Assembly: GCA_946480015.1 (NCBI GenBank)
Contig: CAMLIL010000009.1
Location: forward strand, 29,772 to 93,771
Origin: an uncultured Oxalobacteraceae bacterium
Lineage (GTDB): Bacteria > Pseudomonadota > Gammaproteobacteria > Burkholderiales > Burkholderiaceae
DNA: 64,000 nt
Direction: 5' to 3'
Of the stretch, positions 1 to 64,000 are shown one piece after another (within the stretch, counting starts at the first letter, position 1; each line of letters starts with the position of its first letter). The notes beneath the pieces are model-generated. The model made no database searches, was not told the origin of the DNA, and saw only the letters and a list, made by a program, of their open reading frames with translations. Position numbers and translations under genes: made by a program.

Positions 1-219
1 GGCGTTGAGCGCCATCCGCAGCAGCATGAACGCGGGCACGCAGAGCCACAGCGCGGCGCCGGCTGGATTGAGGGCCAGCGCCATGCCGTAAGCGAGCGAG
101 AGCAGCATGGCGAACACGGTCACCTGATTGGGTGTGACGCGCAGGCGGCCCAGCCCATCAAGCAGGGGGCGCAGCAGTTGCTGGAAGCGTGGCTTGAGCT
201 GGTAGATCGATACGGTCAT
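1..219 (-). CDS. ynbA: CDP-alcohol phosphatidyltransferase (YnbA-like), 5' part only
   Basis: Only the first 73 codons are present; the gene runs off the left edge. The translation begins MTVSIYQLKPRFQQLLRP and ends RMALNA. It resembles the start of E. coli YnbA, which has LYQIKP, SLLRP and RMALNALDG at matching places. The family moves a phosphatidyl group from a CDP-activated lipid to an alcohol acceptor at the inner membrane. The catalytic DGxxAR...GxxxDxxxD motif would follow just outside the window, so it cannot be checked. The start codon lies inside the 3' end of the upstream ynbD-like gene (62-nt overlap, different frame), which suggests translational coupling. Confidence 0.8.
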   Translation of the reverse strand, partial: MTVSIYQLKPRFQQLLRPLLDGLGRLRVTPNQVTVFAMLLSLAYGMALALNPAGAALWLCVPAFMLLRMALNA

Positions 220-1306
220 GGGGGTGCCGCTCCATGTATAAATTGGCAATGAATATACTACGGCTGTAACCCATCGCACAATGCAGATAGACGATGCGCC
301 CCGCAGCGATGTGCCGCGCGACGGCGCCGACCGCCAGCTCGATGGCATCCATCGGCGGCGCCACCAGGTCCAGCATCGGCACGTGCACATAATGGGCGCC
401 GCGCAGCGCTGGCGTCTCGCTCAGTTCGTTGGCCAGATCGATGACGGCGCAGCCGGGCGGCAGCATTGCCGCCTCGCTCGCGCTCAGCCTGCGTCCGGCC
501 AGCAGCTGCGCAGTCATCTGCCTGAACGCGGTCTTCTCGTAGCGGCGCACGCATTGCCAGGTCATCCAGTAGCCCAGCAGGTAGGGCCAATACAGCAGAT
601 AGCTCGATAAGGGATAGCCTGCGCCGCGCTTGCGCAGGAAGTCCGCGTCCGCGCGGGCATAGGCCAGCGCGATGGCAAGCGGATACAGCGCCAGCGGCCA
701 TGGGCAGGTCAGGGCCAGCACGCCGGCGCCCATCACATAATTGAAGGCCACGCTCGCCTTGCGCACCAGCGCGATGGCGGCGGCGCCGAGCAGCAGACCG
801 CCCGCCACGTCGATGGCGTGGTGCTGCCAGGTGAACAGCGTCGACACCGCCACCAGCGCCAGCCACGCCCTGCCGACCGCACTACGGAACACGGTACCGA
901 AGATCACGCAGTACGCCACGTGCAGCGACGGAAACTGGTTGTACGGCTGGTCCACCAGCGCCAGCAGCTCGAACAGCGCGCTTGGGAACGCCGCGTCGAC
1001 AAGCGGGCGCGTGCCGGAAAAGCGCAGCGGATAGAGCACGAAGATCAGGCTGGCGGCGATGGTGGCGAACAGCAGGCGGGCGCTCAACACCCGATCGTCG
1101 CGCGCAACCCAAAAACTGGCGACGAACAGCGCGCCGGAAGTCATGTAGGGCACCACCATCCAGGGGATGAAGGCAATCGCGCTGTCGATGCCGAACACGA
1201 TGTGGCGCGTCACGCCGGCGCGCTGCGCGGCCAGGTTGGCCACGGTGTAGCAGAGGCCGAACACGGCCAGATTGAGCAGCAGGTGCAAGGTTCTTCTGAG
1301 CGCCAT
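158..1306 (-). CDS. ynbD: Membrane PAP2 / dual-specificity phosphatase fusion (YnbD-like)
   Basis: The 382-residue protein has a multi-span membrane part followed by a cytosolic phosphatase domain. The membrane part carries PAP2-type signatures: FPSLHVAY near residue 125 and a TWQHHAIDVAGG block near residue 160. The C-terminal part holds the Cys-phosphatase loop HCAMGYSRS (HCx5RS) near residue 342. This PAP2 plus tyrosine/dual-specificity phosphatase arrangement is that of E. coli YnbD. With the ynbA-like gene directly downstream it probably forms a phospholipid headgroup synthesis/turnover operon. E. coli has ynbA-B-C-D; here ynbD precedes ynbA. The gene is divergent from the patatin gene across about 50 nt. 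Substrate is unknown. Confidence 0.8.
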   Translation of the reverse strand: MALRRTLHLLLNLAVFGLCYTVANLAAQRAGVTRHIVFGIDSAIAFIPWMVVPYMTSGALFVASFWVARDDRVLSARLLFATIAASLIFVLYPLRFSGTRPLVDAAFPSALFELLALVDQPYNQFPSLHVAYCVIFGTVFRSAVGRAWLALVAVSTLFTWQHHAIDVAGGLLLGAAAIALVRKASVAFNYVMGAGVLALTCPWPLALYPLAIALAYARADADFLRKRGAGYPLSSYLLYWPYLLGYWMTWQCVRRYEKTAFRQMTAQLLAGRRLSASEAAMLPPGCAVIDLANELSETPALRGAHYVHVPMLDLVAPPMDAIELAVGAVARHIAAGRIVYLHCAMGYSRSIFIANLYMERHPHDRIDLPAQATLPATAAPPA

Positions 1307-1355
1307 CGAAAAAGTTCCTGTTGCACTTCCGTCAATTAGGGCATCATTCTAGCCC

Positions 1356-2384
1356 ATGACGGATCTGCATAAATATCAGCGCTGCATGGTGATGGCCGGA
1401 GGCGGATTCCGCTTCGGCTACTACCTGGGCATGCATGCCGCGGCCGAGGAAGTGGGCATGGCGCCGGACCTGCTGCTGGCCAGCTGCGGCGGCTCGATCG
1501 CGGCGGCCGTGATCCAGGCCCTGCCCGACGACGGCGCGCGCCGCCGCTGGGTGGCTTCGCGCCCCATGTACGACTTTTTGTGCGGCCTGCAGTCGACTCC
1601 GAAGGCGGCGCCGGGGCGCTCGTTGGTCCATGCCGTGCGGCGCGCTGTGCGGCGCAGCGGCGCCGCGCGCATCCCCGATCTGTTCGACGACTACATGTTC
1701 GACGTGCCCGCGCGCTTGCCGCTGCCGCCGATGTCCCGGCCGTCGGTTGCTGTCGCCATCGTCGGCGCGAAGCTGCTGTTCAAACCGGAAGACGTGGGCC
1801 AGCCGCGCGCCGGACGCCGGCTGTTTGCCGAAGCGGTGTTCTGCCCTGCGCGCGCGGCATGCCTGCTGAGCGATGCGCGCTCGCCCATGCACGATCCGCG
1901 CTGGGGCGGCGATGCCATCGCGCCGCGCCTGATCGCCGACGCCGACATGCCGGTGGCGGACGCGGTGCGCATCTCGATCGCCGACATGTTTTACTTTCGC
2001 TGCCACTCGCGCGGCGCGGAGCATTACAGCGGCGGGGTGATCGACCTGTTCCCGATCGAGGTAGCGCATATGCTGGCCGAGAGCGTGATCATGGAGCGCA
2101 AAGCTCCGTTCAACCGTTTGCTGGCCCTGCCCGCCTTGCGCAGCGTGTTCGGCATCGACGGCAACGTGCGTCTGCGCCACGTGCATGCGCAGCACGCCGA
2201 TGCCTGGATCGATACGTCCGACATGGACCGCGCGCTCAGGTCGAACGGCGTGCGCAAGCGGCTGGCATGGCGCGAAAACCGCATTCGCCTCACGCCGGCG
2301 CCGGATTACGCCGCCTATGCCGCCGGCATCGACGCGCAGTGGCAGTTCGGCTACCGCTGCGCCATGAAAGCCTTCAAGCCATGA
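1356..2384 (+). CDS. Patatin-like phospholipase family protein
   Basis: This 342-residue protein opens with the patatin oxyanion-hole pattern GGGFRFGYYLGMH (residues 15-27). The nucleophile elbow SCGGSIAAA follows near residues 43-51, where the usual GxSxG ends in Ala instead of Gly. No signal peptide or membrane segment is seen, so it probably acts in the cytosol or at the inner leaflet. Patatin enzymes hydrolyse acyl esters of phospholipids. The stop codon overlaps the start of the SDR gene by 4 nt (ATGA), so the two are co-translated. Divergence from the ynbD/ynbA-like genes suggests a shared lipid-remodelling role (inference). Confidence 0.75.
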   Translation: MTDLHKYQRCMVMAGGGFRFGYYLGMHAAAEEVGMAPDLLLASCGGSIAAAVIQALPDDGARRRWVASRPMYDFLCGLQSTPKAAPGRSLVHAVRRAVRRSGAARIPDLFDDYMFDVPARLPLPPMSRPSVAVAIVGAKLLFKPEDVGQPRAGRRLFAEAVFCPARAACLLSDARSPMHDPRWGGDAIAPRLIADADMPVADAVRISIADMFYFRCHSRGAEHYSGGVIDLFPIEVAHMLAESVIMERKAPFNRLLALPALRSVFGIDGNVRLRHVHAQHADAWIDTSDMDRALRSNGVRKRLAWRENRIRLTPAPDYAAYAAGIDAQWQFGYRCAMKAFKP

Positions 2385-3082
2385 ATGTGATGATCATCGG
2401 CGGCACCAGCGGCATGGGCCTGGGATTGGCGCGTCATTATCTGAAACAGGGCGCGCGGGTGGCCGTTTGCGGGCGCGATGTGTCGAAGGCCGATGCGCAG
2501 CTGGTGGCGTACGAGTTCGATATCGCCGAGCGTGCGCTGGTTGATGCGGCGGTGGAAAGCTTTGCACGGGATGGGCTGGATCTGCTGGTCGTCAGCGCTG
2601 GCTGCTATGGCGACGCGGCGGCGCTGGCGGCCGATCCTGGGGTTGCCGGGCGCATGATGGCGACCAATGTGCGGGGGCTGATGAACGCCTTCGATGCCGG
2701 CGCGCGGGTGATGCGGCGCGGCGGGCAGTTGGCCGCCATCGCGTCGGTGGCCGGGCTGCTGCGCGATTATCCGGGCGCATCCCTGTACAGCGCGAACAAG
2801 CGCGCCGTGATCGCCTTGTGCGGCTTGTACCGCAAGACGCTGGAGGGTATCGATGTCACCGTGATCGTGCCCGGCTATGTGGATACGGCCAGGCTGCGTG
2901 AACTCAATGGAGGCGATGCCAGCGGCAAGCCGTTCTTGGTCAGTGAAGCGCGGGCGGTGGAGAACATCGCCCGTGCGATCGCGGCGCGCAGGGAAACGGC
3001 GGTGTTCCCCTGGCAGATGCTGTGGCTGATCCGGCTATTCAATCTGCTGCCGGTTTTTTTGCGCCGGCTGCGCCGCAAGTGA
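2381..3082 (+). CDS. Short-chain dehydrogenase/reductase (SDR)
   Basis: The 233-residue protein begins MNVMIIGGTSGMGLGLAR, a Rossmann nucleotide-binding loop (GGTSGMG, TGxxxGxG type). The catalytic part has SVAG near residue 127 and YSANK (YxxxK) near residue 140, plus a VPGYVDT segment typical of SDRs. A hydrophobic C-terminus (WQMLWLIRLFNLLPVFLRRL) may bind the membrane. The start is set by the ATGA overlap with the patatin gene. Substrate unknown; a lipid-linked alcohol or ketone is plausible from context only. Confidence 0.8.
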   Translation: MNVMIIGGTSGMGLGLARHYLKQGARVAVCGRDVSKADAQLVAYEFDIAERALVDAAVESFARDGLDLLVVSAGCYGDAAALAADPGVAGRMMATNVRGLMNAFDAGARVMRRGGQLAAIASVAGLLRDYPGASLYSANKRAVIALCGLYRKTLEGIDVTVIVPGYVDTARLRELNGGDASGKPFLVSEARAVENIARAIAARRETAVFPWQMLWLIRLFNLLPVFLRRLRRK

Positions 3083-3083
3083 C

Positions 3084-3109
3084 GTCGTCCTCGCGAACGC
3101 GGGGACGAC
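3084..3109. repeat. REP-like palindromic element, copy 1
   Basis: An imperfect palindrome with arms GTCGTCC and GGACGAC around a TCGCGAACGCGG core sits directly after the SDR stop codon. Related copies occur at 10561-10586 and 29841-29867. All are intergenic and next to gene 3' ends, as expected for REP-type elements. Confidence 0.6.
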
Positions 3110-3113
3110 AGCA

Positions 3114-3293
3114 TCAGTCCAGCGAATCCTTCAGCTTTTCTTCCGCGTCACCCAGCTTTTCCTGGGTCTTTCCCTCAACCTGATTCTTCAAGCCCTTGAC
3201 CTGCTGTTCCGTACTTCCCACCAGCTTGCCGGCTTCTTCCTGAATCTTGCCGCCAATATCTTGCAGTTTGCCGTTGATTTGGTTGCCATTCAT
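3114..3293 (-). CDS. CsbD family stress-response protein
   Basis: This 59-residue hydrophilic, Lys/Glu/Gln-rich protein contains GKLQDIGGKIQEEAGKLVG, the CsbD pattern of repeated GK...G segments. The start at 3293 is preceded by AAGGAG at proper spacing. The open frame extends further upstream, but that part has no CsbD similarity. CsbD proteins are small and abundant under general stress; their biochemical role is unresolved. A close paralogue lies just upstream (3419-3598), separated by a terminator. Confidence 0.85.
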   Translation of the reverse strand: MNGNQINGKLQDIGGKIQEEAGKLVGSTEQQVKGLKNQVEGKTQEKLGDAEEKLKDSLD

Positions 3294-3370
3294 GTTGAGC
3301 TCCTTGTTATCGTTGGTGAGGTCAGCATATCGCCCCACCCGGCAGCCCTCTGTTCGGATACGCACATAGC

Positions 3371-3398
3371 AAAAAACCCGGCGTCGAAGCCGGGTTTT
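3371..3398 (-). terminator. Intrinsic terminator of the upstream csbD-like gene
   Basis: A 10-bp perfect stem (AAAACCCGGC/GCCGGGTTTT) with a 6-nt loop. Read on the minus strand it ends in TTTTTT. It lies 20 nt after the stop of the CsbD gene at 3419-3598 and separates the two csbD transcripts. Confidence 0.85.
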
Positions 3399-3418
3399 CA
3401 AACAGCGCGCCGGGGCGC

Positions 3419-3598
3419 CTAGCGGTTGCCGCGGTCGATCGCGTCTTTCAGATCGCCAGTCTTTTCCTGCACCTTGCCTTCAACCTGCTTGCCCAGCCCT
3501 TTGGCTTGCTGCTCACTGCTGCCGACTACCTTGCCGACTTCTTCCTGGATCTTCCCGCCAATGTCTTTGGCTTTGCCTTTGATTTGGTCCTGGTTCAT
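3419..3598 (-). CDS. CsbD family stress-response protein (paralogue)
   Basis: A 59-residue CsbD protein beginning MNQDQIKGKAKDIGGKIQEE. It has the same length as its neighbour at 3114-3293 and long identical blocks (DIGGKIQEE, EQQ, VEGK.QEK), so the pair is a tandem duplication. A purine-rich GAGGTAAGGA stretch precedes the ATG. It has its own terminator at 3371-3398, so the copies can be expressed separately. Confidence 0.85.
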   Translation of the reverse strand: MNQDQIKGKAKDIGGKIQEEVGKVVGSSEQQAKGLGKQVEGKVQEKTGDLKDAIDRGNR

Positions 3599-3689
3599 GT
3601 CCTTACCTCTTTGGTGAGTGACTAAAATCGCACTGCCTGCGTGCGAAATCAAAGTATCTTCCCCAATGCAAAGTTGTTCTGTTCGCTAA

Positions 3690-4328
3690 TTAACCATTCT
3701 GGACAATTGATTTGCGCCACACGCTGGCCAGCCAGGGCTGCTGCTCGAGCGGCAAGCCTTGCGGCCGGTAGTAATGGTGTACATACTCGAAGCCGGCCAC
3801 ATTCATGAACTGCTGCCACTGCGCCAGATCGTGGTAGCTGCCATAGCGCTCACCGATCCACCCTTCCTGGTTCTGCCCGCGCGGGTTGGAGGCGAACAGC
3901 ACGCCGCCCGGCTTGAGGCAGGCGTGCAGCTCGCCCAGCACCTTGGGCAGGGCCGCGCGCGGAACGTGAAACAGCACGGCGTTGGCGAACACCCCGTCGA
4001 AGCGGGCGGGCGGCAGGTCGAGGTGAACCAGATCCTGCCGCCACACCTCGCAGCCGCTGTAGGCGCGCGCCATCCCGACAAAGCGCGCCGCGCCGTCCAC
4101 GCCGATGGCGCGGTGCCCGAGCGCGCTGAAGGTCTTCAGGTCGCGCCCCGGCCCGCAGCCGACGTCAAGGATGGTGTACGGCGCCTCGCCGTCGATCGCC
4201 TGCAGCAGCGCGGCGATGTTCTGGCTGACATCGTGATCGATCGTGCCGTGGAAGAACTGCTCGGCGTTGCGCTCGTAGTGCTCGAGCGTACGCCGGGTGA
4301 TTGCGTCGATGTCCGGCTCGCTCACCAT
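3690..4328 (-). CDS. Class I SAM-dependent methyltransferase
   Basis: The 212-residue protein has the SAM-binding motif ILDVGCGPGRDL near residues 53-64, an acidic VDG after the second strand, and FDGVFANAVLFHV at the motif IV/post-I region. The start MVSEPDID is chosen because it overlaps the last 7 nt of the M13 peptidase gene in another frame; the longer open frame upstream is antisense-like noise. Small-molecule methylation is likely, acceptor unknown. It is probably co-transcribed with the two peptidases upstream. Confidence 0.8.
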   Translation of the reverse strand: MVSEPDIDAITRRTLEHYERNAEQFFHGTIDHDVSQNIAALLQAIDGEAPYTILDVGCGPGRDLKTFSALGHRAIGVDGAARFVGMARAYSGCEVWRQDLVHLDLPPARFDGVFANAVLFHVPRAALPKVLGELHACLKPGGVLFASNPRGQNQEGWIGERYGSYHDLAQWQQFMNVAGFEYVHHYYRPQGLPLEQQPWLASVWRKSIVQNG

Positions 4329-6352
4329 ACCCGCACACGCTCCTCGGGTGCCAGGTACAGCGTCTGGCCGGGCTTGACGTCGAAGGCCTTGTACCACGCG
4401 TCGATATTGCGCACGATGGCGGTGCGGTACGGCGCCGGCGCGTGGCCGTCGGTCAGGATGCGCTGGCGCAGGGCCGGCTCGCGCACCTTGGTTTGCCAGG
4501 CGCGCGCAAACCCGGTGAAAAATTCGCGGTCGGCTTCGGGTGGCACCGGCTTGCCGCCGAAGCTGGCGTGGTAGCCATCGAGCGAGGCGGCCACGCCGGC
4601 CAGGTCGGCCAGGTTTTCGCTCAGGGTCAGCTGACCATTGACCGCCAGATCGGGGAACGGCTTGTAGGCGGAGAACTGCGCCACCAGCTTGCTCGATGCG
4701 GCCTTGAAATGCTCCATGTCGGCCTTGGTCCACCAGTCGCGCAGGCGGCCCTGGGCGTCGAACTGGGACCCCTGGTCGTCGAAGCTGTGGCTGATCTCGT
4801 GGCCGATGATCGAGCCGATCGCGCCGTAGTTGACGGCGTCGGATGCGGCCCCGTCGAAGAACGGCGGCTGCAGGATCGCCGCGGGCATGTTAATGGCGTT
4901 CTGCACCGGCAGATTGACCGCGTTGACCAGATGCGGCGGCATGGCCCATTCGGTGTTGTCCGGCTTTTTCTTGAGCTTGGCGATGGCGCGCGCATAAGCG
5001 AATTCCTCGGCGCGCTGGGCGTTGCCGTAGGCGTCGGTCGGCGACACCTGCAAACCCGAGTACGACATCCAGTGGTCCGGGTAGCCGACGCCGACGTACA
5101 GCGACTTGAGCTTTTGGCGCGCCTGCGCGCGCGTGGCCGGAGCCATCCAGTCGAGCTTTTCGATGCGGCGATCAAATGCGGCGATGATGTTGGCCACCAT
5201 CTTTTGCACGCGCGCCTTGTGCTCGGCGGGGAAGTAGCGCTCCACGTACATGCGCCCTACCGCTTCGTCCAGCGCGGCGTTGGTGGCGGCCAGCGCGCGC
5301 TTCCAGCGCAGCGCCTGCTGCGGCGTGCCGGCCAGGACTTTGGCATGCAGATTGAAGTATTCCTCGCCGAAGGCTTTGGGCAGCACGCCGGCGAAGCGGC
5401 TGATCTGGTGGAAGGCCAGGTAATCCTTCCATTGGGCCAGCTCGCCGTCGGCCACCAGCCTGGCGGCGCCGCTGACCGCGCCCGGATGCCAGACGATGAA
5501 GCGCTGCGCGTCGTTCAGGCGTGCGCTGTCGAAGAAGGTTTTCCAGTCGATCCCGGGCGCCTTGCGGCGGAAATCGGTCAGGGTCCAGGTGTTGTTGGCC
5601 TTCTGCACATCAGCCGACACTTCGCGGCTGGTGTGGGACTGGGCGATCTTCATTTCCAGGTCGAACACGCGTGCCGCGCGCGCGTCGGCGTCGTCGACAC
5701 CGGCCAGCCTGAACATGGCCGCGATGTGCTGGCGGTACGCATTGCAGTAGCCCTGCATGCGCTCGCCGGCATCGAGGTAGTAGGCGCGGTCGGGCATGCC
5801 GAGCCCGCCCTGCAGCAGGTAGGGCACGTTGTGCGCAGGATCGTTCAGGCTCTTCGATACCCACAGCCCGAACAGGTTTTCGGTGTGGAAGTTGGTGTCG
5901 TTGAGCGGGTCGACGTCGGCCCGCAGCGACGCGCCCAGCGCGCGCACCAGCGCGGCCTTGTCGCCGATGGCGGCGATGCGCTCGAGCGCGGGTTTGAGCG
6001 GGGCAATGCCACGCTGTTCGATCGCCGCTTCGTCCATGAAGGCGCGGTAATAGTCGGCCACCTGGCGGACATCGGGGCGCGCCTTGGGATCGGCGGCGGC
6101 CGCTTCGATCAGCTTGGCGATGCGCTCGTTGCTGGTCTCGGCCATGGCGGCGAACGCGCCCCAGCTGCTGCGGTCGGCCGGGATCTCGGTCCTGGCCTGC
6201 CATTCGCCATTGACATAGTTATAGAAGTCGTCGCCGGGCAATACCGCCAGTGCCGCCGCCTGCGCGGGCGGCGGCGCGGTCTGGGCGGGGGCATGCGCGG
6301 GGACCAGGGTGGCGCCCAGCAGCGCCAGAATCAATGCGGCTTGTTTGCTCAT
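4322..6352 (-). CDS. M13 family zinc metallopeptidase (neprilysin/PepO-like), exported
   Basis: A 676-residue protein with an N-terminal signal peptide (MSKQAALILALLGATLVPAHA). It carries the M13 zinc site HEISHSFDD at residues 518-526 and the third ligand in ENLADLAG near residue 579. It ends in RVRVW, as M13 enzymes do (xRVW). A DDFYNYVNGEW block at the mature N-terminus is also typical. The family cleaves oligopeptides, here probably in the periplasm. It lies 41 nt downstream of the M1 aminopeptidase, so the two form an exported peptidase pair. Confidence 0.92.
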   Translation of the reverse strand: MSKQAALILALLGATLVPAHAPAQTAPPPAQAAALAVLPGDDFYNYVNGEWQARTEIPADRSSWGAFAAMAETSNERIAKLIEAAAADPKARPDVRQVADYYRAFMDEAAIEQRGIAPLKPALERIAAIGDKAALVRALGASLRADVDPLNDTNFHTENLFGLWVSKSLNDPAHNVPYLLQGGLGMPDRAYYLDAGERMQGYCNAYRQHIAAMFRLAGVDDADARAARVFDLEMKIAQSHTSREVSADVQKANNTWTLTDFRRKAPGIDWKTFFDSARLNDAQRFIVWHPGAVSGAARLVADGELAQWKDYLAFHQISRFAGVLPKAFGEEYFNLHAKVLAGTPQQALRWKRALAATNAALDEAVGRMYVERYFPAEHKARVQKMVANIIAAFDRRIEKLDWMAPATRAQARQKLKSLYVGVGYPDHWMSYSGLQVSPTDAYGNAQRAEEFAYARAIAKLKKKPDNTEWAMPPHLVNAVNLPVQNAINMPAAILQPPFFDGAASDAVNYGAIGSIIGHEISHSFDDQGSQFDAQGRLRDWWTKADMEHFKAASSKLVAQFSAYKPFPDLAVNGQLTLSENLADLAGVAASLDGYHASFGGKPVPPEADREFFTGFARAWQTKVREPALRQRILTDGHAPAPYRTAIVRNIDAWYKAFDVKPGQTLYLAPEERVRVW

Positions 6353-6393
6353 GATTGTCCTTTGTCGAAAATGTTCAACAGGTTTATCAGCAA

Positions 6394-9018
<2,625 letters not shown>

Positions 9019-9216
9019 AACGTGAATTTTCAGGAAAAGTTGTCCAGACTACACTTTAGCCCGGCGCGCGCGCCCGCGCCAGTGCGCTTGCGACGAACTG
9101 CAGCCGGGGCCGATAGTCTGCAAGATACAAGGCGTGTTCCGCAGCAACGAGAGTGTGGCGTGTGCGGCCGAATCGTACTATAGTCAAATCGCCCACCGAG
9201 AGGCGAAGGAGACACG

Positions 9217-10044
9217 ATGGACATCGACGCACTGCTGCACAATCCCAATTGCCTGCCGACCGCACCGAAAGTGGTCGACGAGCTGATCAGCAGCTTCCTG
9301 TATCCCAACGTGTCGGTCGACGAGATTGCCCGCAAGCTGTCCACCGATCCGGTGCTGTCGGCCAAGCTGCTGCGCCTGGCCAATTCGGCCTACTACCACG
9401 TCTCGCGCACCATCGGTAACATCGACGACGCCATCCGCATGCTCGGCTTCGTGACGGTGCGCACGCTGGTCATCAGCTCCGGCCTGGTGAGCGGCTTCAA
9501 GGCCGTGCCCGGGCTGGACCTGAAGCGCTTCTGGCGCTACAGCCTGAATACGGCGGTCGCGGCCAAGTGGCTGGCCAGGGAGGCGGCCGACAGTACCGAA
9601 CTGGCCTTCACCATCGGCATGATGCACGCGCTGGGCCAGCTGGTGATCCACACCGGCCTGCCCGAGGAAGCGCAGGAACTCGACAAGCTGACCGGGGTGT
9701 ATGAGCCGGGACGCAGCGCGGCCGAACTGGACGCCTTCGGTTTCGATGCCGGCGCGGTCGGCGCGGAACTGGCGCTGCGCTGGAAATTCCCGGATATTTT
9801 CGCCGCCACCATCCGTGCGTTTGCCGATCCGGCCCAGCATGGCGAGTGGAGCCGCCTGCCGGCGATCGTGCATCTGGCGGTGTGGCGCGCGCAGGCGCAG
9901 GAAAACGAGCTTGACGCCGACGAGATGGCCGCCACCTTGCCGGTGGACGTGGTGCGCTCGCTGGAACTCGATCCGGATACCCTGCTGGACGAGATGCCGC
10001 CGCTGTCGGAACTGGCGGAAGGACTGGAAGAACTGGTGCGCTAA
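9217..10044 (+). CDS. HDOD domain-containing protein
   Basis: A 275-residue stand-alone HDOD protein. Typical features are LPTAPKVVDEL at the N-terminus, IARKLSTDPVLSAKLLRLAN near residues 40-60, and IGNIDDAIRMLGF. HDOD domains are HD-related output or scaffold modules without the catalytic His/Asp set, found in signalling and often motility proteins. A clear GAAGGAG ribosome site precedes the ATG. No receiver or GGDEF domain is attached. A hairpin (10049-10082) follows the stop. Confidence 0.88.
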   Translation: MDIDALLHNPNCLPTAPKVVDELISSFLYPNVSVDEIARKLSTDPVLSAKLLRLANSAYYHVSRTIGNIDDAIRMLGFVTVRTLVISSGLVSGFKAVPGLDLKRFWRYSLNTAVAAKWLAREAADSTELAFTIGMMHALGQLVIHTGLPEEAQELDKLTGVYEPGRSAAELDAFGFDAGAVGAELALRWKFPDIFAATIRAFADPAQHGEWSRLPAIVHLAVWRAQAQENELDADEMAATLPVDVVRSLELDPDTLLDEMPPLSELAEGLEELVR

Positions 10045-10048
10045 CTTG

Positions 10049-10082
10049 GAGGCTGTTTCAAAATGGGCATTGAAACAGCCTC
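10049..10082. other. Perfect 12-bp inverted repeat (hairpin without T-tract)
   Basis: The arms GAGGCTGTTTCA and TGAAACAGCCTC are perfectly complementary with a 10-nt loop, directly after the HDOD gene. No run of T follows on either strand, so it is not a standard intrinsic terminator. It may be an mRNA 3'-end stabiliser or the remnant of a mobile-element terminus. Confidence 0.6.
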
Positions 10083-10156
10083 GTACCGCGAAGTCAATGA
10101 TGTTGGTATTACCACAAAATAAGTTGAAAATTTTTACGAATTCTTTCAAAAACGCC

Positions 10157-10183
10157 TAAAGTTTTCAACCGCAGCGCCGTTAT
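10157..10183 (+). promoter_or_regulatory. Sigma-28 (FliA) type promoter
   Basis: TAAAGTTT, 11 nt, then GCCGTTAT. This matches the flagellar sigma-28 consensus TAAAGTTT-N11-GCCGATAA at 8/8 and 6/8 positions with exact spacing. It lies 45 nt upstream of the fliT-like start codon and supports late flagellar control of that gene. Confidence 0.8.
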
Positions 10184-10227
10184 GGAAGGACACGCGGTAA
10201 TCCGCCGACACTTTTTTGGGTGCGCAC

Positions 10228-10509
10228 ATGACTTCCAACGACGTCCTCTCGATGTACGAAACGATCGCCGGCCTCACCGCCCGCATGGCGCTGGCCGCTC
10301 AGCATGGCGACTTCGAGACCCTGGCCCGCCTGGAAACCCAATGCGCGGCCGAATCTGCCGCAGCCTCGGGCGGCGCGCCTGCCCTGACCGGCGCCTCGCG
10401 CCAGCGCAAGATCGACCTGCTCAGGCAGATCATGGCCAACGACCGCGCCGTGCGCGCCGTGACCGAGCCCTGCCCGGTCGAGCATGCCATGCGCGCCCCG
10501 ACCCACTGA
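10228..10509 (+). CDS. fliT: FliT-like flagellar chaperone (orphan)
   Basis: A 93-residue, mostly helical protein. The N-terminal VLSMYETIAGLTARM and the central RQRKIDLLRQIMANDRAVR followed by LTEP-like VTEP resemble betaproteobacterial FliT. FliT binds the filament cap protein FliD in the cytosol, aids its export, and can restrain FlhDC. The usual partner fliS or fliD is not adjacent, but a sigma-28 promoter (10157-10183) lies just upstream, which supports the call. Ribosome-binding signal at the chosen ATG is weak; an in-frame TTG 12 nt upstream is an alternative. Confidence 0.68.
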   Translation: MTSNDVLSMYETIAGLTARMALAAQHGDFETLARLETQCAAESAAASGGAPALTGASRQRKIDLLRQIMANDRAVRAVTEPCPVEHAMRAPTH

Positions 10510-10527
10510 GAAACTTGAACGAATAAT

Positions 10528-10555
10528 AAAAAAAGCGCCGCGCGGCGCTTTTTTT
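10528..10555 (+). terminator. Intrinsic terminator after fliT-like gene
   Basis: A GCGCCG-CG-CGGCGC palindrome is flanked by seven A and seven T, so it can work on both strands. It lies about 20 nt after the fliT-like stop codon. Confidence 0.9.
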
Positions 10556-10853
10556 ATTGCCGCCCTCGCGAACGCGGGGGACGGCGTGAATTCAGGAGAG
10601 CGAACACCAGGTATCTCCTGGTGTCGCCTCGAGCCGGTTGCGCCGGCGTCCGCTGCTCACTGTCGGCGAGCGGACCGCTTCCAGAACAGGCGTTTCCTCA
10701 ACGATTGTCTGTTCATCGCGCCACGCTATCGGTGGTGGCTGCGCCAGACCCATGTTCCGTCTTTCGTGATTCCTCGGAACCACGGAAATCAGTATAGCTT
10801 AGTTTGCGAAGTTGTGTAGACGAGTTAGTGTGCTGCGATATTTACGCAACACA
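10556..10853. other. Gene-free interval
   Basis: About 300 nt without a convincing gene. It holds the REP-like element at 10561-10586 and a perfect 8-bp hairpin ACACCAGG-TATCT-CCTGGTGT at 10604-10624. A 53-codon minus-strand frame starting near 10750 has no recognisable similarity and a poor ribosome site, so it is not called. Confidence 0.5.
10561..10586. repeat. REP-like palindromic element, copy 2
   Basis: CGCCC...TCGCGAACGCGG...GGGACGGCG shares the TCGCGAACGCGG core with the copy at 3084-3109. It lies just after the terminator of the fliT-like gene. Confidence 0.55.
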
Positions 10854-11768
10854 CTATTGCTCCGCGCTCGGTTCGGCCGCCGCCACGTCGGCCGGCTTGC
10901 GCTTGAAGCGGCTTGTCAGCCTGCTCAGCAATCCGGACGAAGGCGCCTGCCCGGCCTTGGCTTTGCGGCGCTTGAGCAGCACGAACACGGCGCCGCCGAC
11001 GACCAGCAGGAAAGCGATGCCGCCGCCCACCAGCAGCCACGGGAACGGCGCCTTCTCCTTCTTGGGTTTCCTGGGTGGCGGCGGCGGCGTTGGATGCACG
11101 GCCGGCGCCGGCGCTTCGTGCGCGACCGGCTCCACCCTGCCCTCGATCGACGCCTGCAGCTGCTTGACCTTTTCTTCCAGCTCGACGATCCGCGCCGACA
11201 GCAAGCCGTTCTTGTAGTCGAGCGCCGCGCAGGTGCGCAGCTGCTCGGCATTGACCTGCGGACAGGCCGCCGGCGCAGCCGCGCGCGCGCGCGGCGGAGG
11301 CGGCTCCGGAACCACGGCCGCCGCCGGCGGGGCGACCGCGACCGGGGCCGGGGGCGGGGGCGGCGCCGGGTCCGGGCTCAGCCACAATGTCACCTGGCGC
11401 AGATGGCGCTTCACGCCATCGTTCAATTCGAGGAACAGGTGCACATGCTCGGCCTCGGCCGGCTTGATCGAGGTGATGTGCAGGAACTGGCGCTGGTCGC
11501 GCCGCATCACCGACATCGTCACGCTGGACAGCACGGGTGGCACGGCAATGTTGGCGCCGCGATAAACATTTGGATTGGCCAGCCGTACCTGCACCGGTAC
11601 GGCCGGGTCGGCCATGCCGGTCAGTTCGATGTCGGCCACCAGCGGCTGGCCGATGAAGGAGCGCACCGCCACCTCGCCCAGCTCGGCAGCTTGGGCAAGA
11701 GCGAGCCAGCAGCCCAGGATCAGGCCACTGCCGAGGTGGAAAAAGCGGGCGGAGCGAAACTCTGGCAT
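10854..11768 (-). CDS. FimV/HubP N-terminal-like exported membrane protein
   Basis: A 304-residue protein with a signal peptide ending near AQAAE (residue 29). The mature start [20 protein letters not shown] is the hallmark of the FimV/HubP periplasmic domain. Then come a Pro/Ala-rich linker (135-170), a short coiled coil (about 183-210), a second Pro-rich stretch, and one membrane helix (about 244-265) with a basic cytosolic tail. FimV proteins organise the pole and type IV pili or type II secretion. This one is far shorter than full FimV and lacks the long acidic TPR-bearing cytosolic part, so it is a reduced FimV-like protein. Confidence 0.75.
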
Positions 11769-11885
11769 AGTCGATTGAGTGTATCAGCAATGGCTACGGC
11801 GATGCGAACTTGTAGCCCTGCTGTAATTAACGCGCGTTGGAGTAAACTCTTTAATCCCGCTCTCATCCCATATAGGTTTCTTCCC

Positions 11886-13277
11886 ATGGAAAATCGTATC
11901 GAGAAGGACAGTTTCGGCCCCATCAACGTGCCGGCCGCGCATCTCTGGGGTGCCCAGACTCAGCGCTCCCTGGAATTTTTCGCCATCTCCAGCGAGCGCA
12001 TGGCGCCGGAACTGGTGGCGGCGCTGGCCCAGGTCAAGCGCGCGGCGACGGCCGTCAACAAGTCGCTCGGCCTGCTGCCGGCGGACAAGGCGCAAGCCAT
12101 CATCCAGGCCGCCGACGAAGTGCTGGAGGGCCGCCATCCCGACGAATTTCCCCTGGCCGTGTGGCAGACCGGGTCCGGCACGCAAAGCAATATGAACATG
12201 AACGAAGTGCTGGCCAACCGCGCTTCGGAACTGCTGGGCGGGCCGCGCGGCGAAGGCCGCCTGCTGCACCCTAACGACCACGTCAACATGGGCCAGTCGT
12301 CCAACGATATCTTCCCCACCGCGATGCACGTGGCGGCCAGCCAGGCGCTGCTGCAGAAAGTGCTGCCCGCGCTGGCGCGCCTGCGCGGCACCCTTGAGAT
12401 CAAGGCGCGCGAATTTGCCGACATCGTCAAGATCGGCCGCACCCACCTGCAGGACGCCACTCCGCTGACATTGGGGCAAGAATTTTCCGGCTATGTGGCA
12501 CAGCTGGAACACTCGGAACATGCCCTCAAGCAGGCCGCCCCCGCCCTGCTGCTGCTGGCCGCCGGCGGCACCGCGGTGGGCACCGGGCTCAATACCCACC
12601 CGGATTTCGCGCCGCGCATGGCCGCCGAACTGGGTTCGCGCATCGGCCTCTCCTTCAAAAGCGCACCGAATAAATTTGCCGCCCTGGCCGGGCACGATGC
12701 CCTGGTCAGCGCGCACGGCGCCATGAAAACCCTGGCCACGGCCTTGAACAAGATCGCCAACGACGTGCGCTGGATGGCCTCCGGACCGCGTTCCGGCCTG
12801 GGCGAAATCACCATCCCCGAGAACGAGCCGGGCAGCTCGATCATGCCGGGCAAGGTCAACCCGACCCAGTGCGAAGCGCTGACCATGCTGTGCTGCCAGG
12901 TGATGGGCAACGATGTCGCCATCAGCCTGGGCGGCGCGTCCGGCAACTTCGAGCTGAATGTCTTCAAGCCCATGATCGTGCATAACTTCTTGCAAAGCGC
13001 GCGCCTGCTGGCCGACGGCATGCAGTCGTTTAACGAGCACTGCGTCAAGGGAATCGAACCGAACCGCGCCCGCATCGGCGAGCTGATGGAGCGCTCGCTG
13101 ATGCTGGTGACAGCGCTGGCGCCGCATATCGGCTATGATCGCGCTGCCCAGATTGCCAAGAAAGCACAACACGAGGGATTAAGCTTGAAACAGGCGGCGC
13201 TGCAACTGGGCTATGTGGACGAACAGCAGCTCGATGCCTGGATCGTTCCGCTGGCCATGACCCGTCCCGGTCTGTGA
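11886..13277 (+). CDS. fumC: Class II fumarate hydratase
   Basis: A 463-residue enzyme of normal family length that interconverts fumarate and malate in the TCA cycle. It carries the fumarase/aspartase signature [15 protein letters not shown] near residue 318, plus [14 protein letters not shown] near residue 98 and [10 protein letters not shown] near residue 186. Class II enzymes are iron-independent and homotetrameric. The start [11 protein letters not shown] matches the family; the longer open frame upstream is antisense to the FimV-like gene. It is divergent from that gene. Confidence 0.97.
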
Positions 13278-13305
13278 CTCACCCACTCTTATCGAAAGGT
13301 CGACC

Positions 13306-13692
13306 ATGTCTGGCTTTAGCATCAATATCGAACAAAAAACTTTGGAGGGTAACAACTTCCGCGAAGTGCTGTACACCACGGCGCGCAGCCAGCTGGTCAT
13401 CATGACCCTGCAGGCGGGCGAGGAAATCGGCATGGAGCATCACACCGGCCACGACCAGTTCATTCGTGTCGAGGAAGGTGAAGGCGTGGCCATTCTCGAT
13501 GGCGAGGAGCATCCGCTGGTCGATGGCACCGCAGTGGTGATTCCGGCCGGGACCGAGCACAACGTGATCAATACATCACAGACCGCGCCGCTGCGCCTGT
13601 ACACCCTGTACACGCCGCCCGAGCATCCGGACGGCATCGTGCACCGGACCAAGTCCGAGGCCGACGCGTACGAACAGCAGCACGGGCACTAA
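13306..13692 (+). CDS. Small cupin-domain protein
   Basis: A 128-residue single-domain cupin. Motif 1 is GMEHHTGHDQFIRVEEGEG (two His and a Glu as possible metal ligands) and motif 2 is VIPAGTEHNVINTS with the last His ligand. It starts 28 nt after fumC in the same direction, so it may be co-transcribed. Function unknown; such proteins range from isomerases to small-molecule binders. Its stop overlaps the convergent gene by a few nt. Confidence 0.85.
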   Translation: MSGFSINIEQKTLEGNNFREVLYTTARSQLVIMTLQAGEEIGMEHHTGHDQFIRVEEGEGVAILDGEEHPLVDGTAVVIPAGTEHNVINTSQTAPLRLYTLYTPPEHPDGIVHRTKSEADAYEQQHGH

Positions 13693-14387
13693 AAGTCGAT
13701 GCCGTAGCGCGCGCCCAGGGTTATGCCGCGCTGCACGCCCGGGGTGCCGTCGACGCTGGCGATGCCGGCGCTTTTGGTGGGTGCAATCAGGGCCAGGCCG
13801 GCGCTGTCGCCCTTGACGAGTAATTTACGTGCCGACAGGCCGACGCTGAATGCGGCGGCCATCGAGGGCGTCGCCTCGGACAGCAAGGCGGCGTTGCGCA
13901 CGCCGGTAGTGCGGCCAAACGAGGCCATGCCGACCAGCGCCACCGACGGCGTCAGCGCATAGCCGACCGATACGGAAGTGAACGCGGTGCGCGTGGCCTG
14001 GCTCCAGGGGGCGCCCTCGGCCTGCTGGCGAGCCAGCAGCGCCTTGGCCTGGCGAATCGCGCCCACCTTTACATTGGCATAACCCCATTCCAGCTTTTGA
14101 TCGAATTCGATGCCGGCCAGCGAACGGCCCGGCGCCGACGCGCCCAGCGGCAACAGATCGCTGAGCGCGGCGCGGCCAGACAACAATCCCAGCCGCAGAC
14201 GGCGGCCCTCGGACATGGTCAAGGTCAGGCCGACATTGCGCTCGCGCTGCAAGGCCGTTGGCAACACCACCACAGTGGCGCGCGCGTCGCGCAGCTCAGG
14301 CAGCGGCGCGCCGTTCGCGAAGAGCGGCGCGGCCGAGGCGGCGTGCAGTGCGGGACCGAGGCTTGCCGCCAATAGGAATTTGTTCAT
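13689..14387 (-). CDS. Hypothetical exported protein, possible outer-membrane barrel
   Basis: A 232-residue protein with a signal peptide (MNKFLLAASLGPALHAASA). The rest alternates polar and hydrophobic residues with many Gly/Ala and ends in aromatic Phe (GARYGIDF), as outer-membrane beta-barrels often do. Segments such as TSVSVGYALTPSVALVGMAS look like barrel strands. No family was recognised. It is convergent with the cupin gene. Confidence 0.6.
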   Translation of the reverse strand: MNKFLLAASLGPALHAASAAPLFANGAPLPELRDARATVVVLPTALQRERNVGLTLTMSEGRRLRLGLLSGRAALSDLLPLGASAPGRSLAGIEFDQKLEWGYANVKVGAIRQAKALLARQQAEGAPWSQATRTAFTSVSVGYALTPSVALVGMASFGRTTGVRNAALLSEATPSMAAAFSVGLSARKLLVKGDSAGLALIAPTKSAGIASVDGTPGVQRGITLGARYGIDF

Positions 14388-14560
14388 GATTGAAACGCTC
14401 CATTGCTGACCTTCAGCTTAGCACCGCTATTCCGTTCGGCAACAACTATTTCTGCGCCTGAACACGATTTCAGACACAATTACGACAGCCGACGTGACAC
14501 TCCTGTAAACTCCGGCACGTAGGCGCACCTGGGTGGAACAGCACAATAGACGAGGATGAA

Positions 14561-14794
14561 ATGCAAAAAATGAATTTTGAACTGGCCGGCGAGTTCGTCG
14601 AGCTCAATCAGCTGCTCAAGCTGGTCGGCGTATGCGACAGCGGCGGTGCCGGCAAGGCCATCGTGGCCAGCGGCGAGGTGGCCGTGGACGGCAACCGCGA
14701 ACTGCGCAAGACCGCCAAGATCCGCGCCGGCCAGATCGTCACCCTGGGCGACGTGCGCATCCATGTGGTGGGCGGGCCGACCGATGGCGCCTGA
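14561..14794 (+). CDS. S4-domain RNA-binding protein (YbcJ-like)
   Basis: A 77-residue protein consisting of one S4 fold: LVGVCDSGGAGKAIVASGEVAVDG, here with the pattern GGxAKxxIxxGxVxVNG in variant form, then RAGQIVTLGD. E. coli YbcJ has the same size and build. S4 domains bind structured RNA; the target here is unknown. Two close start codons exist (ATGCAAAAAATG). Confidence 0.85.
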   Translation: MQKMNFELAGEFVELNQLLKLVGVCDSGGAGKAIVASGEVAVDGNRELRKTAKIRAGQIVTLGDVRIHVVGGPTDGA

Positions 14795-14864
14795 AGCACG
14801 GCAATCGCAAATTGTTCTTGCGTTACGGAAATATTAGTTTATTCTGGGAAGATAGCACCAGGGG

Positions 14865-14883
14865 GTGTACGCAGCGCGTACAC
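14865..14883. promoter_or_regulatory. Palindrome GTGTACGC-AGC-GCGTACAC (candidate operator or hairpin)
   Basis: A perfect 8-bp inverted repeat with a 3-nt centre lies about 70 nt upstream of the DUF883-like gene. It has no T-tract on either strand. A regulator site is possible but no bound protein can be named. Confidence 0.4.
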
Positions 14884-14951
14884 AACAGGAAAACACGATC
14901 TTTTGCTTGTCTATATCATAACGATATCGAAACCGGTTGAGGGTAGCCGCA

Positions 14952-15236
14952 ATGAGTAACCCCGAAGAACAATCCCTCATGCAAGAACGATTGATCGGCG
15001 ATCTGCGCATGGTCATCGAAAATGCCGAAGAGCTGCTGAAGAACACCGACCAGTACGCGGGCGGTGTTTATCACGGCGCGCGCAGCCGGCTCGCAAAGGC
15101 GCTGCAGGTGGCCACCGACGAACTGGCGCGCATCGAAGATATTCAACTCACCCGCATGATGAAGGCGACCGCCGCGGCCAATCTGCTGCACGAGGACGCC
15201 ACGGGCGAAGCGCGCCTGATGCGCGCCTTCCGCTAG
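14952..15236 (+). CDS. DUF883/ElaB-like protein lacking the membrane anchor
   Basis: A 94-residue helical protein. LIGDLRMVIENAEELLKNT near residues 14-32 is the DUF883 (ElaB/YqjD) start, proteins that bind ribosomes at the inner membrane in stationary phase. The usual C-terminal membrane helix with its GxxxG pattern is absent; instead the protein ends in a hydrophilic tail. It would therefore be soluble. The ATG at 14952 is preferred over an in-frame TTG at 14937. Confidence 0.65.
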   Translation: MSNPEEQSLMQERLIGDLRMVIENAEELLKNTDQYAGGVYHGARSRLAKALQVATDELARIEDIQLTRMMKATAAANLLHEDATGEARLMRAFR

Positions 15237-15240
15237 GACG

Positions 15241-16848
15241 CTAGCTCAGCGGCACCAGCACGCGGCAGTCCAGCCACAGCGCCAGATTGGCCGCCAGGTC
15301 GAACCCCGGGGCTACGGCAAACGCCAGATCGAGCGCGTCGCCCATGCGCACGCCCTCGCCCAGCGCCCTGAGCGCCGCCTCAGCCGCCCGGTCAAGGCAA
15401 TACAAGCGCACATCGAACTGCGGGCGCGCGATCAGCGCGCGCGACGGCGCCTGCATCGACTGCGGGAACGGCGCCGTATCGCCGTCGGTTCGATGCGCCA
15501 GCCACAAAGGCACCACCGCCCATTCCGACGCGAACAGCGAGCAGGCCGGGTGCACCGTGAAGCGCGCACTCTCGAACGTCTCGGGGGTGAGCGCCGCCGC
15601 CTCGACCGTTGCGGCGTCGGCGGCGTAATAGGCGCGGTGCAGCAGCCACTCCAGGCGCGCCATGTCCGGCAAATAAGGCAGCTCGGCCACATGGGGAAAA
15701 TCGGCCAGGAAGGCGGCGAAGTGTGCCCCGAAATGGTTCAGGTCGGGCGAATCGGATGGATGCGCCATGCCGTAGGCCCGGCTCAAGGCCCTGAAAAATT
15801 CGCCGCCCACCAGCTGGCGCACCACCGGATAGGCGTTCGACAGCGTCTTGTCCCAGGTGACGGTCAGATTGCCGCGGTACAGGCCGACCCGTTCGGGCAG
15901 ATGTTCACCCTTGAAGTCCGGCACATCGCGCGCGGGGTCGAACAGCGCCGCGGCAAAGGCCTGCTGGCGCTGCGCCAGATCGCCACCGCTGCCCAACGGG
16001 GGCCGTGCCTGTGGACCCGGCGCGGGGACGGGTGCGGCGCTGTTCGCGGCCAGCCGGTCCGCCTTGCGGGCCTCCTCCAGCAGCACTTCCAGCGGCGGCA
16101 GCGCGGTATCCCACTCGATCAGGGCCGGCACGCGGCCGAAGCGTGCCAGCGCGGCCCGGTACAGCTCCCACACCGGCTCGGCGACCGTGGCGCCGTGATG
16201 GTCGATCACCGCGTGCTCGGTCACCAGGTGCCCGGCCAGGTGGATCTCGCCCACCGATCCTGGTGCGATGGCGGCGATGGCGGCCAGTGCATCTTCGCCA
16301 TGGTTGCACTGGTTGACGTACAGGTTGTTCACGTCCAGCAGCAGCGTACAGCCGGTGCGCGCGGCCAGCGCGGCGAGGAACTCGGCCTCGCTCATGGCAT
16401 CGTCGCGGTAACGCAGATAGGTGGAGACGTTCTCGATCAGGATGGGGCGGCGCAGCGCTTCCTGCACCTGGTCGACGCGCTCGCACAGCAGCGCCAGCGC
16501 CTCCGGGCTCAAAGGCAGCGGCAGCAGGTCATTGAGCTGGCGGTCCGCCACGGCGCTCCAGCACAGGTGCTCGGACACCAGGAAAGGTTCGAGTTCGTCG
16601 ACCAGCGCACGCACGCGCGCCAGGTGGGCAGGCGAAAATCCGTGCGCCGAACCCAGGCCGAGGCCAACACCGTGCAGGCTGAAGGCATAGTCCTGGCGCA
16701 GGGTGCGCAGCACATGCCAATCCCAGCCCGCGCGCTCGATCACATTCTCGGTATGGACTTCCAGCCAGCCGATGCGCGGACGCGTGTCGAGGAACTGGCG
16801 GTAATGCGGGGCGCGCAGGCCGATGCCTGCGCCGTGAACCGTCGACAC
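15241..16848 (-). CDS. Bufferin maturase: fused MNIO (DUF692, BufB) and DUF2063 (BufC)
   Basis: A 535-residue two-domain protein. Residues 1-265 are a DUF692/MNIO (multinuclear non-heme iron oxidase) TIM barrel: [19 protein letters not shown] (His59), SEH (93-94), [13 protein letters not shown] (138-150), [16 protein letters not shown] (169-184), GEIHLAGH (200-207) and IEWD (244-247) give the metal-ligand set. After an Ala/Pro linker (270-290), residues 290-420 are DUF2063 ([20 protein letters not shown]), the RiPP-recognition partner. Known bufferin systems use BufB plus BufC to modify Cys residues of a BufA peptide; usually the two are separate genes. The GTG start lies 4 nt after the bufferin precursor stop. 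The fusion is the unusual feature. Confidence 0.88.
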
Positions 16849-16852
16849 CTGC

Positions 16853-17104
16853 TTATTTTGCCGCCGTCAGCTTGCCGCCGGCTTTTTCGCACGTGCCCTT
16901 GGCGACAAATTTCCACTCCTTCGGATCCTTGTCGACGGTGGACTGACCCGAGCACGAATGCGCGGCGGTGCCGCAGTCGTTCTGGCCGGCCTTGGCGACG
17001 CCGTAGCACTTTTCCTTTTCGGGCTTGGCGGGGGCATCGGCTGCGCAGGCGGATGCGCACACGGTGGCGAGGGCTGCGGCGATGAGGGCGTGACGTTGAT
17101 TCAT
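16853..17104 (-). CDS. Bufferin precursor (BufA-type, DUF2282)
   Basis: An 83-residue exported peptide. Residues 1-22 form a Sec signal ([21 protein letters not shown]), the special leader type of bufferins. The mature part has four Cys at 33, 44, 51 and 72 in the order [22 protein letters not shown], as in DUF2282 copper-binding RiPPs. In that family MNIO enzymes oxidise core Cys to thiooxazoles, and the product binds copper in the periplasm. It directly precedes the fused maturase (4-nt gap), and GGAG lies upstream of its ATG. It follows the yjfB-like gene by 43 nt, so read-through from there is possible. Confidence 0.85.
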
Positions 17105-17147
17105 TGGCTACTCCAGGCAAATTCGTGAGAATGCCATTGTAGACCGA

Positions 17148-17339
17148 TCAGGCGGTAGTGTTGATCCTGTTGCCTAGATGCGCCGGCAATTTTTGCGGGG
17201 CCGGAAGCGAGTCGATCAGCTGGGTCGCGGTCGCGCTCTCGATTTGCTGGGCGCGCTTGAGGATGGCGATGTCGACTTCCTGGAGCGTGCCGGTTTCGGT
17301 GATGGCGGTTGCCACTTTTGCGATGCCTGATACGTCCAT
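17148..17339 (-). CDS. YjfB-like putative motility protein
   Basis: A 63-residue protein, MDVSGIAKVATAITETG, then LQEVDIAILKRAQQIESATATQL and a short tail. This matches the small YjfB family annotated as putative motility proteins, whose genes are often under sigma-28/sigma-D. A sigma-28-like promoter lies 30 nt upstream (17370-17396). Molecular role unknown. Confidence 0.75.
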   Translation of the reverse strand: MDVSGIAKVATAITETGTLQEVDIAILKRAQQIESATATQLIDSLPAPQKLPAHLGNRINTTA

Positions 17340-17369
17340 GACAGTCTCCGTATTAACCCGTATCTTCCT

Positions 17370-17396
17370 TTTACGGACCGGTTCAAGGGAACTTTA
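17370..17396 (-). promoter_or_regulatory. Sigma-28-like promoter of the yjfB-like gene
   Basis: On the minus strand: TAAAGTTC, 11 nt, TCCGTAAA. Compared with TAAAGTTT-N11-GCCGATAA this is 7/8 and 5/8 with exact spacing. It overlaps the last codons of mobB. The gene it faces is a motility-family gene, which makes chance less likely. Confidence 0.6.
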
Positions 17397-17909
17397 GGCC
17401 GGCACGGCGAAATATTTGGCGACCAGCCATTCCAGCACCTGTTCGGGGGCGTTCAGGTCGAGCCAGGCGACGGCCGGCGGCACATCGGCGGGCCGCCCCA
17501 CATCCGACGCCACCGCCACGATGTGGCCATCGGTGGGATACAAGGCCATCTGGCCGAGCGCGGGCCGATGCACTTCGAGCTTGTCGACCGGCTCCCACTT
17601 GTACCCTTCCACCAGGGTCAGGTCGGCCGGCGCCATGCGCGCGAGGTGCGCGGACAGCGGCGGTTCGGCGGCGCCGCGCAGCTCGTGCATGATGGCGCTG
17701 CGGTAGGGAGAGGCGATCATCACTTCGGCCGCGCCGGCCATGCGCAGGCGCGCGCTGTCCTTGTGGGGCGGTTCAAGCAGGATGTCGTGGTGGCTGTGCT
17801 TGACGATGTTCACGCGCCGGCCGGCTGCGGCCAGGCGGGTCACCAGGTATTCAAGCAGGGTAGTCTTGCCGCTGCCGGACCAGCCCACGACCCCCAGTAT
17901 GTTCTGCAT
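17394..17909 (-). CDS. mobB: Molybdopterin-guanine dinucleotide biosynthesis adaptor MobB
   Basis: A 171-residue GTP-binding protein with the P-loop [14 protein letters not shown] at residues 9-22. Next come [21 protein letters not shown] and [19 protein letters not shown], all diagnostic of MobB. It assists MobA in attaching GMP to molybdopterin in the cytosol. The start [12 protein letters not shown] matches the family; an upstream in-frame ATG at 17951 would add 14 unlikely residues. It stands alone here, without mobA or moeA, 51 nt after gspB. Confidence 0.92.
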
Positions 17910-17960
17910 GTTCGCCCTTGACGCCAAATTGATAAGAGCGCCATTATACAAACGGCATGT

Positions 17961-18620
17961 TCAATAGGGCACGCGGTAGCGATAGCCGCGGTAATTCATC
18001 ACCGCCGCTTTCGGCAGCAGCTTTTCCAGCGTCAGGCCGGGCGCGACCTCCTCGCCCTCATGGCGCAGCACCTTGTCGATCAGGAGCAGCCGGTCAGCCG
18101 GATTGGACGAGTAGATGTAGCCGCCGATGTTCACCTGCGGCAGCTCGCGCGTGATCGCCTCCGGCAGGTCGCGCAGCGATGGATAGGTCGGCTCGGCCGG
18201 TGCCGTCTGCACCGGCCTGGGCGCGGGCACGGGCGCGGGCGCGGGCGCGGCCTCGGCCCTGCGCACCGGTTCAGGCGGCGCAGCCACGGGGGCCGGCGCG
18301 ACCGCGCGCGCGGGCGCCGGTGCCGGGGCGAACACGGTTGCCGGCGCCGGGACGATTGGCGCCGGTGCGACCGGTGCAGGTGCGATCGGCGCCGGCGCGG
18401 CAGCAAGCGGCGCCACGGCCGCCGGCCTGGCGCGCCAGCTGACGGCCGCGAACACGGCGGCGCCCAGCACCAGCACGGCCAGCGCCGCCCACAGGGCCAT
18501 GCTGCGCTCGCGTGCCGGCGCCGCCGCGGCCGGCCGGAGCGGCTGCTGGTCGAGCGTGGGCGCGTTGCCCAGCTGGCGTTCGGCCTGGGCCTTTTTCAAC
18601 GCTTCGAGAATATAGGACAT
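17961..18620 (-). CDS. gspB: General secretion pathway protein GspB
   Basis: A 219-residue inner-membrane protein. It starts MSYILEALKKAQAERQLG, the family's cytosolic signature, followed by one membrane helix (about 42-62) and a long Ala/Pro periplasmic linker. The C-terminal domain has LPQVNIGGYIYSSNPADRLL near residue 165 and ends NYRGYRYRVPY. GspA-GspB (ExeAB) use ATP and peptidoglycan binding to insert the type II secretin GspD. The gene starts 1 nt after the gspA stop. Confidence 0.92.
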   Translation of the reverse strand: MSYILEALKKAQAERQLGNAPTLDQQPLRPAAAAPARERSMALWAALAVLVLGAAVFAAVSWRARPAAVAPLAAAPAPIAPAPVAPAPIVPAPATVFAPAPAPARAVAPAPVAAPPEPVRRAEAAPAPAPVPAPRPVQTAPAEPTYPSLRDLPEAITRELPQVNIGGYIYSSNPADRLLLIDKVLRHEGEEVAPGLTLEKLLPKAAVMNYRGYRYRVPY

Positions 18621-18621
18621 A

Positions 18622-20199
18622 TTATTTCGCTCCCGCCGCGGCGAGCAGACGCGGCTCGCCCTCCCCGGTCAGCTGGTTCAGGCGCATAAAGGTGCGCGGA
18701 CCGGCCACGCCGTCGGCCTTGAGATGCTGGCCGGCCTGGAAAGCCCGCAGCCTGTCCTGCATGGCGGCGTCGAGCCGCTGCCCGCCCGCCGGCGCGACTT
18801 CGCCGTCGAGCTGCGCCAGACGGGCGGCGATCCAGTCGACTTCCGGACCCTGCCCGCCCGCCGCGACCTGGTCGCGGAAACTGCGCGGCATGCGCCACAA
18901 GGTGGTAAAGCTGCCATCGAAACGGGTGGCCAGCAGCGCCAGCGGCAGGCGCTGGGTGCGGCCGTCGGCACGCAGGGTGACGCTGCTGTCGTCCAGCGCC
19001 ACCAGCAGGGCGTAGCCGGTGGAGGCCCCTTCGTGCAGGGCGATCACGGCGGGCCGGTCGAGCAGGCGCAGTTCGTACAGGCCGCCCTTGCCCTGATGGC
19101 AGCGCAAGCCGGCCTTGCGCGCCAGCTCGCAGGCATCGCCGTCGCCCAGCGGCTGCTTCCACAGCCCGGCCAGTTCGCGCAGCGCGTCCTGTTCGGCGGC
19201 CAGGGTCAGGGGCGTCGGCGGCGCCGGCGGCGCGCTCCGGGGTTTGGGTACGGCCGGCTGCAGCGCCACCGGGGCCGGCGCTCTGGCCGGTATCAGCTGC
19301 CAGGCCGCCGCCGCGCTGAGCGCCACGCCGGCCAGCGCGGCGGCGATCGGCCAGCGCGCCTTGCGTGCCGGTGCCTGGGCGGCGCCCTCGAACACTTCGG
19401 CGGCCGCGCGCATCAGGATCGCGCGCGTGACATCGCGGCCGCCCTCGACGTAGGCCCCCAGCAGCGCGCGGTCGCACAGCAGATTGATCCGGCGCGGCAC
19501 GCCCTGCGTCAGGCGATGTATCAACACGGTCAGCCTGGCCGGAAACGGATTGTTGGCCGTGGCGCCAGCCACCGCCATGCGGTGCGCGATGTAGCTGCCG
19601 GTTTCGGCTTCGGACAAGGGACCCAGGTGGTAGCGGGCAATCACGCGCTGCGCCAGCTGCTCCATCTCGGGCGCCGCGAGCATGGCGCGCAGCTCCGGCT
19701 GGCCGATCAGGATAATCTGCAGCAGTTTGCGCTCGCTGGTTTCCAGGTTGGTCAGCAGGCGCAGTTGTTCGAGCACGCTGGCCGCCAGGTTCTGCGCTTC
19801 GTCGATGACCAGCACATTGTTCAGGCCTTGCGCGTGACTCTCCAGCAGGTAGCGGTTGATGGCGTCGATGAAGCCCTTGACCCCGGCCGGTTCGCTCGGC
19901 AGCGCGATGCCGAATTCTTCGCACACCGACAGCAGCAGTTCGGCCACCGTCAGCTTGGGATTGAAGATGTAGGCCAGGCGGCAGTTGGACGGAACCTGTT
20001 CGATGAAGCAGCGGCACACGGTGGTCTTGCCGGCGCCGATTTCGCCGGTGAGCAGCACGAAGCCGCCGCCGCTGCCGATCCCGTACAGCAGGTGCGCCAG
20101 CGCCTCGCGATGGCGCTCGCTCATGAACAGGTAGCGCGGGTCGGGCGCGATCGAAAACGGCGGCTGCTTCAAACTGAAGTATTGCGTGTACATGGGCAT
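18622..20199 (-). CDS. gspA: GspA/ExeA-like AAA ATPase with peptidoglycan-binding domain
   Basis: A 525-residue protein. It begins MYTQYFSLKQPPFSIAPDPR (after two optional residues), as ExeA does. The AAA ATPase part has Walker A TGEIGAGKTTVCR near residue 51 and Walker B VLVIDEAQN near residue 130. A membrane helix follows near residue 285. The C-terminal peptidoglycan-binding domain includes LKADGVAGPRTFMRLNQL near residue 493. It pairs with gspB to place the type II secretin in the cell wall. No other gsp genes are in the window. ATG at 20193 is an equally likely start. Confidence 0.92.
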   Translation of the reverse strand: MPMYTQYFSLKQPPFSIAPDPRYLFMSERHREALAHLLYGIGSGGGFVLLTGEIGAGKTTVCRCFIEQVPSNCRLAYIFNPKLTVAELLLSVCEEFGIALPSEPAGVKGFIDAINRYLLESHAQGLNNVLVIDEAQNLAASVLEQLRLLTNLETSERKLLQIILIGQPELRAMLAAPEMEQLAQRVIARYHLGPLSEAETGSYIAHRMAVAGATANNPFPARLTVLIHRLTQGVPRRINLLCDRALLGAYVEGGRDVTRAILMRAAAEVFEGAAQAPARKARWPIAAALAGVALSAAAAWQLIPARAPAPVALQPAVPKPRSAPPAPPTPLTLAAEQDALRELAGLWKQPLGDGDACELARKAGLRCHQGKGGLYELRLLDRPAVIALHEGASTGYALLVALDDSSVTLRADGRTQRLPLALLATRFDGSFTTLWRMPRSFRDQVAAGGQGPEVDWIAARLAQLDGEVAPAGGQRLDAAMQDRLRAFQAGQHLKADGVAGPRTFMRLNQLTGEGEPRLLAAAGAK

Positions 20200-20212
20200 C
20201 CGGAAGGTTGAC

Positions 20213-20707
20213 CTAGCGTGCCAGCGGGAGCGGCTTGTAGCGGGCGCAGTAGATCTTGGATTTGGTATTGAAGTACACGATTTTACTGCCCGGCGCCGAT
20301 TCGCGTACCGGCGCGGCGGAGCGGTCCGCGGGAATGTGGCGCACGCCGACGGCGGCGCGGATGGATTGTTCGAGCTGGTCGGGAGCGGCGTCGGCCACGG
20401 CGCCCACGAATACCAGGTCGCTGCTGTCGTCGCTGATCAGGATATCGCTGACGGCCGTGCCCCACAGCGTGGTGTCGGCCTTGAACCAGTAGGCCCCGCC
20501 TTCGTGCTTGTACGAGGGACCGAAGGCACCGGCCAGGTAGGACTGGAAGTAGGCGTTATCGAGGTGGCTGCGGCACAGCAGCGCGCTGCCGATGACCGGG
20601 CCGAAGGTCGAGGGCGCAGCCGGCACCGCGCATGGCAGCAGCGCGAGCGCGCAGGCCAGTCCGGTCCGGCGCCACGCGCGCACGGCGTTGAGGGAATAGC
20701 CCGCCAC
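20213..20707 (-). CDS. Hypothetical exported protein
   Basis: A 164-residue protein with a probable signal peptide (basic N-terminus, RTGLACALALLPCAVPAA). The mature part has two Cys (CRSHLDNAYFQSYLAG and KIYCARYKPL) that could form a disulfide. No family recognised. It ends 13 nt before gspA and follows the 61-residue gene by 15 nt, so it is probably in the gspA-gspB operon and could act in the periplasm with them. Confidence 0.6.
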   Translation of the reverse strand: MAGYSLNAVRAWRRTGLACALALLPCAVPAAPSTFGPVIGSALLCRSHLDNAYFQSYLAGAFGPSYKHEGGAYWFKADTTLWGTAVSDILISDDSSDLVFVGAVADAAPDQLEQSIRAAVGVRHIPADRSAAPVRESAPGSKIVYFNTKSKIYCARYKPLPLAR

Positions 20708-20722
20708 GGTGGAAGAAACCGT

Positions 20723-20908
20723 TCAGAGCTGCGACATCCAGCTGCGGTTGGCGGCAATCTTGGCCTTGGTCGATGCCGGCAGCGCTTCGTAGCAACCCGG
20801 ATACTGTTTCAGGTTACTCTCGCGTACTTCTTTCTGCGCGCCGTTGATGACAAAAACATAAACGGTGGCACCTTCCATATTTTTGCGCGTGCCCATGTAG
20901 CGAATCAT
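20723..20908 (-). CDS. Hypothetical small protein
   Basis: A 61-residue protein starting MIRYMGTRKNMEGATVYVFV and ending ANRSWMSQL. The ATG has a strong GGGAGG ribosome site 6 nt upstream, which supports it over the longer open frame. No family recognised and no signal peptide. It heads the putative operon with the exported hypothetical and gspA-gspB. Confidence 0.55.
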   Translation of the reverse strand: MIRYMGTRKNMEGATVYVFVINGAQKEVRESNLKQYPGCYEALPASTKAKIAANRSWMSQL

Positions 20909-21256
20909 TGTGCCTCCCTGGCGGATCGACTGTCGAATGTGGCCGAGACCATACACCCTCTTTCGGCACATTATGACATCGGCTTGAGCCCATCCTACAC
21001 ACCATGACGTAGAAACAGAAAAAATTTCTTCTAGGCATGATGTCAATGCCAAGAAAAAAGCCCGCACAGGGCGGGCTTTCGAGTTGAACGGTTGCCCGCC
21101 CATGATACTTCTTATTCTTGTCCCCTCAGTTTCCGCTGCTTCTAGGCGCAGCTCTGGAACCAGAAATTCTGAGTAGAAATATAGCACATGAATAATGACC
21201 GTTAGGAAAATTGTCACGGTTCAACGATTGATTGTGGCGCGAAAGAAACGCCTGGA
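20909..21256. other. Gene-free interval upstream of the gspA cluster
   Basis: About 350 nt with lower GC than its surroundings. It holds the terminator at 21054-21077 and, on the minus strand, the presumed promoter region of the 61-residue gene. A 180-nt stretch between the LysR stop and the terminator could be a 3' UTR or small RNA, but no known RNA family was recognised. Confidence 0.5.
21054..21077 (-). terminator. Intrinsic terminator
   Basis: AGCCCGC-ACAGG-GCGGGCT stem; on the minus strand it runs into TTTTTT. It would end transcription from the LysR gene, 180 nt upstream, or of a small transcript in between. Confidence 0.8.
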
Positions 21257-22168
21257 TCAGCTTAGCCATGGGTCCTGCTCTGGATGGGGAAATTCGGCGC
21301 TCATGAAGTTGATGAACGAGCGCACTTTATAGGACAGCATGCGGCGGCTGGGGTAAGCCAGGCTGATCGACAGGGTGCCCATGCGATGCCCCTCCAGCAG
21401 CCGCACCAGGCGCCCGCTGGTAAAGTCGTCTTCCAGCATGCACGAGCTACGGATCATGATGCCCATGCCCGCCAGGCAGGCCTGGCGCAGCATGGCCGAG
21501 CTGTTCGACACCATCCGGCTGCTGATCGGCACGTTTTCCCAGTTCTCGCCGACGTGGGCCGCCCAACTGTGGCGCACCACTTCATAGTCGTAGTTCAGGC
21601 AGGCGTGCGCGCTCAGGTCGGCCGGCACGGCCGGGGCGCCGTGGCGCGCGAGGTACCCGGGCGAGGCGCACAGGATCACCGTGGACGTGGCCAGACGCCG
21701 CTCCACCATGCTCGCGTCGATCTTCTGCAGGCCCATGAAAATGCCGACGTCGTAGCCCTCCTCGACCAGGTCGACCGGCCGGTCGTGCAGCGTCACGTCC
21801 AGTACCACGTCGGGCTCCTGTGCGGCGAAGCGCGGCAGCAGCCTGGACAGATGCGCCTGGCCGAAGCCGGTATAGCAGTAAATCCGCAAGGTGCCGCTGG
21901 CCTTCTGGCTGGCCGATGCCGCCAGCGCCTCGGCGTCGTCGATTTCCGCCAGGATGTTGCGCACCCGCTCCAGATACTGGCGCCCCGCTTCGGTCAGCGA
22001 CAGCTTGCGCGTGGTGCGGTGGAGCAGGCGCGCACCAAGATGCGCCTCCAGCTCAGCCACATTGCGCGTCACGACGGTGTTCGACAGCGACAGTGCGGTA
22101 GCGGCGCGCGCAAAGCCGCCTTGCTCCACCACCTTCGAAAAAATCCGCATCGCTTGCAGACGGTCCAT
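21257..22168 (-). CDS. LysR family transcriptional regulator
   Basis: A 303-residue regulator. The N-terminal winged HTH has MRIFSKVVEQGGFARAATAL and LEAHLGARLLHRTTRKLSLTEAG (residues 7-60), followed by a LysR effector domain (about 90-295). The subgroup with ARLLHRTTRKLSLTEAGR and YCYTGFGQAHL resembles the CrgA/DsdC-like group common in Proteobacteria. It is divergent from a small exported protein gene at 22294, the nearest candidate target. Ligand unknown. Confidence 0.92.
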   Translation of the reverse strand: MDRLQAMRIFSKVVEQGGFARAATALSLSNTVVTRNVAELEAHLGARLLHRTTRKLSLTEAGRQYLERVRNILAEIDDAEALAASASQKASGTLRIYCYTGFGQAHLSRLLPRFAAQEPDVVLDVTLHDRPVDLVEEGYDVGIFMGLQKIDASMVERRLATSTVILCASPGYLARHGAPAVPADLSAHACLNYDYEVVRHSWAAHVGENWENVPISSRMVSNSSAMLRQACLAGMGIMIRSSCMLEDDFTSGRLVRLLEGHRMGTLSISLAYPSRRMLSYKVRSFINFMSAEFPHPEQDPWLS

Positions 22169-22293
22169 GGCGACTCCTCGATGAAGACTCGATTATGCCG
22201 AATTTCGCGATAGTCCATTGCGTTCCAGCGCCTTTTTTCCAATTTACGCAAAGATTACACTCAGCTTGTCAATCAATACAGATAGGGAAACAA

Positions 22294-22533
22294 ATGAAAA
22301 CCGCTCATATCATCGCCGCCACTGCCGTCATGCTTATCGCCAATGGCGCCGTTGCCGCCGACGCGCCCGCCAGCGGCGCGGCGCTCACGACTGCCGCCCT
22401 CAGCGCGGCCGCACCTGCCGTCAAGGACGCCAAGCGGGGCACGCCCACGCGCGCCCAAGTGCGCGCCGAGGCGGCCGAATTCGTCAAGAACCACAAGACC
22501 GCGCTGGCGGTACAACTGGAACAGTACAAGTGA
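22294..22533 (+). CDS. Small exported hypothetical protein
   Basis: A 79-residue protein with a signal peptide (MKTAHIIAATAVMLIANGAVA). The mature part is Ala-rich with TRAQVRAEAAEFVKNHKTAL, faintly like DUF4148 proteins (TRAxVxAEL), but shorter. It is divergent from the LysR gene. Confidence 0.6.
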   Translation: MKTAHIIAATAVMLIANGAVAADAPASGAALTTAALSAAAPAVKDAKRGTPTRAQVRAEAAEFVKNHKTALAVQLEQYK

Positions 22534-22669
22534 ATGCGCCGCGAGCGGTCCCGTTCATCGCCCCAATCCGCAGCCTGCGCCGCGATTTTTGCGCTTGATC
22601 GGGCGGCGCTCGTGGCGCCCGGCGCTTTGTCATATTGTTCAGACTTCGCATCCACACGCCGAGAACACC

Positions 22670-23725
22670 ATGACAAACACCCGCCACGCCATCGCCTTTA
22701 CCGCCGTCGCCTTCGCACTGTCGGCATCGGCTTGCGCAGCACCGGTCACCGAACAGCGCGCCGTCGGCGCCTTCACCTCGATCGAGGCGGGCGGGCCGTA
22801 TCACTTCAAGATCGTCGCCCAGGGACGGCAAGCGGTCACGCTGTCGGGCGAACCCAGGGACCTGGCCGAGATCGAGACCTTCCTGCGCGGCAGCACGCTG
22901 GTCGTGCGCTCGCGCGAACGCTCCGGCTTTCAATTCAACCTCACGCGCGAGCACCCCACCGTGACCATCAGCGCGCCCGCTCTGAAGATGGTGCGTTCCA
23001 ACGGCAGTGGCGAGGTCGCCGTCGACCAGGTCAGCGGCGACCAGTTCGAACTCAGTTCCGAGGGGCCCGCCGACGTGCGCACCTCCGGCAGCGTGCGCAG
23101 CCTGGTATTGAACAGTTCCGGTCCCGGCGACGTCGACGCCAGGCAGTTCAAAGCCTCCACCGCCCAGCTGACCTTGAGCGGACCGGGCGATGTCACCATC
23201 GGCAGCATCGCCGGTGGCGACATCAACGCGACGGTGAGCGGACCGGGCGACCTTGAGCTCGACAGCGTGGCGGTGGCCAGTACCCAGGCCCACCTGACCG
23301 GGCCGGGCGGCCTGCACGTCAAAGGCAGCAGCACTGCCCTGCGCGTGCAGGTGGACGGACCGGGCGATTTCGAAGGCTGCAAGCTGGCCGCCCAGCGCGT
23401 CAACGTGGTCATGCGCGGACCGGGCGACGGCTGCATCGGCGGCACCATTCGCGAACTGGACGCCGAATCCTGGGGCCCGGGCGACCTGAAAATCGTCGGC
23501 CTGGATGCGCAGCAGAGCCGCGTGCGCCTGCACGGCCCCGGCAATGTCGAACTGGAAGGCCGCACCGGCCAGCTGAACGCCGAAGTACACGGCCCGGGCG
23601 ACCTGGAAGGCCGCAAACTGAGCGCCGCCCGCGCCGATGTCGCCGTGCGCGGTCCCGGCAGCGCGCAAGTGGTGGTCGCCACCAGACTGACGCGTTACGA
23701 CCGGCGCGGCATGCACGCCGAGTAA
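22670..23725 (+). CDS. DUF2807 (putative auto-transporter adhesin, head GIN) repeat protein
   Basis: A 351-residue exported protein with a signal peptide ending near SACAA. The N-terminal FTSIEAGGPYHFKIVAQG and SGEPRDLAEIE are typical of DUF2807. From about residue 105 onward a repeat of roughly 20 residues recurs about 12 times, each with G-P-G-D or a variant (GSGE, GPAD, GPGG, GPGN, GPGS) at the turn. This predicts a regular right-handed beta-helix. DUF2807 proteins are surface or periplasmic, function unclear. It stands between the small exported gene and the GlcNAc operon. Confidence 0.85.
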   Translation: MTNTRHAIAFTAVAFALSASACAAPVTEQRAVGAFTSIEAGGPYHFKIVAQGRQAVTLSGEPRDLAEIETFLRGSTLVVRSRERSGFQFNLTREHPTVTISAPALKMVRSNGSGEVAVDQVSGDQFELSSEGPADVRTSGSVRSLVLNSSGPGDVDARQFKASTAQLTLSGPGDVTIGSIAGGDINATVSGPGDLELDSVAVASTQAHLTGPGGLHVKGSSTALRVQVDGPGDFEGCKLAAQRVNVVMRGPGDGCIGGTIRELDAESWGPGDLKIVGLDAQQSRVRLHGPGNVELEGRTGQLNAEVHGPGDLEGRKLSAARADVAVRGPGSAQVVVATRLTRYDRRGMHAE

Positions 23726-23745
23726 GCCTGCGGTGAATATGTCTG

Positions 23746-23774
23746 TTGACTAGGCGATTTGCCCGCCATATAGT
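23746..23774 (+). promoter_or_regulatory. Sigma-70 promoter of the GlcNAc operon
   Basis: TTGACT, 17 nt, TATAGT: close to the consensus with ideal spacing, 36 nt upstream of the kinase start codon. No operator was recognised. Confidence 0.75.
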
Positions 23775-23810
23775 GCGCCCACTTTGGGCAGTTAACAGCA
23801 AAATCACAGC

Positions 23811-24689
23811 ATGATCGAATATCTCATCGGGATCGATGGCGGCGGAACGGGAACGCGGGTGCGGCTGGCCCGTGCCGACGGCACGCCGCTGGCGCAGGCC
23901 GGCAGTGGTCCATCCGGCCTTGCGCTGGGCATCGTCCAGGCCTGGGCCGCCGTGAGCGAAGCAGTGGCCCGGGCTTTCGCCGCCGCCAGCGTCGATGCCG
24001 GCGCGCCGGCGCGCTGCGCGATCGGCCTGGGCATGGCAGGCGTTCACAATAAGCAGTGGGCGGCGCAATTCGTCGACGCCAATCCCGGCTACGCCGCGCT
24101 GCGCCTGGACACGGACGGCTACACCACCCTGCTCGGCGCCCATGCGGGACGGCCCGGCACCATCGTCGCCATCGGCACCGGCAGCGTGGGCCAGGCTTTG
24201 CTGGCCGACGGCAGCCAGCGCGAAGTCGGCGGCTGGGGCTTCCCGTCCGGCGACGAAGCCAGCGGCGGCTGGATCGGCCTGCGCGCCATGAACCACATCC
24301 AGCAGGTGATGGACGGGCGCCGTGCGGGCAGCCCGTTCGCGCAAGCGCTGATCGATGCCTGCGGCGGCAGCCGCGACGCCGTGCAGGTGTGGCTCGGCCA
24401 CGCCAGCCAGACCCGTTTCGCCTCGCTGGCGCCATTGGTGCTCGCGCACGCCGGCAGCGACCCAACCGCGCGCCGCATCCTGGAAGACGCCGGCCAGGAA
24501 GTGGCGGCCATCGCGCACGCGCTCGATCCGGCCGGGCAGCTGCCGCTGGCCCTGTGCGGCGGCCTGGGCGCGCCGCTGCGCGCCTTCCTGCCCGCCGGCC
24601 TGCTGGCGCGCAGCGTGCCCCCGCATGGCGACGCCGCCAGCGGCGCCCTGCGCATGATCGCGCAGCACCTTGAAGGACAAACACGATGA
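23811..24689 (+). CDS. N-acetylglucosamine kinase (BadF/BcrA ATPase family)
   Basis: A 292-residue ASKHA-fold kinase. The phosphate-1 loop is IGIDGGGTGTRVRLA at residues 6-20, phosphate-2 is IVAIGTGSVGQAL near residue 118, and ALCGGLGAPL near residue 247 is the adenosine motif. In gene clusters with nagA such proteins are GlcNAc or glucosamine kinases using ATP in the cytosol. It is first in a four-gene operon and overlaps nagA by 4 nt (ATGA). It implies that GlcNAc enters unphosphorylated instead of through a PTS. Confidence 0.85.
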   Translation: MIEYLIGIDGGGTGTRVRLARADGTPLAQAGSGPSGLALGIVQAWAAVSEAVARAFAAASVDAGAPARCAIGLGMAGVHNKQWAAQFVDANPGYAALRLDTDGYTTLLGAHAGRPGTIVAIGTGSVGQALLADGSQREVGGWGFPSGDEASGGWIGLRAMNHIQQVMDGRRAGSPFAQALIDACGGSRDAVQVWLGHASQTRFASLAPLVLAHAGSDPTARRILEDAGQEVAAIAHALDPAGQLPLALCGGLGAPLRAFLPAGLLARSVPPHGDAASGALRMIAQHLEGQTR

Positions 24690-25798
24690 GCGATGCAATC
24701 AAAGGCAATATCCTGACGCCGTCAGGCTGGATCGACGGGGCGATCAGCTTCTCGACGCGGATCGACGGCATCAACGGCAGCCCGGCCGATCCCTCGGGCA
24801 ACCAGGGCGACTACATCCTGCCCGGCTTCATCGACCTGCACGTGCACGGCGGCGGCGGACGCGACATCATGGAATGCGGCGACGCGCCCCACGTCATCGC
24901 CGCCATGCACGCCAGATACGGCACCACCGGCCTGCTGGCCACCACCATGACCGCGCCGCCGCACGAGATCCGCGCGGCCCTGGAGGCCATCGGCGCGGCC
25001 TGTGCCGAACGCCGGCCCGGCGCCGCGCGCATCCTCGGCGTGCACCTGGAAGGGCCGTACATCAACTCGGGCAAACTGGGCGCGCAGCCCGACTACGCGC
25101 GCGTCGCGTCGCTGGCCGAGGTGCGCGAACTGGGCCGGCTCGCACCGATGCGCCTGATCACCGTGGCGCCGGAAATCGCCGGCCACCTGGACCTGGTGCG
25201 CGCGCTGGCCGATGCCGGCATCCGCGTGCAGATCGGCCACACGGCCGGCACCTACGAAGACGGCGTGGCCGCCCTCGAACACGGCGCGGCCGGCTTCACC
25301 CACCTGTTCAACGCCATGACCGGCCTGCACCACCGCGATCCGGGCATGGTCGGCGCGGCGCTCGCACATGCGCAGTACGCCGAACTGATTCCCGACCTGC
25401 TGCACGTGCATCCCGGCGCCATCAAGGTGGCGCTGCGGGCGATCCCGCATCTGTACTGCGTCACCGATTCCACCGCCGCCACCGGCATGCCCGATGGCCA
25501 CTACATGCTGGGCCGCCACCAGGTACGCAAGTGCATGGGCGGCGTGCGCCTGCCAGACGGCACCCTGGCCGGCAGCACCCTGACCATGGACCAGGCGCTG
25601 CGCAATCTGGTCGGCCTGGGCCTGAGCCTGGACGACGCCTCCAGGCGGGTATCGACCTACGCCGCCGACTACATCGGCGAAACCGAACGCGGACGCATCC
25701 TGCCCGGCTGCCACGCCGACCTGGTGGTCATGGACCGCCAGCTGAACATCAAAGCCGTGTATATCGAAGGAGCCACGTGTGACCTCTCTGATGCTTAA
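24686..25798 (+). CDS. nagA: N-acetylglucosamine-6-phosphate deacetylase
   Basis: A 370-residue amidohydrolase. It has LPGFIDLHVHGGGGRDIME (metal ligands His52, His54) and GVHLEGPYIN with the catalytic-metal Glu near residue 125. Downstream it has QIGHTAGTYEDG, GFTHLFNAMTGLHHR, and CVTDSTAATGMPDG with the catalytic Asp near residue 260. It turns GlcNAc-6-P into glucosamine-6-P and acetate. It is coupled by overlap to both neighbours (4 nt to the kinase, 20 nt to the SIS gene). Confidence 0.95.
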   Translation: MSDAIKGNILTPSGWIDGAISFSTRIDGINGSPADPSGNQGDYILPGFIDLHVHGGGGRDIMECGDAPHVIAAMHARYGTTGLLATTMTAPPHEIRAALEAIGAACAERRPGAARILGVHLEGPYINSGKLGAQPDYARVASLAEVRELGRLAPMRLITVAPEIAGHLDLVRALADAGIRVQIGHTAGTYEDGVAALEHGAAGFTHLFNAMTGLHHRDPGMVGAALAHAQYAELIPDLLHVHPGAIKVALRAIPHLYCVTDSTAATGMPDGHYMLGRHQVRKCMGGVRLPDGTLAGSTLTMDQALRNLVGLGLSLDDASRRVSTYAADYIGETERGRILPGCHADLVVMDRQLNIKAVYIEGATCDLSDA

Positions 25799-26801
25799 GG
25801 AAGCCATCTCGGCGGCCGACTGCGTCGCCGGGCAACTGGACAACGACGCCGAGCGCTATGCGGAACTGGGCCGCAAGCTCAGAAGCACGCCGATCCAGAA
25901 CGCGCTCACGGTGGCGCGCGGCAGCTCCGACCACGCCGCCAGCTACTGCGCCTACCTGACCATGGCGCGCATGGGCCGCATCGTGGCCTCGCTGCCGATG
26001 TCGCTGGTGACCCTGCACAAGTCGCCGCTGGTCACGCGCGACACCCTGACCATCGCCATTTCGCAGTCGGGCCAGAGCCCGGACGTGGTCGAGCCGATCC
26101 GCTACTTCCGCGGCGGCGGCGCCACCACCGTGGCCTTCGTCAACGACACCGATTCGCCGCTGGCACAGGCGGCCGAGTGGGCCATTCCCCTGCGCGCCGG
26201 CCAGGAGCAAAGCGTGGCCGCCACCAAGAGCTTTATCGCCAGCCTGGTGGCCGGCGCGCGCATGGTCGCGCAGTGGCAGCGCGATCCCGAACTGAACGAC
26301 GGCCTGGCTGCGCTGCCGGAAGCGCTTCGGGCCGCCGCGAACATGGACTGGTCGGCCGCGCTGGAGGTGCTCACGCCGGCGCGCAACATCATGGTGGTCG
26401 GGCGCGGCATCAGCTTCCCGGTTGCGCTGGAAGCGGCGCTCAAGCTCAAGGAAACCTCGTCGCTGCAGGCCGAAGCGTTCAGCGGCGCCGAAATCAAGCA
26501 CGGACCGATGGCGCTGATCGACGACGGCTACCCGCTGCTGATCTTCGCCACGCGCGGTCCGGCGCAGGCCGGCCTGGTCCACCTGGCCGAGGAAATGCGC
26601 GGACGCGGCGCGCGCGTGCTGCTGGCCGCGCCGGCCGACGTGGCCAGCCGCGACCTGACGCTGCCGGTGGCCAGCACGCCCGATCTCGATCCCATCGTGG
26701 CGATCCAGGCCTTCTATGTGATGGCCGCCAGGCTGGCCAAGGCGCGCGGCATGGACCCGGACCGTCCGCGCCATCTCAGCAAAATCACCCGGACCAACTG
26801 A
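25779..26801 (+). CDS. SIS-domain glucosamine-6-phosphate deaminase (NagB-II type)
   Basis: A 340-residue protein with two SIS sugar-phosphate isomerase domains. The first has ARGSSDHAASYCAY and AISQSGQSPDVVE; the second has VVGRGISFPVALEAALKLKE and EAFSGAEIKHGPMALID. It lacks the N-terminal glutaminase domain of GlmS, so it fits the NagB-II/AgaS deaminases that make fructose-6-P and ammonia from glucosamine-6-P. GTG is chosen as start because AAGGAG precedes it at correct spacing; an ATG lies 12 nt further in. Confidence 0.9.
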   Translation: MTSLMLKEAISAADCVAGQLDNDAERYAELGRKLRSTPIQNALTVARGSSDHAASYCAYLTMARMGRIVASLPMSLVTLHKSPLVTRDTLTIAISQSGQSPDVVEPIRYFRGGGATTVAFVNDTDSPLAQAAEWAIPLRAGQEQSVAATKSFIASLVAGARMVAQWQRDPELNDGLAALPEALRAAANMDWSAALEVLTPARNIMVVGRGISFPVALEAALKLKETSSLQAEAFSGAEIKHGPMALIDDGYPLLIFATRGPAQAGLVHLAEEMRGRGARVLLAAPADVASRDLTLPVASTPDLDPIVAIQAFYVMAARLAKARGMDPDRPRHLSKITRTN

Positions 26802-26805
26802 ACCC

Positions 26806-28317
26806 ATGAACGAGCTTCGCACCCTTCGGCGCATCGCCGGCCAGCTGATCATGATCCGCTTTCCGGGCACTGTGCTGGACCAGGCCACCGCGGCCTTCTT
26901 GCACGAGCACCAGATCGGCGGGGTGTGCCTGTTCCGCCAGAACATGGTCGACGGCGAGCAGCTGGCGCGCCTGACCGCCGACCTGCGCGCGGCGATGGGC
27001 CCGAACGCGCTGATCGCCATCGACCAGGAAGGCGGCGCCGTGGTGCGTTCCACCTGGGTGCCCGCGCCGCCGTCCGCGATGGCGCTGGGCGCCGCCGACG
27101 ACAGCGCGCTGGCCTTCGACGTCGGCGCGGCGGTGGCGCGCGCGGTCGGTGCGCTCGGCTTTAACTGGAACTTCGCGCCGGTGCTGGACCTGAACAACAA
27201 CCCGGACAACCCCGTCATCGCCGAGCGCTCCTTCGGCGCCGATCCGCAGCGCGCCAGCGAACTGGCGATGGCATGGATGGCCGGCAGCCTGTCCGAAGGC
27301 GTGGCCTGCTGCGTCAAGCATTTCCCCGGCCACGGCGACACCACCGTCGACTCGCACCGCGACCTGCCGACCGTGGACAAGCCCCTGGCGCAGCTGGAAG
27401 CGTTCGAGTTCAAGCCCTTCCGCATGGCCGGGCCGAGCGCGCCGGCGCTCATGACCGCGCACATCGTCTATCCGGCGCTGGACGCCGGGTATCCCGCCAC
27501 CATGTCGCGCCGCATCCTGCATGGCCTGCTGCGCGAAGAATGGGACTACCGTGGCGTGATCATTACCGACGGCATGGACATGCACGCCATCGCCAGCCAC
27601 TTCGGGGTCGGCCAGGCGGCAGTGCGGGCACTGGCCGCCGGCGCCGACATGGTGATGGCGCTGGGGACTGCCGAAACGCAGGAGGAAACCATCGCCGCCA
27701 TTGCCGCCGCGCTGGCCGACGGCACGATCGCGATGGCGCAAGCCGACACCCGGCGCCGGCGCCTGCAGGCGCTGGCGGGCAGCTATCCATGCCGCCCGCG
27801 CCAGTACTTGGGCGAAGCGGCCGACCGCCAGTTGATGGCCCATGCATGGCGGCGGGCCCTGACCGCGCGCGGCGATCCGCGCCGCGCGCCGCCCGGCAGC
27901 AAAGTGCGGCTGGTGGCGCGCGCCGACGCCGTCAGCGACGGCGTGTCCGAAGCCGGAGTGCCGGCCGGCGTGGTGGCGGCCATGCTGGGCCGCCTGTACG
28001 ACGTCGACCTGGTGACGTTTGCGGATGCCGAATCGTTCGACTGGTCGTCCCTGCCCGCCGACGGGCGCTTTACCTTTCTGGCCTCGACCTCGCGCCTGCG
28101 CTACGGCCCCCGTGCCCGGGCCAGCTGGCGGCCGGATCTGCACCTGGCCCTGTGGAACCCTTATCAGGCGCTCGACATCTCCGCGCCCGCGCTGCTGACC
28201 TACGGCTTTGCCGCGCCGGCGCTGGACGCCGTCTACGAATGGCTGACAGGCTCGCTGGACGCGCAAGGCCGCGTGCCGGTGCCCGGTTTCGACCTTGTCA
28301 ATACCGCACGGAAATGA
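26806..28317 (+). CDS. Glycoside hydrolase family 3 beta-N-acetylhexosaminidase (NagZ-like)
   Basis: A 503-residue GH3 enzyme. The NagZ catalytic loop KHFPGHGDTTVDSH lies at residues 171-184 (acid/base His-Asp pair) and the nucleophile is Asp255 in IITDGMDMH. AIDQEGGAVVR and FAPVLDLNNNP are further family blocks. It has no signal peptide, so it probably releases GlcNAc from chitooligosaccharides or muropeptides in the cytosol. The C-terminal 150 residues extend beyond minimal NagZ. It starts 4 nt after the SIS gene and supplies substrate to the kinase and deacetylase. Confidence 0.92.
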   Translation: MNELRTLRRIAGQLIMIRFPGTVLDQATAAFLHEHQIGGVCLFRQNMVDGEQLARLTADLRAAMGPNALIAIDQEGGAVVRSTWVPAPPSAMALGAADDSALAFDVGAAVARAVGALGFNWNFAPVLDLNNNPDNPVIAERSFGADPQRASELAMAWMAGSLSEGVACCVKHFPGHGDTTVDSHRDLPTVDKPLAQLEAFEFKPFRMAGPSAPALMTAHIVYPALDAGYPATMSRRILHGLLREEWDYRGVIITDGMDMHAIASHFGVGQAAVRALAAGADMVMALGTAETQEETIAAIAAALADGTIAMAQADTRRRRLQALAGSYPCRPRQYLGEAADRQLMAHAWRRALTARGDPRRAPPGSKVRLVARADAVSDGVSEAGVPAGVVAAMLGRLYDVDLVTFADAESFDWSSLPADGRFTFLASTSRLRYGPRARASWRPDLHLALWNPYQALDISAPALLTYGFAAPALDAVYEWLTGSLDAQGRVPVPGFDLVNTARK

Positions 28318-28464
28318 GCACAGCACACCAAAACTTGTGTGACAATATGCGCTTCGCCAAAAAATGCCCCTGCTGTAAGGGGGTGTAACAGCGGCGGCCG
28401 TTTCCGCGGGGTCATGCGTTACAGGCGTGGGTTCCGTTTCTTTGTCATCGATTGAAGGATTTCT

Positions 28465-29769
28465 ATGTCCCAGTTTCGTCTTGCCCGTATCAGCCTGTTG
28501 TTGGCCGCCATTGGCCTCGATGCCGCCCCTGCCCTGCTGACCGGCGCGCATGCGCAGACCAAACCTGCCGAGAAGGCAGCGGAAGCGCCGAAGGATGCCG
28601 TACGCGCCGACATGGTCAAGCTGATCGATTCGAACATCATCAAGGATTTGATGGCGAAGAAGAATTACGCCGAGGTCGAAAGCCGCATCAAGCAGTCCGA
28701 GGCCATGCCGAACCTGACGCCGTACGAAGCCTATGTGCTGAACCGCATGAAGATCGCGCTGGCGGCCGGCACCCAGAACGATGCCATGCTCACCAGCGCG
28801 CTGGAAGCGGTGATCGCGTCGGGCCGCCTGCAGCCGGCCGAGGAAGCCGAGTTCCTGGCGGCCATGGGTAACTCCTATTACAACAACAAGAACTACGCCA
28901 AGGCGATCGAGACCTACAAGCGCTATCAGAAGATCAGCCCGACTCCGAACAAGGTGCGCAACGCGATCGTGCGTTCGTACTACCTGTTGAACGATTATGC
29001 GTCGGCGCGCAACGAACTGGCGCCGGTGATCGCCGAGGCCGAGAAGGCCGGCAAGCCGGCCGAAGTGGAAGACCTGCGCCTGCTCGCCTCCGCTTCGGGC
29101 AAGCTGAAGGACTGGCCCGCCTATGTCAGCGCGCTGGAAAAGCTGGTGGCCATTACCCCGACCGACGACTACTGGACCGACCTGCTGAACCGCGCGCAAA
29201 GCAAGCCGACCTTCAACAACCGTCACCAGCTCGATTTCTACCGCCTCGAAAACAGCGCCATCAAGACCATGGCGCCGGAAGAATATACCGAGATGGCCGA
29301 ACTGGCGCTGATCGCCGGCTTCCCGACCGAAGCGAAAAAAGTCCTGGACCAGGGCTTCGCCGCCAACGTGCTGGGCACCGGCAGCAACGCCGCCAAACAC
29401 AAGCAGCTGCGCGACAAGGCCAACAAGGGTGCGGCGGACGACGCCAAGAACATCACCAGCGGCGACGCGTCGGCGGCCAAGGGCAAGGACGGCACCGGCC
29501 TGGTCAACCTGGGCTACGCTTACGTGACGATGGACCAGTTCGACAAGGGCATTGCCTTGATGGAGCAAGGGATCGCCAAAGGCATGGGAGCCAAGACCAA
29601 CGAAGCCAAGCTGCACCTGGGCGTGGCATACGCCAAGGCCGGCCGCAAGGCCGATGCGATCAAGGTGTTCGAAGGCTTGAACGGCAACGATGGCTTGGGC
29701 GATCTGGCCAAGTACTGGATCCTGCTGTTGAACAGCCCTGCCCCTGCGGTCGCGGCAGCGCCGAAGTAA
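28465..29769 (+). CDS. Exported tetratricopeptide-repeat protein
   Basis: A 434-residue protein with a signal peptide (LLLAAIGLDAAPALLTGAHA). Several TPR-like helices follow: AAMGNSYYNNKNYAKAIETY near residue 132, GLVNLGYAYVTMDQFDKGIA near residue 345, and HLGVAYAKAGRKADAIKVF near residue 390. A Lys/Ala/Asp-rich insert lies around 310-335. Such periplasmic TPR proteins act as scaffolds; no partner is indicated here. A strong hairpin terminator follows. It is not obviously part of the GlcNAc operon (147-nt gap). Confidence 0.8.
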   Translation: MSQFRLARISLLLAAIGLDAAPALLTGAHAQTKPAEKAAEAPKDAVRADMVKLIDSNIIKDLMAKKNYAEVESRIKQSEAMPNLTPYEAYVLNRMKIALAAGTQNDAMLTSALEAVIASGRLQPAEEAEFLAAMGNSYYNNKNYAKAIETYKRYQKISPTPNKVRNAIVRSYYLLNDYASARNELAPVIAEAEKAGKPAEVEDLRLLASASGKLKDWPAYVSALEKLVAITPTDDYWTDLLNRAQSKPTFNNRHQLDFYRLENSAIKTMAPEEYTEMAELALIAGFPTEAKKVLDQGFAANVLGTGSNAAKHKQLRDKANKGAADDAKNITSGDASAAKGKDGTGLVNLGYAYVTMDQFDKGIALMEQGIAKGMGAKTNEAKLHLGVAYAKAGRKADAIKVFEGLNGNDGLGDLAKYWILLLNSPAPAVAAAPK

Positions 29770-29787
29770 GCGCTGCGGGCTCAACGA

Positions 29788-29822
29788 CAAAGCGGGTACT
29801 GGTGCTTCCAGTACCCGCTTTG
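29788..29822 (+). terminator. Intrinsic terminator of the TPR gene
   Basis: A perfect 15-bp stem (CAAAGCGGGTACTGG paired with its complement) with loop TGCTT, followed by a broken T-rich stretch (TTCGTTT). It lies 19 nt after the stop codon. Confidence 0.85.
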
Positions 29823-29840
29823 TTCGTTTACCTTGCATGC

Positions 29841-29867
29841 GCCGGTCCCCGCGTGCGCGAGGACGGC
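29841..29867. repeat. REP-like palindromic element, copy 3
   Basis: GCCGGTCCCCGCG...GCGCGAGGACGGC, the reverse-orientation relative of the copies at 3084 and 10561. It lies between the TPR terminator and the convergent SDR gene end. Confidence 0.5.
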
Positions 29868-29868
29868 C

Positions 29869-30648
29869 TCAGATCGCGGTCAGCCCGCCATCCACCGCCA
29901 GCTGGTGCCCGGTGACGAACGACGACTGCTCGGAGCACAGCCACAGTGCCGCGTTGGCGATCTCGGAGGGTTCGCCGAAGCGGCCGATCGGGTGCACCTT
30001 GCGCAGCTTGTCTTCGCGCTGCGGTTCGCGTTTCAAGGCCCGCGCCATGGTCGGCGTATTGATCACCCCGGGGCACACGCTATTGATCCGGATGCCGTCG
30101 GCAGCGTACTCCACCGCCGCGGTCTTGGTCAGTCCCACCACCGCATGCTTGGTGGCCGCGTAGATCGGCTGGGTCGGCGCGCCCACCAGGCCGGCCACCG
30201 ATGCCGTGTTGACGATCGATCCGCCGCCCTGCTTGAGCATCTGGCGGATCTCGTACTTCATGCACAGCCACGCGCCCTTGAGGTTGACGTTGACGATACG
30301 GTCGAACTCATCTTCATCGGCGTCGCCCAGCGGGCCGCTTTCTTCCTCGATCCCGGCATTGTTGAACGCGCAATCGAGCCGGCCGTACATCGCGACCGTC
30401 TTGTCGATCAGCGCCTCGACTTCGTTGGCCCGCGTCACGTTGGTGGGCACAAACAGCGCTTTGCCACCCTGCTCCACGATCATCGCCGCCGTCGCGTGAC
30501 CGCCGTCGACCGACGTGTCGGCCACCACCACCGTGGCTCCGGCCCGACCGAAGGCAAGGGCAGCGGCCCGTCCGATGCCGCCCGCCGCGCCAGTGACGAG
30601 CACTACCTTACCTGCAAACGACGTGTCCTTCTGCGTAACTTTAAGCAT
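29869..30648 (-). CDS. Classical SDR family oxidoreductase
   Basis: A 259-residue enzyme. It has the cofactor loop VTGAAGGIGRAAAL near residues 19-32, Asp44 in VVADTS (NAD preference), and FNNAGIEEE. The catalytic set is Ser in NTASVAG near residue 149 and YAATK (YxxxK) near residue 163, then VCPGVINTPT. It ends VDGGLTAI as FabG/glucose-dehydrogenase-like SDRs do. Substrate unknown. Its upstream region is where the IS element begins about 130 nt away. Confidence 0.9.
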   Translation of the reverse strand: MLKVTQKDTSFAGKVVLVTGAAGGIGRAAALAFGRAGATVVVADTSVDGGHATAAMIVEQGGKALFVPTNVTRANEVEALIDKTVAMYGRLDCAFNNAGIEEESGPLGDADEDEFDRIVNVNLKGAWLCMKYEIRQMLKQGGGSIVNTASVAGLVGAPTQPIYAATKHAVVGLTKTAAVEYAADGIRINSVCPGVINTPTMARALKREPQREDKLRKVHPIGRFGEPSEIANAALWLCSEQSSFVTGHQLAVDGGLTAI

Positions 30649-30779
30649 TTCCTGGCGCCTTCTGTGTTAGTTTTAAGCATTTTTTGCTGCTCTTAAGCAA
30701 CATCATAACGCAGTTCTAATTACCTGTCAGCAAGTGTTGTCTTGCAGAAACATGTGCTTACACTTGTCCGGGCAAAAAA

Positions 30780-31840
30780 GGCGCTGTACCCGTTAGGTAG
30801 GGGATTTTGAACAAAACTAAACAGCTGGGGTCCAAGGGGTATTTCCCCACCAGATCCGGCCATGCAACGGCGTTCATTTGCGAAATATCTCGAGCAGCTG
30901 GACAAGCTGTCGCGCCAGCAGATCACTACCGTGCTGCGCGGCGCGCAGGGCATCGTGCGCCGCGGGCAAGTGGTGCTCATCATCGAGTCCGCGCGCGCAC
31001 CACGGCTGGCTTGCCCGCGTTGCGCCGGCACGGCCCTGCACCGCCATGGCCACGCCAACGATTTGCAGCGCTTTCGCTGCACAGCGTGCGGGCGCACGTT
31101 CAATTCGCTGACCGGCACGCCGCTTGCCCGGCTGCGGCACAAGGCCAAATGGCTGGATTTTTGCGACACCATGCTCGACCCCGGCGCCACCGTGCGCAAG
31201 GCCGCCGAGCGGACCGGCGTGCACCGCAACACCAGTTTCCGCTGGCGCCACCGCATGCTCACGCTGACCAAACGCGACCGGCAAGTGCCCTTGCGCGGCA
31301 TCGTCGAAGCCGACGAGATGTACGTGCTGGAGTCGCAAAAGGGGGCGCGCAAGCTGACCCGGCCTGCGCGCCGGCGCGGCGGGGTGGCCGGCAAGCGCGG
31401 CATTTCAGGCGAACAGGTTTGCGTGCTGGTGGCGCGCGACCGCACCGGCCGCACCCATGACGCCGTCACCGGCAAGGGGCCGGTCAGCGCGGCCCAGCTG
31501 AAGCGGCATCTGGCGCCCGTGCTGGAACGCGATGTGCTGCTGGTGACGGACGGGCACGCGGCCTATCGCGCCTTCGCCCGCGCCAGCGGCATCACGCACG
31601 CGGCGGTCAAGCTGCGCCAGGGCGAGCGGGTGCGCGGCGCCGTCCATGTGCAAAACGTCAACAGCTACCACAGCCGCCTGCGCGGCTGGCTGCATCACTT
31701 CCGCGGCGTGGCCACGCGCTACCTGGACAATTACTGCGGCTGGCGCTGGGCCATCGACAGGCAACGCCTCGCCACCCCGCAGGCGTTCCTGCGCAGCGCT
31801 GCCGGCGTCGGAGTCATCCACAGCTAACAGGGACAGCGCC
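30780..31840. mobile_element. Complete IS1595-family insertion sequence (about 1.06 kb)
   Basis: The termini GGCGCTGTACCCGTTAG (30780-30796) and, inverted, GGCGCTGTCCCTGTTAG (31824-31840) agree at 15 of 17 positions. One intact transposase lies between; its stop codon is inside the right repeat. Both flanks are A-runs (6 on the left, 9 on the right), consistent with duplication of an A-rich target, but the 8-bp duplication usual for the family is not exact. The right end abuts the T-tract of the CBS gene terminator. Confidence 0.85.
30862..31827 (+). CDS. IS1595 family transposase
   Basis: A 321-residue transposase. The N-terminus has a zinc ribbon (CPRC ... CTACGRTFN, residues 51-80), then an HTH with TVRKAAERTGVHRNTSFRWRH. 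The ISXO2-like DDE domain follows: VEADEMYVLE (first Asp near residue 152), LLVTDGHAAY (second Asp near 229), and VQNVNSYHSRLRGWL with FRGVATRYLDNY. The frame is intact, so the element may still be active. Confidence 0.92.
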   Translation: MQRRSFAKYLEQLDKLSRQQITTVLRGAQGIVRRGQVVLIIESARAPRLACPRCAGTALHRHGHANDLQRFRCTACGRTFNSLTGTPLARLRHKAKWLDFCDTMLDPGATVRKAAERTGVHRNTSFRWRHRMLTLTKRDRQVPLRGIVEADEMYVLESQKGARKLTRPARRRGGVAGKRGISGEQVCVLVARDRTGRTHDAVTGKGPVSAAQLKRHLAPVLERDVLLVTDGHAAYRAFARASGITHAAVKLRQGERVRGAVHVQNVNSYHSRLRGWLHHFRGVATRYLDNYCGWRWAIDRQRLATPQAFLRSAAGVGVIHS

Positions 31841-31879
31841 AAAAAAAAAGACAGGCCGGCGGTGTTCGCCGTGCCTGTC
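31841..31879 (-). terminator. Intrinsic terminator of the CBS gene, interrupted after its T-tract by the IS
   Basis: On the minus strand GACAGGC...GCCTGTC and inner CGGCG/CGCCG form a 12-bp hairpin followed by nine T. The IS right end starts at the very next base, so the T-tract itself is the insertion point. Confidence 0.88.
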
Positions 31880-31924
31880 ATGAGGAGACGGGAGTGATGA
31901 TACCCAGCTTCGCTTAAGCCACGC

Positions 31925-32374
31925 TTAGTGGCGCACGCGTTTTTCCTGGGAGCGCTGGTACGAGGAGATGCGCGACAGTTCGCCCATTTCTTCGGCCAGG
32001 AACTCGAGCAGGTCGTCAACGCTGACGATGCCGGTCAGCGCGCCGCCGGTGTTGACCACCGGGACGCGGCGGATGCCGCGAACGCGCATGCGCTCGATGG
32101 TACCGACCACGTCGTCGGTTTCGGCCGTCACCAGCAGGTCGTCGCTCATGATGTCGCCTACCAGCAGGCTGGATGGATCGAGCCCGAGGGCGATGACCGA
32201 GACCACGATGTCGCGGTCGGTGATGATGCCTACCGGAATGCGCTCGCCATCGGGCTGGTCGACCACCACCAGATCGCCGACATGGTGGGTGCGCATCATC
32301 AGGGCAGCGTCCTGAACCGTTTCGTCTCGCGTGCAGGAAATGGTCTGCACGGTGCAGATTTCGCCGATTCGCAT
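31925..32374 (-). CDS. Tandem CBS-domain protein
   Basis: A 149-residue protein made of two CBS motifs: ALMMRTHHVGDLVVVDQ with VGIITDRDIV, then VGTIERMRVRGIRRVPVV with GIVSVDDLLEFLAEEMG. Such stand-alone pairs form an adenine-nucleotide-binding sensor. No catalytic domain is attached. Partner unknown. Its terminator lies at 31841-31879. Confidence 0.9.
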   Translation of the reverse strand: MRIGEICTVQTISCTRDETVQDAALMMRTHHVGDLVVVDQPDGERIPVGIITDRDIVVSVIALGLDPSSLLVGDIMSDDLLVTAETDDVVGTIERMRVRGIRRVPVVNTGGALTGIVSVDDLLEFLAEEMGELSRISSYQRSQEKRVRH

Positions 32375-32460
32375 GATGTCCTCCTGAAATGCTCTGCGCC
32401 CGCACCAGCGCGAACGCGTTATGACGCTATCGTGGGCTCAGAACAGGAGTTTGATCTCGC

Positions 32461-32973
32461 TCAAAGTGGCGCTACCGGCGAGTCGATGGTCAGTTGCAGA
32501 AAGGCCAGATCGAGCCATCGCCCGAACTTTGTTCCAACTTCCTTGAGAAGTCCAGCCTGCTCGAATCCAAGGTCTTTGTGCAACTGGATCGAGGCAACAT
32601 TTCCTGCTTCGATCCCCGCGACCATCACATGCTTGCCCAAAAAGCGGGCCCGCCCGATCAGCGCGATCATCAGTGCTTTTCCGGCTCCCGCTCTACGGCA
32701 ATCCTTGTCGACGTACACGGAGTGCTCCACCGTATGCCGGTAGCCGTCGAAGGCGCGCCAATCACCGAAGGAGGCATAGCCGAGCACCCTCTGACCGTCG
32801 TCGACGGCGACAAGGACTGGATAGCCCGCGCGTTGCCTTTCTGTCAGCCATGCAGCGCGGTTGGCCGCATCCACGATATTGTCATTCCAGATCGCCGTCG
32901 TGTTGAGCACGGCATCGTTATAAATTGCCACGATGCTGGCAATATCGCCCGTATTGGCATCTCGTATTTGCAT
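32461..32973 (-). CDS. GNAT acetyltransferase (phosphinothricin acetyltransferase-like)
   Basis: A 170-residue GNAT. IRDANTGDIASIVAIYNDAV at the start and TVEHSVYVDKDCRRAGAGKAL (R/Q-x-x-G-x-G/A acetyl-CoA loop RRAGAGK) match the PAT/Bar/MnaT-like branch. GIEAGNVASIQLHKDLGFEQ is motif B. Such enzymes acetylate phosphinothricin, methionine sulfone/sulfoximine or similar amino compounds in the cytosol. The actual substrate cannot be read from the sequence. Confidence 0.85.
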   Translation of the reverse strand: MQIRDANTGDIASIVAIYNDAVLNTTAIWNDNIVDAANRAAWLTERQRAGYPVLVAVDDGQRVLGYASFGDWRAFDGYRHTVEHSVYVDKDCRRAGAGKALMIALIGRARFLGKHVMVAGIEAGNVASIQLHKDLGFEQAGLLKEVGTKFGRWLDLAFLQLTIDSPVAPL

Positions 32974-33067
32974 ATTGCCCCCGATGAGTTGTCCACCCGC
33001 GGCCTGCGTGCTCAAGAATGAGCGTTCGCATCCTTGCATCGGCGCATTGCCAATGAGAACGACGATC

Positions 33068-33412
33068 CTAAGGCTTGGCTTCGCCCGGCAGTGGCAGGAA
33101 GCAGGCGTCAACGACCTGCAGATCATTGTCTTTGGCGAAATCGACCACGAAGTGGTAGGCCAGCGGTTCCAGATTTTTGAGGTCGCCGTTGACGACCACG
33201 GCCTTGACGCCATTGAGGACGGTGGGACGCACGTAGGGAGAGTAAGCCAGGTGGGCGTTGCGCCCGCCCGAACCTTCCGGACGGAAGCACGACATGGCGC
33301 CGCACAGGCGTTCAGCCCAGTCGCTGGGGCGGAACTGCCTGCCATTGCTGGTCAGGCCAAGAATGAAAAACTCCTCGGAGATTTCTTTCTTGCTGTCGGT
33401 AGACTCGGCCAT
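33068..33412 (-). CDS. DUF3579 domain protein
   Basis: A 114-residue soluble protein. FFILGLTSNGRQFRPSDWAE and FRPEGSGGRNAHLAYSPYV are the conserved blocks of DUF3579, a small family found mainly in Betaproteobacteria. Function unknown. The C-terminus ends in a Pro-rich tail. Confidence 0.8.
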   Translation of the reverse strand: MAESTDSKKEISEEFFILGLTSNGRQFRPSDWAERLCGAMSCFRPEGSGGRNAHLAYSPYVRPTVLNGVKAVVVNGDLKNLEPLAYHFVVDFAKDNDLQVVDACFLPLPGEAKP

Positions 33413-33590
33413 AGACGGGCGTTTGAACCAATAAGTGCTGAGAATTCCCGCCGCTGCCGGCGGGCCAAAAAGCGCAGTGCTGCGTATCTTCGGTATTATA
33501 TCTTATAGAAGAGTTCAATTGCAGCTTTGCGAGCCATTTCGCAAATTCTGTAGCTCTACGACAATTTTGCACCGGCATGGTGCAAGATCG

Positions 33591-34550
33591 TCAGCCCAGC
33601 CATACCGCGCTCGACAGCAGCAGCAGGAGCATCATCCATAATAGCAAAGCGCGCCAGACCAGGCCGACGGTGCTTTGTAGCGCGCGCGCGTTGGGCTCCT
33701 CGCCCGGCATGATTTCCGCCTCGCTGTCGGTGAAGTCGACCGTGGCCGCGTCCGGCGGCAGCACCTTGGGGGCGTTCTCGTTGGGCGTGCCCAGGCGCAC
33801 GCCCATGGCGCCACCGCCGGCCGCCAGGATGATGCCGCGCGCTTCGTCCGACCAGCGGTGGGCGAAGTTGCGCCACGCGTAAATGGCGTCCTCGAAATTG
33901 CCCACCACGGCAAAGGCGATCGCGGTCAGGCGCACCGGTACCCAGTCGATCCAGTAAAAGGCTTTGGCGGCGAACTGGCCGAAGGCTTCGTTGCGCATGT
34001 GCTCCGGTTCGTTCCAGGCGCGCGCCAGGTATTCCGAGACGCGGTACATGACGGAGCCGGCGGGGCCGAGCGGCATCAGGAACCAGAAGAACACGCCGAA
34101 CACGTTGCGGTGGGTGGTCACCAGCGATTTTTCCACGGCGATGCGGGCCACTTCGGAAGTTTCCATGCCGACCGTGTCGATCCGGGCCCATTCGGCCAGC
34201 AGCTGGCGCGCGCTGGCATCGTCGCCGGCCGACAGGGCCAGCTGGATCGAGGTGAAGTAATGGCTGTAGTGGCGAAAACCCAGGGTCAGGTAGACGATCA
34301 GCACATTCCAGGCGAAGGCGGCAAAGGTCCAGCCCATGTGCTGGAGGTACCAGTACAGGCCGCCGATGGGCACCATCAAGCCTCCCATCATCAGCAGCCA
34401 GCCCATGCGGCCGTTGGCGGCGTCGCCGGCGTTGAACCAGGCTTCCATGCGCATGGCGAAGCCCTTGATTTCCCCGTAAATCAGGTTATCGGCGCGCAGA
34501 GGCTTGAGTTGCTCGATGAGCAGTGCGCACAAAATGGAGAGAAATGTCAT
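33591..34550 (-). CDS. CobD/CbiB family membrane protein
   Basis: A 319-residue membrane protein with about four or five hydrophobic segments. MTFLSILCALLIEQLKPL, SVMYRVSEYLARAW and FYWIDWVPVRLTAIAFAVVGN correspond to the CbiB fold. In Betaproteobacteria this gene sits next to a CoA pyrophosphatase and away from cobalamin genes, and is related to AmpE, so a role in cobinamide synthesis is not assured. It is cotranscribed with the Nudix gene. Confidence 0.8.
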   Translation of the reverse strand: MTFLSILCALLIEQLKPLRADNLIYGEIKGFAMRMEAWFNAGDAANGRMGWLLMMGGLMVPIGGLYWYLQHMGWTFAAFAWNVLIVYLTLGFRHYSHYFTSIQLALSAGDDASARQLLAEWARIDTVGMETSEVARIAVEKSLVTTHRNVFGVFFWFLMPLGPAGSVMYRVSEYLARAWNEPEHMRNEAFGQFAAKAFYWIDWVPVRLTAIAFAVVGNFEDAIYAWRNFAHRWSDEARGIILAAGGGAMGVRLGTPNENAPKVLPPDAATVDFTDSEAEIMPGEEPNARALQSTVGLVWRALLLWMMLLLLLSSAVWLG

Positions 34551-34645
34551 CGGCCGGCCCTTGTGAAATAAAGCAATCCTGCAATGCCCGCTACGATAGC
34601 GCATGGCCGCTGCGGAATCAAACTTATTGCCTTCTGTTACAGGGC

Positions 34646-35314
34646 TCAGGCACGCAGGAAATGGAACAGGTTGCGCAGCATGCCGGCGGTGGCGCCCCAG
34701 ATGAAGTAGCGCTGGTAGGGCATGGCGTAGAAACTGCGCCGCCCTGCCCCGCCGGGCAACTCGAAGGACATGCGCTGGTGATGCATGCCGTTCATCAAAA
34801 ACTGCAGCGGCACTTCGAACACCTCGGCCACTTCGTTGGGGTCGGGCGCCAGGGTGAACGGCGGCGCGACCAAGCCGACCACCGGTGTGACCTGGTAGCC
34901 CGTCACGGTGAGGTAGTCGGGCAAGGTGCCGATCACCTCGACATGCCGGCGCGGCAAGCCGATCTCTTCTTCCGTCTCGCGCAGCGCGGTGTCGATGGGC
35001 GAACTGTCCCAGGACTCGGCGCGTCCGCCCGGAAAGCTGATCTGGCCGCCGTGGTCGGTCAGGTGGGCGGTGCGCTGGGTCAGCAGCAAATGCGGGCCGT
35101 GCTCGCGCAGCACCAGCGGCACCAGCACGGCGGCGGCGGTCATGCTGGCGCGGCGCGCCAGCGCTTCATCGAAGCGTTCCGGCTCCCACCCCACGGGCGG
35201 GGTGGCGAAGCGGCGGCGCAGCCACTCGGGCGTCAGGCGCTCGGGCGGCAGCGCAGCTTCGCCGCCGAGTGCATCAACCGGCAATTGTTCGGGATCGAAT
35301 GGAATATTGGCCAA
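34646..35314 (-). CDS. CoA pyrophosphatase, Nudix family (NudL-like)
   Basis: A 222-residue Nudix hydrolase. SFPGGRAESWDSSPIDTALR leads into ETEEEIGL, which together form the Nudix box near residues 93-117. The preceding LLLTQRTAHLTDHGGQISFP is the UPF0035 CoA-pyrophosphatase signature. It would cleave CoA to phosphopantetheine and 3',5'-ADP in the cytosol. It starts after the rplS terminator, so it needs its own promoter or read-through. Confidence 0.9.
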   Translation of the reverse strand: MANIPFDPEQLPVDALGGEAALPPERLTPEWLRRRFATPPVGWEPERFDEALARRASMTAAAVLVPLVLREHGPHLLLTQRTAHLTDHGGQISFPGGRAESWDSSPIDTALRETEEEIGLPRRHVEVIGTLPDYLTVTGYQVTPVVGLVAPPFTLAPDPNEVAEVFEVPLQFLMNGMHHQRMSFELPGGAGRRSFYAMPYQRYFIWGATAGMLRNLFHFLRA

Positions 35315-35332
35315 CGATGGGGTCCTTGAACG

Positions 35333-35363
35333 AAAAAAGGCACCCGCTGACGGATGCCTTTTT
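35333..35363 (-). terminator. Intrinsic terminator after rplS
   Basis: GGCA(C)CCG-CTGA-CGG(A)TGCC stem flanked by six A and five T. It lies about 20 nt after the L19 stop and ends the S16-RimM-TrmD-L19 operon. Confidence 0.82.
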
Positions 35364-35382
35364 CACAACACAACTGCCTGTA

Positions 35383-35766
35383 TTACTCAGCAGCAGCGCT
35401 GGATGCGCGACGGTTTGGCAGTTTCTCTTTGATACGTGCCGATTTACCCGAACGCTCACGCAGGTAGTACAGCTTGGCGCGGCGCACATCGCCACGACGC
35501 TTGACTTCGATCGACGCGATCAGCGGCGAATACAGCTGGAACGTACGCTCCACGCCTTCACCCGACGAGATCTTGCGAACGATGAAGTTCGAGTTCAGGC
35601 CACGGTTACGACGGGAAATGACGACGCCTTCGTATGCCTGGGCGCGCTTGCGGGTGCCTTCGACGACGTTGACGTTGACGACGACGGTGTCGCCAGGTGC
35701 GAAGTCAGGAATCGACTTACCCAGACGGGCAATCTCTTCTTGCTCAAGTTGTTGAATCAGATTCAT
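35383..35766 (-). CDS. rplS: 50S ribosomal protein L19
   Basis: A 127-residue protein, [20 protein letters not shown], then [35 protein letters not shown] and [20 protein letters not shown], all typical of L19. It contacts 16S rRNA at the subunit interface. It is last in the operon rpsP-rimM-trmD-rplS. A seven-residue upstream extension is excluded by family starts. Confidence 0.98.
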
Positions 35767-35872
35767 TTTTAATACTCCGAAAACCATCGTGCTGGCGCTA
35801 CCTTCGCCCAGTAGAGGATGGGGTTAGCCACACCGGCAACATGCCTGCGGGCTGTTCAGGTTTTCTAGCGAA

Positions 35873-36619
35873 CTATAAACCTGACAAAAACTGTTCATCG
35901 GCTTTCGTCAGCTGCCCGGCGCTGCGCGCCTTGGCCAGCAGATCGGGCCGTTTCTTCGCGGTCGCTTCCAGCATGCGCTGGCGGCGCCACTTGACGATCT
36001 CGGCATGGTTGCCACCCATCAGCACCGGCGGCACCGCCACCCCATCATAATTGTCCGGACGGGTGTAATGCGGCGCATCGAGCAAACCGTTGACGAAACT
36101 GTCTTCGACCGCCGAGGCATCGTCGTTCAGTACGCCGGGCAATTGCCGCACCACCGCATCCATCAGCGCCATCGCCGGCAATTCGCCGCCCGACAGCACA
36201 AAGTCGCCCAGGCTGATTTCCTCGTCCACGCAGCGGTCCAGCAAACGCTGGTCGACCGCTTCGTAGCGTCCGCACAGCAGGACCAGGCCTGGCTCTTCTC
36301 TCAATTGCATGACCCGTTCGTGGGTCAAGGGCTTACCCTGCGGCGACATGAACACCACGCGCGGCACCGGCAATTCCTGCATCACCTGGCGCTGCCTGGC
36401 CGCGCCGATGGCAGCTTCCAGCGGCCTGGCCAGCATCACCATCCCCGGTCCGCCGCCATACGGGCGGTCGTCGACGGTGCGGTGATTGTCGGTGGTGAAA
36501 TCGCGCGGATTCCAGGTCGACAGGCCCCAGCGCTTCTGCTCGAAGGCGCGGCGGGTCACCCCCGACTGCGTCAACGCGGCGAACATTTCCGGAAACAGGG
36601 TGATGACGTCAAACTGCAT
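35873..36619 (-). CDS. trmD: tRNA (guanine-N1)-methyltransferase TrmD
   Basis: A 248-residue enzyme that makes m1G37 in tRNA using SAM, preventing frameshifts. Key blocks are [38 protein letters not shown] and [17 protein letters not shown] (trefoil-knot SAM site). It ends normally. It lies 23 nt after rimM and 106 nt before rplS. Confidence 0.98.
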
Positions 36620-36642
36620 CGCGCTGCTCCTTGTTGCCAGGC

Positions 36643-37179
36643 TTAATAATCCAGACCCCAGTCGACGGTGATCGTCTTGCCGGCCAGATCGACAGTCTTG
36701 ACGAAATGGTCGACAAACGGGATCAGGCGCTCGGGGACCTTGTCGTCCTCGCCGGCCGGCACAGGGGTGATGCGCAAAATCGATTGCGCGCCATTGTGCA
36801 TCATGTCGGCGACGCGGCCCAGGGCCTCGCCTTGCAGATTTACCACATCCAGCCCGATCAGATCGGACCAGTAATATTCATCCTCCGGCAGTTGAGGAAA
36901 TGCACTGCGCGGGATCGACACGGCGGCGCCTTTCAGCGCTTCCGCGGCATCCCGCCCGAGCATGCCCACAATCTGGGCGACTACCTCACCACCGTGCATC
37001 TTTGCCGTCCGTACCTTGACGGACTGCAGGCTGGGTTTGTCCAGCCACCAGGTTTTCACGGTCAACAGCGCATCCGCGTCGGTCGAGAACGGCGTCACGC
37101 GGATCGAACCGGTGATGCCGAACGCGCCGGAAATATAGCCGACCTGGGTCAGGTCGCCGGGTGCTGCCGACTCGTTCAA
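36643..37179 (-). CDS. rimM: Ribosome maturation factor RimM
   Basis: The protein has the RimM start [20 protein letters not shown] and the PRC-barrel half with [16 protein letters not shown] and [16 protein letters not shown]. It helps 30S head assembly through S19. No ATG is available before the conserved region; a TTG at 37179 ([10 protein letters not shown]) is the most likely start, giving 178 residues, 13 nt after the rpsP stop. No strong ribosome site precedes it, so translation may depend on coupling to rpsP. Confidence 0.93.
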
Positions 37180-37192
37180 ACCAGGACCAGAC

Positions 37193-37438
37193 TTAAGCTG
37201 CAGGCTGCGACTTGACCAGACGGGCCACGGTTGGCGACAGTTGTGCGCCAACGCCTTGCCAGTGAGCCAGACGGTCGGCTGCAATGCGCAGGCCAACTTC
37301 GCCACCGGCTGCCATCGGGTTGTAGAAACCGATGCGCTCGATGAAGCGGCCGTCGCGGCGATTGCGCGAGTCCGTTGCAACGATGTTGAAGAACGGGCGC
37401 TTCTTGGCGCCTCCACGAGCTAAACGAATAACGACCAT
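37193..37438 (-). CDS. rpsP: 30S ribosomal protein S16
   Basis: An 81-residue protein: [59 protein letters not shown]. It is the first gene of the S16-RimM-TrmD-L19 operon and has a clear sigma-70 promoter upstream (37479-37508). Confidence 0.98.
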
Positions 37439-37478
37439 AATAATTCCAAAAAGTTGTGCTGGGCGGAAAAAGCCGACA

Positions 37479-37508
37479 ATTATAGCGCGCTATGCCGCGC
37501 AGCAGCAA
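37479..37508 (-). promoter_or_regulatory. Sigma-70 promoter of the rpsP operon
   Basis: On the minus strand TTGCTG, 18 nt, TATAAT (perfect -10), about 40 nt upstream of the S16 start codon. A GC-rich stretch (GCGCGC) precedes the -10. Confidence 0.8.
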
Positions 37509-37687
37509 GCGTTAATGACAACAGGCGCGCAGTTCGGGCCGAATCAAAGATTATCGCTCATTTCGGCCAGCGGCGCCATCTGATCCGGGCCTGATCCGGG
37601 CCTGAATACTGTCAAGGCTGCAAAAAACTGCTGTGCCAGGGCCGCTTTTGGCCGATACTTGCAGGTTTTCCGCCTTCCAAGAACCCT

Positions 37688-38104
37688 ATGCCAGCGCCGC
37701 ACAAGAATAAAACCCTCGCCACCCTGCTCGCCCTGCTGCTGGGCGCGGTGGGCGCCCACCGCTTCTACCTGCGCGGCGCGCTCGACCGGCTGGGCCTGCT
37801 CCACGTGTGCAGCCTGCCTCTGTGCGGCCTGGTGATCGGGTTGGCGCCGCAGGCCAACAGCTTCTACAAATTGCTGCCGCTGCTGGTGTCGGCCATTGCC
37901 GGCTTTGTCGAAGCGCTGATCATCGGCCTGGCCAGCGACCAGGCCTGGGACCAGCGCTACAACCCGGGCTCGGGGCGCACATCGGCCTCGTCCTGGCCGC
38001 TGGCGCTGCTGCTGGTGGCGACCATGCTGGTGGGCACGGTCTTCCTGATCGGCACCATTTCGCGCCTGTTCGATTTGCTGTACACGGGCGGCGCGTACGG
38101 CTGA
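37688..38104 (+). CDS. TM2-domain (NINE-like) membrane protein
   Basis: A 138-residue protein with about three or four hydrophobic segments. KTLATLLALLLGAVGAHRFYLR is the TM2 motif (two helices joined by GxHRFYLG-like turn). A further membrane hairpin follows (LPLLVSAIAGFVEALIIGLA and WPLALLLVATMLVG). Function unknown. It is convergent with the lipoprotein gene, 7 nt apart. Confidence 0.82.
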   Translation: MPAPHKNKTLATLLALLLGAVGAHRFYLRGALDRLGLLHVCSLPLCGLVIGLAPQANSFYKLLPLLVSAIAGFVEALIIGLASDQAWDQRYNPGSGRTSASSWPLALLLVATMLVGTVFLIGTISRLFDLLYTGGAYG

Positions 38105-38111
38105 CCGTCAC

Positions 38112-40082
38112 TTAGCGGTACGGACGCCGCTGCAGGTCCTCGCGGGTGCGCTGGGCGCGCTGGGCCGGGGTGCCGATGCGCTGGGCCGATTGCTTCGCCA
38201 TCGACGCAGCATTGGAGGTCAGGCCCGGCTGCCACAGATTGTCGCGCCAGGTCGCGCCGGCTCTCATCAGCACCGGGGCCGGCAACTTGTCGACTGCGCT
38301 CACGTCGATCCACGGCGCCACGCGCTGCAGGACCAGCTTGATGCGCGGCTTGATGGCCGGCTCGGCAATGCGGCCGCGCTCGCCCCAGGCCACCACCATG
38401 TCGTCGCTGCTGACGCTATCCGCATACACACTGCTATAGGCGACGTCGTAGCGGATTTCGTGGCGGTAGCCCATCATGAATTCCTCGAACAGCATGGCCA
38501 GGTCTTCGCGCGAATTGTCGCCAGCGTTAATGGCATAGGCGTAGTCATCGGAAGCCACGTCGGCGGCGAAGAAGGCGCCGACCTGCGCCGCCGTGTAGGC
38601 TTTCTGTTCGGCGGTGGCGGTGGCACCCTCGTACAGCACCTGCCCCAGCGCCTTCATCGTGGCCGAACGCAGCGGATACTGCTGCGCCAGCAGGTCCGAG
38701 GCCAAGGTGCGGTCGACCAGGCGCGGAATCACGTTGTCCCAGATCGAGCGGGTGCCGATGAGATCGCGCGCGGTCGGCGGAATATAGTCGGCGGCGTGGG
38801 CCAGCTCGTGGTACAGCAGCGGCCCCAGGTCGTTGAGCAGTTCCGGCGTGGAACGCGATTCGCGGTCCCAGTACGACACGCTGCGGCGCGCATAATTGTT
38901 GTTGCGGACCTGGCGCCCCAGCAGGGTGTAGTTGAGCTGGCGCGCGTAGGCCAGGCGGTAATCGGGCACCCCGTTGACCAGGTCGCGCTGGGACGCATTC
39001 AGCCACAGGTAATTGGCATCGAGATAAATCGCCCCGGTGGCCGGCGTATAAAAGCTCGGGCGCACGTGCGAGCCGATCACGATGGCGCTGGCGCCGGCCA
39101 GCATGCGGCGAAAGTCGCTGTTGGGATCCTGGGTCAGCAGGAATTGCTCAAAGTTGGTGCCCAGGTAGTCGTGCGAGACCAGCACCCGGCCCATGATCTG
39201 CTCGACCGTGGGAACGGCGCCGGTGCCGGCTTCGGCTTGCAGCAGCGGCAAGGTGGCGGCGGTGCACAGATTGTCGCCGTCTTGGCGGTAGTACAGGGCG
39301 TTGTTGTAGGTGCAGCGCGCCAGTACCGGCGCGTAGCGCGCGGCCTGGCGGAATGGATGCACGCGCTCGGTAATGTCGAAGATGGCGCCGGTCGGCGCCG
39401 CGCTCTGGGGATCGACCGAGATGGTGACGTCGTCCGAATCGATCCGCCCGCTGCTGGCGGTCAGGGTGACGCGGAACTTGAGCGCGGTGTCGGTGCTGGC
39501 CTGGGGCGCGGTAATGGTCAGCGTGCCGTAATCGTCGTCCGGATTCAAGGTCACCGTCGGGCCGGAGACCTGGCTCCAGGTCATGCTGCGGACGGTTTCC
39601 GTGCTGTTGGCCATGGTGGGCCAGGCAACGATGGTGGTGCTCTGGCCGGGACGGACCGAGTGGTCGGTGCGCGCCGTCACCCACGCGCCGGCGGGCGCGG
39701 CGCCGATGCGGATGGTGGTGCTGGCGCTGACGGTGCTGCCATCGGCCATCACGACGCTGGCGCGCAGGCCGATGTTGCCTTCGCTGCGCGCTTCCAGCGC
39801 CACGGTGGGCGAGCGCGCCGCCAGCAAGTCGACGGCGGCGCCGCTGGTCTGGGTCCAGGTGATATCGGGCAGCGCTTCACCGGCGCACGACAGCACTGTG
39901 GCCGAGGCGGTCTTGCCGAGATCGACCGCGCTATCGGCGACGATCTGGATCCGGCACGGCGTTTCCGGCGCGGCCGCTGCGGCGGCGCTGCCGCCACCGC
40001 CACCGCCGCCGCAGCCGCTCAGGAGGGCCGCCAGCGCAAGCGCGGCGGGGATGTGGATGCTGTAAATAGTGGAACGTGGCAA
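38112..40082 (-). CDS. Putative HExxH lipoprotein, tandem paralogue 1
   Basis: About 656 residues from a TTG start with GAGG at 7 nt; a GTG 42 nt upstream is possible but would spoil the signal peptide. The N-terminus (IPAALALAALLSGC) is a lipoprotein signal with a lipobox, followed by poly-Gly. Two Ig-like repeats follow, with ITWTQTSG and MTWSQVSGPTVTL, like PKD/REJ modules. The C-terminal half has LLYHELAHAADY (HExxH) and, about 110 residues on, REDLAMLFEEFMMGYRHE, a likely third-ligand Glu as in gluzincin toxins and ATLF-like peptidases. I know no named family for the whole protein. Its sister is at 40193-42190. Confidence 0.72.
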   Translation of the reverse strand: MPRSTIYSIHIPAALALAALLSGCGGGGGGGSAAAAAAPETPCRIQIVADSAVDLGKTASATVLSCAGEALPDITWTQTSGAAVDLLAARSPTVALEARSEGNIGLRASVVMADGSTVSASTTIRIGAAPAGAWVTARTDHSVRPGQSTTIVAWPTMANSTETVRSMTWSQVSGPTVTLNPDDDYGTLTITAPQASTDTALKFRVTLTASSGRIDSDDVTISVDPQSAAPTGAIFDITERVHPFRQAARYAPVLARCTYNNALYYRQDGDNLCTAATLPLLQAEAGTGAVPTVEQIMGRVLVSHDYLGTNFEQFLLTQDPNSDFRRMLAGASAIVIGSHVRPSFYTPATGAIYLDANYLWLNASQRDLVNGVPDYRLAYARQLNYTLLGRQVRNNNYARRSVSYWDRESRSTPELLNDLGPLLYHELAHAADYIPPTARDLIGTRSIWDNVIPRLVDRTLASDLLAQQYPLRSATMKALGQVLYEGATATAEQKAYTAAQVGAFFAADVASDDYAYAINAGDNSREDLAMLFEEFMMGYRHEIRYDVAYSSVYADSVSSDDMVVAWGERGRIAEPAIKPRIKLVLQRVAPWIDVSAVDKLPAPVLMRAGATWRDNLWQPGLTSNAASMAKQSAQRIGTPAQRAQRTREDLQRRPYR

Positions 40083-40192
40083 GGTGGCCTCTGTAATCGG
40101 TGGGTTCGCTGAAAAGCCGCTCACGATAGCGCAAGCACCCCACCCTAAGGCTCACCAATAGTCACAAAAGCACTTGATCACGAATAAATTTT

Positions 40193-42190
40193 TTATCTGA
40201 CCGGCAAGTCCCCTGGATGTCGGCGCTGCAGGTCGTCGCGGTTGCGCTGGGCACGTTCGGCGGCCGACTCGATGCGGCGCGCCGATGTTTTGGCAAACGC
40301 CGACTGGCCGAGCACCAGGTTCTGGGCCCAGGTGCTGCCCGCTGTCATCAGGATCGGCGCGGGCAAGCTGTCGACTGTGGCCGGATCGATCCACGGCGCC
40401 ACGCGTTCCAGCACCAGCTTGATGCGCGGCTTGATGGCCGGCTCGGCGATGCGCCCGCGCTCGCCCCAGGCCACCACCAGGTCGTCGGCGCTGCTGCCAT
40501 CCTTGTACAGATTGGTGAAGGCGATGTCGTAGCGCACGTTGTGGCGGTAGCTCATCATGAATTCCTCGAACAGCATGGCGAGGTCCTCGCGCGGATTGCT
40601 GCCCTGGAAAATAGAATAGGCGTAATCGTCGCTGGCCACGTCGGAGGAGAAGAAGCCGCCCACGTCGGCCGCGCTGTAAGCTTTCTGCTCGTCGGTCGCG
40701 GCGGCGCCCAGGTAGAGCACCTGGCCGAGGCCCTTCATCTCCGCCGAGCGCAGCGGATACTTGCTGGCCAGCGCGTCGGAAGGCAGGTTCTGATAGCTGA
40801 TGCGCGGCGATACATTGCCCCAGATCGACAGGGCCGGATACAGACTGCGGTTGGACGGCGCGAAGAAATCGCCCGCATGCGCCAGTTCGTGATACAGCAG
40901 GCGGCCCAGCTCGAGCACCAGTTCGTCCTGTGTGCGGGACAGGCGCTCGGTGGACGGGAAACTGCGGCGCGCGTACGTGTTGTCGCGCACCAGCCGGCCG
41001 ATAGTGGTGTAGTTGAGCGCATCGTCGAACGCCAGGCGGTAATCCGGCACTTCGGTGACCACATCGCGCTGCTCCGGGCGCAGCCACAAATTATTCGCAT
41101 CCAGGTAAATCGCGCCGGTGGCGGCCGAATAGAAACTGGGGCGCACGTGCGAGCCGACCACGATGGCGCTGACACCGCCCAGCAGGCGGCGGAAGTCGCC
41201 ATGGGTGTCCTGGGTGAGCAGGAATTGCTCGAAATTGGCGCCGAGGAAATCGTGCGACACCAGCACCCGGTCCATGATCTGCGCGACGGTGGGCAGGTAG
41301 CTGCTGCCGGCGGAGGGCTGGATCAGCGGCAGCGTATTGACGCTGCAAAAGTTGTTCTCGCCATTGCTCTTGAAGTACAAGCTCACATCGTAGGCGCAGC
41401 GCTGCAGCACCGCCGCGTACGGCGAGACCTGGCGGTAGGGGTGCACGCGGGCGGTGACGTCGAACGTCGCGCCTTCGGGCGCGGCCGCCTGCGGGTCGAT
41501 GCTGACCAGCACGTCGTCGGTATCGACGCGGCCGCTGGCGGTGGTCATGGTAGCCCGGAAGCGCAGCGCGGTATCGGCGCTCACCTTGGGCGCCTTGAAC
41601 ATGAGGACCAGCTGCTTGTCGGTATTCATGGTCACGGACGGGCCGGCGGTCTGCGTCCAGGTGACGCTCTTGAGCGTGTCGCCTCCCAGCAAGGTCGGCC
41701 AGGCGCGCAGCGAGGTATCGGTGTCCGGACGCAGCGAGTGGTCGGCGCGCACGCTGACATAGCTGCCCGTGGGCGCGGCGGCGACGGTGATGCTGGTGCT
41801 GGCCGAGACCGCGCTGCCGTCGGCCAGGGTGGCGTCGGCGCGCAGACTGATGACGCCGGTGGCGCCGGTTTCGACCGCCACGGTCGGGCTGCGCGCGGCC
41901 AGCAGCTCGACGGCCGGTCCGCCGGTCTGGGTCCAGGCGATGTCGGCGAGCGGCGCGCCGCAGGACAGCGCGCTGGCGCCGGCGGTCTTGCCCTGCTCCA
42001 CCGTGGCATCGGACACGACGTGGATCTTGCAACCGGCCGGGGCAGGCGGCAGCGGGTCGGCGGACGGCGGCGCAGGCGTCTCGGGCGGGGTGCGGATCGG
42101 GCCGCCTTCTCCGCCACCGCCGCAGGCCGCCAGTACGGTTGCGAGTGCAAGTGCCGACAAGGTCCGCAAGGTAACACTGGTTGAAATCAC
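40193..42190 (-). CDS. Putative HExxH lipoprotein, tandem paralogue 2
   Basis: A 665-residue protein from a GTG start with GGGGA upstream. The signal LSALALATVLAAC is a lipobox signal peptide. It shares the complete layout of the neighbour at 38112: Ig-like repeats (IAWTQTGGPAVEL, VTWTQTAGPSVTM), VHPYRQVSPYAAVLQRC, LLYHELAHAGDF, and NPREDLAMLFEEFMMSYRHN. The C-terminal WGERGRIAEPAIKPRIKLVL block is identical in both. It is 110 nt upstream of the first copy, same strand. Expected location is the outer or inner membrane, facing the periplasm or surface. Confidence 0.72.
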   Translation of the reverse strand: MISTSVTLRTLSALALATVLAACGGGGEGGPIRTPPETPAPPSADPLPPAPAGCKIHVVSDATVEQGKTAGASALSCGAPLADIAWTQTGGPAVELLAARSPTVAVETGATGVISLRADATLADGSAVSASTSITVAAAPTGSYVSVRADHSLRPDTDTSLRAWPTLLGGDTLKSVTWTQTAGPSVTMNTDKQLVLMFKAPKVSADTALRFRATMTTASGRVDTDDVLVSIDPQAAAPEGATFDVTARVHPYRQVSPYAAVLQRCAYDVSLYFKSNGENNFCSVNTLPLIQPSAGSSYLPTVAQIMDRVLVSHDFLGANFEQFLLTQDTHGDFRRLLGGVSAIVVGSHVRPSFYSAATGAIYLDANNLWLRPEQRDVVTEVPDYRLAFDDALNYTTIGRLVRDNTYARRSFPSTERLSRTQDELVLELGRLLYHELAHAGDFFAPSNRSLYPALSIWGNVSPRISYQNLPSDALASKYPLRSAEMKGLGQVLYLGAAATDEQKAYSAADVGGFFSSDVASDDYAYSIFQGSNPREDLAMLFEEFMMSYRHNVRYDIAFTNLYKDGSSADDLVVAWGERGRIAEPAIKPRIKLVLERVAPWIDPATVDSLPAPILMTAGSTWAQNLVLGQSAFAKTSARRIESAAERAQRNRDDLQRRHPGDLPVR

Positions 42191-42320
42191 GATCTATCCC
42201 CTATCGGCTGCGCCAGGCCGGTCGCCTGTGCGCCAATTATAGGGATAACGTGCTGACCTCGCTTCAAGCTGGGCGTTACAATAGCGCAACATTCACCCAA
42301 CCCCTGGAGTACACAACATC

Positions 42321-42845
42321 ATGTTCAAACTGCACACCCTCTGCGCCGTGCTGCTGGCCGGCTTTGCCTTCTGCGTCCAGGCGGCGCCGAATGACCGCTA
42401 TGAGGAAGCGCGCCACGCCTGCGACGGCGAACGCAACCAGGGCCAGCGTAAAAAATGCCTGCGCGAACTGGAGCGTGATTATCCAGTGGCCGAGCACAAG
42501 GCCAAAGCCGGCTGCCACGACTGCGCCAAAGTGCTTGGCGTGCGGGTCGAGAAGCGCAAGGGCGACAGCAACGCGCTGGGCGTGGTGGCGGGCGGCGCCG
42601 CCGGCGCCTTGCTGGGCAACCAGGTCGGCAGCGGCAACGGCAAGACCTTGGCCACCATCGCCGGCGCCGTCGGCGGCGCGTACGCAGGCAAGAAGATTCA
42701 GGAAAAAGCCAACGAATCGAAGGTCTGGACTGTCGACGTTGAATACGACAATGGCCGCCGTGGCTCGTTCTCCTTCGACCGGGAACCCGGCCTGCAGCGC
42801 GGCGATCGCGTCCGGAACGCCGGCCACTCGATCCGCCGTCTCTAA
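42321..42845 (+). CDS. Glycine-zipper 2TM-domain exported protein
   Basis: A 174-residue protein with a signal peptide (LCAVLLAGFAFCVQA). A Cys-containing basic region (CDGERNQGQRKKCLRELERD) is followed by GVVAGGAAGALLGNQVGSG and TIAGAVGGAYAGKKIQ, the glycine-zipper (Rick_17kDa-like) module near residues 90-130. The tail FDREPGLQRGDRVRNAG resembles SlyB/17-kDa antigen proteins. It is a cell-envelope protein of unknown role. Confidence 0.85.
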   Translation: MFKLHTLCAVLLAGFAFCVQAAPNDRYEEARHACDGERNQGQRKKCLRELERDYPVAEHKAKAGCHDCAKVLGVRVEKRKGDSNALGVVAGGAAGALLGNQVGSGNGKTLATIAGAVGGAYAGKKIQEKANESKVWTVDVEYDNGRRGSFSFDREPGLQRGDRVRNAGHSIRRL

Positions 42846-44257
42846 CGGCGCAGCTGGCGCACGCCCAGTGCCAGCGCCAGGCTGGCCAGCAGCGCCAGAT
42901 TCGCCAGCGGCCCGGCCGGCAGCGCCGGCAGCTCGGCGGGAGGATCGAAGCGCGCCATGCCCGCCGCATCCCCGCCAAGCGGCCGCTCGTTGAAAATGCT
43001 CGGAAAGTAAGCGCGCCGCAAGCGCGCCCGAAAGACCGCGATCCGGTCGTACAAGGCTAGCTGGGCCTGCAGATCGGTTTGCGCCAGGCGGTGCAGCAGC
43101 AGCTGCACATCGACTGCCGCCAGCAGCCATCCGGCCCGCTCGCTCCAGCGTTCGCGCGCCGCCAGACAGGCGCGGTTGGCGGCCAGCTGACCGCCCAGGG
43201 CCTCGTCGGCCACCTGATTCATCGCGAAATACCACCTCCAGCGGAAGCGCTCGCCCGCCGGTGCGCCATCGCGCCGCTCGGGACGGCCCTGAAACATCCG
43301 CGCCTTGACCTGTGCCTTCGGCAGGTCCCAGTCCGGCGGCACCGCCTGGCGCTGTGCCAGGGCCAGCTCGACCTCGCGCGCCTCCGGCAGCAGGCGGGCG
43401 ATGACGGTGCCGGCGATGGCCGGCAGGATCATGGTCAGCACCACCAGGCAGGCCAGCAGCGATGCCGCGCCGGCAGCCGGCGAGCGGGCGCGCGCGCCAA
43501 TCCATGCCCCCAAACCCAGCCAGAACCCCAGATACAGCGCGGCGGCGGCGGCCAGCGCCGCCAGCGCCCCGCCTGGCGCTCCCGACCAGAGCGCTCCCGC
43601 GGCAAAGGGCAGCACGCAGGCCGCCAGCGCCTGCGCGAAGCGCACGCCCAGGCGCCCTGCTGCGCGCTTGCCGACGGTGAGCTCGTGCGCCAGCGCGATC
43701 ATCAGCAAGGGCGCCAGATACACCAGCACAAAGGCGAAGTCGAAGCGGCGCGCCACGGCCGGCTCGGCGTTGACCGATTCCGATTCGTACACCTGCGCGT
43801 GCAGGCCGAGCACGCGGATGCGCAGGGCCGAGGGCTGCAGGTCCAGGTTGCCGAGGGCGGCGAAGGCCAGCGGCGCGGCCGGATTGAGCGCCAGGTGGGC
43901 AGCAACGTCGGCCGCAGTGCCGGCGCCGGATGCCGGTCCGGGGCGCTGCGCCGCGCCCGCCACTTCGGCGTCGTGGGCGGCCACGGCGCGCGCCAGCTGC
44001 GCATGCTGCTGATCGACCACGCGCAGGCCATTGACGACGGCGCCGGCCGACAGCAGCGCCAGCGCAGCGAGCGCCAGCGCGGCCAGGCGCAGGCGCAGCC
44101 GCAGCGCCAGTTCGCGGCCAAAGCGGCTCACGCGGCCATCCTGGCGGGCCGTTGCGCCAGCACCTGCCCCGTGAAAGTCGGCAGCGGCCGGCAGCGCGCC
44201 CGGCGGCAGATGGCGGATCAACAGAGAGAAGGAATCGTTCGAAAACTTGCCAGTCAT
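42842..44257 (-). CDS. DUF3526-type ABC-2 permease, full-length paralogue
   Basis: Up to 471 residues. From residue 43 (GTG at 44131, VSRFGRELAL) it aligns throughout with the shorter permease at 44364-45197. It has an N-terminal membrane helix, a large periplasmic loop (about 85-175), five or so central helices (175-285), the motif EVELALAQRQAVPPDWDLPK, then WYFAMNQVADEAL and a C-terminal helix. The upstream ATG (44257) has TAAGG before it and adds 42 unlike residues. It has an AT-rich region with TTGCGT-N18-TACAAT in front, so it may have its own promoter. Confidence 0.78.
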   Translation of the reverse strand: MTGKFSNDSFSLLIRHLPPGALPAAADFHGAGAGATARQDGRVSRFGRELALRLRLRLAALALAALALLSAGAVVNGLRVVDQQHAQLARAVAAHDAEVAGAAQRPGPASGAGTAADVAAHLALNPAAPLAFAALGNLDLQPSALRIRVLGLHAQVYESESVNAEPAVARRFDFAFVLVYLAPLLMIALAHELTVGKRAAGRLGVRFAQALAACVLPFAAGALWSGAPGGALAALAAAAALYLGFWLGLGAWIGARARSPAAGAASLLACLVVLTMILPAIAGTVIARLLPEAREVELALAQRQAVPPDWDLPKAQVKARMFQGRPERRDGAPAGERFRWRWYFAMNQVADEALGGQLAANRACLAARERWSERAGWLLAAVDVQLLLHRLAQTDLQAQLALYDRIAVFRARLRRAYFPSIFNERPLGGDAAGMARFDPPAELPALPAGPLANLALLASLALALGVRQLRR

Positions 44258-44363
44258 ATGCGCCTTATATATGCTCTACAATCATTACATTGCATAACCA
44301 TTTAGCATTGTAACTTTTTATATATAACGAACGCAAGCGCCGCACGCTTCAGCTTCTCCTTGT

Positions 44364-45197
44364 CTATTCAGCCTGTGAGATGCGCGCCAGCGCCAGACCG
44401 GCCAGCAGCGCCAGGCTCAACAACGGCCCGGCCGGCAGTGCGGGCGGCGTGACGTGCGGATCGAAGCGCGTCATGCCAGCCACATCGCTGCCGAGCGGCT
44501 GCTCGTTGAAGATGCCCGGGTAGTAAGCGCGCCGCAAACGCGCATGAAAGGCCGCCACCCGGTCATAGAAGGCCAGCTGCGCCTGCAGATCGGTTTGAGC
44601 CAGGCGGTGCGTCAGCAGCTGCACATCGACTGCCGCCAGCAGCCATCCGGTCCGCTCGCTCCAGCGTTCGCGTGCGGCCAGGCTGCTCCGGTAGGCGGCC
44701 AGCTGGCCGGCCACCGCTTCGTCCCCCACCTGGTGCATCGCGAAATACCACTTCCAGTGAAAGCGCCGGTTGACGGGCTCGGTGTCGCGCCACTCCGGAT
44801 GGCTTTGGATGAATTGCGCCATGGTCTGCTGCTTCGGCAGGTCCCAGCCCTGATGCACGGCCTGGCGCTGCGCCAGCGCCAGCTCGACCTCGCGCGCCAC
44901 CGGCAGCAGGCGGGCGATGACGGTGTTGCCGATGGCCGGCAGGATCATGGTCAGCAGCACCAGGCAGGCCAGCAGGGCAGCCGCGCCGGCATCGGTGCCG
45001 GCGCCATGGCGCCGCGCCAGGCCGGCCACCTCGGCGTCGTGGGCGGCCACGGCGCGCGCCAGCTGTGCGCGCTGCTGATCGATCACGCGCACACCATTGA
45101 CGACGGCGCCGGCCGACAGCAGCGCCAGCACGGCCAGTGCCAGGGCGGCCATCCCGGGGCGCAGCAGCAGCGCCAGTTCGAGGCGCAGGCGGCTCAT
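44364..45197 (-). CDS. DUF3526-type ABC-2 permease with large internal deletion
   Basis: A 277-residue protein whose first 58 residues and last 210 residues match the paralogue at 42842-44257. About 150 residues are missing between AHDAEVAG and LLACLVLLTMILPAI. The lost part holds the central periplasmic loop and most membrane helices. The frame is kept. Both intact-copy break points lie in GCCGGC-rich DNA, so deletion between short repeats is likely (junction near 44985-45005). The gene overlaps the upstream permease by 4 nt, so this is the ancestral operon position, yet the protein is probably non-functional alone. Confidence 0.8.
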   Translation of the reverse strand: MSRLRLELALLLRPGMAALALAVLALLSAGAVVNGVRVIDQQRAQLARAVAAHDAEVAGLARRHGAGTDAGAAALLACLVLLTMILPAIGNTVIARLLPVAREVELALAQRQAVHQGWDLPKQQTMAQFIQSHPEWRDTEPVNRRFHWKWYFAMHQVGDEAVAGQLAAYRSSLAARERWSERTGWLLAAVDVQLLTHRLAQTDLQAQLAFYDRVAAFHARLRRAYYPGIFNEQPLGSDVAGMTRFDPHVTPPALPAGPLLSLALLAGLALARISQAE

Positions 45198-46608
45198 GCG
45201 CCTCCCCTGTCGAGCCGGCGCGCGACCAGTACGGCGGCGCCGGCGAGCGCCAGCGCCCATCCGGCCAGCATCGCCCAGGCCAGGCCGGTGCCGTGCAGCG
45301 CCTCCATGCCGGCCGGGCGATAGGCAAAGTGCGGCATGCGCCGCCAGTGCGCGCGGTCGAGACGCTGGTCGCGGTCATTCTGGTAGGCGACCTCGGTCAC
45401 GTGCAGGCGGTTCAGGGCCTGGATCAGCGCGTAGCGGTAATGCTCGGCCGCGCGCAAAAAGCGCGCATGGCCGGCGCCGTCGGTCCCTGCCAGCGCGGTC
45501 GACAGACGGCGCAGCGCGATCGCCGGAGTGGCCACGGCGGCGAGGTCGACCAAGGCGTTCTGGCGCTGCTGCAGCACGGCATCGGCGCGCATGGCGCGCT
45601 CGAACACCGCGTTGCCGAGGTGCTCCCCTTCTTCGATCACCAGCGCACCGTAATTCACCGGCAAGTCCTCGACCCGCGCGCGCCCGTACCGCTGGAGGAT
45701 GCGTGCGCGAAAGCGCGCAAAGTGCGGATCGTCCGGATCGTGGCTGTCGCCCAGCGCCGCCATGGCGATGGCGCTGGCGGCATCGGTCTCCACACGCATG
45801 GGGCGCTCGATCAGGCGCGCCGCGATGTCGGGAACGATGCGCGGCAGTAGCACCACCATGGCGACCCAGCAGCCGCACAAGGCAAGAAGGCTGGCGCGCG
45901 CGCGCCGGGCCAGCGCCGATACCAGCACCGCGCCAGTGCTCCACAGCAGCAGGTAGAGCGCATACGCGGCCATCATCGACAGCGCCTGCGCGCCCGCCCC
46001 GGCATGGCGCCAGGCCACGACGGCAAGTGCGCCGAACGCCGGGCTGGCCAGCAGCAGGGCCAGGCCGCCGTGGGCAGCGAGCTTGGCGGCGACGATGGCG
46101 TGGCCTGGCGTGCCGTGCGCCATCAGCAAGCGCAGCTGGCCCTGCTCGCGCTCGCGCGCCACGCTGCCGAAGGCGAGGAAGACGATCAGCAAGGGTGCCA
46201 GCACCTGCAGTACGAAAGCCGGCGTCAGCTGGCCGAAGCGCAGCAGAACCGAAGACTGGCCGGCTTCGCTGAAGTTGGCGCTGTTCTGCCGATGCCCTTC
46301 CAGGTACAGCATATGCCCGGCGAACGGATCGACGCCGAAATCGAAGAAGGCCAGCGGGCCGAGCGGGCGAAACACATAATGCCCGTAGTGGACCACCCGG
46401 TGCGGATGGCGGTCCGGTTGCGCATCCCACTGTGCATCGGCGCGGTTCTGGAAGTGCGCGCGGTCATGCGCCACCACACGCATGCGCTCAAGACTGGCCA
46501 GGCTGGCGGCCATGATCAGCGCCAGCAGCAGCACAGCCGCGCTCAAGGCGACCCGCTGGCGCAGCAGCGCGCGCCACTCCGCCAGCACCAGGGCGACGAC
46601 GATGCGCC

Positions 46609-46612
<4 letters not shown>
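45194..46612 (-). CDS. ABC-2 type permease subunit
   Basis: A 472-residue membrane protein. MRRIVVALVLAEWRALLRQR starts it, with the first helix at about 25-45, a long periplasmic loop, then several helices (QVLAPLLIVFLAFGSVAREREQGQLRL is typical of ABC-2 permeases, near residue 145) and one at the C-terminus. It overlaps the ATPase upstream and the deleted permease downstream by 4 nt each, indicating one transcript. Confidence 0.85.
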
Positions 46613-47340
<728 letters not shown>

Positions 47341-47350
47341 TGAAGCCTCC

Positions 47351-49471
47351 TTAAAAGGTAGAGTGCGCGCCGAGCGTGACGCTGCGCGCCTGGCCGGGAG
47401 TGATCCAGGTGCGCTGGTAGGAGCTGGCGTAATAGGTGCGGTCGAACAGGTTGTCGATGTCGAGCGAAAAGCGCAGCCGGGGTGTGGCATGCCAGTAGGC
47501 CACCGCCTTGGCCAGCACGTAGCCGGGCAGTTCGAATGGCGCGGCGCCGGCGTCGGCCTGGGCCTGGGTACGCGCTTCGCCCAGGCGCAGGCCGGTGTAG
47601 CTCACGCCGCCCCCCACGGCCACGCGGCCATGCGCGCCGGCCCTGCCTTCGTACACCATCAGCAGGCTGCCGTTCACACGCGGAATGTTGAGCAGACGGC
47701 CGTGGCGTTCGAGTATGTGGTCGTCCGTCACATAGGCGTCGATCAGCGACAAACTGGCATTGGCGCGCCAATGGGCGCCCAGGCGGCCGGCATAGTCGGC
47801 GTCGAGACCGCGGCTGCGCACCGCGCCGGCGGTGACAAAATAGCCGGGATTGGCCGGATCGGCCGTGAGCACATCCCGCTTGCGGATGTCAAACAGCGCG
47901 ATGGTCGCGCCCTGCGCGTGGTCGGCGCTTTCCCACTTGACGCCGGCTTCAAGCGCGCGGCCGTGTTCCGGCGTGAACGCGGAGCCGGACGCGCTGCTGC
48001 CACTGTTGGGCCGGAACGAGCGGCCGGCATTGGCGAACAGGGTCCACTGCGCATCGGGCAGGTAGCTCAGGCCCAGGCGCGGCGCGCGCGAAGCCGGATG
48101 CTGGCTGCTCAGGGCGCCGTTGCGCAGATCGTGCAGCGACTGCGTATAGCGGTCGATGCGCGCGCCGGCGAGGATGCGCCAGCGCGCGCCGATGCTGAGC
48201 GCATCCTGCACGTACAGGGCGCGGTTGCGCTGCTCTTCGCGGGTATCGGTATTGGGCAGCGGCAGCGGCTGCGGCTGGCCGTAGACCGGCGCGAAGATAT
48301 CGATGGCATATGGGGCGGCTGCGCCGGGATTGGCGCGCAGCATGCGCTGGTCGAGGTCGAAGCGATACGCCTCGGTCCCGATCAGCAGCTGATGGGTCAA
48401 GTGGCCGCTGCTTATACGTCCGGTCAGCTCGGCCTGCAACGCGACATCGCCGGAACTGAAATCGCGGTAGCGGCGCTGGCGCCGCAGCGTGCGGCCGTCG
48501 GCCTGCAGCGCGGGCTGGCCCTCGGTCGAGAAGCCGCGCAGATCCGCGTTCTTGGCCGAGACGGCCGCGCGCGCGCTCCACTGCCCGTCCAGCTGATGCT
48601 CGGCCACCAGCTGGTGCGACAGACTCCGCATGCGCACATCGCCGTCGGCCGGTTCGCCCAGAAAGCGTTCGCGCGGCACGGCCCCGGGCCGGTCGCCGGC
48701 GGCCGCCACGCCGCGGTCCAGGGGAGCCGCATGGCGCAGCGCTTCGCCGCGATAGTTCAAGGTCGTGCCGGAACCGAGCTTCCAGGTCAGGGCCGGAGCC
48801 AGCAGCGCCCGGCGCGATGCGACGTGCTCGCGGAAGCTGCCACGCTCCTCGAGCGCGGCATCGAGCCGGTAGGCGGCGGTACCGCCGAGCGGGCCGGTGG
48901 TGTCCAGCACGGCGCGGTGGAAGCCGTCGCTGCCGAGGTAAGCCTCGACCGCGTGCGCGCTGCGCCACAACGGGCTTTTGCTCACGATGTTCAGGGTGCC
49001 GCCGGGTTCGCTGGCGCCGTACAGCGATGCCGCCGCGCCCTTGAGAAATTCGATGCGTTCGATATTGGCCGTGTCGCGCGGGGCATTGAAGCCGCGGTTG
49101 CCGGCAAAGCCGTTCTGCAGCAGCGCCATGCCGCTGTTGATGTCGCCGGCCAGGCCGCGGATGGCGATGTTGTCCCACATGCCGCCGAAGTTATTCTGGC
49201 GCGAGACGCCGCCGGCGAAGTCCAGCGCATCGTCCAGGCGCACGGCGCCCAGGTCGTCGAGCGACTGGCGCGCCATGACGCGCACCGCCTGGGGCAACTC
49301 GCGCAGCGGCAGATCGGTCTTGCTGGCGCTGGCGTCAAGGGCATGGTAGGGGCCGGAGGAGCGGCGTCCGGCCACTTCCACCAGTTGCATGGAGTCGGCG
49401 TCGGCCGCCAGCAGAGAGACAGGGGCGAGCGCCAGCGCCGCCGGCACACAGATTGCAGGTGTCATTTTCAT
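47351..49471 (-). CDS. TonB-dependent siderophore-type receptor
   Basis: A 706-residue outer-membrane receptor with a signal peptide (MKMTPAICVPAALALAPVSLLA). The plug domain has TDLPLRELPQAVRVMARQSL and IERIEFLKGAAASLYGASEP near residues 125-145, GGTLNIVSKSP next, as in FhuA/FpvA-like receptors. The barrel has FDIRKRDVLTADP and ends TLGAHSTF with terminal Phe. No N-terminal signalling domain is seen. Operon with an ABC-2 system instead of a binding-protein importer is unusual for siderophore uptake; ligand unknown. No clear Fur box was found. Confidence 0.92.
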   Translation of the reverse strand: MKMTPAICVPAALALAPVSLLAADADSMQLVEVAGRRSSGPYHALDASASKTDLPLRELPQAVRVMARQSLDDLGAVRLDDALDFAGGVSRQNNFGGMWDNIAIRGLAGDINSGMALLQNGFAGNRGFNAPRDTANIERIEFLKGAAASLYGASEPGGTLNIVSKSPLWRSAHAVEAYLGSDGFHRAVLDTTGPLGGTAAYRLDAALEERGSFREHVASRRALLAPALTWKLGSGTTLNYRGEALRHAAPLDRGVAAAGDRPGAVPRERFLGEPADGDVRMRSLSHQLVAEHQLDGQWSARAAVSAKNADLRGFSTEGQPALQADGRTLRRQRRYRDFSSGDVALQAELTGRISSGHLTHQLLIGTEAYRFDLDQRMLRANPGAAAPYAIDIFAPVYGQPQPLPLPNTDTREEQRNRALYVQDALSIGARWRILAGARIDRYTQSLHDLRNGALSSQHPASRAPRLGLSYLPDAQWTLFANAGRSFRPNSGSSASGSAFTPEHGRALEAGVKWESADHAQGATIALFDIRKRDVLTADPANPGYFVTAGAVRSRGLDADYAGRLGAHWRANASLSLIDAYVTDDHILERHGRLLNIPRVNGSLLMVYEGRAGAHGRVAVGGGVSYTGLRLGEARTQAQADAGAAPFELPGYVLAKAVAYWHATPRLRFSLDIDNLFDRTYYASSYQRTWITPGQARSVTLGAHSTF

Positions 49472-49584
49472 TGGTTCAGTTCTTTAATGACGCGCAGGCG
49501 CACACGAGGCGCGCAAGGACACGTCGGGAAAGCGGACAGCCGCGCGCCGGCCTGCGATGGCCGGGCAGCTGCAAAAAGGACTAA

Positions 49585-49908
49585 TTACTGAGGACGATGA
49601 GCGGGAGGCGCCTGGCGCGGCGGGATCAGGTAGCGGCGCGGGGTGACGCTGACGTAGTCAGGCCGGCGCGCCGCCAGATAGGCGATGACGAGGAAGACCG
49701 CCAGCAGGGCTGGCGGTGCGGCCGGAAGCGGCGCGGCTTTGCCGCCGCTCATGTGACAGACGACGCAGTCGGCCATCTCGTCGATCGTGTCGTGCCGGTG
49801 CGAGTAGGCGAGCGTCATTTGCACCAGCATGACGAGCACGCACAGCCACAGCGCCGCCCGGTAAAGGCGCGCCTTGGTGAAGCGGGATGCGATGGCGTGG
49901 GCGGTCAT
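49585..49908 (-). CDS. DUF2946-like membrane-anchored protein
   Basis: A 107-residue protein. An N-terminal helix (LYRAALWLCVLVMLVQMTLA) is followed by a short His/Cys-rich loop (HRHDTIDEMADCVVCHMSGG) and a second hydrophobic segment. This matches the DUF2946 layout, often found near TonB receptors and copper-handling genes. The Cys/His loop could bind metal. It lies 113 nt upstream of the receptor on the same strand. Confidence 0.65.
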   Translation of the reverse strand: MTAHAIASRFTKARLYRAALWLCVLVMLVQMTLAYSHRHDTIDEMADCVVCHMSGGKAAPLPAAPPALLAVFLVIAYLAARRPDYVSVTPRRYLIPPRQAPPAHRPQ

Positions 49909-49991
49909 GATGGTTGCGGCAGCATGCTTGCAATGACCGCAAAAGTATAACATCGATAAGGCGGGCTCCGCACCGCCTTATCGATGACGCA

Positions 49992-51779
49992 TCAGAACTG
50001 CGCGTCCTCCAGCGCCAGCACGCCGCTGCTGCCGTCGACAATGGCCGTGCGCAGGCCGCCGGCCTGGGTCAGGATATGGTCGGCAAAAAAGCGCGCGGTG
50101 GCGATCTTGGCTTTGTAGAAGGCGGCGTCGCCCTCCCCGCCGGCGAGCCTGTCGCGCGCCACCAGCGCGGCGCGGCCCATCTGCCAGCCGCCCAGCACGA
50201 TGCCGGCCAGCTTCAGATACAGCACGCTGCCGGCGAACACGCCCTTGACGTCGGCCTTGGCATTGGCCACCACGTAGTCGATCACCGCTTCCAGGGCCGC
50301 GCTGCCGGCCGCCAGGCGCTCGCCGATCACGGCCAGCTCGGCCCCGCCCGCGGCCAGCTGCGCTTCGACCGCACGCACCTCGGCCAGGATGGCGCGCGCC
50401 ACCGCGCCACCGTCGCGCACCGTCTTGCGGCCCACCAGATCGTTGGCCTGGATGGCCGTGGTGCCTTCGTAGATGGTGAGGATCTTGGCGTCGCGGTAGT
50501 GCTGGGCGGCGCCGGTTTCCTCGATAAAGCCCATGCCGCCGTGGACCTGCACGCCGTCGCGCGCGACGTCCTGCGACAGCTCGGTGGACCAGCCCTTGAT
50601 CACCGGGACCAGGTACTCGTACACGGCCAGCCTGGCCGCGCGCGTGGCTTGATCTGGATGGTGATGGGCCAGGTCGCTGATGCCGGCGCCCACGTAAGCG
50701 AGCGAGCGCGCCGCTTCGGTCTGGGCGCGCATCGACATCAGCATGCGGCGCACGTCGGGGTGGTGGATGATGCTCACCGGAGCGCTCGATCCGGCCACGT
50801 CGCGCGACTGCACGCGCTCCCTGGCGAAGGCCACCGCCTGCTGATAGGCGCGCTCGGCCAGCGCGATGCCCTGCAGGCCGACGCCGAAGCGGGCCGCGTT
50901 CATCATGATGAACATGTATTCGAGGCCGCGGTTTTCTTCGCCCACCAGCGTGCCGACGGCACCGCCATGGTCGCCGAACTGCAGCACCGCGGTGGGGCTG
51001 GCCTTGATGCCCAGCTTGTGTTCGAGCGAGACGCAGTGCACGTCGTTGCGCGCGCCCGGCGCGCCGTCGGCGCCGACCATGAATTTGGGGACGATGAACA
51101 GCGAGATGCCTTTCACCCCCGGCGGCGCGTCGGGCGTGCGCGCCAGCACCAGGTGGATGATGTTCTCGGCCATGTCATGCTCGCCGTAGGTGATGAAGAT
51201 CTTGGTGCCGAATACCTTGTAGGTACCGTCGCCCTGCGGCACCGCGCGGGTGCGCACGGCGGCCAGGTCGGAACCGGCCTGCGGCTCGGTCAGGTTCATG
51301 GTGCCGGTCCATTTGCCGGAGATGAGCGGCTCCAGGTACAGCGCCTTTTGCTCGCTTGACCCGGCCGTCAGCAGCGCCTCGATGGCGCCATCGGACAGCA
51401 GCGCCACCAGCGCGAACGAAATGCTGGCCGCATTGAGCATCTCGATGCAGGGCGTGGCCACCAGCTTGGGCAAGCCCTGGCCGCCGAAATCGCTGGGGTG
51501 CTGCACGCCCTGCCAGCCAGCCTCGGCGAAGCTCTTGAACGCTTGCTTGAAGCCCTTGGCGGTGGTGACTTCGCCGTCGTGCCAGAAGCTCGGTTCCCGG
51601 TCGCCCGGATGGTTCAGCGGCGCGATCTCGGCGGCACAAAACTTGGCGTTTTCTTCCAGCACCGCTTCGACGGTGTCAGGGGTGGCGTCCTCGCAGCCGG
51701 GCAGCTGGTTGACGGTCGACAGGCCGGCCAGTTCGTTCATCACGAACAGCATGTCCTTCAAGGGGGCGGTGTAGCTCAT
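49992..51779 (-). CDS. Acyl-CoA dehydrogenase (long, FadE/AidB-like C-terminal type)
   Basis: A 595-residue FAD enzyme. MNLTEPQAGSDLAAVRT near residue 160 is the ACAD signature; RFGVGLQGIALAERAYQQAV and QVHGGMGFIEETGAAQHYRD near residue 425 are further FAD/substrate blocks. The C-terminal 130 residues extend beyond the classic 380-residue ACAD, as in the DUF4445-like long betaproteobacterial type. Electrons would pass to the ETF encoded just upstream. Its ribosome site lies immediately after the etfA terminator, so it is partly uncoupled from etfBA. Confidence 0.93.
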   Translation of the reverse strand: MSYTAPLKDMLFVMNELAGLSTVNQLPGCEDATPDTVEAVLEENAKFCAAEIAPLNHPGDREPSFWHDGEVTTAKGFKQAFKSFAEAGWQGVQHPSDFGGQGLPKLVATPCIEMLNAASISFALVALLSDGAIEALLTAGSSEQKALYLEPLISGKWTGTMNLTEPQAGSDLAAVRTRAVPQGDGTYKVFGTKIFITYGEHDMAENIIHLVLARTPDAPPGVKGISLFIVPKFMVGADGAPGARNDVHCVSLEHKLGIKASPTAVLQFGDHGGAVGTLVGEENRGLEYMFIMMNAARFGVGLQGIALAERAYQQAVAFARERVQSRDVAGSSAPVSIIHHPDVRRMLMSMRAQTEAARSLAYVGAGISDLAHHHPDQATRAARLAVYEYLVPVIKGWSTELSQDVARDGVQVHGGMGFIEETGAAQHYRDAKILTIYEGTTAIQANDLVGRKTVRDGGAVARAILAEVRAVEAQLAAGGAELAVIGERLAAGSAALEAVIDYVVANAKADVKGVFAGSVLYLKLAGIVLGGWQMGRAALVARDRLAGGEGDAAFYKAKIATARFFADHILTQAGGLRTAIVDGSSGVLALEDAQF

Positions 51780-51791
51780 TGGCGGATCTCC

Positions 51792-51843
51792 AAAAAAGAA
51801 GCCACGCCGGACCCGGCATTGTGTGCCTGGTCAGCCGTGGCTT
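51792..51843 (-). terminator. Terminator between etfA and the acyl-CoA dehydrogenase gene
   Basis: A long hairpin (AAGCCACG/CGTGGCTT outer stem, GACC/GGTC and GGCA/TGCC inner, loop TTGTG) leads on the minus strand into CTTTTTT. It ends only 12 nt before the acyl-CoA dehydrogenase start, so it may set the ETF:dehydrogenase ratio. Confidence 0.8.
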
Positions 51844-51885
51844 GCATGGGGCAGCGTACGGTTGCTTGGGTGTGTGTCAGCTAAA

Positions 51886-52818
<933 letters not shown>

Positions 52819-52866
52819 GATAGGTTCCTATATTTTTTGACGACGGTGTGAACGGCGTGGCCGCGA

Positions 52867-53616
52867 TCAGATAACTTTGGCTTCGGTGCGCAGCTTGGCC
52901 ACCAGCGTGGCGGCGTCGGGCACCTTGATGCCGGCCGAGCGCTTGGCCGGCTCGACGACCTTGAGCGTCTTCAGGCGCGGCGCCACGTCCACGCCCAGGT
53001 CTTCCGGCTTGACCGTTTCGAGCGGCTTTTTCTTGGCCTTCATGATGTTCGGCAGCGTGACGTAGCGCGGCTCGTTCAGGCGCAGGTCGGTGGTGACGAT
53101 GGCCGGCAGGCTCAGCGCCAGGGTTTCCAGGCCGCCGTCGACTTCGCGCGTGACCGTTACTTTGCCTTCTTCCAGCACCACCTTGGAGGCGAAGGTCGCC
53201 TGCGGCCAGCCCAGCAGCGCCGCCAGCATCTGGCCGGTCTGGTTGGAGTCGTCGTCGATGGCCTGCTTGCCCAAGATGATCAGCTGCGGCTGCTCCTTGT
53301 CGGCCAGCGCCTTGAGCAGCTTGGCCACGGCCAGCGGTTCCAGGTCCACGCCGGTTTCGACCAGGATGGCGCGGTCGGCGCCGATCGCCATGCCGGTGCG
53401 CAGGGTTTCCTGGCACTGGCTCACGCCGCACGATACCGCCACCACTTCCGTCACCTTGCCCGCTTCTTTCAAGCGCATGGCTTCTTCCAGCGCGATTTCG
53501 TCGAAGGGATTCATCGACATTTTGACATTGGCGATATCGACGCCGCTGCCGTCGGACTTGACGCGAACCTTGACGTTATAGTCGACGACGCGTTTGACGG
53601 GAACCAGGACTTTCAT
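52867..53616 (-). CDS. etfB: Electron transfer flavoprotein, beta subunit
   Basis: A 249-residue AMP-binding protein. [20 protein letters not shown] starts it; [39 protein letters not shown] and [12 protein letters not shown] are diagnostic, the last being the acyl-CoA dehydrogenase recognition loop region. It heads the etfBA operon and has a good sigma-70 promoter with a palindrome beside it. Confidence 0.97.
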
Positions 53617-53668
53617 AGGGGTGCCTTTGGAAAATGAATGAGGTATTGGTGTGACTAAAGTGGCCTAG

Positions 53669-53698
53669 ATTATAAGAGAAAAATGGTTTCACAACCAA
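53669..53698 (-). promoter_or_regulatory. Sigma-70 promoter of etfBA
   Basis: On the minus strand TTGGTT, 18 nt, TATAAT (perfect -10), about 50 nt before the etfB start codon. Confidence 0.72.
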
Positions 53699-53704
53699 AT
53701 TAAA

Positions 53705-53716
53705 GCACGATCGTGC
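53705..53716. promoter_or_regulatory. Palindrome GCACGATCGTGC next to the etfB -35 box
   Basis: A perfect 12-bp palindrome 6 bp upstream of the -35 element. Position and symmetry suit a TetR-type regulator of fatty-acid or amino-acid catabolism, but the protein cannot be named from sequence. Confidence 0.5.
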
Positions 53717-53732
53717 GATTTTCCGCTAGAAG

Positions 53733-53750
53733 AAAACCCCTAATGCGGGG
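53733..53750 (-). terminator. Weak terminator after the TusA-like gene
   Basis: CCCC-TAATGC-GGGG with a TTTT run on the minus strand, 60 nt after the TusA-like stop. Short stem, so uncertain. Confidence 0.45.
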
Positions 53751-53809
53751 CTGGTCGGGAGGACGGTGAGAATCGACGGGATGCCAATGGGAAACCCGTC
53801 GCCACGATT

Positions 53810-54067
53810 TTATTTGCGGCGCATCAAAAAGATGAATTCGAAGCCGTTATGCGAGTGCGACAGCAGGGCGTTGCCGGTCTGCTTGGCAAATGCCTGGAAG
53901 TCGCGCACCGAACCGGAATCGGTGGCGACGATGCGCAGCACCTCGCCGGTCGCCATTTCCGCCAAAGCCTTCTTGGCTTTGAGGATAGGCAGCGGGCAGT
54001 TCAGGCCGCGGGCGTCGAGTTCCTTCTGATATTCCATGATCTCGGGGACGAATGTCGTGTCGCTCAT
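53810..54067 (-). CDS. TusA-family sulfurtransferase-like protein
   Basis: An 85-residue protein. ELDARGLNCPLPILKAKKAL (Cys near residue 24 in the CPxP motif) is the TusA/SirA/YedF signature; the Cys carries sulfur as a persulfide. The tail NGFEFIFLMRRK fits the family. TusA relays sulfur for tRNA thiouridine or other pathways. No tus partners are nearby, so the pathway is open. Confidence 0.9.
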   Translation of the reverse strand: MSDTTFVPEIMEYQKELDARGLNCPLPILKAKKALAEMATGEVLRIVATDSGSVRDFQAFAKQTGNALLSHSHNGFEFIFLMRRK

Positions 54068-54245
54068 CGCTTGCTCAGTGTGGTTGGTTGAACGTAGTCA
54101 CAACTCGAATATACTCCAAATAGCAGACTTTGACGCACCGCACAAATATTTAGTTTTTCCGTTGCAAAACCACAACGAGTATGTTTCTTTTGCAACCGTT
54201 TGGTGATAGTTGGTGAGAATTGGAAGGGTTTCCCCTGCGGCGCCC

Positions 54246-54280
54246 AAAAAATGCCGCGGGGACCGAAGCCCCCTGCGGCA
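54246..54280 (-). terminator. Intrinsic terminator of alaS
   Basis: On the minus strand TGCCGC...GCGGCA stem with a G/C-rich inner part closed by TTCG, followed by TTTTTT. It starts 40 nt after the alaS stop. Confidence 0.9.
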
Positions 54281-54319
54281 CCTCCAGCTTCAGACTAAGT
54301 GCGGGGCCTTACCGGCACC

Positions 54320-56929
54320 TTACGCGCGCTGGCCCACCCACTCGGCCACGCCAGCCAGGGCTGCCGGCAAGCCGCTCGGATCGGTACCGCCGGCCTGCGC
54401 CATGTCGGGACGGCCGCCGCCCTTGCCGCCCACCTTCTGGGCCACAAAGTTGACCAGCTCGCCGGCCTTGACCTTGGAGGTGGCGTCCGCCGTCACGCCG
54501 GCGATCAGGCTGACCTTGCCGTCGTTGACGCTGGCCAGCACGATGGCCGCGGTCTTGAGCTTGTCCTTGAGCTTGTCCATGGTCTCGCGCAGGGCGGTGA
54601 CGTCGGCGCCGTCCAGGGTCGCGGCCAGCACCTTGATGCCGTTGACGTCGATGGCCTGGGTGGCCAGCTCGTCGCCCTGCCCCGCAGCCAGCTTCGACTT
54701 CAGCGCCGCCAGTTCCTTCTCCAGCGACTTGACCTGGTCCTGCACCTGGGCGATGCGCGCGCCCAGCTCGTCCGGACTGGTTTTGAGGGCGCCGGCCGCT
54801 TCCTGCAGGCGCCGGTTCATCGACTGCACCAGCGCCAGCGCGCCTTCGCCGGTGACGGCTTCGACGCGGCGGATGCCGGCCGCCACGCCGCCTTCAGCGA
54901 CGATCTTGAACAGGCCGATATCGCCGGTGCGGTTGACGTGCACGCCGCCGCACAGCTCCTTGGACGAGCCGATATCGAGCACGCGCACTTCGTCGCCGTA
55001 CTTCTCGCCGAACAGCGCCATCGCGCCGTGCTTGACGGCGTCGTCGAAGGACATGTGCTGCGCGCGGGTGGCGTGGTTTTCCAGGATCTCGCGGTTGACG
55101 ATGGTTTCGACGCGGGCGATCTCGTCGGCCGTCAGCGGTGCGTTGTGGCTGAAGTCGAAACGGGTCTTGTCCGGATCGACCAGCGAACCCTTTTGCGACA
55201 CGTGTCCGCCCAGCACTTCGCGCAGCGCCTTGTGCATCAGGTGCGTGGCCGAGTGATTGCGGATGGTGCGCGCGCGCTTGGATTCGTCGACGATGGCGTC
55301 GACGGTGTCGCCGACCTTGAGCGAACCGGCCTGGAGCACGCCATGGTGGCCGTACACGTCGGCCTGGATCTTGAGCGTGTCTTCGACTTCAAACTGGCCG
55401 CCGGCGGCCTTGATGAGGCCCTGGTCGCCCACCTGGCCACCCGACTCGGCGTAGAACGGGGTGGTGTCGAGCACCACGATGCCCGCCTGGCCGGCCTTGA
55501 GTTCCTGCACCGCGGCGCCCTCGGCGTACAGCGCGATCACGTGGCTGCCATGCACCAGCTGCTCGTAGCCGACGAACTTGTTCTTCTCGCCGCTGTATTC
55601 GACCTTGGCGGCCATCTTGAATTTACCGGCGGCGCGCGCGGTCTTCTTCTGCTCTTCCATGGCGGCGCTGAAGCCCGCCTCGTCCAGGGTCACGCCGCGC
55701 TCGCGGCAGATGTCGGCGGTCAGGTCGAGCGGGAAGCCATAGGTGTCGTACAGGGTGAAGGCGGTGGCGCCGTCGAGCTTGGTGCTGTCCTTGGCCAGCT
55801 GGGCTTCGAGAATCTTCATGCCGTGTTCGAGCGTCTCGCCAAAGCGCTCTTCCTCGGTCTTGAGCACCTGGGCCACGCGTTGCCTGGCTTCGTTCAGCTC
55901 AGGATAGGCGCTGCCCATTTCGGCGGCCAGGTCGTCCACCAGCTTGTAGAAAAATGGCTTGGTCTGGCCGAGCTTGTGGCCGTGACGCAGGGCGCGGCGG
56001 ATGATGCGGCGCAGCACATAGCCGTGCCCTTCGCTGCCAGGAATGATGCCGTCGACGATGAGGAAGGCGGCGGCGCGGATGTGGTCGGCGATCACGCGCA
56101 GCGACTTGCTTTCCAGGTCGGTCGCGCCGGTCTCGCGCGCGGCGGCGCGGATCAGGTTCTGGAACAGGTCGATTTCATAGTTCGAGTGCACGTGCTGCAG
56201 CACCGCGGCCAGGCGCTCCATGCCCATGCCGGTGTCGACGCAGGGCTTGGGCAGCTTGTGCATCACGCCCGCATCGTCGCGGTTGAACTGCATGAACACC
56301 AGGTTCCAGATTTCAATGAAGCGGTCGCCGTCTTCGTCGGGCGAGCCGGGAGGACCGCCGGCGATCTCGGCGCCGTGATCGTAGAAGATCTCGGTGCACG
56401 GGCCGCATGGGCCGGTGTCGGCCATCTGCCAGAAATTGTCCGAGGCATAGCGCGCACCCTTGTTGTCGCCGATGCGGATGATGCGCTCAAGCGGCACGCC
56501 GATTTCCTTGGCCCAGATATCGTAGGCTTCGTCGTCTTCGTGGTAGACGGTGACGGTCAGCTTGTCGGCCGGCAGCGCGTAGACCTTGGTCAGCAGTTCC
56601 CAGGCGTAGTTGATGGCGTCGCGCTTGAAATAGTCGCCGAAGCTGAAGTTACCCAGCATTTCGAAAAACGTATGATGGCGCGCGGTATAGCCGACGTTTT
56701 CCAGATCGTTGTGCTTGCCGCCGGCGCGCACGCAGCGCTGCACCGAGGTGGCGCGCGAGTACGGGCGCGTGTCGGTGCCGATGAACACGTCCTTGAATTG
56801 CACCATGCCGCTGTTCGTCAACAACATGGTCGGATCGTTGCCCGGCACGAGCGGGCTGGAACGGACGATCGTGTGGCCCTTGGATTCGAAGAACTTGAGG
56901 AATTTGTCGCGAATTTCGGATGATTTCAT
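54320..56929 (-). CDS. alaS: Alanyl-tRNA synthetase
   Basis: An 869-residue class II synthetase. It begins [39 protein letters not shown] and [20 protein letters not shown] are motif 2 region blocks. The editing domain has the zinc-site pattern [12 protein letters not shown] with the partner [13 protein letters not shown] (C x3 H). The C-terminal DHHA1-like domain has [12 protein letters not shown]. Length is normal. A TATAAT -10 lies upstream at 56970-56975, -35 weak. Confidence 0.98.
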
Positions 56930-56969
56930 GTCGTAGGGGCGTGAGCCGGCAGCATTCTGGAAAAAATCG

Positions 56970-56975
56970 ATTATA
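56970..56975 (-). promoter_or_regulatory. Probable -10 element of alaS
   Basis: TATAAT on the minus strand about 40 nt before the alaS start codon. No good -35 hexamer stands at 16-18 nt. Confidence 0.5.
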
Positions 56976-57017
56976 GCTTAGTCGCAAGGACCAATATAGG
57001 GAGCGGCGCCGGCGCGC

Positions 57018-57770
57018 TCAGGCGAAATCGGGCTTGAACAGGTCGATCCGATCGGTGCAAAAGCCATCCACGCCCCAGTCGAGCAGCTCGCGGGCGCGGG
57101 CGGCATCGTTGACGGTGTAGCAAAAAAGACCATAACCGGCGGCCCGGATGGCGCTGGCCTGCGCCGCGCTCAGGTGGCGCTGATTGGTGTGGATGGCGAC
57201 CGCTTCGAGTGCCGCGGCGTGCCCTTGCCAGCCATCCTCGATCTTGTCGAGCAGCAGCGCGCGCGGCAGATCCGGAGCGGCCATCCTGGCCGCTTCCAGT
57301 GCGGCGATGGAAAACGAGGACAGCAAGGGCACGCGCGCGGGGTCGTCCTGGGCAATTTCCAGGCCGAACATGGCGCGGGTCAGAGTGGCGACCGTCCGGC
57401 CGGTCTCCTCGTCAAAGCCGGGCGCGGGCTTGATCTCGATATTCATCCAGATGTCGTTGCCCTTGCAGAAATCGACGAACTGGGTGAACAGGGGCACGGT
57501 CTCCCCGGCGAACTGCCCGGAAAACCAGCGGCCGGCATCCATGGTGACGAGCTCGGCGGCATCGTAATCGAACACCTGGCCGGAACCGGCCACCGTGCGG
57601 CCCAGATAGGGGTCGTGCATGACCACCGGCACGCCGTCGCGCGCCAGCATGACATCGAATTCGACCGCGCGAAACCCGTAGGACAGGCCGCAGCGCAGCC
57701 CGGCCAGGGTGTTTTCAGGCGCCAGTTTGCCGCCGCCCCGGTGGGCGACGCAGCGAGGATAGATCCACAT
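57018..57770 (-). CDS. ugpQ: Glycerophosphodiester phosphodiesterase
   Basis: A 250-residue cytosolic TIM-barrel enzyme. AHRGGGKLAPENTLAG (catalytic His, Glu), AVEFDVMLARDGVPVVMHDP (metal ligands Glu, Asp and second His) and WMNIEIKPAP (Glu) are the GDPD signature. It splits glycerophosphodiesters to glycerol-3-P and alcohols. No signal peptide, so it is UgpQ-like and not GlpQ-like. Confidence 0.93.
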   Translation of the reverse strand: MWIYPRCVAHRGGGKLAPENTLAGLRCGLSYGFRAVEFDVMLARDGVPVVMHDPYLGRTVAGSGQVFDYDAAELVTMDAGRWFSGQFAGETVPLFTQFVDFCKGNDIWMNIEIKPAPGFDEETGRTVATLTRAMFGLEIAQDDPARVPLLSSFSIAALEAARMAAPDLPRALLLDKIEDGWQGHAAALEAVAIHTNQRHLSAAQASAIRAAGYGLFCYTVNDAARARELLDWGVDGFCTDRIDLFKPDFA

Positions 57771-57779
57771 GCCGTCACA

Positions 57780-58085
57780 CTACCATTGATTGAGCACGGC
57801 GGGGCGCAGGCCGAACCAGCCGACCACCAGCACATTGACCAGCACGCTCATCCAGAAGCGCCACAGAAAGGCCGGCTTGGCCGTCTTGTGGCGCAGCCAG
57901 CGCTGCGCCAGCAAACCGCCCGGCCAGCCGCAGGCCAGGCCCAGCCACAACAGAGTGGACTCGGGCGTGCGCCGCCGTCCGGCGCGCGCGGCCGCTTTGT
58001 CAAGCGCGTACATGAGAAAGCACACGCCACTGAGCAGCACGTACGTGCCGCCGAAGACCAGCAAAACAAGAGCTTGAGTATGCAT
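57780..58085 (-). CDS. DUF1294 membrane protein
   Basis: A 101-residue protein with three hydrophobic segments (at about 5-25, 45-60 and 78-94). MYALDKAAARAGRRRTPEST and GGLLAQRWLRHKTAKPAF are the DUF1294 marks. Function unknown. It lacks the cold-shock domain that some relatives carry. It ends 9 nt before the ugpQ start. Confidence 0.85.
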   Translation of the reverse strand: MHTQALVLLVFGGTYVLLSGVCFLMYALDKAAARAGRRRTPESTLLWLGLACGWPGGLLAQRWLRHKTAKPAFLWRFWMSVLVNVLVVGWFGLRPAVLNQW

Positions 58086-58173
58086 CAGCGCAACCGATCG
58101 CCCGCCGCGCCCACGCCCGGCCCGGGCCGCGCCACTATATCCGTGAACGCGGCGGCCTACAACAACTGCCGGC

Positions 58174-59262
58174 TCAGGGCGGACTGTCGGCCAGGAAGGC
58201 GAAAATCTGCGGCCACAGTTTGGCGTGGGCGTTGGGACCGACCAGCACCCCCACGTGCTGGATATTGACGCCGATATCGCCCTCGTAGTACAGCAGGCTT
58301 TTGTGGGTGCTCGCCGCTGCCTCGTGAAACGGTTGTACCGACTGGAGCGGAATGACGCGGCTGCGCGGGTCCACCACGCACAGCAGCGACGAGCGCAGAT
58401 CGCGCGGCCCGATGGTGCGCCCGCCGATACGCAGCGTGCCCAGCATGAAATAGTCGTGCCGGTACAGCAGCTCGACGATTTCGTGGAACAGCCTGCCCGG
58501 CAAGGGGAATTCGTCATAGGTCCAGCGTTCGACCCGCATGTGCAGACGGAACGCGTCCGGGTCGACGCACGAGACGCAGCGGTCCAGCAGGCGTTCGAAC
58601 TGAAAGGCGTGCGGCGCGGCCGCCGCGCTGACGGCGTTCAGGAACGAGCCGGGCACGTCGCCGAAGGCATGGGCAATCGGCTTGGCGTCGGGGACCTTGG
58701 CGATCATGGGCGCGAAGTCGCCGGCGTCGGCGCCAAAGTGCAGGGGCGACTCGAGCACCACCAGCGCGCGCACCTGGTCGGCATGCAGGCAGGCGAACAT
58801 GGCCGCCAGCACCCCGCCCAGGGAATGCCCGGCCAGCAGGATGCGCTCTTCGCCGCTGTCGTCGGCGATGACTTGCTGGCACACCGGCAGCAGGCGGCCG
58901 GCGTAGTCGTCCAGGCCGAAGGGATGGTCGGCGCTGACCACCGGCACCCATTCGGCCAGGTACACGCGCATGCCCTGCTCCAGGCAGCGCCGCACCACGC
59001 TGGCCTCGGGCGCCAGGTCCCAGATATAGGGGCGCTTGATCGGCGCCGGCACGATCAGCAGGGCCGGCCCGTCGGCCCCGTCACGGCTGTATTTTCGGAC
59101 CCTGAGGCCAGGCTCGGTGTGGAGAATCTCGAACGGCGCCTCGGCCGGACCGAAGCCGGCGAAGTCGAGCATGTCGCGTTGCGCCAGGCGAATACAGTCC
59201 ATGCGCCGGTAACGGTCCGGGTCGAGCTGCTGCGCGCCCTGTGGTGGGGGGTTTTGTGTCAT
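58174..59262 (-). CDS. PhaC-like alpha/beta hydrolase with Ser nucleophile
   Basis: A 362-residue alpha/beta hydrolase. PALLIVPAPIKRPYIWDLAP near residue 65 and RVYLAEWVPV resemble class III PHA synthases (VNRPYVLDL, VYLIDWG). The nucleophile elbow is LLAGHSLGGVLAA, with Ser where true PHA synthases have Cys, so it more likely hydrolyses an ester or thioester than polymerises. Acid and His near DPRSRVIPL and NIQHVGVLVG. No signal peptide. Confidence 0.75.
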   Translation of the reverse strand: MTQNPPPQGAQQLDPDRYRRMDCIRLAQRDMLDFAGFGPAEAPFEILHTEPGLRVRKYSRDGADGPALLIVPAPIKRPYIWDLAPEASVVRRCLEQGMRVYLAEWVPVVSADHPFGLDDYAGRLLPVCQQVIADDSGEERILLAGHSLGGVLAAMFACLHADQVRALVVLESPLHFGADAGDFAPMIAKVPDAKPIAHAFGDVPGSFLNAVSAAAAPHAFQFERLLDRCVSCVDPDAFRLHMRVERWTYDEFPLPGRLFHEIVELLYRHDYFMLGTLRIGGRTIGPRDLRSSLLCVVDPRSRVIPLQSVQPFHEAAASTHKSLLYYEGDIGVNIQHVGVLVGPNAHAKLWPQIFAFLADSPP

Positions 59263-59585
59263 GGGGGAACTTCCACTGATCGATGTGTAATTGGTTGTGC
59301 TGCCTTCCGGTGACGGGCTCGTATCTCAGAGTCGAATCACATCACACAAGTTCGCCACACGGGTGGCGATCACTGCTGTTTCGACGTGAAGTTTGTGTTG
59401 CCTCAATCTATATCCTGCCGCAACACAGGTTTCGCAGGTGTTTCTTGTGAACTATTTCCGCCCGCCATTACGAAGACACCGTGAAGTGGCGAACAGATTC
59501 CATTCCGACATCGGTCTATGCTCACGGATCGGGGCAGCGCGCCTCAATCCGTGCTGACCCATTGATTCACTCACTTGGAGGCCGT
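59263..59585. other. Gene-free interval
   Basis: About 320 nt between divergent genes. A perfect hairpin CGCCAC-ACGG-GTGGCG lies at 59353-59368. No coding frame or known RNA was recognised; it should hold promoters for both flanking genes. Confidence 0.5.
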
Positions 59586-60107
59586 ATGGCATTCGATTTA
59601 GGTAACATCCTGCAGCAATACCTCGGCGGCGGCGGCAGCAACAATCAGGGCCGCGCTGCTGACGATTTCGACCAGATCGCCAACAGTGCGCCCCAGTCGA
59701 GCATGGCGCAAGGGGTCACCGACGCGCTGCGCTCGGACCAGACCCCGCCCTTCCCGCAAATGGTAAGCCAGCTGTTCGGGCAGAGCGATCCGCATCAGCG
59801 TGCCGGCGTGCTCAATCAATTGCTGGGCTCGGCCGGTCCCGGCCTGATGGCGGCGCTGGGCAGCGGTGCGCTGGGCAATCTGTTCCGCGGCGGCCAGAAC
59901 GATACTCCGCAGATCACGCCGGAACAGGCCGCCACCCTGACGCCGGAACAGGTGCAGCAGATCGCTGAGCAGGCCGAGCAGCACAACCCCGGCGTAGTCG
60001 AGCGCGTGGGCGACTTTTACGCGCAGCACCCGAGCCTGGTGAAAACCATCGGCGGCGCCGCGCTGGCCATCGTGCTCGGCCGCGTGGCCGAAGGCATGCG
60101 CCACTAA
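59586..60107 (+). CDS. Hypothetical Gly/Gln-rich protein
   Basis: A 173-residue protein starting MAFDLGNILQQYLGGGGSNN. Low-complexity Gly/Gln/Asn stretches surround amphipathic segments; the C-terminus TIGGAALAIVLGRVAEGMRH is hydrophobic and could insert in or touch a membrane. A TTGGAGG ribosome site precedes the ATG. No firm family. It lies 33 nt before the DUF3597 gene, likely in one transcript. Confidence 0.65.
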   Translation: MAFDLGNILQQYLGGGGSNNQGRAADDFDQIANSAPQSSMAQGVTDALRSDQTPPFPQMVSQLFGQSDPHQRAGVLNQLLGSAGPGLMAALGSGALGNLFRGGQNDTPQITPEQAATLTPEQVQQIAEQAEQHNPGVVERVGDFYAQHPSLVKTIGGAALAIVLGRVAEGMRH

Positions 60108-60140
60108 ATCCAACCTTCACTTTTTCGACAAGGAACTCTC

Positions 60141-60584
60141 ATGGGCATCCTGAGTAACATCTTCCACAAGATTTTCCCATCGTCGCACCCTGCCGCGGTC
60201 AATGCCGGCGCGCAGAGCGCACCGCAATCGTCCGCGCAAGGCGGTCCCGGCTCGATGCAGTCGGCCTCGGTCGGCCAGAGCACGCCGCAAGCCCAGTCCG
60301 CCCCGCCGCCCGCAGCGCCGATGGACCAGGTCGATGTCGAAGCGATCCTGACCAATATGGCGGCCAAGTCCGGCCAGCAGCTGAACTGGCGCAGCTCCAT
60401 CGTCGACCTGCTCAAGCTGCTCAACATCGACAGCAGCGTGCAGGCGCGCAAGGAATTGGCGCAGGAGCTCGACTACAAGGGCGACGCCAATGATTCGGCA
60501 TCGATGAACACCTGGCTGCATCGCCAGGTGATGAACAAGCTGGCCGCCAATGGCGGCAAGGTGCCGTCCGACCTGCGCGACTGA
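60141..60584 (+). CDS. DUF3597 domain protein
   Basis: A 147-residue protein: MGILSNIFHKIFPSSHPAAV, a Gln/Ser/Ala/Pro linker, then VDVEAILTNMAAKSGQQLNW, RSSIVDLLKLLNIDSSVQAR and KELAQELDYKGDANDSASMN of DUF3597. The fold is known only as a small helical domain of unknown role. It follows the hypothetical gene at 59586. Confidence 0.85.
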   Translation: MGILSNIFHKIFPSSHPAAVNAGAQSAPQSSAQGGPGSMQSASVGQSTPQAQSAPPPAAPMDQVDVEAILTNMAAKSGQQLNWRSSIVDLLKLLNIDSSVQARKELAQELDYKGDANDSASMNTWLHRQVMNKLAANGGKVPSDLRD

Positions 60585-60884
60585 ACCAGCGAGGCGCTCG
60601 TTGCTCTCCTCGGCCGTCGCACGCTTCTTGCAAGGAACGGCGCCGGCCGATTATGACTCGGCTTGGGTGCGCCGGTGTGGTCGTCGACGTGCCGGCCAAC
60701 GCTGGCGCTCGCGCCATCGCCTTCCCGCTCAAAAAATGAAAACTGTCCGTCATCGCTCATCAAGCGTTTCGGCGAAGGCCAACTTACTTTCCTGGTATTG
60801 GGTAGTGAAGCTGTGCTGCGGACGGATGTCGCGGACCTTGCGCGCGTACGCCCATTTAATAACACCATGATCAAAGAACGCGGG
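60585..60884. other. Gene-free interval between convergent genes
   Basis: About 300 nt between DUF3597 and the immunity gene. No convincing gene, terminator or repeat is seen. Plus-strand fragments such as FGEGQLTFLVLGSEAVLR look protein-like but have no start or family, so they may be debris at the edge of the secretion-cargo island. Confidence 0.4.
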
Positions 60885-61877
60885 CTAAGCTCCAGCGCTC
60901 CACTGCCATATCGTCAAACCATACTCTGAGGCATCGAAAGACGGCATAATTTCTCCAACGCGAAAATGACGCAGACTGTCAGCTTTCGCCGGGCTGAACC
61001 ACTTACCTTCCTGCGGGCACGCCTGTCCTCCGACGATACGCAGCATTTGTCGCCCGTCTTCGAGTTTCACTGGCCGTCGTGGCATGCTTCGAGCGTAGTC
61101 AACCATGTCTTTGGGGTAGACGATTTCATCGCGATAGGAACTGTCGTCGATATCGTACAAATAGGTGAAAGCGCCCGCGCACATTGCCCAGTATCCGAAA
61201 TAAGGACTAAACTTCGGGGTTATTTTCTCGTGCTTCCCCCAGAAATGCGCCTGGCCTTTCATCGACGGATACCACTTGCTTACGTATTTCCTCATCGCCT
61301 TTGCTTTTTCAGCGGGCGACTCGCTGTCGATCGCCTCGACCAACATTTGATAAGGCTTACCCCACAACAATTCATCCAGAAAAGGTCGATCAGGAAGGTA
61401 AAAATCTAGCAATTCCTCAATTACCAGATCGATACCATCGTAATCCGTCCCTTCAAGCAATGCGTAAATCCGCGGAATAAGATCGTCACGATGGAGTAGA
61501 ACTGCTGCACTTAACATATTTAAGTAATCAACATACTCGTCCATCGGATCGTCAATCATGAAAACCGGATAATAGTTTTCATTCGAAACATCATGTCCCG
61601 ACTCTACCGCCCGTTCATAGCCTTCGACGACTGTAGTCAGGAACGCAGCGCATTCGGCGCAGTCTGTCCCAGTGGTAAACCGAAACTGAAATTCGCTCCA
61701 TAAGCTTGACGCCATCATCTCAAGCATTCCAGTTCTCTCATAGGGAGAATCCTTATATTGCAACATCTTTTCTGTAGAAAACGTTCTATCCGATTTAAAG
61801 AAAGCTATCATATTATTAAAAGTATCTTCGCCAATATATGGCTGCCGGCGTCTTTCATTAAAGTTTGCACTCATCAT
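60885..61877 (-). CDS. PoNi-type immunity protein (DUF1911-like)
   Basis: A 330-residue cytosolic protein. FGYWAMCAGAFTYLYDIDDS and YPKDMVDYARS near residues 225-265 match the DUF1911 part of PoNi immunity proteins that neutralise PoNe nucleases. A C-terminal domain has GGQACPQEGKWFSPAK, RHFRVGEIMPSF and GLTIWQW, a module often fused to toxin-immunity proteins. It overlaps the effector gene by 4 nt (ATGA). Base composition is clearly more AT-rich than the chromosome around it, as in acquired cargo. Confidence 0.82.
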   Translation of the reverse strand: MMSANFNERRRQPYIGEDTFNNMIAFFKSDRTFSTEKMLQYKDSPYERTGMLEMMASSLWSEFQFRFTTGTDCAECAAFLTTVVEGYERAVESGHDVSNENYYPVFMIDDPMDEYVDYLNMLSAAVLLHRDDLIPRIYALLEGTDYDGIDLVIEELLDFYLPDRPFLDELLWGKPYQMLVEAIDSESPAEKAKAMRKYVSKWYPSMKGQAHFWGKHEKITPKFSPYFGYWAMCAGAFTYLYDIDDSSYRDEIVYPKDMVDYARSMPRRPVKLEDGRQMLRIVGGQACPQEGKWFSPAKADSLRHFRVGEIMPSFDASEYGLTIWQWSAGA

Positions 61878-63499
61878 TTCCTCGGTTTCGTTTTCGTTCT
61901 CGGAGGCCGCTTGGGTAGGCCATGAACGCTGTACGTTTCGTTCGCAGCGTTAAGATCAGCTTCTCCAAATTCCTTCCTAATCGCATGCACGGAATGGTCA
62001 TCTGCGTACTTCTGTGCTTCGATCGGATTGCTCACCAAACCTTCGCTGATAATCTTGTTCGCCGCAATCACGTGCGCCACCGCCTCTTCCGGTGTTACAA
62101 GGACAACGTGCCTGGAATAGTTAAGGCTAATCCTCGATTTCAAATCAAAAAAATCCCTTTTCAGCCGGGCGGCAATCCATTTATGACTCATCTGCATAAC
62201 TTTTATCGGTGCGACATCGGATTCTTTCCGGTCTGGTTGGGATAAAGTTCTGCCAGGCTGCGATCTACGTGGCACCTTCGTCTTTTGTTTCTGTTTAGCG
62301 GTGCGCGGCCCGTCATTCGCTTCCCCAAGCAGCTCAATGAGCTCAGCAGATGTATTCATACTCGCCTTCGCTTCAACGATTGCGTACTGATGCGATTCCA
62401 ACCGATTGGTAAACCAAACAGAATCAATGCCACCCTGGACCACATGTTTGCTCGGCGTGCACAGATACAGCGGCACTCCATTGTCATTAATCTTTCTCGG
62501 CACTTCGTTGTCATCATTTTTATTGTGGTTGGTTTGCCATCCCGCAGACTGGCCGCCAATTGCAGGGCCAATCATGTCGTGCCTATTCCACTTGAGCCCC
62601 CAATTTTTATGTTCGATGACGTAGTGATCGACAATGTGCTCGCCCAGCAATCCTTTTAACATAGAATTTAGCGGCCTATACAGGTCATACGCCGTGTGCT
62701 GTACTGTCATAGCGAGCTTTCCCTGAGCTGTCTTTCCTTGCGTACGTGGGGCCTCGGCTATCGGCTTGTGCTTGCCAACCGGCGCCGCTGCTGGGCGATG
62801 CCCCGACGCTCCCTGCCCAACGCGCGGTACAGACGCCATATTGCCCGCCACTGCCATCGCCACAGCCGCCGCATGCTCACCCAACATATCCTCAAGAAAC
62901 TTCCTGATTTCGACCGCAGCCTCGCGGATCGGTCCGTCAAGCTGTCCGCGCAGTGCCTTGAGGCCAGGCGCGACGTCGCGCGCCAGGCGCTCCAACCGTT
63001 CTGGGCACCACCAGTGCCCCTGCCCAATATAGTCCAGCATCGCGATGCAGCTTGCCAGCGCCATGTTCGCCTGCAGGATCGCCGCCTGGGTATTACCCGC
63101 CCAATCAAGCGCCTTCACCCAGCGCACTGCGCCGCCCTTCTTCTGGCCAAGCATGCGCTCGACCATCGCCACCCCGCTATTGATGACGCCTTTTGCCGCT
63201 TTCCGTTCCTTGTAGAGCGGCTTAAAGACCGTCTTGAACGCGCTTCCCACTTCCGGTATCACGCCAAAGGCGGCGAAGCCGAAATCGATTTTCTGCTCCA
63301 GCGTGGCATTGGCGAAACCGCCTTGCTTATTGACCCGGTACAGGTTGGCCGAGACGTCGCGCACATCCATGACCTGGTCCAGCACTGGGACCAGGGAAAT
63401 CACGCCGCCAACGATCTGGGCCGATACCATTTGCTGCTCGTTGAAGTCGCCAAGAATCAAGTCTTCGAGAAATTGGACGCAATCGTCAATGATGCTCAC
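61874..63499 (-). CDS. Type VI effector with C-terminal PoNe DNase domain
   Basis: A 541-residue protein from a GTG start that overlaps the vgrG stop (GTGA). The N-terminal helical region (LEDLILGDFNEQQMVSAQIV, VVPVLDQ-like SLVPVLDQVMDVRDVSANLY) is the pre-toxin domain of Rhs and related cargo effectors. The C-terminal part is PoNe, a PD-(D/E)xK DNase: Asp359 in GGIDSVWFTN and Glu376/Lys378 in YAIVEAKAS. The RRSQPGRTLSQPDRK stretch and QMSHKWIAARLKRDFFDL follow in the usual order. It would cut DNA in rival cells. The immunity gene is next. Confidence 0.85.
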   Translation of the reverse strand: MSIIDDCVQFLEDLILGDFNEQQMVSAQIVGGVISLVPVLDQVMDVRDVSANLYRVNKQGGFANATLEQKIDFGFAAFGVIPEVGSAFKTVFKPLYKERKAAKGVINSGVAMVERMLGQKKGGAVRWVKALDWAGNTQAAILQANMALASCIAMLDYIGQGHWWCPERLERLARDVAPGLKALRGQLDGPIREAAVEIRKFLEDMLGEHAAAVAMAVAGNMASVPRVGQGASGHRPAAAPVGKHKPIAEAPRTQGKTAQGKLAMTVQHTAYDLYRPLNSMLKGLLGEHIVDHYVIEHKNWGLKWNRHDMIGPAIGGQSAGWQTNHNKNDDNEVPRKINDNGVPLYLCTPSKHVVQGGIDSVWFTNRLESHQYAIVEAKASMNTSAELIELLGEANDGPRTAKQKQKTKVPRRSQPGRTLSQPDRKESDVAPIKVMQMSHKWIAARLKRDFFDLKSRISLNYSRHVVLVTPEEAVAHVIAANKIISEGLVSNPIEAQKYADDHSVHAIRKEFGEADLNAANETYSVHGLPKRPPRTKTKPRK

Positions 63500-64000
63500 T
63501 CTTTCCCCTTTTCGTATGCCGCGCGGGCTTGTTCGATGGAACGCCGCGCCTGTTCGCACACGTCCGGTTTCTTGTACTCTGGTTCCGGTTCCGGCTGGGG
63601 CTCCCAGTCGCGCGGGTCTTCGCCGAATTCGACGGTGTACTCGCCCGGGGGAACATTTTTTAAAGCCGCGTGCCCCTTGTCATCCAACTTGCCTTTGCAA
63701 ACTGTGCCATTAGCGAAGGTCACAACGAATGGCGCGTTCGGCACCCCGTCCAGATCGTCATACTGGAAGAGCAACTCAATGTTGTTGACGATGTTGTCCG
63801 GATGCGGCAATGCCGGCAGCGCTGGACTGGCGCTCTGCGGCCCCGCCAACTCCTTCATGCTCGCCTTGAACTCGATCTTGCCCGGCCCATGCACCTCGAT
63901 ATTACCGCCCGCCAGCTTGATATACGCCCCTTGCGCCGTCAGCAACACATGCTCGCGCGCTGCCACGTTGACCGACTTGGTCACGCTGGCCACCGTGATG
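63496..64000 (-). CDS. vgrG: VgrG spike protein, C-terminal part with transthyretin-like extension (partial)
   Basis: The frame is open to the right edge. VNVAAREHVLLTAQGAYIKL and GGNIEVHGPGKIEFKA are the DUF2345 end of a type VI VgrG needle. After a Pro/Ala linker, FVVTFANGTVCKGKLDDKGH and PGEYTVEFGED form a transthyretin-like fold that in other VgrGs docks a cargo effector. A Glu/Pro linker and a helical tail follow. The stop overlaps the PoNe gene start, so spike, toxin and immunity are one operon. The needle itself lies outside the window. Confidence 0.88.
   Translation of the reverse strand, partial: ITVASVTKSVNVAAREHVLLTAQGAYIKLAGGNIEVHGPGKIEFKASMKELAGPQSASPALPALPHPDNIVNNIELLFQYDDLDGVPNAPFVVTFANGTVCKGKLDDKGHAALKNVPPGEYTVEFGEDPRDWEPQPEPEPEYKKPDVCEQARRSIEQARAAYEKGKE

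Follow-up and report, generated by a model that had tools for sequence, protein, structure and literature searches.

A bufferin-type locus with a natural single-chain MNIO-DUF2063 maturase in an uncultured Oxalobacteraceae bacterium

Introduction

In the bufferin loci described in the sections of PMC12452194 drawn on here, BufB and BufC are encoded by two separate genes. An earlier note on a 64-kb stretch of DNA from an uncultured Oxalobacteraceae bacterium (the window, i.e., the whole stretch analyzed here) rightly pointed to this arrangement and proposed that the window carries a DUF2282-type precursor gene next to a single gene joining both maturation proteins. This raises the questions of whether the fusion is real, whether the locus still belongs with the bufferins, and whether copper is its likely target. 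Our reading, held with good confidence, is that the locus is of the bufferin 1 type and buffers copper by means of a RiPP matured by a natural single-chain BufB-BufC protein, in which RRE-guided thiooxazole formation at Cys44 and Cys51 would precede Sec export and copper chelation. Its assignment as a bufferin-type (DUF2282/Buf1) locus is supported by domain matches, while its copper role is a prediction.

Locus Organization and Precursor

Both genes lie on the minus strand, 4 nt apart (gap at 16849..16852), as the earlier note had placed them. The ORF of bufA (16853..17104, ATG start) encodes an 83-aa DUF2282 protein, a Buf1-type bufferin precursor by its Pfam match, and that of bufBC (15241..16848, GTG start) encodes the 535-aa fused maturase, identified by Pfam, NCBIfam and a structure model. 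The bufA product scores 82.1 bits against PF10048 (DUF2282; cut-off 22.4) and has the features of a bufferin 1 precursor, namely the DUF2282 domain, four conserved Cys and a Sec-type signal peptide judged from the sequence. The sole NCBIfam bufferin-precursor model that it matched was NF050166 (BufA2), at 34.6 bits and thus below the cut-off of 60; this model scores 98.2 bits on a Buf2-type protein, and no DUF2282-type NCBIfam model was matched by the bufA product.

The signal peptide occupies approximately residues 1–22 (17039..17104, minus strand; end judged by eye), and is the probable recognition leader by analogy with the system treated in parts of PMC13419390. Four Cys at positions 33, 44, 51, and 72 had been reported and are correctly placed, although that count left out Cys16 (codon at 17057-17059, minus strand) and Cys20, both within the signal peptide. 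The codons of Cys44 (16973..16975, minus strand) and Cys51 (16952..16954, minus strand) are positioned from the sequence, and these residues are the expected thiooxazole sites by comparison with Buf1 (PMC12452194).

The gene order in the window is mobB, yjfB, bufA, bufBC, DUF883, S4, cupin, and then the fumC side. By Pfam and locus comparison, the upstream YjfB-type gene (17148..17339, minus strand) and the convergent downstream DUF883 gene (14952..15236, plus strand) are neighbors outside the system. The Pfam-matched neighbors (DUF883, S4, YjfB, and MobB) are not of known regulator kinds, in agreement with the earlier statement that no regulator gene is adjacent. Among 80 related loci, relatives of the window's neighbors near the fused gene were FumC-type in 60, DUF883-like in 36, MobB in 26, S4 in 17, and YjfB in 12, as counted from rough ORF calling and with a DUF883-like representative just under the Pfam cut-off; these common neighbors speak for a chromosomal place that was probably inherited. 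A search for structured RNA between 14700 and 18000 gave no Rfam match at gathering scores. Elsewhere in the window, a secreted-looking 232-aa ORF matching neither Pfam nor NCBIfam lies between the cupin and S4-domain genes (13689-14387, minus strand), and mobB is adjoined by a GspB-like type II secretion (T2SSB) gene and by a gene for an AAA ATPase that has a peptidoglycan-binding domain (17961-20199, minus strand).

The Fused Maturase

Both halves of the protein were recognized by family search, each over its cut-off. The MNIO (BufB) domain spans residues 6-267 (16048..16833, minus strand), scoring 332.8 bits against PF05114 (cut-off 25) and 353.2 bits against NF050167 (MNIO_BufB; cut-off 310), with TglH and 3bww as the nearest solved folds. 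The DUF2063 domain (PF09836, 78.1 bits) spans residues 293-381 (15706..15972, minus strand), and is followed by an RRE-like C-terminal domain at approximately residues 430-535 (15241..15561, minus strand; bounds from the structure model). Scores against the HvfB model (216.5 bits, cut-off 360) and the HvfC model (49.9 bits, cut-off 142) were both below threshold. N174/N175, D216, and H218 are invariant in 45 fused proteins and correspond to the essential N175, D242, and H244 of HvfB, a correspondence drawn through 3bww and not through the HvfB sequence. The other invariant residues, H59, H94, E139, D172, H203, E245, and D247, are presumably ligands.

The C half (251 residues) was modeled at a pLDDT of 93.7 and a pTM of 0.89, and by fold comparison the model resembles 3dee and TglI across both domains. 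Its last 80-90 residues also resemble RRE structures of lasso peptide and cyanobactin systems, with scores no higher than that of a carbamoyltransferase domain. Since a PDB sequence search with the C-half profile returned three chance-like matches and no partner protein, the link to 3dee rests on fold comparison together with PF09836. On the model, the C half appears to be a whole DUF2063-RRE partner (PME-type-1, BufC) of approximately 250 residues. Between the halves lies a poorly conserved linker at approximately residues 268-288 (15985..16047, minus strand), delimited by alignment and domain-profile gaps. In 116 fused proteins, the two profiles lie a median of 28 residues apart (range 13-96), and the intervening sequence is 26% Ala and 13% Pro; because the linker is poorly conserved, variable, and rich in Ala and Pro, we read it as a loose tether.

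The fusion itself is found well beyond the window. A protein search gave 5275 matches at E <= 1e-20 among 7995 scored candidates; 120 were listed, the window's own protein among them, and all 120 combine the two Pfam domains in a single chain of 511-564 residues. Among the best 80 of 160 related genomic stretches, every one has a single ORF spanning both halves with a DUF2282 ORF directly upstream (the frame of L079, as read, starts within the MNIO domain). In the window gene, GC at the third codon position is 0.78-0.94 in one frame and unbroken over the joint. The claimed fusion beside a DUF2282 precursor is therefore real, and, as BufB and BufC are here one 535-aa ORF instead of separate proteins, the locus is a variant of the bufferin type. 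NCBI already names such fused proteins 'MNIO family bufferin maturase', so the architecture is present in databases.

Distribution and History of the Fusion

The record titles of the 80 relatives are mostly Oxalobacteraceae, including Massilia, Duganella, Janthinobacterium, Rugamonas, Pseudoduganella, Herbaspirillum, and Herminiimonas. The fusion stands beside DUF2282 in all 80 kept relatives and, rather than being peculiar to one genome, is what members of its Oxalobacteraceae clade normally carry. An intact, single-frame fusion occurs in 16 of the 17 genomes from the genus of M. atriviolacea; the remaining one has a disrupted copy (G523:C1:1196270-1197860). Across the family of M. atriviolacea, as grouped by the tool, 86 of 145 sampled genomes have a match; among the matches listed, a full-length, stop-free, single-frame fusion occurs in 39 genomes, in five more (G112, G050, G044, G124, and G022) the two halves share a frame but are cut or joined by a longer linker, and many others have MNIO and partner as separate ORFs. 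In the class-wide sample, 223 of 369 genomes have a match.

From the matches listed in the family and class-wide samples, 100 loci were picked by hand, 36 fused and 64 split. When the fused/split label is mapped onto a 109-row tree of MNIO domains, seven changes are needed, all of them forced by starred branches, with a bootstrap that is not fully settled. In the window's clade, 37 rows are fused and a single one (L113) is split; another split row (L112) lies just outside, and further fused rows stand apart among split ones (L104 with L106; L110; L147-L149; L150; L151). The tree thus suggests that the fusion recurred or was undone; the changes cannot tell gain from loss, and repeated fusion is the simplest reading of them. 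Judged by these comparisons, the fusion is a genuine inherited variant of a known system and ordinary within its clade.

Two of the relatives merit separate mention. L072, titled as a Bifidobacterium breve MAG, has a Burkholderiales-type locus with a divergent precursor, and is probably a mis-binned contig. L059 (Rugamonas rubra ATCC 43154) has a fused bufferin locus, and its strain also appears in the title of the MbnABC structure 7fc0, so this strain may possess both copper-uptake and copper-buffering peptides.

Signal Peptide Conservation and Cys16

In 80 precursors of the fused set (the window included; L072, whose start could not be set, omitted), mean pairwise identity is 0.84 over residues 1-16, compared with 0.73 over the mature core and 0.34 over the residues that separate the two. 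The corresponding values for signal peptide and mature core are 0.68 and 0.81 in 11 close split relatives (L114-L124), and 0.28 and 0.55 in a set of 39 split precursors, which is 48 minus seven with an untrusted start and minus L112 and L113, as these two group with the fused clade. At a mature identity of 0.6 and 0.7, signal-peptide identity is 0.81 and 0.83 in the fused set vs. 0.25 and 0.31 in the 39 split precursors; for the 11 close split precursors the value is 0.63 at a mature identity of 0.7 (7 pairs), and at 0.8 it is 0.64 (33 pairs), compared with 0.84 in the fused set, the pairs in all of these comparisons not being independent. Third-base diversity at conserved fourfold codons averages 1.13 bits in the signal peptide (9 sites) and 0.90 bits in the mature part (11 sites). 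Because it is no lower in the signal peptide, an RNA-level cause of the conservation is ruled out, and selection acts at the protein level.

Of 81 precursors (the window and L001-L080), 77 have Cys at position 16. In the 48 split precursors, the corresponding region contains a Cys in L112 and L113 only, and the sequences as read of the seven with doubtful starts show none; because these two are split, Cys16 goes with the clade and not with the fusion as such. The surrounding sequence does not fit a lipobox. Junger et al., in a 2026 paper on bufferins, reportedly claim in the title that the signal peptide serves as the leader. For oxazolin, a passage of PMC13419390 likewise indicates a signal peptide acting as leader, and the portions of the bufferin and oxazolin literature considered here do not mention conservation of Cys16. 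One could imagine that the signal peptide is a fixed leader matched to the maturase, and that Cys16, iron-bound or oxidized, is engaged by the tethered MNIO-RRE protein and retains the precursor in the cytoplasm until modification of the core Cys is complete. Such a thiol-based export checkpoint is a long shot.

DoxX and the Promoter

A search with two DoxX proteins found no DoxX in the 64-kb window, which extends the earlier observation that no DoxX-like gene is adjacent; one may still lie elsewhere in the genome, as may a sigma factor or another maturase. The canonical bufferin core set (precursor, MNIO, DUF2063, and DoxX) is incomplete in the window for this reason, which lowers only its standing as a complete canonical gene set. 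Among the 80 related loci, doxX (PF07681) follows the fusion in 31 and is missing in 49. An ECF-type motif, TGTAA-N14-20-CGACTAC with <=1 mismatch within 300 nt upstream of bufA, occurs in 29 of the 31 doxX loci vs. one of 50 without doxX (49 relatives and the window), and in 0.4% of shuffled upstream regions; it was derived from the same upstream regions, so that its presence is partly by construction, whereas its split by doxX is not. The count is inflated because the loci are related. On an 81-row tree there are only seven doxX and six motif changes, and a pair test was not significant (3 supported pairs); with 25 hand-picked loci added (106 rows), each trait has 12 changes, and of six supported independent pairs a mean of 4.9 go the same way and 0.1 the opposite way (sign test, median p 0.06). 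It is suggested, not proved, by these patterns that doxX and the ECF-type promoter were jointly gained and lost in the window's clade. Many split loci farther away have doxX without the motif (e.g., L125-L133, L159-L160, L163-L168, and L172-L179), and L136, L140, and L145 have both.

The window has no ECF-type motif within 300 nt of bufA. A sigma-70-like promoter, TCAACA-17-TACAAT, identified by consensus match, lies at 17136..17164 (minus strand) and ends 31 nt before the bufA start codon; the scan gave two sites in the region, the other being on the plus strand, vs. 0.3 in shuffles. An operon lacking both doxX and the ECF-type promoter probably runs from such a sigma-70-type promoter. The suggestion that the locus is a minimal version is set aside: 49 of the 80 relatives likewise lack doxX, and this lack is probably derived, accompanying that of the ECF-type promoter. 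Nor does a primitive minimal form fit the 13 split sister loci, nine of which (L113-L115 and L119-L124) have doxX and the motif and four (L112 and L116-L118) neither.

Of 28 genomes searched for the exact pattern TGTAAG-N16-18-CGACTA, 18 had been selected for bearing the motif, and 16 of these have one or two sites; the 10 selected for lacking doxX have none. A reversed control pattern has 0-5 matches per genome, so single extra sites need caution. Such extra sites lie ahead of the orphan DUF2282-doxX pair of L213, of a Buf2-type precursor gene accompanied by a separate MNIO (L198:1589-1858), and of msrP (L199:455-1432), and the latter two suggest a shared envelope-stress regulon. Those in L191, L202 (before a repeat-rich putative lipoprotein), L192, L196, and L197 have no clear regulon gene. 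NrsF was considered as a linked regulator and rejected, as PF06532, present in 19 of 50 genomes, does not track the motif.

Proposed Function and Alternatives

By analogy with the known bufferins, we infer modification, export, and a copper role for this locus. The C-terminal DUF2063-RRE half would bind the precursor, probably via its conserved signal peptide, and would support the iron cofactor of the N-terminal MNIO half, with the linker holding enzyme and partner at 1:1. The MNIO half would then oxidize the two central Cys (44 and 51) to 5-thiooxazoles in the cytoplasm, after which the modified peptide would be exported by Sec, Cys33 and Cys72 would form a disulfide, and the mature peptide would chelate copper in the periplasm.

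Alternatively, a bufferin-like system of this kind might serve another metal or oxidative stress. The ECF-type promoter of related loci also precedes msrP in one genome, and the target set of this motif in the relatives is much like the Caulobacter sigma-F regulon, which, according to parts of PMC3511200, responds to chromate and other heavy metals, includes DUF2282-DUF692-DUF2063(-DoxX) operons and YedY, and has the promoter GTAACC-N16-CGAA; in addition, 'gig' operons are named for gold (sections of PMC12452194). However, the same sections report that Caulobacter bufferin 1 chelates copper and helps growth in excess copper, and the window's own locus lacks the ECF-type promoter. We regard another duty as unlikely, albeit worth keeping in mind, and copper buffering as the preferred function.

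It is also conceivable that the fused enzyme acts on unlinked precursors, in addition to or even in preference to its neighbor, or that it modifies Cys in another way. The orphan DUF2282-doxX pair (L213:1337-2179) carries the clade's signal-peptide motif and the ECF-type promoter, with no maturase (MNIO) found beside it, and is a possible in-trans substrate. More than one DUF2282 is present in 11 of 50 genomes, and five of 14 regions around extra copies (L204, L205, L213, L214, and L216) are without MNIO or BufC. However, 39 of the 50 genomes have a single DUF2282, no second copy is present in the 64-kb window, and the cognate gene is adjacent in all 80 loci, making this a very improbable alternative to a maturase acting on its adjacent precursor. 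A sequencing or assembly frameshift joining two overlapping genes, set beforehand as the refuting case, can be dismissed, for although in split pairs the partner starts near or overlapping the MNIO stop codon, and in another frame in 57 of 64 (39 at +1 and 18 at +2), such that an indel could join such a pair, the fusion recurs in 80/80 kept relatives from many separate assemblies, frame-specific GC is unbroken, and a 13-96-residue linker separates the domain profiles.

Comparison with Known Systems

The fusion, apparently made several times in nature, is the same as that built by hand in a 2026 preprint to raise the activity of a thiooxazole-forming MNIO. With its matched precursor, such a natural single-chain maturase offers a tool for questions of cofactor and substrate recognition that are hampered by weak binding between enzyme and partner. 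The clade also offers a way to test how a signal peptide can serve at the same time as a RiPP leader, given its unusual conservation and Cys16, and what DoxX does, since its presence there tends to change together with one promoter type. The interest of the locus is moderate and lies in its repeated origin, its resemblance to the engineered enzyme, and its signal-peptide and promoter patterns.

Fusions named in the main text of PMC12452194 include MerC-bufferin, MNIO-nitroreductase, and others, with no MNIO-DUF2063 fusion among them; likewise, the parts of PMC12668002/PMC13097082 and PMC12257519 considered mention no natural BufB-BufC-type fusion. Full-text searches of mostly open-access papers listed none whose title or opening abstract lines report one.

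The closest relatives are the bufferin 1 loci bufABC(D), as in Caulobacter vibrioides, which share the signal-peptide-bearing DUF2282 precursor with four core Cys, the MNIO, the DUF2063-RRE partner, and the order A-B-C. By contrast, BufB and BufC are one protein in the window, and doxX, sigF, and nrsF are not beside the locus. TglHI (8hi7 and 8hci) and MbnBC (7fc0 and 7tcr) share the fold of the enzyme half, and TglI that of the partner half, whereas these are separate chains with other substrates and chemistry. MovX and the MNIO-nitroreductase fusions resemble the window's protein in joining an MNIO to an added domain in one chain (parts of PMC13419390 and PMC12452194). However, MovX, named with ChrH as an exception with extra domains, reportedly has an RRE or winged-helix domain and no whole DUF2063-RRE partner (same parts of PMC13419390), and the nitroreductase is a further enzyme (same parts of PMC12452194). 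The engineered HvfB-HvfC fusion of the oxazolin system has the same layout, an MNIO followed by a DUF2063-RRE partner in one chain at 1:1, and showed markedly higher activity (sections of PMC13419390). According to the same sections, it is laboratory-made, linkerless, and acts on an EGKCG-type substrate, whereas the protein in the window is natural, has a linker, and is paired with a DUF2282 substrate.
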